A DNA stretch of 64,000 nucleotides, from NCBI GenBank assembly GCA_025765615.1, contig JAIVFJ010000001.1, positions 62,001 through 126,000 on the forward strand. The letters are read 5' to 3'. Under the pieces are notes generated by a model. The model was not told the DNA's origin. It saw nothing but the letters and a program-made list of their open reading frames with translations, and searched no databases. A program made the position numbers and the translations under genes. The stretch's first letter is position 1, and the number at the start of each line of letters is the position of its first letter. The stretch comes from Zopfochytrium polystomum (taxonomy: Eukaryota > Chytridiomycota > Chytridiomycetes > Chytridiales > Chytridiaceae). Below are positions 1 through 64,000 of the stretch, one piece after another.

Positions 1-966
1 CTTCTGGTGGAGAGAGGTGGTACAGTGGCTTGAAAGGTGGGCTGCAAGTTTCATCCTTGAGTGGGATTTCACAGTCATAAGGCCTCTGAGCTGGTAGCAG
101 GTCTGCCTTGGTCTTGGAAAACACATCAGCATAAGGGAGATATTCTTTTGGTAGCTTGGATGCCAGCAAAAGGTCTGATGGGTCCAAGTTCCTGTGCTCT
201 TCAGCAGTGGGGCATGAATTCTTGACTGGGACCTGTGATTCTTGAATCTTTGACTGAGAGTTCTGTTCTTGGCAAAGACTGTGAGCTGTGGAACGTGAAT
301 CTTGAATGTGGACTGTGAACTGTGGTACTTGAATCTTTGACTGTGGGTTCTGTGAACTAGAGTCTTGGCCATGACTGTGAGCTCTATGAGCTCTACTTGA
401 ATCTTGACTGTGAACTGTGAACTGTGGAACTTGAGTCTTGGCTGGCTGTGAATCTTGAATGAAGGGCTTGAGAGCATGAGACTTGGGGGCTTGACTTGAG
501 TTTTGGGTGACTGTTCCGATTGGTGGACGTTGGACTTGACCAGTGACCCAATCAATGGCAGGGTTCTGGGCTTGCAGCCATGGTAATCCCAGGATGACAG
601 AGAATGTGGGTGAGCCAAGATCCAATACTTCCAGGTTGACCATGGATGGTGGAAAGTCTTGGATGTGGAGGTTTAGCTTGGTTTCATGGCTGATTTCCTT
701 GAACAGAGCATGATTGGCAAAGTGGACCTTGAGGGGTGTGGATTTCTTGATGGTGGGAATGGCACAAGACTTGGCAAGGGTGGCATCAATGATGTTGCAG
801 GATGATCCAGAGTCGATAAGGGCCTTGGTTGTGATGGTTGACTTGGGTGAGAGTTGAATCTTGACATCCATGGTGAGTTGGTGGGGCTTGGAATCTGAGG
901 TGTTTGTGGTGCTGGTGGTGGTGATGAAACAGGGGCAGCTTGGAGGAGGGTCCAGGGAATTGCCCC

Positions 967-1890
967 TCAGTGAGCCTGGACCTGGGAGTTTGGGTGCTTC
1001 TTCCTTGGGCAGTCCTTGACAGCATGCTCCTTGGAGCCACAGTAGAAACACAGTCCCTGCTGGGCCCTCCTTGTTTTCTCCTCTTGGCTCAGAGGACCCT
1101 TAGGAAGTGTCTCAACTGCATCCACTTGCATGGGTTCAGGAACTGTAAGAGCTTGAGGGACTGGGGTAGGTCTTGATGTAGTTCCTACTTGTCTTTGCTT
1201 CAGCCTCTTGGAGTAGAGTCTGTTGTCAATCTTGATGGCAAGGAGAATGTACTCTTCCAAGGTCTCAGGGATGTGCAGAGACTGGGAGAGCATGTCTTGG
1301 ATAGACTCATGGAGACCATCATGGTACAGCTCCATCAGAGCTGCATCATTGTATCAAGAGTCTCTGGCTAGTTGCTTGAATTGGTTGGTGTAGGCCACAC
1401 AAGATTGCTTTCCTTGCTTGATATGCTTGAGCTTGGATCTTGCTGTCCAAGATGCGTAGGGGTCACCAAAGGTAGCTTCCAGCCCCTCCCAGAGCTCTTG
1501 CAGGGTGGTGGGTGTGCTTGGGAGAGATCTGTACCATGATTGAGCTTGACCAGACAGGAGGGTGCTTGTGAAAAGAACCTTGACTTGCTCACTGGGAAAT
1601 CTTGAAGGTTGGAGAAGGAAGACATTCTCCACAGTGGCCATAAAGTTCCTAAGGTCTTTGGCCAGCCCAGTGAACTTGTCAGGGCTGGGAACCTTGGGCT
1701 CTCTTGCTTCGTTTGGTTGGGGCAGGGGAAGAGCTTGATGTTCTTCTTGGTGAAGTTGTTGTTGAAGCTGGTGCTGCTAGTGAAGGACTTGTTCTTGAAG
1801 TTGGTGTGTCTGTCTTGGAGGGCTTGTAATTGGTCCATCAAGGCTTGGAAGGCAGTTGCATCAGGGAAGGTGTTGTTTGGGTCAGACATG
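967..1890 (-). pseudogene. gag of copy A, inactivated
   Basis: Aligned with the intact 307-residue Gag at 29509-30432, this copy has an in-frame stop in the glutamine/histidine-rich N-terminal part (CAG to TAG near 1780), a one-base deletion near 1820 and a TGA replacing a glycine codon near 1363. The C-terminal CCHC zinc knuckle and the -1 frameshift site (988-994) are still present. The breaks show this copy cannot make full Gag from the sequence as given. Confidence 0.85.
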
Positions 1891-1929
1891 ATGGCAGAGA
1901 GTAGTAGGAGAGGGTGAAGTGAATTATGA

Positions 1930-2234
1930 TGCCAGGAACAGGGCAGGACAGGACAAGGCAGACAAGGAACTGAGAGGAGTGATGATTGTATTGGAAACAA
2001 TAATTCACTTGAGGGATGGGACAGGTCCCCCATCCCCCTTTTATACCTTTTGAGAGTCTTCCTTGTCAAGACTCAAAGAAAGTTCCAGAAAGAGCAATTA
2101 GTACTACAATAATACCAATGGTACCAATGACAACAAGACAAGTCAGGAAAGCAAAGAAGGTTCCAGAAGGTTCCACAAGGTTCCATGAAGGAATGTTCTA
2201 GAAGGTTCCAGAGGTTTCCAGAGGGTGATTCATA
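1930..2234 (-). repeat. 5' LTR of copy A, lacking terminal 3 bases
   Basis: It is homologous to the LTRs at 28-34 kb and 59 kb. It has a shorter heat-shock-element array (2155-2219, 13 five-bp units against 22-24 elsewhere). The TATA box and the self-primer sequence (2000-2010 on this strand) are conserved. The inner end reads TGCCAGG instead of TGTCAGG. Confidence 0.88.
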
Positions 2235-5090
2235 CCTTCTCAGGGAGAGCATTTTTCTGCTGTCTTTCCATTGACCAGGTCTGCATGGTGTTGGAGTAAT
2301 TCCTTGGTGTAAGCTCGTTGATGCAATTAGATGCCAGTTGGCGTTCGATGAACTTCCATAGTCAGTACGGTCTTGATATAACCTAGTTCACAGAGCTAAT
2401 AGAAGAATTTTAGCAAAGCGATGGCACAGGTGATTTCCTCTGTGTGCCCAAAGAAACAAATATCATCGACATAGATAGCAATGAAAATAACAAGTTCCTT
2501 TGTGCACTTGAAGAGGATGCACGGATCTGCTGCGCTTTGTTAGTAGCTGGCAGACTTGAGACGACCAATGAGTTCCTGGTACCAACAGCACCCCGCTTGC
2601 TTGATACTGTTGACAGCTTTGTGCAAAAGCCAGACCTTGCCATCAGAACGGTAGCCATCCAGTTGCTCCATGTAGATGGGGACATCAAGTTTGCTGTTGA
2701 GGAAGGCTTGCTAATGTCGACCATGGCTGTGTCCCAACCATTTGAGGCTGTCATAGCAAGGAGCCATTGTAGACTATTTATGCAAACAACAGGAGAGTGA
2801 GTATTCCAGAAATCAATGCCACAACGCTGTGTCAAGCCCTTAGCCACTAGTTGTGTGCAAAAGCGCTCAATCTTGCCATCTGGTTGAAGCTTGACCTTGT
2901 AGACCCATTTGTTCTGCACAACATTGACATTTTTGGGTTGATCAACGACTTCAAAAGCTGCAAGCATTCTGAGGGCGTCAATCTCTGTCTGCTCTGCTGC
3001 TGTCCACTCTTTGGACCACTTTTTCCACTCATGGCCTCGGTGCGTGTTGTTGGGTCTGGACATTCGACACTAGTCAAATATAAATGTCTGGATCGCATAT
3101 GTTTTGGAGCTGGGCTGCCTGTAGGACTGCACGGTGATTTGCACACATGTGTTGGTAGAGGCTCTGGTGGTGGCGCTTGAGGTGGTAGGTCTCTAGTTGG
3201 TGTTTCAGCAATTGTTTTGTCTTCATAGGTAGGCTTTGGTGGTGTTATTAAAATTACAGAGGCGTTTGTGAGTATTAGGATGCAGAAAAAGGAAATAGAG
3301 AAATCATTGGCAGGCGAGCCTTCCACACAATGTGGCCCAGGACACCCCATGCCAACGAGCCCTCTCTTCCTCTCTCCACAGTCCGCCTTCCACACTTTCC
3401 CCCATGTGTAACATCAGGCGCCAAGGGACCTATCTCCCCTGGTGGTGTTGCTCACAGAATGAGCTCCCCAAACAACCCTTCTGACTTGGGTCCACGCCGT
3501 GCTCGCTCCCGCAGGGTCGGTATGGCTCAGGGCCTTCAGTTGCGCCACCCACGACATGCCCAGCTGCAGTCACAGAGCCGGTCGCTGCCCCCACTCATCC
3601 GATTGGTCCCCCAGCTTTAGTGCTTGTAGGTAAGGCCCACTGGAGATGGCGTTAATTGCAGTAACACAGAGTCCAAACCATCGTGCCGCCACCTCCAACA
3701 CTTTGTGCTGTGTATTGTTATTGATTCACTTTTGCTGCCGTACCTTGACCACTTCATGTTCAATTGGTGCTAGTTCTGTGGAAGGCTGTCGTTCAGCTGC
3801 CACTGCGGGTGCTGATTCTGGGAATTGATCCATACAAACGTTAGCTTCATGGAGGAGGTTGGTGATGTTTTGTTCAGTTGATGTAAGTTCGTCTTTGCTG
3901 AGGAGTGGTGTAAGCTGAGGAATGAAGTCCTGAGCAATATCCTCTGCTGCTGAAGTGCTGAGGTGAGGGAAACTGTCATCTGCAACGACAAGGTCATCCA
4001 ATCTATGAGTGATTACTCTACCTCTGCTGATGTCAATCAAACGAGCGATGGAATGACCAATGTTTCCAATGTAAATTGCTGGTTGAGCGCGTTCTGCAAG
4101 CTTTTTAAACTGATGCGTTTATACATGTTCCTTTGCTGTGATGTGATACAAACATCCTGAGCCAAAACTCTGAATTGACTGATGCATGGAGGGAATCCAA
4201 GAAGCATTTCAACTGGAGACAGTAATCCACGGCTGAGGACAGGAAGTGCATTGATGACGTCTACTGCATGTCGAATCACGTATCCCCACCATGACCATGG
4301 TGAACCAGCATGTCTTAGAAGGGATTGTGTGACATCCATGACTGTTCAAACTGCTCACTCTGCTTTCCCATTCAGCTCAGGTGTATGAGGTGGACTGACT
4401 TCAACACAGATACTGCGTGATGCACAGAAATGGTTAAAAGCGAGCAAATTCAGTTCCCCACCATCAAAGTGGACGCCCTTTACACGAACATCCCTAACAG
4501 TCTCCAATTGTTGGATGATCCTAATGGCCTCCGGTAGTGCTTCTGACTTTCTCCAAAGGTTTGTCGACCAGAGATAATTACTTGCATAGTCAATAGCAAT
4601 GAGAGCAAAGCCATATTGTCCTCAAAACTTTGGTTTAACTTCCACTAGATCAAAGGCTAAATGTTTGCCTGGTAGTTTATCTGGAGGATCTGTATGTGGA
4701 AAAGCAGCATGAGTCTGTTTGGCAATAATGCAGGCCTTACACAGTTCTTCAAGCAAGTCCAGCTTAATGTCAGGAAAGTCAGCACATGTACAGCGCTCCT
4801 TCATTGCTTGTAGCCTTGCATAAGGGATATGGCCGAGGCGTTCATGCATGGGCTGCGTGTTTGGAGCTTTGCTGTTGAGAAAGGCTGTGCATATACTGAG
4901 TGTATCAACTGGTTCTGCTGAGCTGAAGAGGTTGTAAAATTTACTGGCGCAATGTGCAATAAATTGTTTGCTGTAGTTGAAGTTGGGGTTGCTGCTGTTG
5001 GGAACCATTGGAGACCATGTCTGACAATCATTTGAAGAACAGCTGAATCTCCTTCCTCAGGACTGCTACAATAAATAGTTCCAGGTTGAA
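2235..5090 (-). mobile_element. Degenerate Ty1/copia element (integrase and RT remnants)
   Basis: Minus-strand fragments in correct copia order (integrase before RT): GAG-pre-integrase plus the zinc-binding start of integrase at 5008-4622 (HERLGHIPYARL, then CKAC), the integrase C-terminal part at 4339-4037 (VIRHAVDVINALP), an acidic linker at 4040-3726 and the N-terminal half of RT at 3063-2410 (NKWVYKVK, then VDISKP). Frames break repeatedly, so it is dead. The stretch around 3290-3640 does not read as copia in any frame and may be an insertion. No LTR was recognised. The rest of RT and RNase H would lie beyond the left side, displaced by chromovirus copy A. Confidence 0.8.
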
Positions 5091-5122
5091 GGTCTCATGC
5101 AAGATGGAAGAAGCCACATAGT

Positions 5123-5323
5123 TCAGATCCTGTCGTCGGTGGCGAGGAGCGACCAGCGCTGGGAGGCGCTGCAGAGCCGAGCGACGGACTTGAAGTGGAC
5201 GCACATGAGAATGTGGTGCAGGATTTCATCCGGCATGTTCTCGAGGAGAGGCTGTTGCGCTGCCGACTGGTGCTGCCATTGCTGGCCCGGCGAAGTTGGG
5301 CTATCGGAGTCTGTTTGGGGCAT
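5123..5323 (-). pseudogene. F-box protein fragment, truncated at the copia border
   Basis: The minus strand encodes about 64 residues ending in a recognisable F-box: LLENMPDEILHHIL, then a hydrophobic stretch, CSASQRWSLLATDDR. F-box proteins link substrates to SCF ubiquitin ligases. The frame stops just where the conserved tryptophan after DD-R/L would be expected, and copia sequence begins within 40 bp. I read it as the 5' remnant of a gene cut by the copia insertion; a short real exon is the alternative. Nothing substrate-binding (LRR, WD40) follows. Confidence 0.6.
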
Positions 5324-5905
5324 CGTCGCCGACCGGGGGTTCCAATTAGCGAGATGATAGTTGTCTGTCGGTTCATTGTCTGGCCACGTGGAGCGACACT
5401 GCCTCCCATGTTGCGCATCCCTTACTACTGACGAAAGATGAGACTGGGAGTGTCGAGAATGAATGATTGTTTGCTAAATCTTTGGAACGAGAGGTGACGA
5501 CTTCCATAGTTCGAAGTGAGTGAATGATAGCTGCAACGTATCTCAACAGTGTGATCACACCAAAAATGACTTTTTACCGCAGGCGAATCTCTGGGTTCGC
5601 CACATGCTACTCGGTCAAAACTTCACTCGAGCACCGGAATACTATGCTTGCCTTGTGCAGTTCCAACGTGCTCGGCGGTAGAGCGACGTCCTTCTCGGTG
5701 GTGTGTCTCATCATCGCGTATGCCGTGCTCGGGGTTGCTGCTGCAAGATCTGGGAGGATAGGTAGGATTGAAGTGGATGGATGGTATAGGTGGCAGTTGT
5801 CGAGGGTCAACACTTCGCGCTGTGGCAAGTTCAATTCCAATGCATTAATCATCGGAAGCTGCTCTTGCCAAGCCAAAAAACCTCAAAAAGGGCAGCTTGC
5901 TTGCA
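5324..5905. other. Spacer upstream of the BTB-like gene
   Basis: No coding region can be supported. A 75-bp stretch at about 5865-5937 is nearly identical to the stretch upstream of the paralogue at 54.3 kb, so its right end is probably shared promoter or 5' UTR. Confidence 0.5.
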
Positions 5906-5923
5906 AAGTCATTTCTTCTGACA
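5906..5923 (+). promoter_or_regulatory. Conserved dyad GTCA-N7-TGAC before BTB-like start
   Basis: AAGTCATTTCTTCTGACA lies 13 bp before the start codon at 5937. The same element precedes the paralogue at 54322 (minus strand), the fragment at 54544 and, with one change and one base shorter, the pseudogene at 57.6 kb. Conservation across copies whose flanks differ suggests a regulatory or 5' UTR element; its function is unknown. Confidence 0.5.
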
Positions 5924-5936
5924 AACTTCGATGGTC

Positions 5937-7630
5937 ATGCTCGGTGCCGACGACGCCTCCGCCTCTTCGTCTGCAGTGCCAACCACCATGCCGACCGACG
6001 ACCCCATGTTCACCATCATCGTCGGCCAAGGTGACGGAGATGGCGTCGACGGGGGAACCGTGTTCCAGCTGCCGGCGTCCACCTTTGCCGCCTTCCCGGA
6101 CACGCTCCTCCACGATCGAACGCACCGCATCCTGCAGTTCCGCGATCCTTACTTGATCCAGTTGCCCGACTGCTCCCCCGTCGTCTTTCGCCGCGTCGTG
6201 CTGCCCTTCTACGACACGGCTGAGCGCTATTGGAACGTTCCAGTGCATCTCCCATTCCCAAAGAACGTCCTCCTGCCGGCCGGCACTTTCCTCGGCAGGC
6301 TCGTCGAGGCCGTGGACGTCGGCGAGCCGAGCGGCAACGCAGACGGCGAAGACGACGACGACGGTGAGGCGGGCGAGCTTTCGCCGCACCGGATCAATCA
6401 CGATCTGCAGTTTCTTGGCATCCCGTCGCCGTTTGACCCGCGCTGGTCGCTCTCCGTGTTTGCGTGGACCTCGACTGGAAGAGCCGCTTTGCGGCGCATA
6501 GAGCCGGCGCTGGAGCAGATCGAGCGGGCGCAAAAGGAGGCCGCAGAGGCGACAAAGAGCTGGGTGTCGACGATCAAGGAGTTCAACGCGATATGGCCGA
6601 AGCTGGCTGTGCAAACCGCAGAAGAAGATCACTCGGAGCCTCGGGACCGAGAGGAGCAAAGCCCAGAGCCGTCAGACCAAGAGGAAAGCAGCGACTCGGA
6701 GCCTCCGCAGCAAGCCGCTGAAAGCGATTCCGCTGAGCAAATGCTATCTGACCTCACGGACGAAGACGACTTGGAACCTTCAGATCAACTTGACCAAATC
6801 GAGTTCTCGGACGAAGACGATTTGGAACCTTCAGATCAACGTCACCAAATCGAGTTCTCGGACGAAGTCGATTCGGAACCTTCAGATCAAGGTGACCAAA
6901 TCGAGGTCTCGTCGACGTCCTCGGACGCATCTTCGACGCCAAAACCGGTGGCGCTGATCGCATCGGCAGAACTGCAGAAGGCACTGAACTCCTTTTTTCG
7001 AGTTGGCGAGATGGCGGAAGCTGCAGAGGAGCTTATGAAGAAATGGGAGCATGTCAGGGAATGGGAAATTCCCGAGTTCCAATTTGAACCACAAGCCTGC
7101 CTTGTGTCTGACTTTGTAATTGAGAACGAAGCCTGGTCAAAGACTCGCACAGTGCTGGACAAGCTGTTTGGACTGCAAAATGTTTATTTCAGAAGGATGG
7201 ATTTGTATGATTCAGAGGAGACCCATTCCCGGTAAAGCTTTCTACTGTAGGGACGATGCATTGACAGCTTGACTGATATTTCCAAAAAAGGTCCTGCTAT
7301 GCTTACTATGGAAGAGAAATTGACTGTGACTTGTACGCAAGAAACGAAAGAAACTCGAAGACCTCGGCAAAACGTGGACCGATTGTGTTTGGGGACGTAT
7401 CCAAGCTTCCACAACAAGACGGCCCTTCCGCTGTTTACCATCCGTCTGTGCTTGGGCATGTTCCACAGCAGGTCTTCAATTTTGAATTCACTCTCAAGTC
7501 GGCAAATCGGCTGGGATTACCGTCTATTGCTTGGCCACGTGAACGTTATTGGCACGGGAACGAAAATTGTGACTTATTCGAAAATATTTTATCTACCATT
7601 TGTGTTGTTATCTACCCATTAAAGGATTGA
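5937..7630 (+). CDS. BTB/T1-like acidic-linker protein, two exons
   Basis: Exon 1 is 5937-7231 and exon 2 is 7291-7630, with a 59-nt GT-AG intron; the joined frame is 544 residues. The intron is supported by the paralogue at 52.7-54.3 kb, which has an intron at the same codon and phase. An ATG at 5931 is in frame but not conserved in the paralogue, so 5937 is preferred. Residues about 20-110 read like a BTB/T1 tetramerisation fold (FTIIVG, then FPDTLL, FRDP, and VFRRVVLPFYDT). A helical segment follows (about 170-230), then an acidic Ser/Asp/Glu/Gln linker containing three 17-residue repeats, then a conserved C-terminal domain spanning the intron (FGLQNVYFRRMDL; later VFGDVSKLPQQD and STICVVIYP). 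BTB assignment is by eye; the C-terminal domain is unknown. One intact paralogue and several broken copies lie at 52-57 kb. Confidence 0.75.
6762..6905 (+). repeat. 51-bp tandem repeat in the acidic linker, about 2.8 copies
   Basis: The unit encodes 17 residues of the pattern EDDLEPSDQxxQIEFSD. Copies start at 6762, 6813 and 6864. The paralogue at 52.7 kb lacks it, so it expanded after the duplication. Confidence 0.85.
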
Positions 7631-8747
7631 GACCTTTTTGGAAATCTGTAATTCAAATTTTGCGACTCTGCTTTTCGAAGTGGTTGTACTCAATGGCGAG
7701 AAGGTTTTCTAATGCCATCCTAAAAACGCTTTGTTAAACTATGTACATGGGAGCCGCCTTCCAATAACAGGCTCCCCTCTCCAAATGCCCGCCAAGACCT
7801 GACCCAGAACCCAGCTTCAATCACATTTTTGAGTGGACCCTCCATCTCTGTCCCCCAGCGTTGCCCGCTGCCCCTCCACCATCCTGCTTCCACCACAACC
7901 TGCCACCAGTGGCTCCCGCCCCAATGTTACTGCCCTCACCTGTGGTTCAATCGGAACGTGTGTGTCGCTCGCGGGGGGCGCACATAGAAGTGTAGGATTC
8001 TTGCGCCATGACGCTCGGTGTAGCTAGAGTGACTGCCTCCACTGCTGTGCGAATCGAGACCATGCAGCAACAGCCTCACAATGGATCGCACTGAGTGAAT
8101 GCGCCAAGTCCTGGCCCTTTTGGTTAAGGTTCCCACAGAAAGAACTACTTCTGAAAAAAAAAAAAAAATGTACCTCACCTGAGCCTCATGCAACGACACA
8201 GCACGCTCCCCATCCGTTGGGATCACGCCGAAAAGCACCAGTAGCAGGACGCTGCGGCAGGCACTTGCCTTCTCGTTCCACTGCGCAGCGCAAGCAAGCG
8301 AACCCTCCATTAGGTGGAAGACGGCGATGAAAGTCTGGTCGGCGGAGAGCAGGCTCTGAGCGAACTCGCCGTTGGAGCGTCGGCGCACGTGTGCACGTGT
8401 GCGTCGCCGTCCCACCTCGACGGGAGTTTGTACTGATTTGGGATTTGGTTTGGGGTCAGGCAAATGGGTTGGCCCACAGACGCACAGACAGACACAGGGG
8501 GATGCTTTGGTGTTGCTGCTGCTGCTGCTGCTCTCTCGTTTATCAATCAATCTTTCTACATGGTGCATATGCATGCCCGCATCCTTAGGGCTCAACCTCA
8601 ACAGAGGCTTGCAATGGATATTACTTCACCACAACACGCGCGTCGGTCCTTGTTCGGCTTTTCATCGGACGGTGTGATGGGTGGGTGGGAGACAACAGGG
8701 GGTCTTGTCTCTCTCTTCCCTCTCTCTCCCTCTCTGTCTCTCTCTCT

Positions 8748-8784
<37 letters not shown>

Positions 8785-8974
8785 CCCTATTATATAAATT
8801 GCATGAATGAAACCTTCTTTCGGTCGAATCATCAGTCAGTCTGTCGGGCTTCTCGATCACTCTACTCTGCCTGTCTGTCAGTCAGTCAGTTTTGTTTTGT
8901 CTGACGGTCTGTCGGCGCAGGCTTTGCCTTGTTTATTTTTGGATCGTCCAAGCCACTCCCACCCTTCCCCAGTG
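7631..8974. other. Intergenic stretch with a CT-rich tract
   Basis: No gene can be supported here. A pyrimidine (CT)n tract at about 8704-8781 lies just upstream of the glycosyltransferase gene. It may be part of its promoter, as CT-rich tracts near transcription starts are common in fungi. Confidence 0.4.
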
Positions 8975-11900
8975 ATGCCGCCGATCTGCCAGTCATCGCC
9001 GAGCTCGCCCGCAGCGGCGGCGGCGGCGGCAGCGCCCGTGACCGCCAAGACGAGGAAGGTGAGGAAGAACGACGCCGTCGACTACGACTACGCCCACGAC
9101 TACGACCACGACCACGACCACGACCACGACGACGAAGACGGCAACCGCTGGCCTCCACCGCCGACGCAGCACTGGTCACCGTGGCGGTGGTGGTGGCGGC
9201 GGCGGCGGCGACGTCGGCGACCGTCGTCATCATCGTGGTTCCCCGCCGCGCTGCTCTTCGTCCTGCCCTCCGCCTCCACCACCACCGCAGCCACCACGAC
9301 CACCACCCCGCCCCGTCGGCGCCCCCTCCTCCTCCTCCTCGCCCGCCAATGCTGCTGCTGCTGCTTCCCCCTCTTCCGCTCTCGCACCGCCACCACGCTC
9401 GCCGCCGCCGCGTTCACTCTTGCCGCCCTCGCCCTGCTCGCGCTCCACCCGCCGCCCCCAACAGCCGTCTACCTGCGCCTGTCCACCGCACCGCCGCCGC
9501 CCGCAACCACCACCACCTCCTCCTCCTCCTCCTCCTCTTCCACCGTCATTTCCACCTCCTCCCCGCCCCCCACCGACTGGCGCGCCTTCCTCGCCCGCCT
9601 CCCTCCAACGCGCGAGGCCTACCTCGCCTCCCTCAACGCCACCACGATCGCGCCGCCGATTCGCGGTGACGAGCCCGGGATCCTGGTCGCGGGCGCGAGT
9701 GACGCGGACGCAGCAGACGCGGCGCTGTCGGCACGGGTGGGCCGCGCGCTGCTCGGCGGCACGGAGAAGCGGACGCCGGCGGTCGTGTTTGCGTACGGCG
9801 CCGATTGCGTTGGGGACGAGACCGTGGAGATGCTCAGGTGAAGAAGGGCGCGTGTTGTCTCTCTTTTCCCCCGTGGCCCCCGCCCCCTGATGTCCTTCAT
9901 TTCTCTGGGTCGCAACAACAACAACCAGCCACTACGACGTCGGACGGCTCGTGCTCCCGCGCAACAGCAACAACTACAGCGACAGCACCCCGTGCGTCGC
10001 CGCCCCGCTCGCCGCGCTCCTGCGCGCGCCGTTCGCTCGCGTTGTGCTGATGCGCCCGGCCGTCTACGCCACCCTCAACCCCGCCCCGCTGCTGCCCCGC
10101 CCCGCCGCCAACGACGACGATGCCCCAGCCGTCGCGTTCTGGCCGTCGTTCACCAGTACCCGCAGCGCAGCCGCTGCCGACACAACAGCGCCCTTCCTCA
10201 GGCTCGACGACGGCGGCGGCGAGGCGGCCCGGCCGGCGACCGACGCCGTGGTCGTGCTCGACCTCCGACGGGCGTGGCGCGCGGTGGCCCTGGCGGCTTA
10301 CGTCGGCGGCAGCTCGGCGACGTCGTCGACTTCCGCGGTATCAGCGCTACAATGGGCGCTACGCGCGACGCGCACGCCGTTCCTCGTGCACGAGGTCGAG
10401 CCCGAGCTGCTGGGCGCGGTCGTCGACCCGCACAGCGCGCACGGGAACCCGCGGCCGGCTGTCGAGGTCGAAAAGTTTTGCGGGCAGGTCGTCGCGTACG
10501 GGGATCCCCTGGGCCGCCTCTCGGGCGCTTCGGGCGAGGCGGCGGGCGAGGGAGGTGGCGCGGGGCAAGGGCACGGGGACCGGTGGGCGCCGGCGTTTGT
10601 GGATTGGAGCCGCGTGCGGGGTGGCGTCGACGAGCGGTTGGGGTACCTGTTGCAGTCGCTGGCGTATGGCGGCGGTGGCGGTGGTGGTGGAGCGAGGGCG
10701 GCGGGGGGGCTGAGGGAGGTTGGGAAAAAGGGACCGTTTGAGAATTGTGCGGGGCTGGTGCCGGTGCCGGGTGTTGAGTTTGTGGAGAAGAGTAAGTGAT
10801 GGAGGCCCTTTTCTCACTTTGCATCCCGCGGCAACATAACTCCCAACTGACGTCCTCTACTCTATACTTCTCGCACTCTTCTCTCGGGTTGCCAGTCTAC
10901 AGCCACCTCACCCCGCCGATCCCCGACGTCATGTCGAAGCTCCACGCGGAACAGTCGAGCGCCACGTTCGTGCAGACGATGCGAGCGCGCGCGGCGATGA
11001 AACGCATCCCGGCGTACGACCCGCGGCTGTTTGTCAGCGGCGACAACGGCGACCCTCAGTCGGTGGCGCCCGGCTCGCGCGGCGTCGTCATGACCGCCGC
11101 GCGCGCCAGCGTGCCGGACGTGCTGATGAACGCGCTCATGCTGCGCGAGGTCGGGTGCCGGCTGCCGGTCGCGTTCATGTACGTCGAGGGGGAGGTCGAG
11201 GACGCGGACTTGGACGTGCTGAGGTAAAGAAACTGTCATCGGGGGTGCTGCACAGACGCCTCCCCCACACACACATTACCCGAACTGCTGTTCTTACACC
11301 CGCCCGCACGTCCATGTCTCTTCGCCCTCTTTAAGGTCACACAACATCACCGTCCACGCCCTCACCCGCGTCCTCAACCACTTTTCCCCCGCCTGGCACA
11401 CCGATACGCTCGACCTCGGCAGCAGCGCCGGGATCACGGCGCACCCCTTGCATTTCGGCGCGGCCAAGCCGTTCGCGCTGCTGGCGTCGCCGTTCCAGCA
11501 CACACTGTTCCTGGACCCGGACAGCGCGGCGGTGCGCGACCCGACGTTCCTGTTCGACTCGGACGTGTACGCGCACGCGGGCGCGCTGTTTTGGCCGGAT
11601 TTCCCCGTCAGGCCGGACAAGGTCGGGAGAGGCGTCGGCCAGCAAGGTGGGGGCCTGTGGAGGATGTTTGACGTGCCGTATCGGAAGGAGTGGGAGTTTG
11701 AGAGCGGGCAGATTGTGGTGGATAAGGAGAGGGCGTGGAGGGGGTTGTGGATGGCTGCGCATATTTGCAAGGAGGCGAATTACTTTTTTCAGGTGAGCGC
11801 CATCTTTTTTTTTTTTTTGGAGAGACTCTAACCACCACACCCCAGGACTTTCTCGGCGACAAAGAATCCTTCTTCTGGGGATTCAGCGCGACCCGCACCC

Positions 11901-14900
11901 CGTACCTCCTCAACCCGATCTACCTACACAGCCTCGGCGCCGTGACGGACCCCGAGCACCCGGGGGGAGACCCGGAGCTGATCCCGTTGCTCCACGCGTC
12001 CGCGATTTCGTACAAGAACCCGACCACGCCGATACCGCTCGCGTCCTTTTGCGGCATGACCATGCTGCAGCACGGTTTCCCGCCGCTGCGCGCCATCGTC
12101 GCCACAAACCCCGCCGCCGCCAACGTCTCAGAGGACGGCAAGGCAACCGCCCCCGCGCCGCTGTCCCGCGCCGCCGTCCGCGCGCTGTTCGCACCGTCGT
12201 TCGCGCGCCCGCCGCCGCTGTTTGCACACTGGAACATGGTCAAGCACCAGCTCGGCGGCGGCGCTGCGCTGGACTTTTTCCAGGTCGCGCAGCATTATGT
12301 GGCGGTTGGCGCGGGCGGCGGGGAAGACGTGGGTGGGAGCGGGGGCGGCGGCGGCGAAGACGGCGACGACGACGACGGGAGGCCGTTGATGGAGAGCCTG
12401 GGGTATGTCGCGGAGAAGGACGCCGGCAGGTTTCGGCGGTGCTTGAAGCTGAAGCCGGCGGAGGGGTTCGAGGTTCGGGAGTATGGCAAGTGGTTTTTTT
12501 CTATTTTCTAGTGTGTGTGTGTGTGTGTGTGTGGGGTTGGGGCCACCTCCCCGACGTCTTCTAACGCGGGGGGTCGCCCACACGTGCAGACTTCCGCGCG
12601 CAGCACCCGACCTTCTCAAGCGCGTTCCGCGCGCACCACGACCGCGTGCAGATCGAGTTCCGGCGGCGTCGCTTCCGCGCGCAGCTGGCGGCGGCGGTGG
12701 CGTCGCCGCCCGAGTCGGCGCCGTCGCCGCCGCAGCCGACTCCGGCGCAGCACCACCAGCAGAACCAGCAGAAGCAGCAACCGACGCGGGCGGTGGTCGT
12801 TGACGGGACGAGCCGGAACCCGGTCGGCGTGGTCAACGCGGCGTTGATGCTGCGCCGGACGGGATGCGCGCTGCCGGTGTACGCCGCCGTCGCGCCGGGG
12901 GCGTTGTCGCGCCAGCAGGAGGAGATGCTGAGGTGCGTGTTTCGTTTTCTTTTTTTTTTATCTTCCGTCACGCGCCCCTCCAACGTCGACCGCATCCACG
13001 TATCCCATCGACACACACCCCTCCCAGCCGCTTCGACATCGACCTGATCGACGTCTCCAAATGGACGCGCGGCATCGCGCTCTCCCCCTACTTCAACCTC
13101 GCGTCGATCCTCCTCGGCACGCCCGCCGACCACGTGCTCCTGATCCAGCCCGAGACGTACTTCCTGCAGGACCCGAGCCCGCTCTTTGCCTCGCGCGAGT
13201 TCGTCGCAGCCGGCGCCGTGTTCTGGCGCGACTTGAGCGCCGGCGGCGGCGGGGCGGACGGCGTCGAGGAGATGTTTGGCGTCGCGAGGGAGGCGGCGGC
13301 GCGGGCCGGCGGGCGGTTCGCGAGCGGCGCGGTCTTAGTCGATAAGAGGCGGTCGTGGAGGGCCATCGCGGCGGCGCGCGAGGCCATGAGCGAGGTCGAC
13401 TTTTTCCTGGCGGTGAGGTCAAGGTTCAAAACCAAAAATGATCCGTGCGTCGTGCTGAAAAAAAAACTCTCCAAACCCTTCCCCTCCCCCATCCCCCGCA
13501 TCCCAGCGCGTCCACTCGTCAATGCAAATCTTCTTCTACACCTTCACCATGACCGGAACGCCCTACTTTCTCGTCCCGGCGCAGCCCGCCGTCGTCGGGA
13601 CGTACGCGAGCCGGCAGGCGCCGGCGGGGACGGGCGACGCGGCGCGGGCCGGCGCCGCGCAGCGGCCGGCGGACGCGTTCTGCGGACAGGGCGTGGCGCA
13701 CGCGGGGTGGGGCGGCGTTCGGACGGATGCGCCGTTGTTTGTGTACAGCTGGGCACTGAGGGACGGGTACAGCGGCGACGACACGGTGCACTTTGCGGTG
13801 GCGGCTGAGGCGGAGAGCGCTGCGTACGGTCCGGGCGTCGGCGTGTTTAGGGACTGTTTGCGGCCGGCGGGCGGCGCGGCGGTCCGCTTGAAACGTAGGA
13901 CGCTGTATTGGCCCCGCCTTTTGTCCTTCTGCACCCTGACTGTCATTTGTTACCATCCCCTCGCCCCCACCGCACACCCCCACCGTTCCTTCCCCTCCTC
14001 ATCCTGACCGCCTCCACAGCGTGGAAGCCGCCACTCCCGTTCGACCTCGACCAGCGGCTCCGCTCGACAATGGCCGAAGCAAAGACGCTGATCCCGCGGC
14101 TCAAGTTCCGCGCGTTCGAAGCGTCCCTCCTGAACGCGACCGTCTGGCATCCGTCGACGTCCTCGACGTGGAAAAACGGAGGAGATGGGATCATACTGAC
14201 CGGGTGGGAGCAGGACATCCAGGGCGTGCTCGTCGTCAGCGCGATGCTTCGGCGGCTGGGCTGCAAGCTGCCGATCGTTTTTCCGATGCTGAAGCGCACG
14301 ATCCCGGCCACCGCTTGGCTGTCCTTTCGGTTCGGCGCGGTTCCCTTCTTTCTCTTTATTTTTTTTCTTTCTTCTTTTCGTTTCTGTCCGTTTTCGCGAA
14401 TAGCACCAACCCCGCCCCCCACCCCAACCCCTTTCACAGCGCTTTCAACGTCACCCCTGTCGACATGACGCCCGCCTTCCAGCGCCACCACACGCTCCCC
14501 CACAACCTCCCCTGGACCGCCAAAGCCGTCCTCGCAGTCCTCGAGGCGCCCTTCTCCCGCGCGCTGGTGCTCAACCAAAACTTTCTCCCGCTGCGCGACC
14601 CGACGCACCTGTTTGCGCTGCTGGACGACGGCCGCTCCGCCGTGTTTTGGCCGGACTTTGGCGCGGACGCGTGGGACTCGGACGTGCGGGCGCTGTTTGC
14701 GGCGGAGGATGAGGGGGAGCAGGAGGAGGAGGAGGAGGAGGAGGGGGGGAGAGGCGACGGGGAGGCGCCGCGGCGGCGGAGGAGGAGGAGCCCGGCGATC
14801 CGGTCGGGGGTGATGGTTGTGGATAGGGTGGCGGCGCGGGTGCAGCTGATGGCGGCGAGGCACTTTGTGGCGGAGGATGGGTTCTATGAGGTAAGAAACC

Positions 14901-15625
14901 GTTTTTTTTTTTCTTTTTGGGCTGTGCGGGGGGCTGTTTGAAATTTCTTACGATTACCCGACAGACAAGCTTTGGCAAACCCGTCGACGCGCTGCGCTGG
15001 GGATTCCACTACACCCCACCGCCCTCCAGCACCACCGACACCACCACCACCACCACCGGCAGCAGCAGCAGCAGTGGATCACCGTTCATGGTCCCGACGC
15101 GACCGTACGCGATCGGGTCGCGAACATCCACGGGTCAGTTTTGCGGGCGCGGCGCGGTGCACATGGACGTGGGTTCCTCCTCGCCTTTAACGGCGGACGA
15201 GGCGCCGCCGCTGTTCCTGGAGATCGACTCGCTGGTGGGGACGCCGGTGTCGGCGACGGCGTGGCTGGTCGCTGCCGAGGCGTATCATTACGCGGAGGAA
15301 GGAGGGGACGGAATGGCGGCGGCGGCGGCGGCGCAGATGATGCGGTACGACCGACCGACGGGGGGCGATGTCGGGTGCGGGAGGTTGAGGGAGGTGCACG
15401 GGGTCGGGCGGACGGCGTGGGGTGAGTGGTTGTTTTTTTGTTTGTTTTTTTTTTTTTTTTTTTTTTGTTGTTGTTGTTTTCGGTTTTGCACTTTCGTTTT
15501 AGGTTTCCGTTTGAAGAAGAAAACTGACGTAACGCCCCCCCACCCCCATTTCCTCTCCCGTCTCTCTCTCGCCAGCGTGGAAGGACAAGCACCCGTGGGT
15601 GGACAAAGTTCTCGGGAACGCTTGA
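8975..15625 (+). CDS. Four-module Mnn1-like glycosyltransferase, type II membrane protein
   Basis: Twelve exons join into one frame of 1844 residues: 8975-9837, 9929-10791, 10896-11223, 11336-11792, 11846-12485, 12590-12932, 13028-13412, 13507-13894, 14020-14329, 14440-14890, 14965-15421, 15576-15625. The N-terminus is low-complexity (Asp/His-rich, Arg-rich), then one membrane helix at about residues 142-162, which fits a Golgi type II anchor. Four homologous modules follow at about 195-575, 576-1050, 1051-1422 and 1423-1828. Module 2 has the family hallmarks: ALLASPFQHTLFLDPDS (DxD at 745-747), then ALFWPDF, SGQIVVDKERAWR, then GDKESFFWG near 838-847. The DxD position is RPA, QPE and NQN in modules 1, 3 and 4. 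Module-boundary introns are all phase 1, the first internal intron is phase 2 in all modules, and the second is phase 0 in modules 2-4. Known family members add alpha-mannose to glycans; substrate here is unknown. The intron after 12485 starts with GC and that after 14329 has a weak donor (GTTCGG). An upstream in-frame ATG at 8807 is possible. Confidence 0.85.
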
Positions 15626-15913
15626 GTTCCTGCAAAGCTCCACGGTCCCGTTTGGGTCCAGTTTTTTTCGGTTTTTCTTTTTGCTTCTCCCGTCCTTTTT
15701 TTTTTTTTTATGTCGGTTCCTGCGGCCGTTTCTCTTTGCTTTGCCGCTTTCCGCTTCTTTTCGTTTCTCCTTTACCTCCCGTTTCGCGCGCTTGGATAAT
15801 CCGCGCATCAACAAACTTTAGCGGGGTTGCCGAATACTGGCAAAACAGCGAAGAAAACGTTTATATAAACAAAGCGAGGAAAAAAAAATAAACGACCCTC
15901 CCTGCCCCGCCCA

Positions 15914-17389
15914 TCACAAGCTCACCACGTCGCCGCGCTCCTCCTCCTCCTCCCCGCCTTCCCACCTTCGCCCCCCGGCTCCCCCCGATCCTCCTCCAAA
16001 ATATTCCCAACGTCCAGCTCGCCGACCTCCTTCTCCCACTCCCTTCCGCCTCGCCTTTTCGCACTTTTCCTTTGTGGGGCGGTCCTTGATGCCGGCCTCG
16101 GAGGCGAGGATGTGGCGCAGGCGGGCGACGCGGGCGGCGGCGGTGGCGGGGAGGCCGCGGAACTCGGCGGCCCAGTGCTTGCGGATGCCGCAGAGGGAGA
16201 CGTAGCGTTTGAGGCGGTCTATCTCGGCGCGCGATTTGGGGGTGAGGGGAATCTTTTTTGTGTGTGGGAGGGGGCGCCCGTTTTGAAGGGGGTAGGAGGA
16301 GGAGTTCAGCCACGACAAGAACGAATGGGGGGGGGAAAGAAGCCGGAGTAAATGATCGAGTGGACTCACATCGTCCTCGGGTCCATCCTTCCCCTTCCGC
16401 TTCCCCGATGCCGCCGCCCCCCGCCGACTTTGCGCGCTTCCCGCCTTCCGCGCCCTTCTTCTTGTTTGTTTTGTCCCTCTCGCTCCCTTTCTTCTTCTTC
16501 TCCCCGTCGTCCTTCTCCCGCGACAGCAGCTTCCCCTGCTTCTTTCCAGTGTCGTCGCTGTCATCGTCCTCTTCCGCTTCCTCATCCTCCTCCTCTTCCT
16601 CGTCCTCGTCGTCCTCCTCACTCTCCTCCTTCGCCGCTGTGCCCTCCTTCGCCCGCTTCGCCTTCCCACCAGCCCCACCCTCGCCGTCGTCTTCATCCTC
16701 GGACGCCACAACGGCTCTCCGGTTTGCCGCCGGTCGCGCGCGCACCCCGCCCTCCTCCTCCTCCTCTTCTTCACCTTCCTCCTCGTCAGACGCAACAACA
16801 GCCGCACCCTTCTTCTTCTTCCCCTTCCTCTTCGTCTTCCCTTCCTCCTCCGCCCCCTCTTCCTCGTCCTTCCGCCGTCTTCCGGGTTTCTTACCCGCGT
16901 CGACGTCATCCTCCTCTTCCTCCTCTTCCTCCACCACCGCCGCCTTCTTCCTCCTCTTCGCCGCCGGCCTCGCCTCCTCCTCCTCCTCATCCCCCTCGTC
17001 AGACACCACCGCCGCTGCCGCCCCACCCTTCCTCCGCCGCGCACCCCTGCGCGGCCGCCCCTCTTCCTCCTTCTCATTTTTTTCGTCCGCCTGCTCCGGC
17101 CCGCCAGCCGCCGCCGCTTCCAACGCCTCGTCGATGCACGTCTTGACGAGGGTCTTGAACGATGGCTGTTTCACGTAGGGGGGGGGGGGTAAGTGTTTTT
17201 TCAGCCAAAGCTCGACCCGACGCCATCATCACGCAAGGCGAGAACGGTTCTTCGCGAACAAACCTCGTCGGCGACGGCGGCATCGAGCCGCATCCGAGCG
17301 ATGACGTCGTTGCGGACTTTGCGGGCGGTCAGGGTGCTTTGTTTTGCGGGGGTTGCTTGGGTTAGTTGCATTTTGGCTTGTGTGGCCAT
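15914..17389 (-). CDS. HIRIP3: HIRIP3-like histone chaperone with CHZ motif
   Basis: Exon 1 is 17389-17264, exon 2 17165-16370 and exon 3 16252 to about 15914. The N-terminus (TARKVRNDVIARMRLDAAVADE joined to PSFKTLVKTCIDEAL) resembles the DEK-C-like start of HIRIP3 proteins. A very long Glu/Asp and Lys/Arg low-complexity middle follows, then the conserved end: EIDRLKRYVSLCGIRKHW, PTKEKCEKARR and DVGNIL. HIRIP3/Chz1-type proteins bind H2A-H2B in the nucleus. Two single-base frame breaks stand in the way: one extra G in the run near 16425-16435 and one extra base near 16035, after which the expected EWEKEVGELDVGNIL reads in another frame (stop 15924-15922). Assembly error is the likelier explanation; real loss is the alternative. 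The gene is convergent with the glycosyltransferase gene. Confidence 0.7.
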
Positions 17390-18687
17390 GGGGCGGAATG
17401 TTGTGGAGATCGAGGGAGGGAAAGGGGGGGGGATGGATGGGCATGCCACTTTGCCGAACGTGCGAGGTCCTCTTCCCATTTTGCCCCTCTCTCGAGCGCG
17501 ATCATACGCCCACCCAAATTCTCCCTCTCTCTCTCTCTCTATCCATCTCATATCAATAGATCCATCCGGGGCGGGGGGCCCGGTTAGTAACGATCGGATG
17601 GTTGTTAAATACCTCAGATCGCCGTTGCTGACAATCTCAAAGACGAGGGATCGCACGGCGGCCTTGTTGTTGCCGTTTGCCATGTCATGGATTTTTGTGT
17701 TGCGCAGATTGTTTCTTTCGGACCAAGTCGTTTGGCAGTTGACAAGTCCGAATGAAGCAAAGACAGCCGAAAACAACAACGAAAAAAAAAAAAAAAAGAA
17801 GAAGAAGAAGGGGTTAGGTTGGTCTTGATTCCAGAACCGGTAGTCTTCACAACGCCCGCCCGCTGACGGTGGACTCTGCAGAGCTCACTCAACGCACGGA
17901 CAATGCTTGGGCTTGCCCACTCTTCACCAAGAAGGAACGGACGACAGAGTCGACAGTGTCCCCCCCCCTGAACTGCTGGCAGCTAGGAAGGATTATTGTC
18001 AGCAGGCCTGAACACTTGATCATTGCATGGAGCACTTTTTCTCCTCTTATCAACCAACGCCCTCTCTCTCTGCGACTTTACCTCCAAGCTACCGCCTCTG
18101 TCATGATGGATGGCCTCTCAGTGGGGGTGGGGGGGCGACCGAGAGACCGGGGCTTTCGTCTCAACAGGGAGTGTTTGTTTGTGGGAGACTTTCGCGTGTT
18201 TGTTTGTTTGTTTGGGTGTGTCTTCGTGGCGTGTGTTTCAAGATTTTTTTACCACCAAACCTCAAACCCGAACCAATCCAATACTCGAACCAGACAAACC
18301 CCACAACAATACAAACAAGGAAAGCTGACTGGCTGGCTTTCCCACTTCGACTCGGTAACCGCCTCCACTCCTGCCTCCACGCCAGCCGCTATCGTAACCT
18401 CCGCCGCCGCCGCCACTGCTTCGCTGCCTCCGCCGCAGCCGCGCAGACCACTGTACTGCGGAAAAGTACGAGCTCCGCCGCCTTTTCACTTATTTCGCTA
18501 ACCGCCTGTGACAATAGAACTGGGCTATGTGTGTTTGTGTGGAGATGAGGACATAGGCACCAGTGGAAGGTAACAGCTGAGATTGAAATTTCCTCTTCCT
18601 TTGGCCCTGGGACACTGCCAGATTTAGCCAGAGGTCAAGTCTGCATTTTCTAAGATGAAAGATGACAAGGTTAATGCATTATCATTA
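17390..18687. other. Intergenic, no supported gene
   Basis: The open frames here are short and of biased composition (CT and GTTT runs) and resemble no family I know. A poly-A/GAA run at about 17779-17810 and GTTT repeats at about 18176-18215 are simple sequence. Confidence 0.4.
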
Positions 18688-18759
18688 GGGGCTTTGGTCT
18701 AGGGGTATGATTCCTTCTTAGGGTGGAGGAGGTCCCGGGTTCAAGTCCCGGAAGCCCCC
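18688..18759 (+). tRNA. tRNA-Pro (anticodon AGG)
   Basis: A full cloverleaf of 72 nt without intron: acceptor GGGGCTT (18688-18694) pairs with AAGCCCC (18752-18758). The anticodon stem CCTTC/GGAGG has one G-T pair and the loop TTAGGGT gives AGG. The T arm is CCCGG-GTTCAAG-TCCCGG. The body matches eukaryotic tRNA-Pro, including the GGTCTAGGGGTATGATT D region. No run of four T follows within 40 bp, which is unusual for a Pol III terminator. Confidence 0.95.
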
Positions 18760-19512
18760 TGATCCATCGCTCCACTGAAAATTGAGCATATAGACAAATG
18801 AGCCGCAACTGGTGCACCCACTTGGGTCATTCCTGCGCAGTTATAATTGTTCTGCAAATTCATCAATCTTTGCGTGTGCAAAGTGCTTGGTTTTGAATCC
18901 CTGCCGGTGTTTTGCTTTTGCCCAACGTTGAGCCAGAGGGCATGGCGCTTATGCTTCCCTACTGTAACGGCAAGTCTCGCATATTTCCTAGTTTGTAATT
19001 GGACTCTTTCTGTGAAGCCCAGGCCAAGTGGCGCCAGCTTGGTCCAAGAACACCTTGGCCCTCGGTGGAAGATGGATGTGCAACGTTAGGGGAAAATTGT
19101 GTCAGGGTGGGGTGGGCTGAGAAGGATGTACAATTGTAAGCTGATCCTCCAGCCACAAGCAAAACTTGCATCTTACACAGCAAGACTTTTAGAATGCACC
19201 TTTTTGGTTTGACCTTTTGAGTAAGCAGTGCACAGGAGGTTTCACCTGACATTGTGGTGCAAATGGGCACCTGTGCAAAGTGTATTCCAGCACTTTGCAA
19301 GCCTTGGTCCTTGTAGCAGTTTTGTATAGCAACAACAAGAGCCCTTGCCAAACACATTATGCCTGTGGTCAGATGGACAAGCTGGTCAAAGGCGCCGCAC
19401 TCAAGTTGTAAACAGTCTGCTCTGAGTGAGTGAGTGGAAGGAGTGAATGAAATGGTGATGTGTGTTTGTGGGTGGTCCTTCTCCCAACTTGGAGAGAAAG
19501 AGAAAAACTCTG
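18760..19512. other. Intergenic, no supported gene
   Basis: AT-balanced sequence with no recognisable frame or repeat. It may be decayed copia flank, given the fragment that follows. Confidence 0.35.
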
Positions 19513-20053
19513 TTATGAATTATTGATACCTAATGATGATATGCACGCTGTAATAGTTGCTAGGCACACGTGACTGGCACGCATAGTTGACATAACTTCA
19601 AAGTAGTTGAAACCATCAAGAGAATATGTACTGATCTTGCCAGTTTGGTCGGTACACAGCATCTGCAGCAGAGCAAAATCAAAATGAGGTTTGGCCATGA
19701 GGTGTTGCCACATCTTTGCCATGTCGCAAATGAGGCAAGGCTTGCGTGTTGTTGGTGGTGGAGCAGGAGCACCGTCGACATCACCTGTCGCATACTTGCT
19801 CTCGGTGGATGTGGCCAAAACGTCAGTGGCAAAGGTAGCGTGCAGTTGCTGGTGATGCATACTCAATGGGCTCAACTGAAATTGTCCTCTGTGCAGCTGG
19901 GTGCTGGACTGGGATGAGATAGTAAAGGCCGTTGTGTCGTTCGCCAATCTTGATGCTGTGTTGAGATGCAAGTGTCTTGAGTGAATAGCATCCCAGCAGT
20001 TGGGTCTTAGAGGCCATGCAACACAGAGAGGGGCAGTTCCTTTTCAGTTTCAA
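19513..20053 (-). mobile_element. Copia GAG-pre-integrase/integrase fragment, decayed
   Basis: Two overlapping minus-strand frames keep copia landmarks: SLKTLASQHSIKIGERHNGLYYL at 20053-19823 (the GLYYL pre-integrase motif), then a CLICDMAK zinc-like segment and the start of the integrase core (TYSLDGFNYFE) in a second frame. It is short, frameshifted and without LTRs. It is not obviously the same subfamily as the copia element at 2.2-5.1 kb. Confidence 0.5.
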
Positions 20054-20607
20054 ATTGCTGGTACTCAGTGAATTGCTCCTGTTGTGGGATTATTGTGGGT
20101 ACAGTCCAGAATTTATCATGTACGGAAGAGAGGCTATGCCTGTGTGTGACACGCTCACTGTTGTAGTGTTCACAAAGAAGTAGAAGTGAGAGAGACCATT
20201 TATTCGAGAAGAAGAAGAAACAGAGGCCCTCCTGTAGCAGATTGAGGGTGGAATCCAGAGAAAGGAACAGAGTTGCTTGCAGTACAGCCACAGTTGCTGA
20301 GGCTGAAGCATGGTTTGGTTGAGCAGGTGTGAAGTGCTGCATTTGGAGCCTGGCTGAGATGGCATTGGCTCAGCACATGTGCAGGCGGTGCTCAGACTTG
20401 TGCGTGTGTGCGTTGGTGGCCAAGCTTGGAATCTCTGCACAGAACTCACACCTGGTGCCTTCAACTAGTCCAAGACCTTGATGGATTGAGGTAGCCTTTG
20501 GCTCTGGCCTATGGGCGACTTCTGGCTTGCAGCGGTCATGGCAGTCCCTTTCCATGTGGTGAATGTATGTCTTGTGGTAACCACACCAGTAGCGTGGCCT
20601 ATCCCCA

Positions 20608-20610
<3 letters not shown>

Positions 20611-20702
<92 letters not shown>

Positions 20703-20733
20703 TCTCTCTCTTTCTCCCTCTCTCTCTCTCTCT
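20611..20733 (+). repeat. (CT)n microsatellite, about 120 bp
   Basis: A nearly pure CT dinucleotide run with a few C or T interruptions near its right end. It has no coding meaning. Confidence 0.95.
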
Positions 20734-22022
20734 GACTGTCTCTTTCTATGTGTCTCTCTGCGTGGTGACTAAGAGGTGAGAGAGCGAGAGAGCGATACCT
20801 TTGGATCAACACGATGATCCGAGTCAGAAAGTATCCGAACCACCTATCTCTCTGAAGGCTTTTTTCTTACTTTGGTCACTTTGTTTGGTTGAGACCATGC
20901 ACGCAGAGGCCTTATCTGTGCGCGCGAAGCGTAGTGCAAGTGCAGAAGCCCAGCAGGTACGTTGCGTCGCTTATGAGACAACTTTCGTCACCCTCACCTC
21001 TCGCGTCTCCTCACCTCGCCGCCTTCACGTTCGCCCCCGCCACAGCCTCCGCTACGTTTGAGCCGTGCGACGGCAGGTTCCGTTTGACCTCTTCAACAAC
21101 CACGTAAACAGCACGGTCGTTGTGACTCCAATTGTCGAGTAAGTCGCTTCAACCTCCTATTCTTCAAAATCCTCTCATCGTTCTCCGAACATTGTAACCA
21201 GCGTCGCAACGGCTCAATGCGCCCCGCCTCCGACGCTCATGCTTCCACGACCCCTCTACAAAAACCCTGCTTGTTTTGCTCCGCTACTTTGCCCCCTGAC
21301 TCTGAATTCACGGTTCCCCTTTCATTCTTTGCATTTCTCGTCCTCTTCCTTGTCTGTGCCCACTATTTGTTCCTCGCAAGTCCCATCTGCACACCATTGT
21401 GAATTGGTCGCGACATGCGGTGACCCTATCTATATACAATCTGTGTAAAACGCCTCTTTCATTCTAGTTTGCTTGCGGTGGTACCGGCTATTTTCATGCC
21501 AATGGTAATGTGAAGTGGCTGGATTCCAAAGCCGCCTTCACAGCTTTGGAGGTAGACCGCCTGTTATTAATTTCTGCGATGGCCTAATCAAAGATCGACT
21601 GACTCTCCTTTTTCTTCGGCAATCATCCATCTGCTTTCAAGTTTTTCAAGTGTTTCTTGCTTTGCTTTTGCGGGGTGCCTATCTGCGATGCGCAATGTCG
21701 CCGAATTATTCTCCTTAGTGCACTCTAGCTCACCTCTGCATTGATTTGAAATTAGCAAGAATTTTGTTTCACCGTTTGACGGTTGCAACTTGTTTCAGCA
21801 CAGAATATCTAACAGTAAGACAACGCGCCAATGGTTGGAGTAAAATGAAATGAACTTGAAATAAAGGAATTCAATCAACAATGAACAAAACCCCCGAAAC
21901 TCGACTTTGCCATTTAGACATGTCCCCTTCAAAAACCACTATTACATTTAAACACCGAAAAAGCCCAACCAACCGCTTGTCGACGGCGGCAAAGGCACTG
22001 CTCGTGACGACAGCGGTGAGCG
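20734..22022. other. Intergenic, possible gene scraps
   Basis: A short frame near 21062-21140 (VPFDLFNNHVNSTVVVTPIVE) looks protein-like, but I recognise no family and no start or partner exon. The rest shows nothing. It may be a relic of a duplicated gene. Confidence 0.3.
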
Positions 22023-24839
22023 ATGGAGTCGTCGGTCGAAGCTGCCATTTCAACACACACCACCACCACCATTGGTCAGCGGAGGCCGACGACGACGTTT
22101 GAACTAGCCGGCGTCGAGGCCCAGCTCCACGCCATCCAGGTGTCCGCAAGGACGCTCGCTGCGGCAGTTTCAACTGCCGGAACCTCTTCCACATCGAACG
22201 AACCCGTCCGCGAGCACCTCAGCGCCCTCCGAGCTGCCGTCGCCGCAGTGACAACCCTTCTCACCGGCCTGGGGCTCCTGGATTCACCGCCCAATGCCAT
22301 GTGCGCCGTGGCAAACCCCGTTCCTGCCGCAGACCGCCCCGTGGCCGTTGCTCCGACAACCTCCTGCGTCCGCCGCAGCTTGTGGGACAAACTCTTACCC
22401 GAACTGAAGCACGCTATCCTCGCCCTCGCGGGCCCAGTAACCCAACACCTCTCCGGCGTCGCCATCCAACCGCTCCGCGCCCACTTCATAGGTGCTGATC
22501 GGGACCGAACCAGATCCGCGTTCCGCGACATCTTCGAACACGACCTCCACCACCTGCTCATCGATCCCCGCGAAGCACCCACCCCTGCCGCTGCCGCGGC
22601 AGCAACTGCCGCACACGCCGCGTTCAACTTTGCAGCGGTACTAAAGGACGGCATGTCGCTCAAATACCCCGACTACCTCCTCATCCGAAGCAGATTAATG
22701 TTCACCGCTGTCCAATCGACAATGGAGTACTGGTTCGAGCGCGAGCTTTTCCCTGTTGCCGTGGCCCGCGGCTGGCAGGACCTCCTTAGGCATGGGCCAT
22801 GCGGTGAGTGTCCTATCGAAGCGAGGGACGTTGCACTGTCCGGGCTGCCGCTGCACCGCGTCGCCGGACTCTTTGCCGCGCAGCCCAAGCTCGCATCGGC
22901 AACGGCTTTATCGATTCCGCGGCCCGCGTCGGCCGTGTCGACCTGCTGAGGTGGGCGGACGTGTTCAAGCCCTTTGAAACGCACGTTGGCACCCCCGCTC
23001 CAGGTCGCTGGCGAGGCAGCCGTGTGGGGCCACTTGCACGTGGTCGAATGGGCTTTGAACAGGTTCGGCATGGAGTGCGTGGCCGGGGCGTTGGACAGGG
23101 CTGCGGCGAGGGGACACCTTGCCCTTGTCGAGTTCCTGCACGACCGTGGAGCGGAGGCGACGGTCGCGGCGATGGACGGGGCGGCGGAGAATGGGCACAT
23201 TGACGTGGTGAAGTTCCTGCACGATCGTGGAGCGGAGGCGACGGTCGCGGCGATGGACCGCGCCGCGGAGAATGGGCACTTTGACGTGGTGAAGTTCCTG
23301 CACTCCCACCGCGCCGAGGGCTGCACGGAGGAAGCCCTCTATGGCGCACTGTATTCGGCGTCGACGGAGGATCGCGTGGATTTGAATAAAGAAGCGGAGC
23401 TGGTCAAGTTCCTGCTGGAACATCGCCCCGAGGTGGCAGACATTGCGGCCGACATCGTGTACATTCCGATCCTCCAGTGCTTGCATGTGCTGCCGCGAGC
23501 ATGCTTGGAGATCATCCAAGTCTTACATCGGCTGTCGTCAAAGGACTGGTCTGATCCGGCGGTGAAGATTGATCTGCCAATGGACTTGGCGGCGCGCGCG
23601 GGACTCTTGGATGTTCTAGAATTTTTGCACAGCAACCGTAACGAGGGCTGCACAGAAGCTGCTGTGAATACGGCAGCGGCAGGCGGCCACTTGGCGGTTG
23701 TAAAGTTCCTGAACGAGCATTTTGGAGAGGTCTTCACAGCGACTGCGATGGACGAGGCGGCAGCGGCGGGACACTTGGACATTGTCGAGTTCCTCCACGA
23801 GCAACGGACCGAAGGATGCAGCAAGGTGGCGATGGACGCGGCAGCCGGTAACGGCCATCTAGATGTTGTCCGATACCTGCACATGAACCGGAAGGAAGGG
23901 TGCAGCAAACAGGCCATGGACGTGGCTGCAGAGCGAGGGTATCTGGAAGTGGTCAAGTTCCTCCACGACAATCGATCCGAAGGCTGCAGTCATGACGCCG
24001 CGACGGGCGCCTTCCGAAAGGGGCACCTGGATGTGGTAGAGTTCCTCGGAGTCACTTACGGTCTGACCCCCGAGGGACTCGACGATACCAAATTTTGGAC
24101 CGACGTCATCGAGGAGCAGGTGCGTACCGGCGATCCCGGCGTTCATCTGCTGCCGCTGCAGCGCATGCCCGTGGCGAGCATGGCTGCAGCCGTCGTCGCC
24201 TGCACGGACGCAGCACAACGCGACCACCTGGCGTTCCGGTGCGTACAGCTCGAGCTTGCAAAGCACCTTGAAGCCGTGCTGGAGACCACCCCCGACGTAC
24301 TCGCCGCAGCGTCTCTCGAGGCTGTCGTTGGGAACGAGACACTCCAGCTCTGGGGCGCGCCTACAGTTGACGTGCCGGAGTACGACGTGTCGGAGTACCC
24401 GTCCAGAATCACAGCCGCCGCCCACCGCCGCCGCATCGAGGTCCTCAAGACCCTCCACACCCACCGCCCAGCACTCTTCTCCGCCTGCGGCGGAGTCACG
24501 GCTTTGATGGAGTCTTGCGTGCGCCACCTTTGCTTCAGCGAGCTGCTGTGGCTCTGGGAGAGTTTCCCGGAACCGGCTGCCGCGCACCCGATGTTTGCCC
24601 GGTTCTGCCCGGCGCTGGGCATGCTGGTGCGCGGTGGGGCGCAGAGCGCGGCGCAAGCGATGGACATTGCTGTGTCCAAGGGGTCGCTGGACACGGTGGT
24701 GTGGCTTAGGCACTGCTTTGGTGGGATGGATGGGGCGCTTGATCGCAGGGCGGCGGCTCTTGTCGAGCACGAGGCGTGGCGGCACATTTCGATGGGGAGC
24801 GAGTTGGAGGATGCCTCTTCAATGCGGGAAGACATCTGA
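22023..24839 (+). CDS. Ankyrin-repeat protein
   Basis: Exon 1 is 22023-22803 and exon 2 begins at 22884 after an 80-nt GT-AG intron. The reading frame then needs one base removed from the C run at 22992-22996 to enter the frame that continues to the stop at 24837-24839. With that correction the protein is about 911 residues. The first 250 residues are helical, with a segment (LWDKLLPELKHAILAL) faintly like an F-box. Then come at least 11 ankyrin units with the consensus A-x-NGHLDVVKFLHxxRxEGCS, and a diverged C-terminal part with two more weak units. Such proteins bind partners; no enzymatic domain is visible. Lineage-specific expansions of this ankyrin style occur in zoosporic and amoeboid eukaryotes. 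If the extra C is real, the product stops soon after residue 330. Confidence 0.8.
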
Positions 24840-25837
24840 TATATATATTAATCTCTTCCATATTAGCCATTCGTTTGGGGCTGGTGGCGCATGTAGTCAC
24901 GAAACCATGTATTAATACTTGTGTTCTTCTCCAATCCGCCTTTTTGCACGTTGGCTTGCTTGTCAGACCGATGACAGCACAGCAGGACATATCGGAGTGT
25001 GAAGATTTGGAAATTCGGAGAAGAAAAAAGGTCGCAGTCTTCCATCCCCTTTTTGGCGTTCTTGGCTTTTCTCCTCTTCTTCCAGTGTCTTCTCGATTTC
25101 TTTCCTTCTTTCTTTCTTCCTTCCTTTTCCCTGTCGGGGATGAAGTCAGCGCCCCGCTGAACAGAAGCTGAAGACAGAGGGCTGGTCTGTCTGGTGGCTG
25201 ATTGAAGGCTTTCTTAGACGATGGCCAATTTTTTTTGCTCACTGATACAGGAAAGCGCTTGCCGTGAAGCAAGTGATCGGCAAGGTGCCCCGCTACACGG
25301 GCTCGCGCTCCACGCGCGGCAACACCAACCTGCCCTTCTTCCGGCACATGGTTTTCAGTCACGACCGCGCCATCAGGAGCGTCGACTTTGCCTTGCAAAT
25401 CGTGAGCTCGAAGCCAAAATATGAAAGTGGGAAATCTCGTCCTCGGCGCGTACATCCTTCGCAGCCGTGACGGCAAGCTTTTCCTTTTTTTTTAGTGCAG
25501 TTAACCCACCTCCCAAGGAGTTCGCGCAGTCGCACAGGGCGTTCTACTGCGAGGATTCGCACCGCGGTGGAGGCTTTCGCTTTGGCGGCAGTGACCGTAA
25601 TGGATTGAGTATTAGACCTACTCCCCGAGGGGAACGAGGACCTTCGGCCAGTGGTTGGGCGATTTTTCCTCTTGTTCTGAAAGCAACCATTGTGGCAGAT
25701 TAAGGTTCGGACAAAGTCGTGCGATCGTGACAAGTCCAAGTGAAAGAAGAACAGATTGGGAAAAAAAAAAACCGTTCTTCGTTTTGTCATTGTTTTGCAT
25801 TGTCTAGTTTGTCGCTCCCTCGCTCACTCATTCTCGC
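24840..25837. other. Intergenic, with a protein-like scrap
   Basis: A frame at about 25255-25415 (VPRYTGSRSTRGNTNLPFF, then HDRAIRSVDFALQIV) and a second piece near 25505-25605 (KEFAQSHRAFYCEDSHRGG) read like broken exons of one unknown gene, but no full structure can be built. The rest shows nothing. Confidence 0.3.
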
Positions 25838-26742
25838 TCACTCCAGCTCACACCATCCCACCATCCACCCTCCTCCCCTCCCCGCCACCTTCCCGGCCAT
25901 CCTCCCCGCCCTCCCCGCCGTGGGCGTCGCAAACATCAATAGCCGCGAACCGCCGCCACCAACCGCATCATCTCCCATTTTCACGGCCGCGGCCAGCTCC
26001 GGGAACGGCAGGAAGCGTGTGGACGCCGGGTGGCCGTAGCGGGAGTAGTGCGCGAGGAGGTCCAGGCCGGACGGCGGCGGCGACGGTGGCGGCGGCGGTG
26101 GCGGCGGCGGCGAAGGCGGGGGAAGGTCGTGCCGGTGGTGGTGGTGGTGTCCGTGCGGGTGGTGCAGCGTCCGACGTCGTCGGCCGGTTGCCGGCGATCG
26201 AGGGGGTGAGGGCGAGGAAGAGGAGGAGGAGGAGGAGGAGGAAGAAACGGACGAGTCGGAGAAAGCTGGAGAGTGTGAGCGGTCGGCAGGCGATGCCGAC
26301 AATGGCGAAGGGTGCGCGTGGCGGTGGTGGTGGTGGCGTCGGCTTGGGCCGTCGCGGTTGCGACCGAATGGGAGGAGGGAGGAGAGGAGCGGAGATGTCG
26401 TTGCCGCTGCGAGGCCGAGGCCGAGAGCTGTTGCGGAGACGAGGAGGAGCAGGGAGGATTGCGGCGGGTTCTAGTAGTTGTGAGGGTTGGGGTTGATGGG
26501 TGAGCACTTTTCCTTCGTTTCTCTCTGTCACCCCCCACCTTTGGAAGAAGCGAGAGAGAGGCTTCGGCGACGGCTGCGGCAGCAGAGTCTGCTACTGCTC
26601 CTGGCGACGGCATGGAGGAGACGACGGACAGGTCGTTGTTGTCGGCGAGGAACAGTCCGAGAAGGTTGCGGAGGGTCGCGGCGAGGGCCGCGGCCGGCGC
26701 CGACGACGACGACGACGGCGGCAGGATGAAGGGCGCTGACAT
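25838..26742 (-). CDS. Unrecognised low-complexity membrane protein, two exons
   Basis: Exon 1 is 26742-26539 and exon 2 is 26470-25838, with a 68-nt GT-AG intron; the joined frame is 278 residues. The N-terminus is Ser/Ala-rich with an amphipathic piece (TLRNLLGLFLADNN). A hydrophobic segment spans the start of exon 2 (SSLLLLVSATALGLGLAA), then His-, Ser- and Pro-rich low complexity, and a more ordered end (GLDLLAHYSRYGHPASTRFLPFPELAAAV). No family is recognised. The frame extends upstream of 26742 with a hydrophobic stretch, so a start near 26838 is possible. High GC makes long frames cheap here; the intron with consistent frames on both sides is the main support. Confidence 0.5.
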
Positions 26743-26846
26743 GATCGCGATGAGCAGCAAGATGCGATCGGCGGGCAGTGGTGGCTGCTTCTTTGTTTTG
26801 TTGGGGAGAGAGAGAGACATCCAGACAGACAGACACAATCAAGGGC

Positions 26847-26849
<3 letters not shown>

Positions 26850-26882
<33 letters not shown>

Positions 26883-26914
26883 GGCAGACAGACAGACAGA
26901 GAGAGAGAGAGAGA
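26850..26914 (+). repeat. (GACA)n microsatellite followed by (GA)n
   Basis: Tetranucleotide GACA repeats with one GGCA interruption pass into a short GA run. Confidence 0.95.
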
Positions 26915-27526
26915 AATTCCCAATTCAATAACGCCAGCAAAAAAGTTCAGGCTCTTTAGCGACACTTCACTGCATCTCACAGTACTTGCATCGTGCATTC
27001 CAGTACAGGCTGGACCGAATGGGCACGCGTCCACACAGAGCGCTCTACCAACCGGTCAGCAAGGAGTGGACGGGTGGCAGGTAACCATAAATACAGCGGT
27101 TTGGGATAGGATTGCATTTTGAACAGAAAATCTGTCAGCGTTTCGGAGGTGTGGGACTACACTGATGTCTCAGTGATAAAGTCAAGGGATTCTATTTGCA
27201 AAAACTAGCATACCTGTCATAAAACTGCAAGGATTGGAACCCCTATTCTTCTTCCTGGTTCTTTAGTTTCCAAGACACTATCAAAGTGTATTTGCCGTCT
27301 TTATTATTGGGACTGCTTTTACTACTTTTGTCTTACAGTTTCTGTTGCACCAGGGTTTTCCCAACATATTTTCTTTTTGGTGACTAACAGAACTGCATAG
27401 GGATGGGGTGCCTGGTAAGCTGTTCCCCACACATGTCTATTTATTGTTTGTTTTCTGCACTCGTACATACACACTTGGGTTAGCGGACTTTGAGCATTAA
27501 TACCCCGCACAATCAGAACAACAGGA
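26915..27526. other. Intergenic, no supported gene
   Basis: No coding region, RNA gene or repeat recognised. Confidence 0.35.
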
Positions 27527-27770
27527 AAGAAGTTGCTCAGGGCCTCCGCAGGAAATTGTTGAATGTGATTCCACTGGGCAATTGCGATTGGAACTTGAGT
27601 GGAAAGACGATGAGGAATTGTCAGAAAGCAAACCTCTCCTATATTATCTGCTTGAGCAGAGAAGGAGGAAAACTGTTGACACCGGGTTTCTGTTCCACTT
27701 AATACTCAGAGTATTTGTCATCAGCGCAAGCCAGCGCCCAGGTCTGCATTGGCGGTGGCTCGCTCTCCCA
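27527..27770 (+). pseudogene. Duplicated scrap of BTB-like pseudogene
   Basis: The 27527-27760 sequence is nearly identical to the reverse complement of about 56565-56805, inside the broken BTB-like copy at 56.3-57.6 kb. Both read LELEWKDDEELSESKPLLYYLLEQRRRKTV in one frame. It is an isolated fragment without start, BTB region or second exon. Confidence 0.75.
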
Positions 27771-28150
27771 TGGGCATTGTGAGAACGATAACTGACAGTC
27801 ACAATAGGTTCGGGTCCGTCTTGTGCCACTTGCTCCTAACCAGTCAGTTCCACCTAACACTTTACACTAGCAATTTGATAGGAATTAATTGGAGCCATGA
27901 TCACTTTTTTGCTCACATACTCCATGGCGTTTTGGCCACATCAGCATGATGCAACAGGATGGTCATTGTCTCCCATCTCCAGGGCTGGGCCACCTGACCC
28001 GAATCTTTGTCTCCCAGGCATTCAGGCATTGTGGCTTAGAGATGCTTTCCAGGCTGTGCCTCTGCCTGCCTCCCAACTGTGTCTCTGGCACCTTGCTATA
28101 AATGGGGGGCAGCTTGGCAGCCCCCAGCAGTGCAGCAACTGGACACACAG
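27771..28150. other. Spacer left of the nested retroelements
   Basis: No gene recognised. It ends in CACCC (28151-28155), the left copy of the outer element's target-site duplication. Confidence 0.4.
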
Positions 28151-28155
28151 CACCC

Positions 28156-28508
28156 TGTCAGGAACAGGGCAGGACAGGGCAAGGCAGACAAGGAACTGAG
28201 AGGAGTGATGATTGTATTGGAAACAATAATTCACTTGAGGGATGGGACAGGTCCCCCATCCCCCTTTTATACCTTTTGAGAGTCTTCCTTGTCAAGACTC
28301 AAAGAAAGTTCCAGAAAGAGCAATTAGTAATACAATGATACCAATGATACCAATGACAACAAGACAAGTCAGGAAAGCAAAGAAGGTTCCAGAAGGTTCC
28401 ACAAGGTTCCATGAAGGAATGTTCTAGAAGGTTCCAGAAGGTTCCAGAAGGTTCCATGAAGGAATGTTCTAGAAGGTTCCAGAGGTTTCCAGAGGGTGAT
28501 TCATAACA
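28156..28508 (-). repeat. 3' LTR of outer element (353 bp)
   Basis: Ends TG...CA on the coding strand, with a 110-bp heat-shock-element array at 28381-28490. It is followed on its inner side by the purine-rich tract and chromodomain end of the element. Confidence 0.95.
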
Positions 28509-29109
28509 TCATCTCCCCCTTTTAGGCCTCTTCTGCAACTTGGTGGGGTACCTGGTCTTGAACTTGAGCAGAAGGTCTTGGCAGTGAGTGAGGTTTGACT
28601 CAGGTTCCCAGGTGTTGTCAGCATCTGAGTAACCTTTCCACTTAACAAGGAACTTGAGTGTCCTTCCAAACCACTTGGCATCCAAGATTTGTTCAACCTC
28701 AAATTCCTCTTCACCTTCTACCTCAACTGGAGGAGGAGGAGGAAAAACTCTGCCTGGAATGGAATTGGCCACAAACTTCTCCAAAAGGCTGACATGGAAA
28801 ACTGGGTGGATCTTCATGGATGCAGGGAGATCCAGCTTGAAGGTGACTGGATTGATTTGCTCCAAGATCTTGAAAGGTCTCAACTTGAGGTTGTCTAGCT
28901 TGGGACTTGGTCTTTTGGACTGCAAGTTCTTCCTCATGCCTGGCCAGTAAAAGTCTCTGGAAGCAAGCTCATATGTCTTGTGCTCTCCTTGGTGTCCAGC
29001 TGTTGCTGCAACATGCCTTGTCTTGAGTATCTCAAGTTTTTTCCTCTTCTTGGCTGATTTGAATCTTGTGAGGCTTGGGGTCCTTGGAAATAGCATGGGC
29101 CCACACACT
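28509..29109 (-). pseudogene. Outer element 3' frame: zinc-finger remnant plus chromodomain
   Basis: Minus strand. It begins with the integrase zinc region (TAGHQGEHKTY, then FYWPGMRK), jumps over the missing integrase core to KRPSPKLDNLK, and ends with a chromodomain (EVEQILDAKWFG, FLVKWKGYSDADNTWEPESNL). Chromodomains steer integration of chromoviruses to marked chromatin. It is separated from its upstream half (33243-32303) by the inner element and shifted by an extra A near 29036, so it cannot be expressed as the intact fusion seen in the inner copy. Confidence 0.9.
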
Positions 29110-29132
29110 GTCAGTGTTATGAATCACCCTCT

Positions 29133-29242
29133 GGAAACCTCTGGAACCTTCTAGAACATTCCTTCATGGAACCTTCTGGAACCTTCTGGAACCTTCTAGA
29201 ACATTCCTTCATGGAACCTTGTGGAACCTTCTGGAACCTTCT
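29133..29242 (+). promoter_or_regulatory. Array of 22 five-bp heat-shock-factor units
   Basis: Read in exact 5-bp steps, 18 of 22 units fit nGAAn or nTTCn, mostly alternating: for example GGAAC-CTTCT-AGAAC-ATTCC and GGAAC-CTTCT-GGAAC-CTTCT. The misfits are CCTCT, TTCAT twice and CTTGT. Perfect heat-shock elements need three such alternating units; this array has several, about 110 bp upstream of the TATA box. A further GGAAC-TTTCT pair lies near 29310. Binding by HSF is inferred from the known consensus. Confidence 0.85.
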
Positions 29243-29352
29243 TTGCTTTCCTGACTTGTCTTGTTGTCATTGGTATCATTGGTATCATTGTATTACTAAT
29301 TGCTCTTTCTGGAACTTTCTTGGAGTCTTGACAAGGAACACTCTCAAAAAGG

Positions 29353-29398
29353 TATAAAAGGGGGATGGGGGACCTGTCCCATCCCTCAAGTGAATTAT
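29353..29398 (+). promoter_or_regulatory. LTR TATA box and predicted transcript start with 11-nt self-primer
   Basis: TATAAAAG at 29353-29360. AAGTGAATTAT at 29388-29398, 35 bp after the TATA box, is the exact reverse complement of the primer-binding site at 29471-29481, so it is probably the 5' end of the mRNA. The same spacing is found in the LTR at 59.3 kb (TATA at 59524, primer sequence 59559-59569). Confidence 0.8.
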
Positions 29399-29470
29399 TG
29401 TTTCCAATACAATCATCACTCCTCTCAGTTCCTTGTCTGCCTTGTCCTGTCCTGCCCTGTTCCTGACATC

Positions 29471-29481
29471 ATAATTCACTT
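29471..29481 (+). other. Self-priming primer-binding site (Tf1 type)
   Basis: ATAATTCACTT starts 2 nt after the 5' LTR and pairs over exactly 11 nt with the predicted 5' end of the same transcript. Tf1 of fission yeast and its relatives prime reverse transcription with the first 11 nt of their mRNA rather than a tRNA. I see no obvious tRNA 3' end match at this position. Confidence 0.8.
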
Positions 29482-29508
29482 CACCCTCTCCCACTACTCT
29501 CTGCCATC

Positions 29509-30432
29509 ATGTCTGACCCAAACAACACCTTCCCTGATGCAACTGCCTTCCAAGCCTTGATGGACCAATTACAAGCCCTTTCAAGACAGACACACCAACT
29601 TCAAGAACAAGTCCTTCACCAGCAGCACCAGCTTCAACAACAACTTCACCAACAAGAACATCAAGCTCTTCCCCTGCCTCAAGCCAACCAAGCAAGAGAG
29701 CCCAAGGTTCCCAGCCCTGACAAGTTCACTGGGCTGGCCAAAGACCTTAGGAACTTCATGGCCACTGTGGAGAATGTCATCCTTCTCCAACCTTCAAGAT
29801 TTCCCAGTGAGCAAGTCAAGGTTCTTTTCACAAGCACCCTCCTGTCTGGTCAAGCTCAATCATGGTACAGATCTCTCCCAAGCACACCCACCACCCTGCA
29901 AGAGCTCTGGGAGGGGCTGGAGGCTACCTTTGGTGACCCCTACGCATCTTGGACAGCAAGATCCAAGCTCAAGCATATCAAGCAAGGAAAGCAATCTTGT
30001 GTGGCCTACACCAACCAATTCAAGCAACTAGCCAGAGACTCTGGATACAATGATGCAGCTCTGATGGAGCTGTACCATGATGGTCTCCATGAGTCTATCC
30101 AAGACATGCTCTCCCAGTCTCTGCACATCCCTGAGACCTTGGAAGAGTACATTCTCCTTGCCATCAAGATTGACAACAGACTCTACTCCAAGAGGCTGAA
30201 GCAAAGACAAGTAGGAACTACATCAAGACCTACCCCAGTTCCTCAAGCTCTTACAGTTCCTGAACCCATGCAAGTGGATGCAGTTGAGACACTTCCTAAG
30301 GGTCCTCTGAGCCAAGAGGAGAAAACAAGGAGGGCCCAGCAGGGACTGTGTTTTTACTGTGGCTCCAAGGAGCATGCTGTCAAGGACTGCCCAAGGAAGA
30401 AGCACCCAAACTCCCAGGTCCAGGCTCACTGA
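29509..30432 (+). CDS. gag: Gag polyprotein of inner chromovirus
   Basis: 307 residues from ATG at 29509. An N-terminal Gln-rich coiled segment (about 15-60), then a Ty3-type capsid domain (about 75-215; QAQSWYRSL, LWEGLEATFGDP, YTNQFKQLARDSGYND) and one CCHC zinc knuckle near the C-terminus (CFYCGSKEHAVKDC). It forms the particle and binds RNA. The copies at 33209-34132 and 59680-60603 differ by only a few residues. The end overlaps the protease frame, reached by a -1 shift at 30405-30411. Confidence 0.93.
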   Translation: MSDPNNTFPDATAFQALMDQLQALSRQTHQLQEQVLHQQHQLQQQLHQQEHQALPLPQANQAREPKVPSPDKFTGLAKDLRNFMATVENVILLQPSRFPSEQVKVLFTSTLLSGQAQSWYRSLPSTPTTLQELWEGLEATFGDPYASWTARSKLKHIKQGKQSCVAYTNQFKQLARDSGYNDAALMELYHDGLHESIQDMLSQSLHIPETLEEYILLAIKIDNRLYSKRLKQRQVGTTSRPTPVPQALTVPEPMQVDAVETLPKGPLSQEEKTRRAQQGLCFYCGSKEHAVKDCPRKKHPNSQVQAH

Positions 30433-30450
30433 GGGGCAATTCCCTGGACC
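30405..30450 (+). promoter_or_regulatory. Predicted -1 ribosomal frameshift site between gag and pol
   Basis: C CCA AAC at 30405-30411 sits in the gag frame exactly as X XXY YYZ requires. After a 5-nt spacer, GGTCCAGG (30417-30424) can pair perfectly with CCTGGACC 18 nt later, and the gag stop codon lies in the loop. A -1 shift enters the protease frame directly. The site is conserved at 60576-60582, 33230-33236 (minus) and 988-994 (minus). Confidence 0.75.
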
Positions 30451-31943
30451 CTCCTCCAAGCTGCCCCTGTTTCATCACCACCACCAGCACCACAAACACC
30501 TCAGATTCCAAGCCCCACCAACTCACCATGGATGTCAAGATTCAACTCTCACCCAAGTCAACCATCACAACCAAGGCCCTTATCGACTCTGGATCATCCT
30601 GCAACATCATTGATGCCACCCTTGCCAAGTCTTGTGCCATTCCCACCATCAAGAAATCCACACCCCTCAAGGTCCACTTTGCCAATCATGCTCTGTTCAA
30701 GGAAATCAGCCATGAAACCAAGCTAAACCTCCACATCCAAGACTTTCCACCATCCATGGTCAACCTGGAAGTATTGGATCTTGGCTCACCCACATTCTCT
30801 GTCATCCTGGGATTACCATGGCTGCAAGCCCAGAACCCTGCCATTGATTGGGTCACTGGTCAAGTCCAACCTCCACCAATTGGAACAGTCACCCAAAACT
30901 CAAGTGAAGCCTCCAAGTCTCATTCTCTCAAGTCCCTGATTCAAGGTTCTCAGCCTAGTATCCAAGGTCAAAGACAAATGACAGCTCCAGTATCAGCCTA
31001 CAGCTCACAGATCCCAGCCAAGATTCAAGTTTCACAGTTCACAGTTCATAGTCAAGATTCCAGGACAGCTCATAGAGCTCACAGTCATGGCCAAGTCTGT
31101 AGTTCACAGAACCCACAGTCAAAGATTCAAGTACCACAGTTCACAGTCCAAATTCAAGATTCAAGCTCCACAGCTCACAGTCTTTGCCAAGAACAGAACC
31201 CTCAGTCAAAGATTCAAGAATCACAGTTCCCAGTCAACAATTCAAGCCCCACTGCTGATGAGCACAGAAGGACAGACCTTGCACCTGAAGGGGGAGATGG
31301 TTTCACCCCACCATCCAAGACACACCTTTCACTGCTTCCTGAGAGTGTGTGGGCCTATGCTATTTCCAAGGACCCCAAGCCTCACAAGATTCAAATCAGC
31401 CAAGAAGAGGAAAAACTTGAGATACTCAAGACAAGGCATGATGCAGCAACAGCTGGACACCCAGGAGAGCACAAGACATATAAGCTTGTTTCCAGGGACT
31501 TTTACTGGCGAGGCATGAGGAAGAACTTGCAGACCAAAAGACCAAGTCCCAAGCTGGACAACCTCAAGTTGGGACCTTTCAAGATCTTGGAGCAAATCAA
31601 TCCAGTCACCTTCAAGCTGGATCTCCCTGCATCCATGAAGATCCACCCAGTTTTCCATGTCAGCCTTTTAGAGAAGTTTGTGGCCAATTCCATTCCAGGC
31701 AGAGTTGTTCCTCCTCCTCCTCCAGTTGAGGTAGAAGGTGAAGAGGAATTTGAGGTTGAACAAATCTTGGATGCCAAGTGGTTTGGAAGAACACTCAAGT
31801 TCCTTGTTAAGTGGAAAGGTTACTCAGATGCTGACAACACCTGGGAGCCTGAGTCAAACCTCACTCACTGCCAAGACCTTCTGCTCGAGTTCAAGACCAG
31901 GTACCCCACCAAGTTGCAGAAGAGGCCTGAAAGGGGGAGATGA
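30411..31943 (+). CDS. Protease-chromodomain fusion frame of inner element
   Basis: The frame entered by the -1 shift runs open to a TGA directly before the 3' LTR (about 510 codons). It holds a retroviral-type aspartic protease (ALIDSGSS, catalytic DSG at 30585-30593; later FSVILGLPWL), a Ser/Gln-rich repetitive linker (about 30890-31260), then the deletion junction where RT and RNase H should be, the integrase zinc region (TAGHPGEHKTY), a second junction lacking the integrase core, and a C-terminal chromodomain (VEQILDAKWFG, LVKWKGYSDADNTWEPESNL). Both deletions keep the frame, so the product would be a Gag-protease-chromodomain protein. An internal ATG at 30530 could allow a separate start. 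Confidence 0.85.
   Translation, partial: LPGPGSLRGNSLDPPPSCPCFITTTSTTNTSDSKPHQLTMDVKIQLSPKSTITTKALIDSGSSCNIIDATLAKSCAIPTIKKSTPLKVHFANHALFKEISHETKLNLHIQDFPPSMVNLEVLDLGSPTFSVILGLPWLQAQNPAIDWVTGQVQPPPIGTVTQNSSEASKSHSLKSLIQGSQPSIQGQRQMTAPVSAYSSQIPAKIQVSQFTVHSQDSRTAHRAHSHGQVCSSQNPQSKIQVPQFTVQIQDSSSTAHSLCQEQNPQSKIQESQFPVNNSSPTADEHRRTDLAPEGGDGFTPPSKTHLSLLPESVWAYAISKDPKPHKIQISQEEEKLEILKTRHDAATAGHPGEHKTYKLVSRDFYWRGMRKNLQTKRPSPKLDNLKLGPFKILEQINPVTFKLDLPASMKIHPVFHVSLLEKFVANSIPGRVVPPPPPVEVEGEEEFEVEQILDAKWFGRTLKFLVKWKGYSDADNTWEPESNLTHCQDLLLEFKTRYPTKLQKRPERGR
31928..31943 (+). other. Polypurine tract and stop codon abutting the 3' LTR
   Basis: GAAAGGGGGAGATGA precedes the 3' LTR at 31944 directly, the usual place for plus-strand DNA priming. 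The chromodomain stop codon TGA (31941-31943) is its last triplet. Confidence 0.8.
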
Positions 31944-32297
31944 TGTTATGAATCACCCTCTGGAAACCTCTGGAACCTTCTAGAACATTCCTTCATGGAA
32001 CCTTCTGGAACCTTCTGGAACCTTCTAGAACATTCCTTCATGGAACCTTGTGGAACCTTCTGGAACCTTCTTTGCTTTCCTGACTTGTCTTGTTGTCATT
32101 GGTATCATTGGTATCATTGTATTACTAATTGCTCTTTCTGGAACTTTCTTGGAGTCTTGACAAGGAACACTCTCAAAAAGGTATAAAAGGGGGATGGGGG
32201 ACCTGTCCCATCCCTCAAGTGAATTATTGTTTCCAATACAATCATCACTCCTCTCAGTTCCTTGTCTGCCTTGTCCTGTCCTGCCCTGTTCCTGACA
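31944..32297 (+). repeat. 3' LTR of inner element (354 bp)
   Basis: It appears identical to the 5' LTR at 29115-29468, heat-shock array at 31962-32071 included. Confidence 0.97.
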
Positions 32298-32302
32298 GTC
32301 AG

Positions 32303-33243
32303 GAAGCAGTGAAAGGTGTGTCTTGGATGGTGGGGTGAAACCATCTCCCCCTTCAGGTGCAAGGTCTGTCCTTCTGTGCTCATCAGCAGTGGGGCTTGAA
32401 TTGTTGACTGGGAACTGTGATTCTTGAATCTTTGACTGAGGGTTCTGTTCTTGGCAAAGACTGTGAGCTGTGGAGCTTGAATCTTGAATTTGGACTGTGA
32501 ACTGTGGTACTTGAATCTTTGACTGTGGGTTCTGTGAACTACAGACTTGGCCATGACTGTGAGCTCTATGAGCTGTGCTGGAATCTTGACTATGAACTGT
32601 GAACTGTGAAACTTGAATCTTGGCTGGGATCTGTGAGCTGCAGGCTGATACTGGAGCTGTCATTTGTGGTTGACCTTGGATACTAGGCTGAGAGCCTTGA
32701 ATCAGGGACTTGAGAGCATGAGACTTGGAGGCTTGACTTGAGTTTTGGGTGACTGTTCCAATTGGTGGAGGTTGGACTTGACCAGTGACCCAATCAATGG
32801 CAGGGTTCTGGGCTTGCAGCCATGGTAATCCCAGGATGACAGAGAATGTGGGTGAGCCAAGATCCAATACTTCCAGATTGACCATGGATGGTGGAAAGTC
32901 TTGGATGTGGAGGTTTAGCTTGGTTTCATGGCTGATTTCCTTGAACAGAGCATGATTGGCAAAGTGAACCTTGAGGGGTGTGGATTTCTTGATGGTGGGA
33001 ATGGCACAAGACTTGGCAAGGGTGGCATCAATGATGTTGCAGGATGATCCAGAGTCTATAAGGGCCTTGGTTGTGATGGTTGACTTGGGTGAGAGTTGAA
33101 TCTTGACATCCATGGTGAGTTGGTGGGGCTTGGAATCTGAGGTGTTTGTGGTGCTGGTGGTGGTGATGAAACAGGGGCAGCTTGGAGGAGGGTCCAGGGA
33201 ATTGCCCCTCAGTGAGCCTGGACCTGGGAGTTTGGGTGCTTCT
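32303..33243 (-). pseudogene. Outer element protease frame, split by the inner element
   Basis: The same protease (DSG) and Ser/Gln-rich linker as in the inner copy, with the same RT/RNase H deletion junction near 32360-32372. It is broken at the insertion site. As sequenced, the frame runs on into the inner element's LTR and stops there. Confidence 0.9.
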
Positions 33244-34132
33244 TCCTTGGGCAGTCCTTGACAGCATGCTCCTTGGAGCCACAGTAGAAACACAGTCCCT
33301 GCTGGGCCCTCCTTGTTTTCTCCTCTTGGCTCAGAGGACCCTTAGGAAGTGTCTCAACTGCATCCACTTGCATGGGTTCAGGAACTGTAAGAGCTTGAGG
33401 GACTGGGGTAGGTCTTGATGTAGTTCCTACTTGTCTTTGCTTCAGCCTCTTGGAGTAGAGTCTGTTGTCAATCTTGATGGCAAGGAGAATGTACTCTTCC
33501 AAGGTCTCAGGGATGTCCAGAGACTGGGAGAGCATGTCTTGGATAGACTCATGGAGACCATCATGGTACAGCTCCATCAGAGCTGCATCATTGTATCCAG
33601 AGTCTCTGGCTAGTTGCTTGAATTGGTTGGTGTAGGCCACACAAGATTGCTTTCCTTGCTTGATATGCTTGAGCTTGGATCTTGCTGTCCAAGATGCGTA
33701 GGGGTCACCAAAGGTAGCTTCCAGCCCCTCCCAGAGCTCTTGCAGGGTGTTGGGTGTGCTTGGGAGAGATCTGTACCATGATTGAGCTTGACCAGACAGG
33801 AGGGTGCTTGTGAAAAGAACCTTGACTTGCTCACTTGGAAATCTTGAAGGTTGGAGAAGGATGACATTCTCCACAGTGGCCATGAAGTTCCTAAGGTCTT
33901 TGGCCAGCCCAGTGAACTTGTCAGGGCTGGGAACCTTGGGCTCTCTTGCTTGGTTGGCTTGGGGCAGGGGAAGAGCTTGATGTTCTTGTTGGTGAAGTTG
34001 TTGTTGAAGCTGGTGCTGCTGGTGAAGGACTTGTTCTTGAAGTTGGTGTGTCTGTCTTGAAAGGGCTTGTAATTGGTCCATCAAGGCTTGGAAGGCAGTT
34101 GCATCAGGGAAGGTGTTGTTTGGGTCAGACAT
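33209..34132 (-). CDS. gag: Gag polyprotein of outer chromovirus
   Basis: An intact 307-residue copy of the Gag described at 29509-30432, with a few substitutions (for example a Thr to Asn in STPNTLQEL). The zinc knuckle and the frameshift site (33230-33236) are preserved. It starts 41 bp inside the 5' LTR. Confidence 0.92.
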   Translation of the reverse strand: MSDPNNTFPDATAFQALMDQLQALSRQTHQLQEQVLHQQHQLQQQLHQQEHQALPLPQANQAREPKVPSPDKFTGLAKDLRNFMATVENVILLQPSRFPSEQVKVLFTSTLLSGQAQSWYRSLPSTPNTLQELWEGLEATFGDPYASWTARSKLKHIKQGKQSCVAYTNQFKQLARDSGYNDAALMELYHDGLHESIQDMLSQSLDIPETLEEYILLAIKIDNRLYSKRLKQRQVGTTSRPTPVPQALTVPEPMQVDAVETLPKGPLSQEEKTRRAQQGLCFYCGSKEHAVKDCPRKKHPNSQVQAH

Positions 34133-34172
34133 GATGGCAGAGAGTAGTGGGAGAGGGTGAAGTGAATTATGA

Positions 34173-34525
34173 TGTCAGGAACAGGGCAGGACAGGGCAAG
34201 GCAGACAAGGAACTGAGAGGAGTGATGATTGTATTGGAAACAATAATTCACTTGAGGGATGGGACAGGTCCCCCATCCCCCTTTTATACCTTTTGAGAGT
34301 CTTCCTTGTCAAGACTCAAAGAAAGTTCCAGAAAGAGCAATTAGTAATACAATGATACCAATGATACCAATGACAACAAGACAAGTCAGGAAAGCAAAGA
34401 AGGTTCCAGAAGGTTCCACAAGGTTCCATGAAGGAATGTTCTAGAAGGTTCCAGAAGGTTCCAGAAGGTTCCATGAAGGAATGTTCTAGAAGGTTCCAGA
34501 GGTTTCCAGAGGGTGATTCATAACA
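34173..34525 (-). repeat. 5' LTR of outer element (353 bp)
   Basis: Appears identical to 28156-28508. Heat-shock array at 34398-34507; primer-binding site at 34160-34170 on its inner side. Confidence 0.96.
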
Positions 34526-34530
34526 CACCC

Positions 34531-36242
34531 CATATAAAAACAAACCATTATTGCAACACATACGTTTTGAACCTACAACACATCACTGATCAATCTGCAA
34601 CACTAGCAACACTTGCAACACTCTGGTCACCATTTTGACACATCACTCACGCAGTTATAACACCGACTGTGACATTTGAGTGCTACACCCTTGGGGGGTT
34701 GATAACCTTCGCACAAGTTTACCTACGCTTGGGTGCGAACTCCAACAGGGAGTGCCCTTCTTGCACTGGTCCACAGATGTGCCAGTTATCGGTGTGGCGA
34801 TGCCCGCGCCCATCCTTCAGAGTATTGTCCCTCTGAGCGTTAATTCTTTGTGTTTGAGACTATGTTAGACAGATCAGTAGGGATACTTCGTGGACTAGGC
34901 AAGTAGTAAGGTTGAAACACCCCCAAGACATTAGCCCAATAAAGTTAGTTTTGGCTGCTATTTGCTTTCCTTCACTCCAGGGCCCAGATCCCAGGGTCAA
35001 GGAGCAGCGGGGCAATATGTATGCCAAGTGAGGAGTGGGTTGTATGTGCTGGACTTCTCTGAGACAGTGGTCACTCTTCTCCTGTTGGAGGGTGGGTGGA
35101 GAGTTACAGGTGCAGAAGTAGATCCAGATGACTTGATGAACAAGTTTGTGGTGGATTTGAGTACTGCAAGTGCCAGGGTGGGAACTAGAGGCAGTCGGGA
35201 ATACGTCAACCTTGACAAAGCTCTAGGTAAGAGGTGGTCGTTCCTCTCAGCAAAATGAACTGAAGACAAAAACTGTGCCAGGAATTGAAATCCTTCTTTG
35301 ATGAGAGCGTTCTCTTCTTTCGCAGAGATGGTTCCAAAGGGGAAGGGAAACAATGAGACCGCAGTTACGTTCGTGTCGACTAAAGATGTGGCCACTCTTC
35401 TTACCTTTTTTAGCCTACCATCGATAGGTATACTTCCATTCCGTCCTCTGAGATGACGAAATTGTACACGCCAGCTGGAGGAAGCAGCCCAGTGTCTTGG
35501 GGAAGGCTGGCACATGCATCGCATTGCGCACTTGGTGAACATATTGCCAGCCCGACACTCAGACAGAACAAGCTCGTCTGCAGCGGAGAGCGGGTTGTTA
35601 AGGAATTGCTCATTTGGTTGTACGCTTCCGAGTGTTACTCGAGCGACTTTCTCAGTGCGTGGCAATGACGCCGCTTTCCGTAGGCGTGCTCGTGCCCTGA
35701 TTTTCGATCGCTCAGGCCATGGTCAACTTTCGTCTTTGGTGTAATCCCCGGGCTGATAGTTCCTTTCCAGTCGCTGTGCGAGTGTGGCGACAATCAAGGG
35801 GTAGCGCTATAACGCACGATCGCTTGTTGGCCTCCGTCCCCCTGACGCGATCCTGCTTTCGTATGTGTGTGCAGAACCGTGTCGAGTCAGCGACAGTTGC
35901 CAGACGCCTGGTACTTTCCCTCGTGTCGCTCGTGCGACTCGCTGCCTACTCCCCCTGCGCCTCTGCGATCACACGCAGACGGGAGCTTTGTCATTTCTAC
36001 CTGCTTTCGCCACGATTCCATTCCAATCGCGGGGTTGCCAAGGTGCAGGTAACCTGTTCGCAGGTCTCGGCTGCGGGGCGGCTTGGGAGGACAGGTTTCC
36101 GCCGTGGACCGCCAGAAAGCAACTTGACCACCTTGCAGTATTTATTTAACAGACATCTGTTCTCCGTTCTGCACAGCCAAAACTCACCGACCAGACCAAC
36201 ATCACCACAACGAATCACCCACAACCCCACCCACTAGCGATC
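34531..36242. other. Intergenic between retroelements and TPT1
   Basis: Repetitive AT-rich sequence (ACAACAC-type words at about 34550-34640), then moderate-GC sequence with no recognisable gene. An open frame on the minus strand at 34997-35665 has no family resemblance and crosses likely UTR or promoter sequence, so it is not called. Confidence 0.4.
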
Positions 36243-37359
36243 ATGTCCACCACCCCCAACTCGACGACCACAACAGGCAGCAGCAGCCGACCGGCATCCA
36301 ACGGCCGACGCCGCGGTGGCGGCGGCGGCGATCGCGACGACCCGGCGGTCAAGTTCTCCAAGGCGCTGTCGTGGCTGCTGCGGCACGGCGCCGTCAAGGA
36401 AGGCGTGCCGATCCGCCCCGACGGATTCGTCCTCGTCTCGGACCTCGTGAGTCCGCCCTCCCCCTCTCCTCCCTCCCCTCCCTATCCCCCTCGTGACTGA
36501 AAACAAAACCACCCCCGTCCCCCCCCCCGCCAGCTGCAACACCCCAAATTCCGCGGCAAAAACCTGTCCGACGTGCAAGCGGCAGTGCGGGACAGCGACA
36601 AGCAGCGGTACCAGCTGGCGAGCGAGGTGGACGCGGCGACCGGGGAGACGGTGTGGATGATCAAGGCGAACCAGGGGCATTCGATCGAGGTACTTTTAGC
36701 ACAGTATTTCGTTTTTGTTGCTCACTCTTTGGGTGTGCAAAAAATAAAAAACAAGGTCGAGGTTGAGCTGGAGGAAGTGACGGACGCGGCAGAGATACCG
36801 ACGGTGCTGCACGGGACGAGTCGGAGCGCGTTGCCGATGATTTGTGGGTATTTTTCTGTTTTGTCGACCCCCAACCCTTTGCTCAACCCCGAATTGCCAC
36901 CCCTTTCGCAGTGCGAGAAGGGCTGAGCAAGATGAGACGAAACCACATTCACTTTGCGGTGGGCAAGCCGGGCGAGTCTGGAGTCATCAGGTACTTTGTT
37001 TTGTTGTCCCCGCCTCCCACCCACTGCTGACACCTAAGGGGCGGGCGCGCTCGTCCTTTTTCTTTTTTCACAGCGGCATGAGAAAGAGCTCGGAAGTTAT
37101 TATTTACGTCGATGCGCGCCGGGCTATGAACGGTACTCGTATTTGAGAACACTCCGCTCTTTCTTTGCCTTTTCTCCTTTTCTCTTTTCTCTTCCCCTCC
37201 GATCCAACTGACGCGTTGGTCCATTTCCCCTCAGCGGGTATCAAGTTCTACCGGTCGCCCAACAACGTGGTCCTCTCGTCGGGCATCAACGGATTCATAC
37301 CGGCCGTGTTCTTCGACCGCATCGAGGACAAGAACGGAAACGTCATCCGGACACAGTAA
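36243..37359 (+). CDS. TPT1: tRNA 2'-phosphotransferase
   Basis: Six exons (36243-36446, 36534-36689, 36756-36843, 36912-36990, 37074-37132, 37235-37359) give 236 residues. Tpt1 removes the 2'-phosphate left at the splice junction by fungal-type tRNA ligase, using NAD+. Seen: the RNA-binding half with LSWLLRHG (Arg47-His48), the linker IKANQGHSIE, then LHGTSRSALPMI, RRNHIHFAVG, SGMRKSSEVIIYVD (Arg179) and the C-terminal FYRSPNNVVLSSGINGFIPAVFF. Family members have an Arg-His-Arg-Arg set; the third Arg, in the (R)ANQGHS motif, is Lys112 here. A low-complexity head of about 34 residues precedes the domain. It is convergent with FKBP2, with 115 bp between stop codons. Confidence 0.93.
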
Positions 37360-37474
37360 AGTCAGAAAGTTTGGGTGGGGGGGCGGAGCGAAGGGAGGGC
37401 CGACAGATTTTGGGACGATACGGACTGTCTGTTGTATTTATGCCATTTTTAAGTGGAACAGATAAACAAACATA

Positions 37475-38317
37475 TCACAGTTCGTCATCGCTGCCCGCGT
37501 TCTTGATTTCCAGCAGCTCCACCTCAAACACCAGGGTCGCTCCCCCAGGGATCTTCGCCCCGGCACCGCGGTCGCCGTAACCTATCACGGTTCAGACGGG
37601 GTCAGCGAAGGGGGAAGAAGTCTAGCGAAAAGCACATGCGAAAAACTTACCAAGGGCGGGGGGGGATAACAAGTCGCCTCTTGTCGCCAACGCACATGTC
37701 CAGAAGGCCTTGGTCCCATCCTGGTTTTCAGAGGGGTTTTGCATCCAGGCAAAAGTAAAGTGCGGTGGACCAAACGGGGGCAAAAAACGCGAACAAAGGG
37801 AATGCTCGGCGATCAGCAAAGGCAAAGCAAGTTGGGTGGTGTCTCTCACCCTTGATGACATGACCGGCGCCAAGGGTAAAGTCAAAGGGCTGGTTGCGGT
37901 CGAGGGACGAGTCGAACTTGGATCCGTCACTGAAGAGGGTTCCTTTTTGTTGTGACCAATACGCATGGTACGGTTAGCCAACCATAAAACCCCCACGAAA
38001 CTCTTCCCATCGCGTCACATCCTCACCGGTGTAGTGCATGGAGAGCTTGTCGCCGCTGCGGGATTTGCGATTGCATTCGTTCTTGTGCTTGACGCCTTTT
38101 TTTTGTGGGGTGATTGGTTTTGGAGGGTGTCAGTTGTAAATCGTGTCGATTGCAGATCTGTCGTCGATCGGAAGGGGGGTGGTGTTGGGGATGGCAGCGC
38201 GTCCAACTTTGGGGGAGACGCACCGATCTGCAGCGTCGTAGGCGGGTTCTTGACGGCCTCGACCGCGGCGAGGAAGAAGGCGGCGATCAGGACGAGGGTT
38301 GCAGGGACGTGTCTCAT
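37475..38317 (-). CDS. FKBP2: ER-lumenal FKBP-type peptidyl-prolyl isomerase (FKBP2-like)
   Basis: Five exons (38317-38224, 38095-38027, 37942-37850, 37720-37651, 37581-37475), all joined in phase 1, give about 143 residues. A signal peptide ([20 protein letters not shown]) is followed by the FKBP2 signature [86 protein letters not shown] and a C-terminal SDDEL that looks like an ER-retention signal. It catalyses proline isomerisation during folding in the ER. Exon 4 is one base too long for this frame: a run of eight C (37658-37665 on the plus strand as G) where seven are expected. The conserved motif on both sides argues for an assembly error. Confidence 0.88.
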
Positions 38318-38411
38318 TTTATTTTTGCAGGTTTGCCTCTGGGTTGCCTCGCTTTTTCCCCCAGTCACAAGACCCAACCGGGCCAATGTTACCCCCGCCA
38401 AACCCTCCCCA

Positions 38412-38945
38412 CTACTTCCTCAACCGCGCCATAGACCGCTCCAGTCTTTCGCACTTTGTGTCCAGCTTTGCCGCGACGTCGTCGACCTTTTTATCGAGGA
38501 GCTCGAAACGTTTGTGGAAGTCGAGCTGGCAGGCCTGCAGCTGCTCCATGACGGTTTTCAGGTCGATGCTGCGGGCGCGTTCCATCTGTTCCAGGAGGAT
38601 GAGCTGCTCCTCGAGGCTCTCGATCGTCTGGCGCGTCTGCTGGTTCTGTGGCCGCGTTTCGCCGAGGGTCACGCTGAGGTGGGAGAGCTTCACCTTTTTT
38701 GCCGCGAGAAAGGAAGAGAAAGTTTAAGCGTGCCGGAGCGGCCGGTTAGCTCGATGATGGCAGAACTAAACGAGAAAAGCCACTGATTTTACGTCTTTCT
38801 TGCCGAGAATGGGGTCCGTCCCGTGCACCTTGTCCACTTCGGTCGCCAGCGTGCCGTCTTTGAACGCCTTTTCCAGCTTCCCAATCACGTCGTTGGGCGC
38901 TTCGAACTCGATAATGTAGGCTTTCTCCTCGCTCGTTAAGCGCAT
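38412..38945 (-). CDS. Small coiled-coil protein, unrecognised
   Basis: Exon 1 is 38945-38793 and exon 2 is 38693-38412; the joined frame is 144 residues from MRLTSEEK. The first 50 residues look globular (AYIIEFEAPNDVIGKLEKAF, GTDPILGKKD). The rest is one long charged helix (TRQTIESLEEQLILLEQMERARSIDLKTVMEQ, then FELLDKKVDDVAAKL), typical of a coiled coil. I do not recognise the family. The frame is open upstream to 39032, so a longer N-terminus or a further exon is possible. The stop lies 95 bp from the FKBP2 start on the same strand. Confidence 0.6.
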
Positions 38946-39527
38946 GCGGAAAGCTGAGGCGCTGCATGGTTTTTGGCAGTTCGTTAAAATTCGGGGAGGA
39001 ATTCTACCGGGGAAAATGGGCCCCCGCCGCATGTTTCTTTGATTTACCCAAAATTCCGTTCAAAGAACCAAAAGAGGTCTGGCTGGGTCTAGGAAGCACA
39101 GGTCGATTGGTCGAGGGAGATGAGTTGGCGCGCGACAAGTCACCGACAGCTCCCCTGCGCTACGAAGCAAAACCAGTACCTCCTTCCACACTTGCCACGA
39201 CATTGCGGATCGCGCGAGGAAGGACACGAGGCGGAGCTCCGAGCCAACGGCGGTGGCTGGCGGCGGGGCGGAAGCGGCGGCGGCGGCGGGGTTGGCGGCG
39301 GTGGGCGATGTTGCGGCCGGTGCGGCCGAAGGGTGAAGAGGTGATGTGGCTGGGGTCATAAGTTCGATGCTACGTGTGTTTTCTGCTCCCCCGAAATTGT
39401 CGATCTGTCGGACTTGGCCTGATCGAGTGGGTTTGGGAGGGGTGGTCGCTCTGTCCAGTTGATTCAAAAATTTATTTATTTATTTATTTATTTCCCACGC
39501 CAGAAGGACCACCTGCCGAGGGACGAG
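38946..39527. other. Likely bidirectional promoter region before EXO1
   Basis: GC-rich open frames occur on both strands at 39060-39370, but no exon can be supported. TTTATTTATTTATT repeats at 39470-39492 precede the EXO1 start. Confidence 0.4.
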
Positions 39528-42497
39528 ATGGGCATTTCCGGACTCCTCCCTCTGCTTGCACCCGCGACACGCACGGTGCATCTCCGCGACCTGGCCGGCA
39601 CCCGCATCGGCATCGACGCATACGTGTGGCTGCACAAGGGCGCGTTCGGCTGCGCGCTCGAACTGCACTTGAACAGGGCCGCCGCGGACGGGTGAGTAGC
39701 GAGTCAGTTTCCACCGAGGAGAGAGAGATACAGTGAGGAGAGTGAGAGAGAGAGAGGAGGAGAAGGAGGACTGCAAAGGCAGCTCGCTGGCTTGCTGAGC
39801 ATATGGTGGCCCAAGATCGGCCCATGTTTCACGCAAGGTGAATCGAACGCAAACCAAAGTGACCCCCCAGCCCCCTTATAGCTATGTCACCTACTGCATG
39901 AAGCGGATCGATCTGCTCAAGAAGCACAACATCGTTCCTGTCGTTGTCTTTGACGGAGGTATGTGCGGGCCACACACTCGCTGAGTCTTCCAAAATCCCA
40001 TCGCTCTGTGCTTAAAACGGACAAAAAACAATAGGATGTCTCCCCATGAAACGTGGCACTGAGTTGGAGCGGCGCCGGTAAGAGTATTAAGGGAGCCTTC
40101 GAATCTTTCCTTATCGACGTTGCCCTCACGAACATCAACAAATAGGAAGCGCGACGCTTACAAAGCTCGAGCCGTGGAAGAGCTCGACAAGGGCAACCGC
40201 ACAAAGGCCCTCGAGCTCTTCCAAAGCTGCCTCGACGTGACCCCCTGGATGGCCCACAACCTCATCAAGGTGCTCCGCGAGCGTAACATTGAGTTTGTCG
40301 TCGCGCCATACGAGGCTGACGCACAGCTGGCGTACCTCGACAAAATCGGCTACGTCAACGCGGTGCTGACAGAGGACTCGGATTTGGTCGTCTTTGGGTG
40401 CCGCCGCGTCATTCTCAAGCTGGACGCGCAGGGCGGCGCCGTCGAGGTGAACGCTGACGAGCTCGGCAAGATTCCGGATTTTAAGGGGTGGACGTTTGAA
40501 AAGTTTCGGCAGGCGTGCATATTGTCGGGTTGCGACTACGTTCCGTCGTTGAAAGGCATCGGATTGAAGAAGGCGATCGAAGCGATCGGGAGGCACGGCT
40601 CGATCGACAATGCGAGTTTCGGTTTTTCTTTTTTTCGATCCTCTTTCGCAAACGGATGCGCTCATGGCAATGAATCCCACATACAGGCACTCCGCTACTG
40701 GCAAAAATGGGGAAAGGCGGTTAAAGCACCGGCGATTCGGAGGGGTTACGAGCACGAAGTACGGATGGCGGAGAAAACATTTCTGCACCAGCGTGTCTAC
40801 GACCCTCTTCAGCGCAAACTCGTGCCGCTCAATCCAATCGAGGACGGCAATGACGTGCGAGCACTCTATTTTATCGGACCGTGAGTCGTGCTTCAGAAAA
40901 ATTGTCTTCTTGAGAGCTCACTGTTTCGGTCCAGCGATATGACGCCAGAAGTTGCCCAGGACATTGCGGAAGGGAGACTCAACCCCTTCACGAAAAATGT
41001 GTTTGGAGACGAAGACGAGGACGACGGTTGGGTTTTCGAGCAATTTGAGCTGGAAATGGACAAGGAAAACGGCTATGGTAAAGCACACTCAGTTTGACTT
41101 GCTCATTTTGCTAAGAGAGCCTTTGATTAGAACCTATAATACCAAAGCACTTGACCTCAGCGGCGCCAGAAGATTTCAATTTTTGGGACTTGCTACCTTC
41201 AGATTCGGGCTCATCAAGCGCAAGTGCAAGTGCAAGCGACTTTCTACCACTGCCCAGCATACAAAGTTTTGCAAAGCCTACCACCCCACGAGCTCCACTT
41301 GGAGTCCTCGGCTTGAATTCCGCTTTCGGGTTGGGAATAGCGTTCGAACCACCTAAACCTCCTCCGCCGCCGCCAAAGCTCGCCCCGCCAAAGCCGTTCC
41401 GCGAACGAGTAGTCACCAGCGCCAGCAGCCAATTCTTCAGTTGCTCGACAACCGCCCTTGTCGCCAAATCGTCCTCCCCGGAAACCAAACCTGACGCATC
41501 CCGCGAACCCCCTCCTTCATCAGTCCCGTCCAAATTTTCAATCGACGGTGACAATTTGCCATCTGGAGATCCTGATATCATTTCGTCGTCGCCCGAACCC
41601 GATATCGTCTCGTCATGCCCAGAACGGCTTTCCCCGGAAGTAGAAGACACTCCACAGCCGAGCCATACTCCACCGACAAACTCGCGCAGAAGGCCACGCG
41701 TGTATGACCCTCCGACATCAAGCAGCGAGGACCGCGAGAACCCCGAGGAGAGCGGCGGTGCTGGAGCGGGCGAAGTTTCACATAAGCGACGCAACGTTCT
41801 GGAAGCCATGCGGGGTCAATGGTCGTTCCAGGATGTGGAGACGCTGCTCGGTCATTCCAGCCGATGGACCAAGCGGCGGTCGCCCGTCGCAAAGGCAAAG
41901 ACGGAGCACGCGAACCCACCGTCAGCGTCTCAGCCAAATCCACTAATTATCCCCTTGCAGAGTCGGTCCCTCGGACCGGCCTTCCGCAAACCCCCGCCCC
42001 CGCCGCAATGCCCCGTGCCCGACGGCTTTGACGCTTCTGAATGGACACCGGCGCGTACCACCACCACGGCGCCCGCCGCCAGCCGGCCATTGTCGAAAAC
42101 AGCCCCGTTGCAGTCGCCGCGTCCACCTCACATCCAGTCACCGCCAGCTGCCACCTCGTCCTCCTCTTTGTCGCCAGCTCCGCCCTGGTTCCCCTTGCCG
42201 TCGGGCCACCACCATTTTAACCGCCACCACCACCACCACCATCGCCCTGACCACCACGGGAGGCCGCCATCTTCGTCATCGTCGTCGTCGTCGTCGCCGA
42301 CACCCGCGGTCCTGGGGAAGATTATCGAACTCGAGGTCGCGCAGCAGTACGGCCGCACGCTGCAGGAAAAGTTTGGCGCGGACCCGGAGCTGTTTGCGGG
42401 CGTGTCGCTTGGGGCGACGGTGGAGAAGCGGCGCAAGACGCTGGCGGCGGCGACCACGACCGTCACGGGCGGGACGGTCGCTCGCCGGAAGCGGTGA
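39528..42497 (+). CDS. EXO1: Exonuclease 1 (5'-3' exonuclease, mismatch repair and resection)
   Basis: Seven exons (39528-39691, 39882-39958, 40035-40077, 40146-40611, 40687-40880, 40935-41077, 41131-42497) give 817 residues. The XPG N-domain starts MGISGLLPLL with Asp30 in IGIDAYVWLHKGA and Asp79 in VVVFDGG. The I-domain has YEADAQLAYLDKIG, TEDSDLVVFG and SGCDYVPSLKGIGLKKA (helix-hairpin-helix). FLHQRVYDPLQRKLVPLN is typical of Exo1 and separates it from FEN1. The last exon encodes a long disordered Ser/Pro/His-rich tail, where Exo1 proteins carry partner-binding motifs. The intron after 40611 begins GCGAGT and is 75 nt long, in frame and without a stop, so an unspliced form would add 25 residues to the I-domain. 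Confidence 0.93.
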
Positions 42498-43020
42498 GGG
42501 TTGAAATTGTTTGCCGATGAGATGGGGTCTTCAAGGGAACAAAAAAAGGGCCGTTTTGGACGGGACTTTAATTATTTCAATGTGGTCTGCGTTCTTTCAC
42601 TTTTTTTTTTTTTTTTTTTTTCCCTTTTCATCACACTTGTAATCGTGGGGTCAGTTTCACTCTTCATTGTGCAAATAAACTGGCCATCTGCTTGCTGTTG
42701 CATGCATGTAGGCCCAACACCTGCAGGGGAGGAAAAAAAAACATCTGCCGGTAGGGCTGTATTCGTCCACCAGCGAAAGCACACGCGCACAAATCGGCGG
42801 CACCCGTTGAATGAGGTCTAGTGGGAGACGTTAAGAGAAGGGGAAGAAAAAAACAACGAGTGAAGGGGAAACAAAAAACGAATAAAAAAGGCAGAAAAAA
42901 AAAAGGGATGAACTTATGTATACCCCCCACGAGCTCGCTTGGGTGCGATGGACCCCGTCCTCTGTAGCTTCTACCACTGAACACACACCGCCCAATCTTC
43001 GTGTGTGTTGTTTTTTGTTG
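42498..43020. other. Convergent spacer between EXO1 and mitochondrial IF2
   Basis: T-rich and A-rich runs (42601-42622 and 42885-42903) fit 3' UTRs of the two convergent genes. No gene seen. Confidence 0.5.
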
Positions 43021-46000
43021 TCACTGAATCTTTCTGCGGCTCTTGACCACGTTGTAGCAGACGACCCTGTCGCCGACGGCTAGGGCGGCGGGGTTATTTT
43101 CAAACGACATGCCGCACTCGAGACCTTTGGGTGCTTCGGTGATGTCCTTTTTGTGGTGGCGGAAGCTTTTGAGGGTGCCTTAGGGGGGGGTTTTTTTTGG
43201 TTTGTGTGTGTGTGTGTGTGTGTGTTTGTTTGCGTTGTGGGGATCGTGAGAATGCGCGGAACGGACAGGAAAAAAAAGCAAGAAACCACCGCTTACCATC
43301 ATACACGACCTCCTCCCCGCCGCCCCTAACAACCTTGACGCAACTCGCCCTCGCAATCTTCCCCGTCAAGACCCTGCACCCTGCGGCCTTTTCCGGCTCC
43401 TTGCTGCCCTTGACCTTGATGTCGAACAGCTGGAGGATCTCCGCCTCGCCGACGACCTCGTGGTGCTCGACGGGCGGGAGGAGGTCGGCCATGGCGTCCT
43501 TGAGGTCGTCGAGGAGCTTGTAGATGACGGTTTGCGGGTGGAGCGGGACGGAGTGCTGCTTGGCGAAGGCGAGGGTTTTTTTGTCGACGGGGAGATTGAA
43601 GGTGATGAGGATGGCTGTTTTTTTTTTGTTTTTTTTTTGTGGGTGGGTGTGGTAGGGTGGGGTTTGGGTTGTGAGTCGGAAGGAAACGCGAAAAGAAAAA
43701 GACGGACAAAAAAAACTTACCGCCGGTCGCCTCGGCCATCTCAATGTCGGACGTCGTGACCGCGCCGACGCCCGAGTCGACGATTTTCACCTGGACCTCG
43801 TGGCTGGGGAGGCCGCTGATGGCGTCGGTGATCGCCTCCAGGGAGCCGTGCACATCCGCTGCGAATAAACAAATAGAGCAACACCCGCCAAATTGTCAGA
43901 AACAAGCAACCATCCCCACAACAACAACAATCACAACACTCACCCTTGAGAACGAGGTACAGCATCTTCACCTCCCCCTCAACCTCATCCTCAACACCCG
44001 CCTCCTTCTCCGCCTCGCTCTCCCTCCGCGCCGCCGCCGCCCTTCCCTTCTTCGCCGCCGCCGCCGCGTTCTTCTCGCTCTCCTTCGCCGCGCGCCACTC
44101 CGCGCGCCGCTCGTTCAGCGCGTCGATAGACCCGATGAGCTGGGAGCGGGCGGAGGATGCCATCCGCGCGTCGACGACGCGCTTCGCGAGGTCCTCGTCC
44201 GCCGCCTCGAGGACGGCGTCGCCGGCGACGGGGAGGTCTTTCCAGCCGGAAAGCTCGACGGGGACCGAGGGCCCGGCCTCCTTGAGGGGCCGGCCGTTTT
44301 CGTCGCAGAGGGCGCGCACTTTGGCCCAGGTCGTGCCGGAGACGAGAATTTGGCCGTTTTTGAGGGTGCCGCGTTTGACGATGGCTGTTGCGCAGTTTCT
44401 GTGGACGACGGTAATGCGTGAACGTGCATTGAATTTGCAGATGAACTGGTTTTGGTGGAGGCTAAGTGTATTGGACTTACCCTCTGCCTCGAGCGACGCG
44501 CGATTCGATGATGGTTGCCTCCACCGGGCCGGTGGGGTCCCCGCGAAGGTCTGCCAACTCGGACATTGTGATAATCGTCTCCTCAAGCTCCAGTAATCCC
44601 ATGCCGGTGAGCCCAGACACTTCAACAGAGGGGATTTCGCCGCCGTACTCTTCCAGGACCACGTCGTACCGCAAAAGCCCTTCTTTTACCTTTGCCTGAA
44701 GCGGCAACAGAGACACAAGAAATTAGAAAGGCCGCCGCAAGTCGCTGACATTCCGATACGAAGGCACTCACGGGCTTTGCATCGGGTTTATCGCATTTGT
44801 TGATAGCGACGATGAGATCGACTGCAAGGAAAAGAGATTACGTTGTGAGCGGTACAGGGGGGAAAGTTTCTGACAAACCTCCCGCAGCTTGCGCGTGCTT
44901 GATTGCTTCGACCGTCTGAGGCATGACGCCATCATCGGCGGCGACGACCAAAACAACAATGTCAGTGACTTTGGCGCCGCGCGCCCTCATCGCTGAGAAC
45001 GCCGCATGACCGGGAGTATCCAGGAATGTAATTTGCTTTCCGGACGGTAATTTCACTAGTTGTACATGGTGAAGTAGAGTGCGTTCAGCGTTCAGCAAAA
45101 TCGAGCAAACAAAAAAAGCGCTGCGATAGCACACCTGAAAAGGCGCCAATGTGCTGAGTGATACCGCCAGCTTCACCGGCAGCGACGGCCGACTTCCGTA
45201 AAGTGTCCAGAAGCGTTGTTTTCCCATGATCGACGTGTCCCATGATTGTGACAACCGGCCGTCTTGTTGGGTACGAAGACCAGTCCTCAGGTTCAGGCCT
45301 GCATGACTGCTGTAAGTTTCAAACGCGTGTGCTGGAAAAATGATCATGCCTTGGTTGGAAGTTTGCTTCCTCGGAAGACATTGCGTTGACAATCGGGTTG
45401 AACCCATACTCCATAGCCACCAAACTTGCGATTTCGGAGGTAAGCACTGCATTGTTTTACGCGAGAGATTTGTTAGCAGCGGTGGCGAGTGTTTGCAAAC
45501 CCGGCAACCCACCAAAGTCTGTGTTTGTATTTTCGAATCCCAGCTTCTTCATGGACTTGGCGAGTTGAGCTGGCCCAAAAAAAAAAAAACGTTGGCGTCA
45601 TTTCAAATCAATGCAACCTGCGGTTACCATATTGCACTCCCATTAAAGACCCCAGGTTGACGACGCTGATCCCATCGGGAATGTAAATATCCTTTGGCGC
45701 GATGTACGCCTTTTTCCGCTCGTCCTCAAAATCCTCCTGCTCCCTCTCCCGCAAGCCGGCCTTCTTCCCGCCGGAACGCTTGCCCGCCCTCTTTGACGCA
45801 CTATCTGGCGCGCCGCCGTCCAGCTCTGCCTTCGAGTGTCGAACCGCGCTCGCTCGCCGTCGGCTCTCCCGACCAAATTCTCCGTCGCCGTCCACCGACG
45901 CGCCAACGTCGAGGACGACGTCGTCGCGCGCATCCAGCTCCACCGAAGGATCACCGCCGCTCTGAGCGGGCTTTCCTGCGGCCTCTGCGCCCTTCCGTTT

Positions 46001-46717
46001 CCCGCTCTTGCCCACGTCGCGCGGAGTCTTTGCTGTAAAGGGGAAATCGATCCTAGGCAGCGGGGCGGCGGACTGCCCCGCCGGCTGTTCGGCGCGCGCC
46101 GCGGGCTCCTTGTTCGCGGAGGCAGCGGGAGGGGCGACGGGAGCGCCACCGACAAAGCTGAAGAGCGGGGCGGCGCCGGCGGCACGCCGACCTCGACGGG
46201 GCAACGCCCCGGCGGCGTCTTTGGCATCGGCATCCGGTGTGGGAGCTGCGGTTCCAGGCGGCGGAGGTGTTGGTGGGCCTGTGGCGGTGGCGGTTGGGGG
46301 TGGTGGCGGGCGGGGCGGGGCACCGAATGTCGGGATGGTAAAGTGCGGCACAGCGATTCCCGATCGCCGACGCGGGGCCGCCGCAGCCGCGGGTGGAGCA
46401 GGGGGGTTAGGGGGGAGGGTCGGATGAGCGTCTTGCGAGGGGCTTGGCGGGGAGGAAGAGTGGCAGCGGCGGGGCGGCGCGCGAAGGAAGGCAGTTGTGA
46501 GGAGAGGAGGAGCGGTGCTGGTGGTTGTTGTGGTGGGTGGGTGGCTTGAGCGCGGGATAATGACTGCCAACGACGACGACGGCCTGGTCGGCTGCGCCCG
46601 CCGCCGCGAAGTCAGCGAGCGGACACGCACGGCGGGGGCCAGCGCGGCCATAGGCGAAAGCTGCTGCAGCAGCAGCGTTGGCGACAGCGAACGTGAGGCG
46701 GCGGCCGACGATCGCAT
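43021..46717 (-). CDS. IFM1: Mitochondrial translation initiation factor IF-2
   Basis: Eleven exons (46717-45628, 45569-45513, 45446-45350, 45298-45135, 45055-44879, 44821-44772, 44695-44481, 44398-43944, 43858-43721, 43614-43297, 43178-43021) join to 972 residues without frame error. The first 330 residues are low-complexity with an Arg/Ser-rich start fitting a mitochondrial presequence. Then the IF2 core: [12 protein letters not shown], the GTPase P-loop GHVDHGKT (435-442), [31 protein letters not shown], and the C-terminal domains ([50 protein letters not shown]). It brings initiator tRNA to the mitochondrial small ribosomal subunit. The intron after 45350 starts with GC (GCATGA). It is divergent from RPN11. 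Confidence 0.95.
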
Positions 46718-47227
46718 TGCGGTTTGATTGTGGGTGAAGGAAGGCGGGCAAAAAAAGAAAGAAAGAAAGGTAAGTGTGGTTCAGTGACCAGCGGTGAGGG
46801 AGGTGGTTCGGGGGTCCTACACGTTTGTGCTTACTATTTGCCGACAAGGGTGGTCGTTGTCGCTAAGGGGGGAAAATCAAAAACCACTGACGCGTGGCGT
46901 TGTTGCGAAGCCGCGCACACAGCCAGCCCCAGCATCTCTCGAGAACTCTGAACAACCATCTGAAGCAGCGGCGATGGCTCAGGTTAGATGAAGAAAAGAC
47001 TGATCGACGGAGAGAGGGGAGAAAGAGAGAGGGATAGAGAGAGAGAGAGAGAGAGAGAGAAAAGAGGAGGCGACCGCGCACAGGATGGACGCTGGTCAGG
47101 GAGAGCCACCGAGCCGATCTTCCTACGCGTTTGGTCCGTCTCCCTCCGACGCCTTCGACCCAACCTTTCGCTGGAGGCTGCAAACCGCACGATCAGCCCG
47201 CTAAAACCAATCCCATCTGCGCAGCGC
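46718..47227. other. Divergent promoter region of mitochondrial IF2 and RPN11
   Basis: 510 bp between two divergent starts, with a (GA)n run at about 47016-47065 that probably lies in the RPN11 5' region. No TATA box was recognised. Confidence 0.5.
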
Positions 47228-48540
<1,313 letters not shown>

Positions 48541-48932
48541 TTATCAAAAACAAAGTGGTTTTCATCGTGTTTTTGTATTTCCAGATCCGCTCGTATAAGT
48601 GGTGTTTTTTAAGATGAAGCATTAAGTACAAGCACAAGTGGAAGCCACAGATAATGAGCGGAAGCAGAATAAGTCGTGTGCGTGAAAGTAAGGTGTTGGT
48701 ACTGAAAAGCGCGTTTTGCCGAGCTTCACACGAAGAGAAGAGAAGAGAATGCAAGAGATAAAATAGAGAAAGGAACGGAAAAAGGAAGGAGACTAACGCA
48801 CATCACGAATGACAGTGCTGCACGGCTCGTTTCACCCACCCTCTCCCCGCCATTTTCAGCGTGCACGGCGCGCTAACGCACTTAACTGCCTCCTACCGCC
48901 CCTTCCACAAACACACACACGCGTAGCTTCTT
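48541..48932. other. 3' flanking sequence of RPN11
   Basis: No gene seen; AT-rich, probably 3' UTR of RPN11 and of the convergent gene. Confidence 0.45.
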
Positions 48933-51572
48933 TCAGCAATTCCTCGCCGCCGCCGCAGCCGCCGGCGGCGCCGGCACCCATCCTTTAAACATGCCCCCGA
49001 CGCCGCTTCCTCCTCCCCCTCCTCCTCCTCCCCCTCCTCCTCCTCCTCCTCCTCCTCCCCCTCCGCCGCCGCCGCCGCCGCTGCCGCTGGGCTGTCCAGG
49101 GTCACCGCCGCCGCCGCCACCGCCTCCACCGGCGCTCCCGCCGCCGCGGTCCCTGCGCGCCGAAAACTTGAATCGCTGCTGCGGCGCGCTTGACGACGAC
49201 CCGACCTCCTTGCGCAGCGCCACCAGGTTGTCGAGGAGCCGCGCTTCGTGGCTGATCCAGTCCTGTGTTTTTTTTTTTTGTTTTTTTTTTTTTTTTTTGT
49301 GGTAAGGTTGTCACAAGGTTGGATCCGCCCTCCGGGCATCTCCCCCTTTCGCCGCCGCCGCTGCTTCCCCACCCCCTCCCATCCCCATCCCCAAGCAAAA
49401 TCCACGCACCTGTCCCGGCATCCGCCGATCCGCCGCGCTCGCCAGCCTCGCGACCAGCCGCGGGTCGAGCGCGGCGCGGGCCGCCCTGCGCTCCCCGGTC
49501 GCCGCGACGCGCTGGTCCGCGAGCGTGCGGGCCCCTGCCGCGACGAGGCGGTCGACGAGGGCGCCGAGCGAGTCGCGCGGCGCTGCCGCCGCTGCTGCTG
49601 CTCCATCTTGCGCGGGGTCGGCTACTAGTGCTGCTGGCGTTGTTGTTGGCCGCGTCGTCGTCGTCGTTGCGGTGGGCCCGCCGGCGGAGGCGAGGGAGGC
49701 GGTCTGGGCGAGGAGGCGCGGGGCGGCGCGCGAGGCGCGGTCGACGGCGGCGACGACGGCCGCAAGCTCGTGCATGGGGCGGAGGGGCGGGGGTGCTGGC
49801 GTGGGCGAGCCGGCGGCTGCGGCGGCGGCGGCGTCGCGGAGGGCGTCGGAGTAGGTTGGGGGCGGCGGGTTGTCGTAGGCATTCGCGCCTGCGGTGGCTG
49901 CGGCCGACGACGCGGTGGCGGCTAGCGGGTCAGGCGCGGTCGGGGAGGTTGGGGAGGCGGCCGGCGAGTTCGAGTTTGCAATGTGGAGCTGGCGCTGGTG
50001 GATGAGCGAGACGACGAGGGAGGTGAGGCGGTCGACTTCCTCAAACAGGTCACGGGGACCCTCCGAGGAACTGGGTTGTACGGAGTCGGGCGGGAGTGAG
50101 GGGAGCAGGTCGAGGAGCCGTTCGCGAGGGCTGGCGGGCTGCGGCGGGGCGTCGATGGAAGATTCCGCCGGTTGGGCGGCCGTTTCGCCGAGTACGTTGT
50201 AGAGAGAGGTGCAAAGCGTGGCAAGCGCGATGGCGAGGGCCTGGTCAGGGTGAGCTCTGGCGCCGGAACCGCCGTTCGTTGCTGCAGCGGTGTCTTGGTC
50301 GTTCCCGGCTGCTGCTGGGGCGAGCGCAAAGGCCGAGGCGAGCGGCGAAGCATCGCTTGCCTCAACTTGTTCGAATTCGTTGGTCACGCTTGAAGCGGTC
50401 ATTGGTGGATTGAGGTGCAGGCAGCTTTGGTGTGTTACAAAATCAGGGGCTGTTGACGCTGAAAGCCGCTCGCTGCCTCCTCCAGTTGAAGCGCTTCGCG
50501 CAAGTAGCGAGGTGCGCCGTCCAGGATCTACCCCAACGGGAGAGACTGCCTTCGATTCTAGTGATGGAGATTGCGCACCAGCGTCGGAATCAGTTGCCAC
50601 TGGCCCGGATGGGTCTGCACCGGTCGTCGACTGCTGCCGCTGAAGCTTTGACGCCGCGGCAATTTCGCGGATCGTTCGTCTCGCTTTGCCGCTGCTCGTC
50701 CTCCTGCTGAGACCGCCGTTAAGGCTGCCTGTGCTTGAAGTAGCGGATTTGCTGGTGCTGGCCCCTGCGATGCCGCCGGCGTTAATGTCGGTCTGGGAGC
50801 CTGGTCCGCCCACGCTGGAGTTGCTGGCGGAGGGTGACGGTCTCAGCTGCTGGTGGGAAGCGAGTTTCGTGTTGGAGGCGCAAGAAGGCCAGGGTCCCGC
50901 AACAACGCGAAGATCTGGGGCGAACAAGTTGTGTGGGAGATGGTGCATCATCCTGCTGGTGCTTTGCGCCACCAGGAACGCGGACCCAGCTTCCAGCCGC
51001 TTCTGGCTGCCACTGACGCCGCCTACATCGCCGCCGCCGCCACTGCCGACGTCCACTTCAAGGAACTGCTGCTGCGACGGCGCTGGGTCCGGCGGCGGGA
51101 GCGTGTGCGATGACTGCTGCTGCAATAGCCCCACGCTCGGTTTCTGCAGCCTCTGCGTATGGAGCGACGGCTGCGACCCGCCCTTCTGCAGCTCGTGGTG
51201 CGGCGGTCCGCCCTGCTGCTGGAGCAGCTGGTAGTGAAGACTGTTCTGAAGGCGTTGGTTCCGGCGCGGCCCGCCGTACGGCGAGACCGCCCCGGCGTCG
51301 GTGACGGCGACGACGGGGAGCTCGACGGTTTCGGCGATGCCGACCATGACGGCGTTGAGCGCCTCGAGCGCCCTTCGCCGGAGCGAGTGCACCGCCGCCT
51401 GGTCCGCACGCCACGCCGTCGCGTCTCCGCTGCCACGATGGGAGGCCGCGTGAGTCGCGGCGGCCGGCGTGACCGTCGAGGGTCTTTCCGACGCGTCGCC
51501 GTTTCCGCTCGCACCGCCGCCTTGACGCGGCGACCCGCCATTGTCGTTGTTGCAGTTGTTGACAGTATCCAT
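48933..51572 (-). CDS. Unrecognised 830-residue low-complexity protein
   Basis: Exon 1 is 51572-49410 (721 codons) and exon 2 is 49262-48933; the GT-AG intron is phase 0 and the whole is in frame. Ordered-looking helices: SLRRRALEALNAVMVGIAETVELPVVAV (near 65-90), ALAIALATLCTSLYNVLGETA (near 440), DLFEEVDRLTSLVVSLIHQRQ (near 510), MHELAAVVAAVDRASRAAPRLL (near 610), and a C-terminal DWISHEARLLDNLVALRKEVG followed by QQRFKFSARRD. Between them lie Ser/Gln/Ala-rich stretches, and the last 70 residues are mostly poly-Gly. No family is recognised. The repeated short amphipathic helices suggest a scaffold. Confidence 0.6.
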
Positions 51573-52683
51573 TTGCGGCGCGGATGTACTTTTTCAGTCT
51601 CGGTCGCACCGTTGGTTGCGCTGGTGTCGAAACCTTGCTGCACACTCGAACGCGCCTCTCTGCCCGCTCTTGCTGGCGTGACCCTTGCTTATATTTCACT
51701 TTGCTTCTATCTTTTGTGCGATTGTTGTACACCAGCCTGAATGTCTGGATAACATAAGGTGAGGACCACCTGTTTCATACCGACCCTGCGGCCCATCCCT
51801 GATTGCAAACCGCGTTGACAAGGTAACGTTTGACGGGGGGGTATCCGCGTGTGGCCGCATATCGAATTTTCGAATGTTATTCCCCCACAGCCAGCAACTT
51901 CGCTTGAAAATCCACTGCCTATTGCGGAATACATTCAAAGAGCGCATTCAAAGAGCGCATACTTTCGGACATCTCTTCCAATTACCACCAGACCTCCCTT
52001 GAATCAATTCTGTCACTGGTTCTACGAACGAGCAGGCGGCTGTAGTAATGCACGCTGCGAAGGTACCTGCCAACCTCCGCGCGCACGACCGCGTCCGCTG
52101 TCGTCTTTGATTACGACAACCGAACAACGACCTCCCCGAGGAGAGGCTTGACAATGAGCCAACGAGCGAGCGCGCGCACTGGCAAAGCCGCCGCCACTGG
52201 CGCTTCTGCCGTAGCAGCTCACGTGCTGACAACTACCCTTGCTGCCACTGCGTCGTCGCGCTCCTTCGCCGCCGCCTCCCCGCAGCAGGAACATTAGCAA
52301 CCAGCTCAACGACAGCCATGCCACCGAGGTGCACGCGGGGATTGACGACAACGACGTGAGTGCCTGTTTTGGTGACGGCAGGAATGGCGATAGTGGGTGA
52401 AGCGGGACGTGGCGACGTGTGACGCCAGCTCGGGGACAGGGATGAAAGTATCCACTCAAAAATTTGTTTGAAAGGGGGCTCTGGGTCAGGTCTTTGTGGG
52501 CATTGGTAGAGGGGAGTCTGTTTTATTGGTAGCGGTTCCCATGATTTTAACAAACACTTATTTGGTGGTCATTAGAAAGAGAAATCTCGCCATTGAGTGC
52601 AACGACTTCAACGTCCTAACCAAAATAATCCCGCCGCGCCGGTTCGCAAAATTTACAGTATCCAAACCTGAGTTCCCAAAAAA
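51573..52683. other. Intergenic, no supported gene
   Basis: No coding region recognised between the divergent start at 51572 and the end of the BTB-like gene at 52684. Confidence 0.4.
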
Positions 52684-54322
52684 CTAACCCATGAACGGAT
52701 AGATAACAACGCAAATCGTAGATAAATACGTTGTGTAAAAGTCACAATTGGACCGTTCCCAGCACAAACCGTCTCGACGTGGCCACGCAATAGACGGCAA
52801 TTCTTGGCGATTTGCCGCATTTACCTCGAAATCAAACTTGAAGACCTGCCGTGGGACTCGCTGAAGCATGATAGGGTGGTAAACGGCGGTAGAGGCATCT
52901 TGTTGCGGGAGTGTAGAAACATCCCCAAATATAATTGTTCCACGTTTTGGCAAGTGTCGAAAGTCGTCGCCGAGCTTCGGATTCAATGCGACCAAGTCTC
53001 GGCAGTCGTAGTCACCATCGTAATACCAGCAGCCCCTTATTTTAGAAAAATCGGTCAAGCGATCAATGCAGCCATTGTCACTCCGATGGAAGATTGCTTT
53101 ACCTGGAATGGCTCTCAAAACGATCAGCCAAATCCATCCTTCTGAAATAAACATTTTGCAGTCCAAACAGCTTGTCCAGAACTGTCAGAGTTTCCGATAT
53201 TGCCTTGTTCTCAATAACAACGTCAGCTGCAGGGCATGCTTGCGGTTCAAACGCAAATTGATGAATTTCCCGCTGGCGGACTTCATCGAAATGGTCGACC
53301 GCCCATTTCTTCATAAGCTCCTCTGCAGCTTTCGCCATCTCGCCGACTCGGAAGAAGGAATTCATTGTCTCCTGCAGTTCTGCTGATGCGATCAGCACCA
53401 CGGGTTTTGGCGTTGACGACATGTCGGAGGACGTCGAAGAATATGTGCTTCGGTCCTCGTCATCCGAACACTCCTCATCGTCTTCGCACGAGAAGTCAGA
53501 CAGCGATTGCTCAGTGGAATCCCGTTCAATAACTTGCTGCGGAGACTCCGACGACCTTTTTTCCTCTTGTTCCGTGGGCTCAGGATGATCGCTTTGCCTC
53601 TCTTGGTCCCGAGGCGGCGAGTGGGTGACAGAATCTGCAATTCCTGCAGTAACCTGCTGCGGCCATATCGCGTTGAACTGATTGATCGTCGACACCCAGC
53701 TCTTTGTCGCCTCTGCGGCTTCCTTCTGCACCTGCTCGATCTGCGCCAGCGCCGACTGCATGCGCCGCAACGCGGCTCTGCCTGTCGCGGTCCACGCAAA
53801 CACAGAGAGCGACCAACGGGGGTCAAACGGCGACGGGATTCCAAGAAACTGCAGATCGTGATTGATACGGTGCGGCGCAAGCTCGTCCGCCTCACTGTCC
53901 TCATTGTCGTCGCCATCTTTATTGCCGCTTGGCTCGCCGACGAAAACAGCCTCGACGAGCCTGCCGAGGAAAGTGCCGGCAGAAAGGAGGCCGTTCTTTG
54001 GGAATGCGAGATGCACCGGAACGTGCCATTCGCTCTCAGCCGTGTCGTAAAAGGGCAGAACGACGCGACGGAAGACGGCTGGGGAGCAGTCGGGCAGGCG
54101 GATCAAGTGAGGATCGCGGAACTGGAGGATGCGGTGCGTTCGATCGTGGAGGAGCGTGTCCGGGAAGGCGGCAAAGGTGGACGCCGGCAGCTGGAACACG
54201 GTTCCCCCGTCGACGCCATCTCCGTCACCTTGGCCGACGATGATGGTGAACATGGGGTCGTCGGTCGGCATGGTGGTTGGCACTGCAGGCGAAGAGGCGG
54301 AGGCGTCGTCGGCACCGAGCAT
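52684..54322 (-). CDS. BTB/T1-like acidic-linker protein, paralogue of the 5.9-kb gene
   Basis: Exon 1 is 54322-53103 and exon 2 is 53035-52684; the 67-nt intron sits at the same codon and phase 2 as in the 5.9-kb gene. The joined frame is 523 residues. The first 230 residues are nearly identical between the two (FTIIVGQGDGDGVDGG, FPDTLLHDRTHRILQFRDP, VFRRVVLPFYDTA). The acidic linker is diverged and lacks the 17-residue repeats. The C-terminal part keeps FGLQNVYFRRMDL, FGDVSTLPQQD and STICVVIYP. The strong N-terminal and weak linker conservation suggests either selection on the BTB-like part or gene conversion. Function is unknown. Confidence 0.75.
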
Positions 54323-54337
54323 GACGATCCAAGTTTG

Positions 54338-54570
54338 TCAGAAAAAATGACTTTGCAAGCAAGCTGCCCTTTTTGAGGTTTTTTGGCTTGGCGAGAGCAG
54401 CGCTTCCCCGTCGTCGCCGTCTGCGCCACCAGAGCCAACGACGATCGTAAACATTGGGTCGGCTGCGTTGTTGGAATCGTCGGTGTGCACAATGGTTGGC
54501 TCCACGGACGAATGGGTGGTGGAGCAACCGTCGAAACCGAGCATGGGTGGGTGTCAGAAAAAGTGACTTC
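54338..54570 (-). pseudogene. BTB-like gene head fragment directly upstream of the intact copy
   Basis: The minus strand reads MLGFDGCSTTHSS, DPMFTIVVGSGG and then runs into the upstream sequence of the intact paralogue. The GTCA-N7-TGAC element precedes its ATG (54544). Only about 50 residues of the family survive. Confidence 0.75.
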
Positions 54571-54759
54571 GCAATAATGCTGGCGCTCTTCGCTCCAGTT
54601 TCATTCAACTGTCTTCCAATAAACCAAACGTTTTATCTGAAAGATAGGGGAAGCTCCGCCGCCGTCGCTGATGCTGGTAGTGGGCGGTGACAGAGAAGTC
54701 AAAGATCGCGTGAAAGCACCCTTTCCCCGTCGCGTAGAGATTCACGCTGGAAATTAATT

Positions 54760-54960
54760 CTCTCCGCCACGCTACTCGAAATCGTTTGGAGGGCAGTATG
54801 ACTCGGCGGAAGACGATCAAGTGAGGATCGCGGAACTGCAGGGTGAGGTGAGTCTGGTAGAGGGGGAGCGTATCCGGGTGAGCGTACCCCGTCGTCACCA
54901 TCTCCGCCACCGTGGCCGACAATGATGGTGAACATGGGGTCGACTGCAGCGTTGGATTCG
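54760..54960 (-). pseudogene. Second BTB-like head fragment, frameshifted
   Basis: DPMFTIIVGHGGGDGDDG in one frame continues as LTLQFRDPHL and VFRRVILP in another. It is fused on its upstream side to the glycosyltransferase fragment at 55.0-55.8 kb. Confidence 0.7.
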
Positions 54961-55015
54961 TCGGTCTGCGATGAGCGCCTGTGTGGTCGAATAGCGGAGG
55001 AGTAGCGGAGGCGTC

Positions 55016-55812
55016 GCGGGTCGAACGCAGGGATGCGTTTCATCGCTGCGCGTGCCCGCATCGTCTGCACGAAACGTGGCGCTCGACTGTTCCGCGCAGG
55101 GCTTCGACATGACGTCAGGGATCGGCGGGGTGAGGTGGCTGTAGACTGGCAACCCAAGAGAAGAGTGCGAGAAGTATTGAGTAGAGAAAGTGAGTTGGGA
55201 GTTATGTTGCCGCGGGATGCAAAGGGAGAAAAGGGCCTCCATCACTTACTCTTCTCCACAAACTCAAAACCCGGCACCGGCACCAGCCCCGCACAATTCT
55301 CAAACGGTCCCTTTTTCCCAACCTCCCTCAGCCCCCCCGCCGCCCTCGCTCCACCACCACCGCCACCGCCGCCATACGCCAGCGACTGCAACAGGTACCC
55401 CAACCGCTCGTCGACGCCTCCCTGCACGCGGCTCCAATCCACAAACGCCGGCGCCCACCGGTCCCCGTGCCCTTGCCCCGCGCCACCTCCATATGCCGCC
55501 TCGCCCGAAGCGCGCGAGAGGCGGCCCAGGGGATCCCCGTACGCGACGACCTACCCGCAAAACTTTTCGACCTCGACAGCCGGTCGTGGGTTCCCGTGCG
55601 CGCTGCGCGGGTCGACGTCCGCGCCCAGCAGCTCGGGCTCGACCTCGTGCACGAGGAACGGCGTGCGCGTCGCGCGTAGCGCCCATTGTAGCGCTGATAC
55701 CGCGGAAGTCGACGACGTCGCCGAGCTGCCGAGGTAAGCCGCCAGCGCCACCGCGCGCCACGCCCGTCGGAGGTCGAGCACGACGACGGTGTTGGTCGCC
55801 GGCCGGGCCGCC
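55016..55812 (-). pseudogene. Partial copy of the four-module glycosyltransferase gene
   Basis: The reverse complement matches about 10213-11025: the second half of module 1, the intron at 10792-10895 with its splice sites, and the start of module 2 up to IPAYDPR. The retained intron shows DNA-level duplication, not retrocopying. It has small deletions and a stop (for example in the GDPLGRL region) and cannot be a working gene. Confidence 0.9.
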
Positions 55813-56295
55813 GAAGGCAGTCTCACTCCAATTTGCCAGTTCCTGTCTAAAACAAGCTTTCTTTATCCACTTGCCTTTGGTCGCTTGCTACACTCACTCC
55901 CTTGTACAAGTTCTCGATTCAAGACTCAGTTCCTTGACCCTTCCACCTTCTTGCGACGCTGCCTCCACTTACAACGTCACCTTCTACACTGCAACTTCAA
56001 CACAGACATACGGAACCAGTCAGGGGCTGTATGGAAACCCAATAAATATTTAGAGAGAAGGAATCCAAGCCTAGTCACGTTTTGCCAGCAAGACACAGGT
56101 CAAGACAGGTTGGTAATCCTCACAATTACCAGTTAAAAAGTGGGTATACACTTAATTTATTTGAGGTCACAGGCTTGACAGCCTGTTGTCCTCACACAGC
56201 ATTTTCGGCATTGGCTTGATGAAGTGATGGCCCTCCCATCAATGTTCCAACCAAAATAGTCCGGCTGGGCCGAGTCAAAATGTTTAATGTATCCA
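55813..56295. other. Spacer between duplicated fragments
   Basis: Nothing recognised. Confidence 0.4.
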
Positions 56296-57600
56296 AACCA
56301 GAGCTCCCAAACAACTAACCCATAAACGGGTGGACAACAACGCAAATTGTAGATGCAAACTTTTGGGAATCGGAGCAGTAGTAGTTGTCTTCGTAGCACA
56401 CACACTCTTTCGAAATGGCCAATGAATAGACGGAAACAACCTCTCCTGGTGCTTTGCCAACTTTACGCTAAACTCAAAATTAAAGACTCGCGGTGGGACT
56501 TGCTGAGGAGCAGTAGGGTTGTTAGGCAGAACTGACTGGTTAGCAGCAAGAGGCACAAGACGGACCTGAACCTAGCCAATGCAGACCTGGGCGCTGGCTT
56601 GTGCTGTTGACAAATACTCTGAGTATTAAGTGTAATAGAAACCTGGTGTTAACAGTTTTCCTCCTTCTCTGCTCAAGCAGATAATATAGGAGAGGTTTGC
56701 TTTCTGACAATTCCTCATCGTCTTTCCACTCAAGTTCCAATCGCAATTGCCCAGTGGAATCACATTCAACAATTTCCTGCGGAGGCTCTGAGCAACTTCT
56801 TTCCTGTTGTTCCGATAGCGCGGGGTATTCCCTTTCCCCCTTTTGGTCCTGAGGATCCAAGTGATCTTGTTTTGCGCTTTGCATCATCTTCGAATCGTTG
56901 AAAGAATCAGCCTTTTCGACGGTAACCAGCTGCAGCCATATCTCGTTGAACTCCTTGATCATCGACATCCAGCTCTCTGTCGACTCCGCGGCCTCCTTCT
57001 GTGCATGCTCGATCTGCTCCAGCACCGGCGCTCTTTCGTTCGCAGTCCAGGCAACAAAGAAAACGACCAACGTGGGTCAAACAGCGATGGGATGCCAAGA
57101 AACTGCAAGTTATGATTGATGCCAGCCGGCGAAAGTTCGCCGGCCTCTTCGAAGTCATCTTCACCGTCTTCATTGCTGCTCGACTCGCCGGCGTCCACGG
57201 CCTTGACGAGCCTGCCCAAGAAAGTATTGGCAGAAAGGAGAACGTTCTTGGGGAATCCGAGGTGAACTGGAACGAGCCATTTGCGCTCAGCTGTGTCGTA
57301 GAAGGGCAGGACGACGCGGCGGAAGACGACTGGGGAGCAGTCGGGAAGGCGGATCAAGTGAGGATCGCGGAACTGCAGGATGCGGTGTGTCCGGTCGTGA
57401 AGAAGCGTGTCCTAGAAGGCGGCAAAAGTGGACGCCGGCACCTGGAAAACGGTTTCCCCGACGCCGCCGCCGTCTGCGTCACCGTGGCCGCCGATGATCG
57501 TGAACATGGGGTCGACTGGTCTGTTGGAACCGGCGGCCTGCACGATGGTTGTCTGTGTGCGCGTGTCGTTGAAAGATGAAGGATCGGGGTTTGTCAGAAA
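56296..57600 (-). pseudogene. Third BTB-like paralogue, inactivated
   Basis: Minus-strand homology covers the whole gene: upstream element near 57595, FTIIGGHGDADGGG (no start codon), a stop replacing proline in the FPDTLL motif, then LPDCSPVVFRRVVLPFYDTAERKW, HNLQFLGIPSLFDPRW, a frameshift near 57065, the helical EQIEHAQKEAAESTESW segment, the acidic linker, and exon-2 homology (FNFEFSVKLAKHQ) at about 56500-56400. The region between linker and exon 2 is replaced by unrelated sequence that is also found at 27.5-27.8 kb. Confidence 0.85.
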
Positions 57601-59276
57601 AACGACTTCGCCGCCGCTCTATTCATGTTTTCGCATTGTGCCGCTACGCGTCCATGGGAGGAGATAGGAATCGGAGCACACAACGAAGAATGAAGGCAGC
57701 TAGTGGCTCCTCTGTTTCTGCGAAGTCCTCGCGCCGTGATCTTAGGTGTCACAACGCATCGTTTTCTTCGCTCAAGCTTTTCCTCAATTTCTCGCCTTAT
57801 ACCTTCCACTGCTTTCCTTGGTTGCTCTCCTCTTCGCAGATCCCTCGGTCAGCCTGCTTACCCTCAGAGGTCCCTCGCTTTCGCACTTTGATCCCGGCGC
57901 ATCGGTGGGGCTGGAAGGTCTCCTCAGGTGAGTCTCTTCCCAAACCTAACTGCTTGGAGCAAACTCGATTTTATCGTCCAGCAAACCCTCTTCACATGAA
58001 CAGTATCCAAAGGGCAAAACCGGCGGAAAGAGACTAGAAGGCGGTGGGCTCATGTTTTCTTGTGCGATTTTCCTGCGGGACCTCTTTCATCCGTGCCTGA
58101 AAACCCCCCATTCGGCCAACTGTTAGCAGCGAGAGAACCTTGCAGTAGTTTCTTTTAACTGCATTCCAGTGAAAGCAATCGATTTACAAAATAGCACAAT
58201 CTTTGGAGCGTATTGAGTTGGCCGCAAACAGTTTCGCAGCTGAAGACCCCGCCCATGAGTGAAGGGTATTTAAAAACACTCAACCATAGTTCCCAGTAAC
58301 TACCCTGCCAATTGGGAGATCACAACACACATGGCCGATTCAGCAAAGCGAACGGCAGGGCAGCAGCGTTGGTGCGGCAACAAGGCGGTCCCTCTTTCTC
58401 TGTCTCTGTGTCGCCTTCATTCAGTTCCTTCCCAAGCTGGATGAGTAAAACTTGTCATTTGTCTCAGTGGCTTCCCAACTGTTCTGTCTCGCTCGCTCTG
58501 CCTCCAATCCACTCATTCCAGGAGGATCCATAGCATCTGCAGGTCAAAAATACACCGTACCCGTAAAAGAAAAAGAGAATGCAAAAGAACAACGGACTAC
58601 AGGGATAAAGGCACTTTGATTCGTGTTGTGGTACTGACTTTGACGGTCCCAGCCTTGCCTTCATATCCAAAAATACCAATGACTCGATGACAGCCAACGA
58701 ATTCTGTGCTGAAGCGGAAACTGAACGGAGAATGCTATTCTAATTCCCTCGTTTTTCATAGCAATGGCGATGGTGGCGCGGGCGGACGACAATATTATTT
58801 CTTCATGTTTGGAAATGCTCACTTTCAGTTTGGTGTTTGGGAGGTCGCGATCGGCTCCACAGATGTCTCAGGTTTTACCCGCAGTACCGCGGCGAGGAGG
58901 AGTGCGTCGCGCTCATCACGTCGCTGCCGAGGATCAGTTCCACGTGCCGCATCACGGGGGCGCTGTCGGGGAATTCGACGTTTTTGCAGGTTCAAGCACC
59001 AGTGGATGGCGTCGATCAACCCGGAGGTCTCACCAAATGAAACCTCCATGTACCATTCTTCCTTTCTCTCCAATGCATATTTCCACGCTGCTATAACCTC
59101 ACCCACACCTGACAAGACCCTCCGAAACCCAAAGCCTCCTTCCTCAGATTGCGTTAAATACATGAACCTTGCACTCCTGCAGAATGTTGCCTGTACCCAC
59201 ACCTCTCTCAGACAACATGCCACCGCTTCCTTGTAAACAAGACCAGACGCTGGTGCCAGCACCTGTGTCACAAAGT
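57601..59276. other. Intergenic with one protein-like scrap
   Basis: A frame at about 58870-58990 (FYPQYRGEEECVALITSLPRISSTCRITGALSGNSTFLQ) looks like a real exon, possibly with GQYYFFMFGNAHFQFG-like sequence at 58790-58840 in another frame. No family is recognised and no full gene can be built. The rest shows nothing. Confidence 0.35.
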
Positions 59277-59639
59277 TGTTATGAATCACCCTCTGGAAAC
59301 CTCTGGAACCTTCTAGAACATTCCTTCATGGAACCTTGTGGAACCTTCTGGAACCTTCTGGAACCTTCTAGAACATTCCTTCATGGAACCTTGTGGAACC
59401 TTCTGGAACCTTCTTTGCTTTCCTGACTTGTCTTGTTGTCATTGGTATCATTGGTATCATTGTATTACTAATTGCTCTTTCTGGAACTTTCTTTGAGTCT
59501 TGACAAGGAAGACTCTCAAAGGGTATAAAAGGGGGATGGGGGACCTGTCCCATCCCTCAAGTGAATTATTGTTTCCAATACAATCATCACTCCTCTCAGT
59601 TCCTTGTCTGCCTTGTCCTGTCCTGCCCTGTTCCTGACA
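59277..59639 (+). repeat. 5' LTR of copy D (363 bp)
   Basis: The same family LTR with the longest heat-shock array seen here (59295-59414, 24 five-bp units). TATA at 59524, self-primer 59559-59569. Confidence 0.95.
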
Positions 59640-59679
59640 TCATAATTCACTTCACCCTCTCCCACTACTCTCTGCCATC

Positions 59680-60603
59680 ATGTCTGACCCAAACAACACC
59701 TTCCCTGATGCAACTGCCTTCCAAGCCTTGATGGACCAATTACAAGCCCTTTCAAGACAGACACACCAACTTCAAGAACAAGTCCTTCACCAGCAGCACC
59801 AGCTTCAACAACAACTTCACCAACAAGAACATCAAGCTCTTCCCCTGCCTCAAGCCAACCAAGCAAGAGAGCCCAAGGTTCCCAGCCCTGACAAGTTCAC
59901 TGGGCTGGCCAAAGACCTTAGGAACTTCATGGCCACTGTGGAGAATGTCATCCTTCTCCAACCTTCAAGATTTCCCAGTGAGCAAGTCAAGGTTCTTTTC
60001 ACAAGCACCCTCCTGTCTGGTCAAGCTCAATCATGGTACAGATCTCTCCCAAGCACACCCACCACCCTGCAAGAGCTCTGGGAGGGGCTGGAGGCTACCT
60101 TTGGTGACCCCTACGCATCTTGGACAGCAAGATCCAAGCTCAAGCATATCAAGCAAGGAAAGCAATCTTGTGTGGCCTACACCAACCAATTCAAGCAACT
60201 AGCCAGAGACTCTGGATACAATGATGCAGCTCTGATGGAGCTGTACCATGATGGTCTCCATGAGTCTATCCAAGACATGCTCTCCCAGTCTCTGCACATC
60301 CCTGAGACCTTGGAAGAGTACATTCTCCTTGCCATCAAGATTGACAACAGACTCTACTCCAAGAGGCTGAAGCAAAGACAAGTAGGAACTACATCAAGAC
60401 CTACCCCAGTTCCTCAAGCTCTTACAGTTCCTGAACCCATGCAAGTGGATGCAGTTGAGACACTTCCTAAGGGTCCTCTGAGCCAAGAGGAGAAAACAAG
60501 GAGGGCCCAGCAGGGACTGTGTTTTTACTGTGGCTCCAAGGAGCATGCTGTCAAGGACTGCCCAAGGAAGAAGCACCCAAACTCCCAGGTCCAGGCTCAC
60601 TGA
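59680..60603 (+). CDS. gag: Gag polyprotein of copy D
   Basis: 307 residues, essentially identical to the Gag at 29509-30432, zinc knuckle included. The frameshift site is at 60576-60582. Confidence 0.93.
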   Translation: MSDPNNTFPDATAFQALMDQLQALSRQTHQLQEQVLHQQHQLQQQLHQQEHQALPLPQANQAREPKVPSPDKFTGLAKDLRNFMATVENVILLQPSRFPSEQVKVLFTSTLLSGQAQSWYRSLPSTPTTLQELWEGLEATFGDPYASWTARSKLKHIKQGKQSCVAYTNQFKQLARDSGYNDAALMELYHDGLHESIQDMLSQSLHIPETLEEYILLAIKIDNRLYSKRLKQRQVGTTSRPTPVPQALTVPEPMQVDAVETLPKGPLSQEEKTRRAQQGLCFYCGSKEHAVKDCPRKKHPNSQVQAH

Positions 60604-61178
60604 GGGGCAATTCCCTGGACCCTCCTCCAAGCTGCCCCTGTTTCATCACCACCACCAGCACCACAAACACCTCAGATTCCAAGCCCCACCAACTCACCAT
60701 GGATGTCAAGATTCAACTCTCACCCAAGTCAACCTTCACAACCAAGGCCCTTATAGACTCTGGATCATCCTGCAACATCATTGATGCCACCCTTGCCAAG
60801 TCTTGTGCCATTCCCACCATCAAGAAATCCACACCCCTCAAGGTCCATTTTGCCAATCATGCTCTGTTCAAGGAAATCAGCCATGAAACCAAGCTAAACC
60901 TCCACATCCAAGACTTTCCACCATCCATGGTCAACCTGGAAGTATTGGATCTTGGCTCACCCACATTCTCTGTCATCCTGGGATTACCATGGCTGCAAGC
61001 CCAGAACCCTGCCATTGATTGGGTCACTGGTCAAGTCCAACCTCCACGAATCGGAACAGTCCACCCAAAACTCAAGGTCAAGCACCCAAGTCTCATGCTC
61101 CCCAAGTCCTTGATTCAAGGTTCACAGCCAGCCAAGACTCAAATGCCACAGTTCACAGTTCACAGTCAAGTATCATAG
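60582..61178 (+). pseudogene. Protease frame of copy D, truncated
   Basis: It contains the DSG protease (ALIDSGSSCNIID) and FSVILGLPWL, then stops at 61176-61178 in the linker, before RT. RT follows in another frame after the rearranged segment, so a Gag-Pol polyprotein cannot be made from the sequence as given. Confidence 0.8.
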
Positions 61179-61432
61179 AGCTCACAGAGCTGACTCATTG
61201 TATAGCTAAACCACATCAAGGATTCATGGCCAATACTCGTTCACAGTTCTTCAAGTCAATACCCCACAGTCTTGATTCAAGTCACAGTCACAGTCCCACA
61301 TCAAGATTCAAGTCCCACTCAGCCACATCTTGCCAAGAACAGCTGCTGCATCCAAGACTCAAGAGAAATCTCCCTTACATGTTTTCCCAGCAAGGCAGAT
61401 TCACCAGCCCAAGCCTATTCGGCTGAGGACGA

Positions 61433-61645
61433 CAGGCAGACACTGAAGATATATTTATTGGAACATAATCATTGAGGATCAGTCCCCATCCCCTTTATAC
61501 TTTTGAATGTCTCTTGCAAGCTCCAAAAGTTCCAGAAAAGCAATTATGCAAGATCCAATGATACATGCAGTCAGAAAGCAAGAAGGTTTCCAAGCACAAG
61601 GCAGAGAATGTTCTGAAAGTCCGAGTTTCAGGGTGATCAAACCCT
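61433..61645 (-). repeat. Diverged related LTR inside copy D
   Basis: The minus strand resembles the family LTR at reduced identity: the run CCCCATCCCCTTTATACTTTT aligns with the TATA region, CAAAAGTTCCAGAAAAGCAATTA with the U3 middle, and AGAATGTTCTGAAAG with decayed heat-shock units. Ends are approximate, and no target duplication was found. Confidence 0.65.
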
Positions 61646-64000
61646 TATAACTGTGAAATCCCACTCAAGGATGAAACTTGCAGCCCACCTTTCAAGCCAC
61701 TGTACCACCTCTCTCCACCAGAAGCCAAGGCCCTCCAAGAATACATTGAAGAAATGCTGAACAAGGGATTCATCCAACCTTCCAAGTCACCAGCTGGAGC
61801 TCCCATCTTTTTTGTCAAGAAGAAGGATGGGGGACTGAGACCCTGTGTGGACTACAGAGATCTCAATGAGATGACAGTCAAGAACCGCTATCCACTGCCT
61901 CTCATCTCTGAATTACTGGACAAACTGAGCCATGCAAGGATATTTTCCAAGATTGACCTCAGAGGTGCCTACAATTTGGTCAGAATTAAGCCCCAGGATC
62001 AATGGAAGACTGCCTTCAGATGCAAATACGGTCACTTTGAGTACTTGGTTATGCCCTTTGGACTTACCAATGCTCCAGCTATTTTCCAAGGCATGATGAA
62101 TGACATCTTCAGGGATATTCTGGACCTTTTTGTCATTGTCTACCTGGATGATATCCTGGTATTTTCATCTGACACTGCAAGCCATATGGGACATGTCAAG
62201 ACTGTCTTGGAGAGACTCAGACAGCATCACCTCTATGCAAAGCTGGAGAAGTGTGAATTCCACAAGACCTCCATTGAGTTTTTGGGGTTCATTGTGTCTG
62301 ACAAAGGGATCTCCATGGCACCAGACAAGATCCAAACTATTCTTGAATGGAAGGCTCCAAATTCCATCAAGGATGTTCAAAGCTTCCTTGGATTTTGCAA
62401 CTTCTACAGAACCTTCATTGCCAACTATTCTGCCATAGCCAAGCCTCTCACTGATCTCACCAAGAAGACCACCAAGTTTGAATGGACCCCAGCAGCAGAG
62501 CAAGCCTGGCTAGCTCTTAAGACAGCAACCACAAGTGCACCACTCCTTAAGCATGTGGATCCCTTGCTTCCCTTCACCTTGGAAACTGATGCCTCAGACT
62601 ATGCCCTTGGCGCTGTTCTGTCCCAGCCAAGCTCTCAGGACCCCTCTGCTCCTCTGCATCCAGTGGCATATTACTCCAGGAAGCTGAACAGTGCTGAGTG
62701 TAACTACACAGTCCATGACAAGGAGTTGCTTGCAATTGTGGAAGCATTCAAATTCTGGAGACACTACTTGGCTGGTTCTAAAGGCATCTCTGTCTATTCT
62801 GATCACAAGAACCTCACCTTCTTCAGGGCAAGGAGGTTGCTCAAGCAGAGGCATGCCAGGTGGGCTGAACTGCTCTCTGAGTATGACTTTAAGCTGTGCT
62901 ATTCTCCTGGCCACCTTAACACTGTGGCTGATGCCCTGTCAAGAAGAACAGACCTTGCACCTGAAGGGGGAGATGGTTTCACCCCACCATCCAAGACACA
63001 CCTTTCATTGCTTCCTGACAGTGTGTGGGCCTATGCTATTTCCAAGGACCCCAAGCCTCACAAGATTCAAATCAGCCAAGAAGAGGAAAAACTTGAGATA
63101 CTCAAGACAAGGCATGATGCAGCAACAGCTGGACACCCAGGAGAGCACAAGACATATGAGCTTGTTTCCAGAGACTTCTACTGGCCAGGCATGAGGAAGT
63201 ACATCAAGAACTATGTCAGCAGCTGTGAAACCTGTCAAAGAAACAAATCCAGCAGACACAAGCCCTATGGACTTCTGGAGCCCCTCCCAATTGCCATCAG
63301 CCCTTGGTCATCAATATCCATGGACTTCATTGTGAAACTGCCCCCATCCCATGGATTTGACTCTATCCTTGTTGTCATCTGCAGAAGGACAAAGTTGGCC
63401 CATTTCATCCCCTGCACTGAGAATATAGATGCACAAGGAACAGCAGACCTGTTTTTGCAGCACATATTCAGGCTCCATGGGCTGCCTCAGTCAATCGTCA
63501 GTGACAGAGGACCACAGTTCAGATCTCAATTTTGGAAAGCACTCACAGCAGCCCTTGGAATCAAGTCTCAACTGTCAACTGCTTATCACCCTCAGACTGA
63601 TGGACAAACAGAAAGAACAAACCAGACTCTGGAGCAGTATTTGAGGTGCTATGTCAGCTATCAACAGGATGATTGGCCCACCCTCCTTCCACTGGCAGAA
63701 TTTGCTCTCAACAATTCTCTCCACTCAAGCACCCAGCTATCTCCTTTCTTTGCAACCTATGGCTTCAATCCAAGAGGAGATCTTCTGGGACAAGAGACCC
63801 TATCCAATGTCCAAGCTCCTGCTGCGGCTTCACACTTACATAAGCTCAAGATCATCAACTCCTTCCTGGACTCCACCCTGAAGCAAGCCCAAGAAGATGC
63901 CTCAAGATTTGCCAACACTCACAGAATGGACCATGACTTTGCTGTGGGTCAGCAAGTTTGGCTTCTGAGGAAGAACTTGCAGACCAAAAGACCAAGTCCC
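61637..64000 (+). CDS. pol: Reverse transcriptase, RNase H and integrase of copy D (open at edge)
   Basis: At least 788 codons without a stop. RT: FFVKKKDGGLRPCVDYR, KNRYPLPLISELLD, FSKIDLRGAYN, FGLTNAPAIFQ and the catalytic VYLDDILVF (Asp-Asp near 62150). RNase H: LETDASDYALGAVL, YSRKLNSAE, VYSDHKNL, GHLNTVADALSR. Integrase: zinc region GHPGEH with CETC, then the DDE triad in SMDFIVKL, VSDRGPQF and GQTERTNQ. The order RT-RNase H-integrase is Ty3/gypsy. All catalytic residues visible are intact. The upstream connection to protease is broken. Confidence 0.93.

Follow-up and report, generated by a model that had tools for sequence, protein, structure and literature searches.

A phased array of heat shock element units in the U3 region of a chromodomain Ty3-type LTR retrotransposon family of Zopfochytrium polystomum

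In the 64,000-nucleotide stretch of Zopfochytrium polystomum DNA analyzed here (the window), the U3 region of a fungal chromodomain LTR retrotransposon carries a dense array of 5-bp units in the canonical grammar of heat shock elements (HSEs), as had been predicted, and this grammar is retained across the sampled family. The array is probably the HSF-dependent upstream activating region of the LTR promoter of a young and abundant Ty3-type element, the activity of which would be raised by heat. The case for HSF derives from the combination of the promoter position of the array, a separate HSE located outside it, and the occurrence of this grammar in the regions upstream of certain hsp genes of the host.

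In the register that spans positions 29133-29242, GAA or TTC occupies positions 2-4 in 18 of the 22 five-mers, the non-matching ones being CCTCT, CTTGT and two occurrences of TTCAT. At each TTCAT the polarity of the units flips and the 5-bp phase is kept. The original prediction described this array as unbroken; that description is too strong, as strict GAA/TTC alternation yields perfect runs of 4, 8 and 4 units (Table 1). Each of these runs contains at least the three alternating nGAAn/nTTCn units with 5-bp spacing that define an HSE. Likewise, the 24 units proposed for copy D and the 13 proposed for copy A correspond to the units spanned by the best stretches, 19 and 10 of which, respectively, are matched. 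With at most 2 mismatches allowed, TTCNNGAANNTTCNNGAA is matched 57 times in the window; 100 shuffles gave 3.45 matches on average and always fewer than 57. In first-order Markov re-samplings of the sampled LTR arrays, runs of at least 4 units appeared in 1 of 9400. No perfect run of 3 units was found in the two element bodies examined or in the non-LTR rest of the window.

Table 1. Features of the retrotransposon family in the window (positions are those of the window)
Feature	Position	Strand	Details
5′ LTR of the inner element, 354 bp, TGTTA...TGACA	29115..29468	+	100% identical to 31944-32297; 5-bp target duplication GTCAG on both sides
HSE array in U3	29126..29242	+	perfect runs 29144-29161, 29169-29206, 29224-29241
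Separate 3-unit perfect HSE, outside the tandem array	29307..29319	+	-81 to -69 of the predicted start
TATAAAA box	29353..29359	+	-35 of the predicted start
AAGTGAATTAT, putative self-primer at the predicted start of R (5′ end of the transcript)	29388..29398	+	11-nt perfect complement of post-LTR sequence
Putative primer-binding site ATAATTCACTT	29471..29481	+	exact complement of the self-primer AAGTGAATTAT
gag ORF, 321 aa stop to stop	29467..30432	+	PF03732 1.5e-12
ORF with aspartic protease, integrase zinc finger, SH3_Tf2-1 and chromodomain	30300..31943	+	domain-family matches
3′ LTR of the inner element, same array	31944..32297	+	100% identity with the 5′ LTR
Outer element of the same family, into which the inner one is inserted	28156..34525	-	LTRs 34173-34525 and 28156-28508 100% identical; target duplication CACCC
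LTR of copy A as aligned, short-array type	1930..2226	-	10/13 units match
5′ LTR of copy D, longer array	59277..59639	+	19/24 units match
pol of copy D (reverse transcriptase, RNase H, integrase), extending beyond the window	61637..63997	+	PF00078 6.7e-40, PF17917, PF17921, PF00665

The inner and outer elements form a nested pair, in which a copy on the + strand is inserted in a copy of the same family on the - strand. The LTR pairs are identical within both elements; thus, both insertions look very recent, and recent activity of the family is indicated. The ORF that follows gag in the inner element matched no reverse transcriptase family, so that this copy is internally deleted. The Ty3 gene order (gag, protease, reverse transcriptase, RNase H and integrase) was pooled from two copies and not read from one, with gag and protease coming from the inner copy and reverse transcriptase, RNase H and integrase from copy D. 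At the end of the inner-element ORF, PF24626 is followed by PF00385, which places the chromodomain C-terminal to the integrase SH3-like domain.

In the self-priming retrotransposons of the Tf1/Tj1 type, the primer-binding site is complementary to the 5′ end of the mRNA, according to the cited passage of PMC4600332. Applied to the complementarity between ATAATTCACTT and AAGTGAATTAT, this rule predicts a transcript start at 29388. The 11-nt complement is placed 35 bp after the TATA box, and the element may be self-priming in the manner of the Tf1/sushi group, with the mRNA end itself being a prediction. Relative to this predicted start, the array extends from -262 to -146 and the TATA box is located at -35, consistent with the proposed location of the array upstream of a TATA box (TATAAAA at 29353). 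Since the self-primer match defines the predicted start, the array is assigned to a promoter position by a criterion independent of the array itself.

The family was searched for in the whole genome (80.16 Mb in 761 contigs). A 23-base pattern of the TATA region, allowing up to 3 mismatches, gave 1038 forward and 1053 reverse matches (2091), compared with 1 forward and 0 reverse matches of the same pattern written backwards. Perfect 6-unit HSEs occupy 2188 places, as opposed to 0 for the control; this pattern is its own reverse complement, and the counts of both strands correspond to the same places. Perfect 4-unit HSEs occur 7339 times, as opposed to 10 for the control, with the first of these places listed individually and the LTR share of the sites being an estimate. 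Four-unit HSEs with linkers foreign to the LTR family were located at 3 places in the genome (0 for the control); given that this pattern covers part of the possible linkers (about a third if bases are equal), the number of 4-unit sites outside the family may be about ten, as expected by chance. A genome search with the array itself, using a program that skips simple repeats, returned nothing.

We counted the perfect runs in 47 distinct copies, whose loci were picked by means of the TATA pattern and not the array, and found at least 3 units in 46 of them, at least 4 in 45, at least 6 in 18 and at least 8 in 16. Thus, the 5-bp phasing that was to be checked throughout the family holds in 45 of the 47 copies, a sample in which the listed TATA places had zero mismatches and those sampled came from contigs C1-C5, leaving decayed copies under-represented. 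Left out of this count were matches of fewer than 150 bases, matches whose start lay past base 10 of the non-array query, duplicate rows and L079-L082, four loci selected by array variants, the last of which also holds a TATA place. A wider set, which takes in loci chosen by the array and best-match loci, comprises 82 distinct copies, 78 of them with an intact 5′ end. In these 78 copies, the array part measures 128 bp in 38, 83 bp in 30 and 173 bp in 3, with seven single other lengths; that is, copies differ in array length by whole 45-bp modules. The short-array copies examined keep two 4-unit runs. The mean pairwise difference of the non-array LTR is 1.2% among long-array copies (n=14) and 1.7% among short-array copies (n=21); hence, long-array copies look slightly younger, a difference too weak for a claim of selective expansion.

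Among the RNase H matches in the genome, of which 150 out of 483 candidates were scored, many are located in open frames about 1255 codons long, some of which fall between LTR sites carrying the TATA pattern; consequently, intact copies appear to be present. Two TATA-to-TATA spacings, about 2.8 and about 3.5 kb, recur beside one of about 4.9 kb and, considering also the inner copy with no matched reverse transcriptase, internally deleted forms appear to have been amplified. A search with the Gag protein identified two proteins, a JGI protein (68%) and a Penicillium chermesinum protein (31%).

The genome holds 14 HSF-domain matches, some of which are exons of one gene. The two HSF genes that were checked match PF00447 at 7.9e-31 and 1.6e-33. 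One host HSF aligns to the solved DNA-binding domains of HSF2 and HSF4 (best E 2.2e-26), is also listed against HSF1 chains, and has as its nearest named relative a protein of the chytrid fungus Zopfochytrium polystomum (85% identity over 60% of the query). Three HSF-domain matches (C7:485101, C459:28671 and C655:3016) have near-equal scores and one internal TAG each, and are possibly a dispersed pseudogene family.

As a test set for the host grammar, we used the stretches upstream of 14 HSP70 match places (of 58 matches) and 7 small-HSP places (of 33), here L099-L119. A 4-unit HSE with up to 1 mismatch is present in 9 of these 21 regions and absent from all 99 background tiles of 600 bp. The positives comprise four of the 14 HSP70 regions (L104, L105, L108 and L112) and five of the 7 small-HSP regions (L114 and L116-L119). 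Grouping of the 21 regions by sequence similarity gave 9 clusters, of which 4 are positive and one comprises all seven small-HSP regions; Fisher p values against the tiles are 2.8e-8 for regions and 2.4e-5 for clusters. The remaining 12 of the 21 regions hold no 4-unit site at this threshold. These include L099-L103, the first HSP70 regions fetched as candidate positives, which have no HSE and were recognized only afterwards, from their translated N-termini, as mitochondrial-type (L099-L102) and ER-type (L103); both types are counted in the 21. The sequences of L106 and L107 are similar to that of the ER-type region, and the two HSP70 stretches of contig C74 may miss the promoter, as their matches begin inside the family profile. 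The four closely similar mitochondrial-type HSP70 genes, on contigs C171, C285, C191 and C66, have upstream stretches that are 86-93% identical and are perhaps haplotypes or recent duplications.

A perfect 3-unit run was found in none of the 21 hsp upstream regions. The 14 HSF-domain loci, partly overlapping stretches of about 3 kb, contain no 4-unit site with up to 1 mismatch. LTR modules also contain TCTGGAACATTCT, the site present at L108. For an 8-unit site, the LTR has 0 mismatches, compared with at least 5 in the 16 hsp regions compared. Judging from these sequences, the host appears to use the HSE grammar at some hsp genes, and the LTR appears to carry a stronger version of it.

The pattern of the array is not due to chance, and part of its length can be traced to the tandem duplication of a single 10-bp motif. 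Periods of 10, 35 and 45 bp are detected by TRF; these, together with the whole-module differences among copies (128, 83 and 173 bp), would also be expected of a neutral promoter minisatellite, in which a 10-bp motif reading GAAnnTTCnn was duplicated by slippage or recombination in replication with no HSF function. Under a stricter null model, random 10-mers taken from the non-LTR window and repeated in tandem produced at least 6 perfect units in 579 of 200000 cases (0.3%), so that the array alone could be a lucky minisatellite; random 45-mers in tandem did so in 0 of 100000. Such a minisatellite is nevertheless improbable when the second HSE outside the array, the occurrence of its grammar at some of the host hsp genes, the location of the array in U3 upstream of the TATA box and the predicted start, and the two 4-unit runs retained by short-array copies are considered. 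The conservation of the 5-bp phase is no proof of selection, since length changes by whole modules keep the phase mechanically, and agreement among copies is weak evidence of constraint because the copies are young. The unit variants common to several of these young copies include core-breaking changes (CTTGT and CCTCT) and linker changes. Under the HSF explanation, the array would be under selection.

The array might instead be a strong activator that is mainly constitutive, either because another factor binds it or because HSF does so at normal temperature, and not specifically heat-inducible. In yeast, perfect contiguous HSEs are expected to bind HSF without stress. The perfect contiguous HSEs of the LTR, unlike the imperfect sites of the host hsp genes, and the several HSF-domain genes in the genome are in line with this possibility, which we regard as unlikely; the grammar is exactly that of HSF, in a comparison made with HSF sites only. 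A role at the RNA level, in which the U3 of the 3′ LTR is transcribed and its palindromic units form hairpins for RNA stability or packaging, seems very remote. The array does fold better than its shuffles (z -4.1, with none of 200 shuffles equalling it), but hairpin potential follows automatically from GAA/TTC alternation, and the length of the array is highly variable.

The explanation that we favor for the array, an HSF-dependent and heat-raised LTR promoter, would operate as follows. HSF trimers would bind cooperatively along the 5-bp-phased GAA/TTC units, from about -262 to -146, with further binding at the 3-unit site at about -75, and the bound HSF would activate transcription from the TATA box at -35, the transcript presumably beginning at the self-primer. 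Heat or proteotoxic stress would then increase the amount of genomic RNA and, with it, the number of new copies. The array may have grown by tandem duplication of 10-bp and 45-bp modules, and the promoter, being almost free of CpG, would escape silencing by CpG methylation.

The depletion of CpG is pronounced in these young copies. The inner LTR has 0 CpG compared with 16.3 expected, and the element bodies have 4 of 144 expected (inner element), 12 of 244 (copy D) and 6 of 110 (copy A). In the family stretches of the window (29115-32297, 59277-64000 and 1-2226), the observed/expected ratio is 0.00-0.05, as opposed to 1.04 in the window DNA outside these elements, and TpG and CpA are raised (about 1.4-1.5 compared with about 1.07). 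Among 41 distinct non-array LTR sequences, there are 2 CpG in 9220 bases. The depletion extends to the coding frames: CGN codons encode 0 of 14 Arg residues in gag and 1 of 37 in the copy D pol; the two frames contain no TCG, CCG or ACG codon and a single GCG; and C|G across codon boundaries occurs once in gag and 3 times in the copy D pol, compared with 24 and 63 expected. The raised TpG and CpA suggest a history of methylation and deamination in the lineage.

CpG depletion is not wholly special to the LTR family. Two of seven other repeat stretches of the window have observed/expected ratios of 0.50 and 0.53, with the other five at 1.0 or above, and many 400-bp genome tiles around LTRs, which include element bodies, are CpG-poor. 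An inverted repeat pair at 27499-27753 and 56575-56829 is 96% complementary and has about half of the expected CpG. The genome has 19 matches to cytosine-methylase domains, some on small contigs that may be bacterial. Such domains are clustered on contigs C421 and C638, possibly through bacterial contamination. The main text of a survey of RIP (PMC12543289) contains no occurrence of 'CpG'. Outside the repeats, the window includes a long ankyrin-repeat ORF (22950-24836) with many relatives in oomycetes, slime moulds and chytrids.

If HSF drives the LTR, a single environmental cue would switch on about 2000 dispersed promoters in an early-diverging fungus. Ready-made heat-inducible enhancers would have been seeded near genes, and the genome would be loaded with HSF sites stronger than those at the hsp genes examined. 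Together with the CpG loss, two tricks of the plant element ONSEN, a heat-response site and a CG-free promoter, would have been repeated in another kingdom and in another retrotransposon superfamily. A more far-reaching possibility, which we consider doubtful, is that the family has captured the host HSF genome-wide: its approximately 2000 LTRs, holding an estimated >99% of the perfect four-unit HSEs, would be the main high-affinity target on heat shock, undergo a CpG-free, methylation-proof burst of retrotransposition, compete with the hsp genes and set the strength of the heat-shock response. Were this so, the fungal family would have converged on both ONSEN and human satellite III. The titration of HSF by transposon-borne sites becomes testable in a natural genome.

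Heat-responsive transposons with HSEs are already known, as the cited passages on ONSEN, the Cryptococcus elements TCN3 and TCN12, and the Caenorhabditis Helitrons report. TCN3 (Ty3/gypsy) and TCN12 are mobilized at 37 C and have two and one putative LTR HSEs, respectively (PMC12810828, cited passages). The original prediction held that no fungal chromovirus with such an array was known: none is described in the literature passages retrieved (mostly the beginnings of abstracts, with most subscription papers outside the search), where no fungal element with a comparable array appears, whereas heat-responsive fungal LTR elements that bear HSEs, TCN3 and TCN12, have been published. In the passages cited, these elements have one or two putative sites and their mobilization was measured; the family described here has up to 8 contiguous perfect units plus flanking runs and is known from sequence alone. 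MAGGY of Magnaporthe is a chromovirus. Its promoter is activated by stress, as cited by PMC3978060, whose main text contains neither 'heat shock element' nor 'HSE'; as a fungal LTR element, it is likened to the present family by that description and not by LTR sequence.

In Caenorhabditis, Helitrons hold the high-density HSE clusters of the genome, with tandem overlapping HSEs and measured HSF-1 binding (PMC6927752, cited passage). These are likewise transposon-borne HSE clusters, but they belong to a DNA transposon of an animal host. Human satellite III, which has putative HSEs, is activated by HSF1 on heat shock, and transcription-factor titration is among the roles listed for it in the cited part of PMC9032817; it is a pericentric satellite, whereas the array described here lies in a dispersed LTR promoter. 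The likeness to Tf1/Tj1, as far as the cited passage describes them, would lie in a primer-binding site that pairs with the 5′ end of the mRNA of the element itself, represented here by the sequence match.

A close parallel in promoter anatomy is ONSEN (ATCOPIA78) of Arabidopsis, whose LTR promoter has the HSE nTTCnnGAAn and, in the cited passage of PMC3907296, neither CG nor CHG sites. An HSE in the LTR promoter and a promoter without CG are found in both. ONSEN is a copia-type element of a plant and the present family a Ty3/chromodomain element of a fungus; the ONSEN promoter, as described there, lacks CHG, whereas the inner LTR has 14 CHG sites; and in the present family the array spans more than 20 units, and the near-complete lack of CpG extends to the element bodies examined. 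By its anatomy, the LTR would thus be an ONSEN-type promoter, for which heat induction is predicted.
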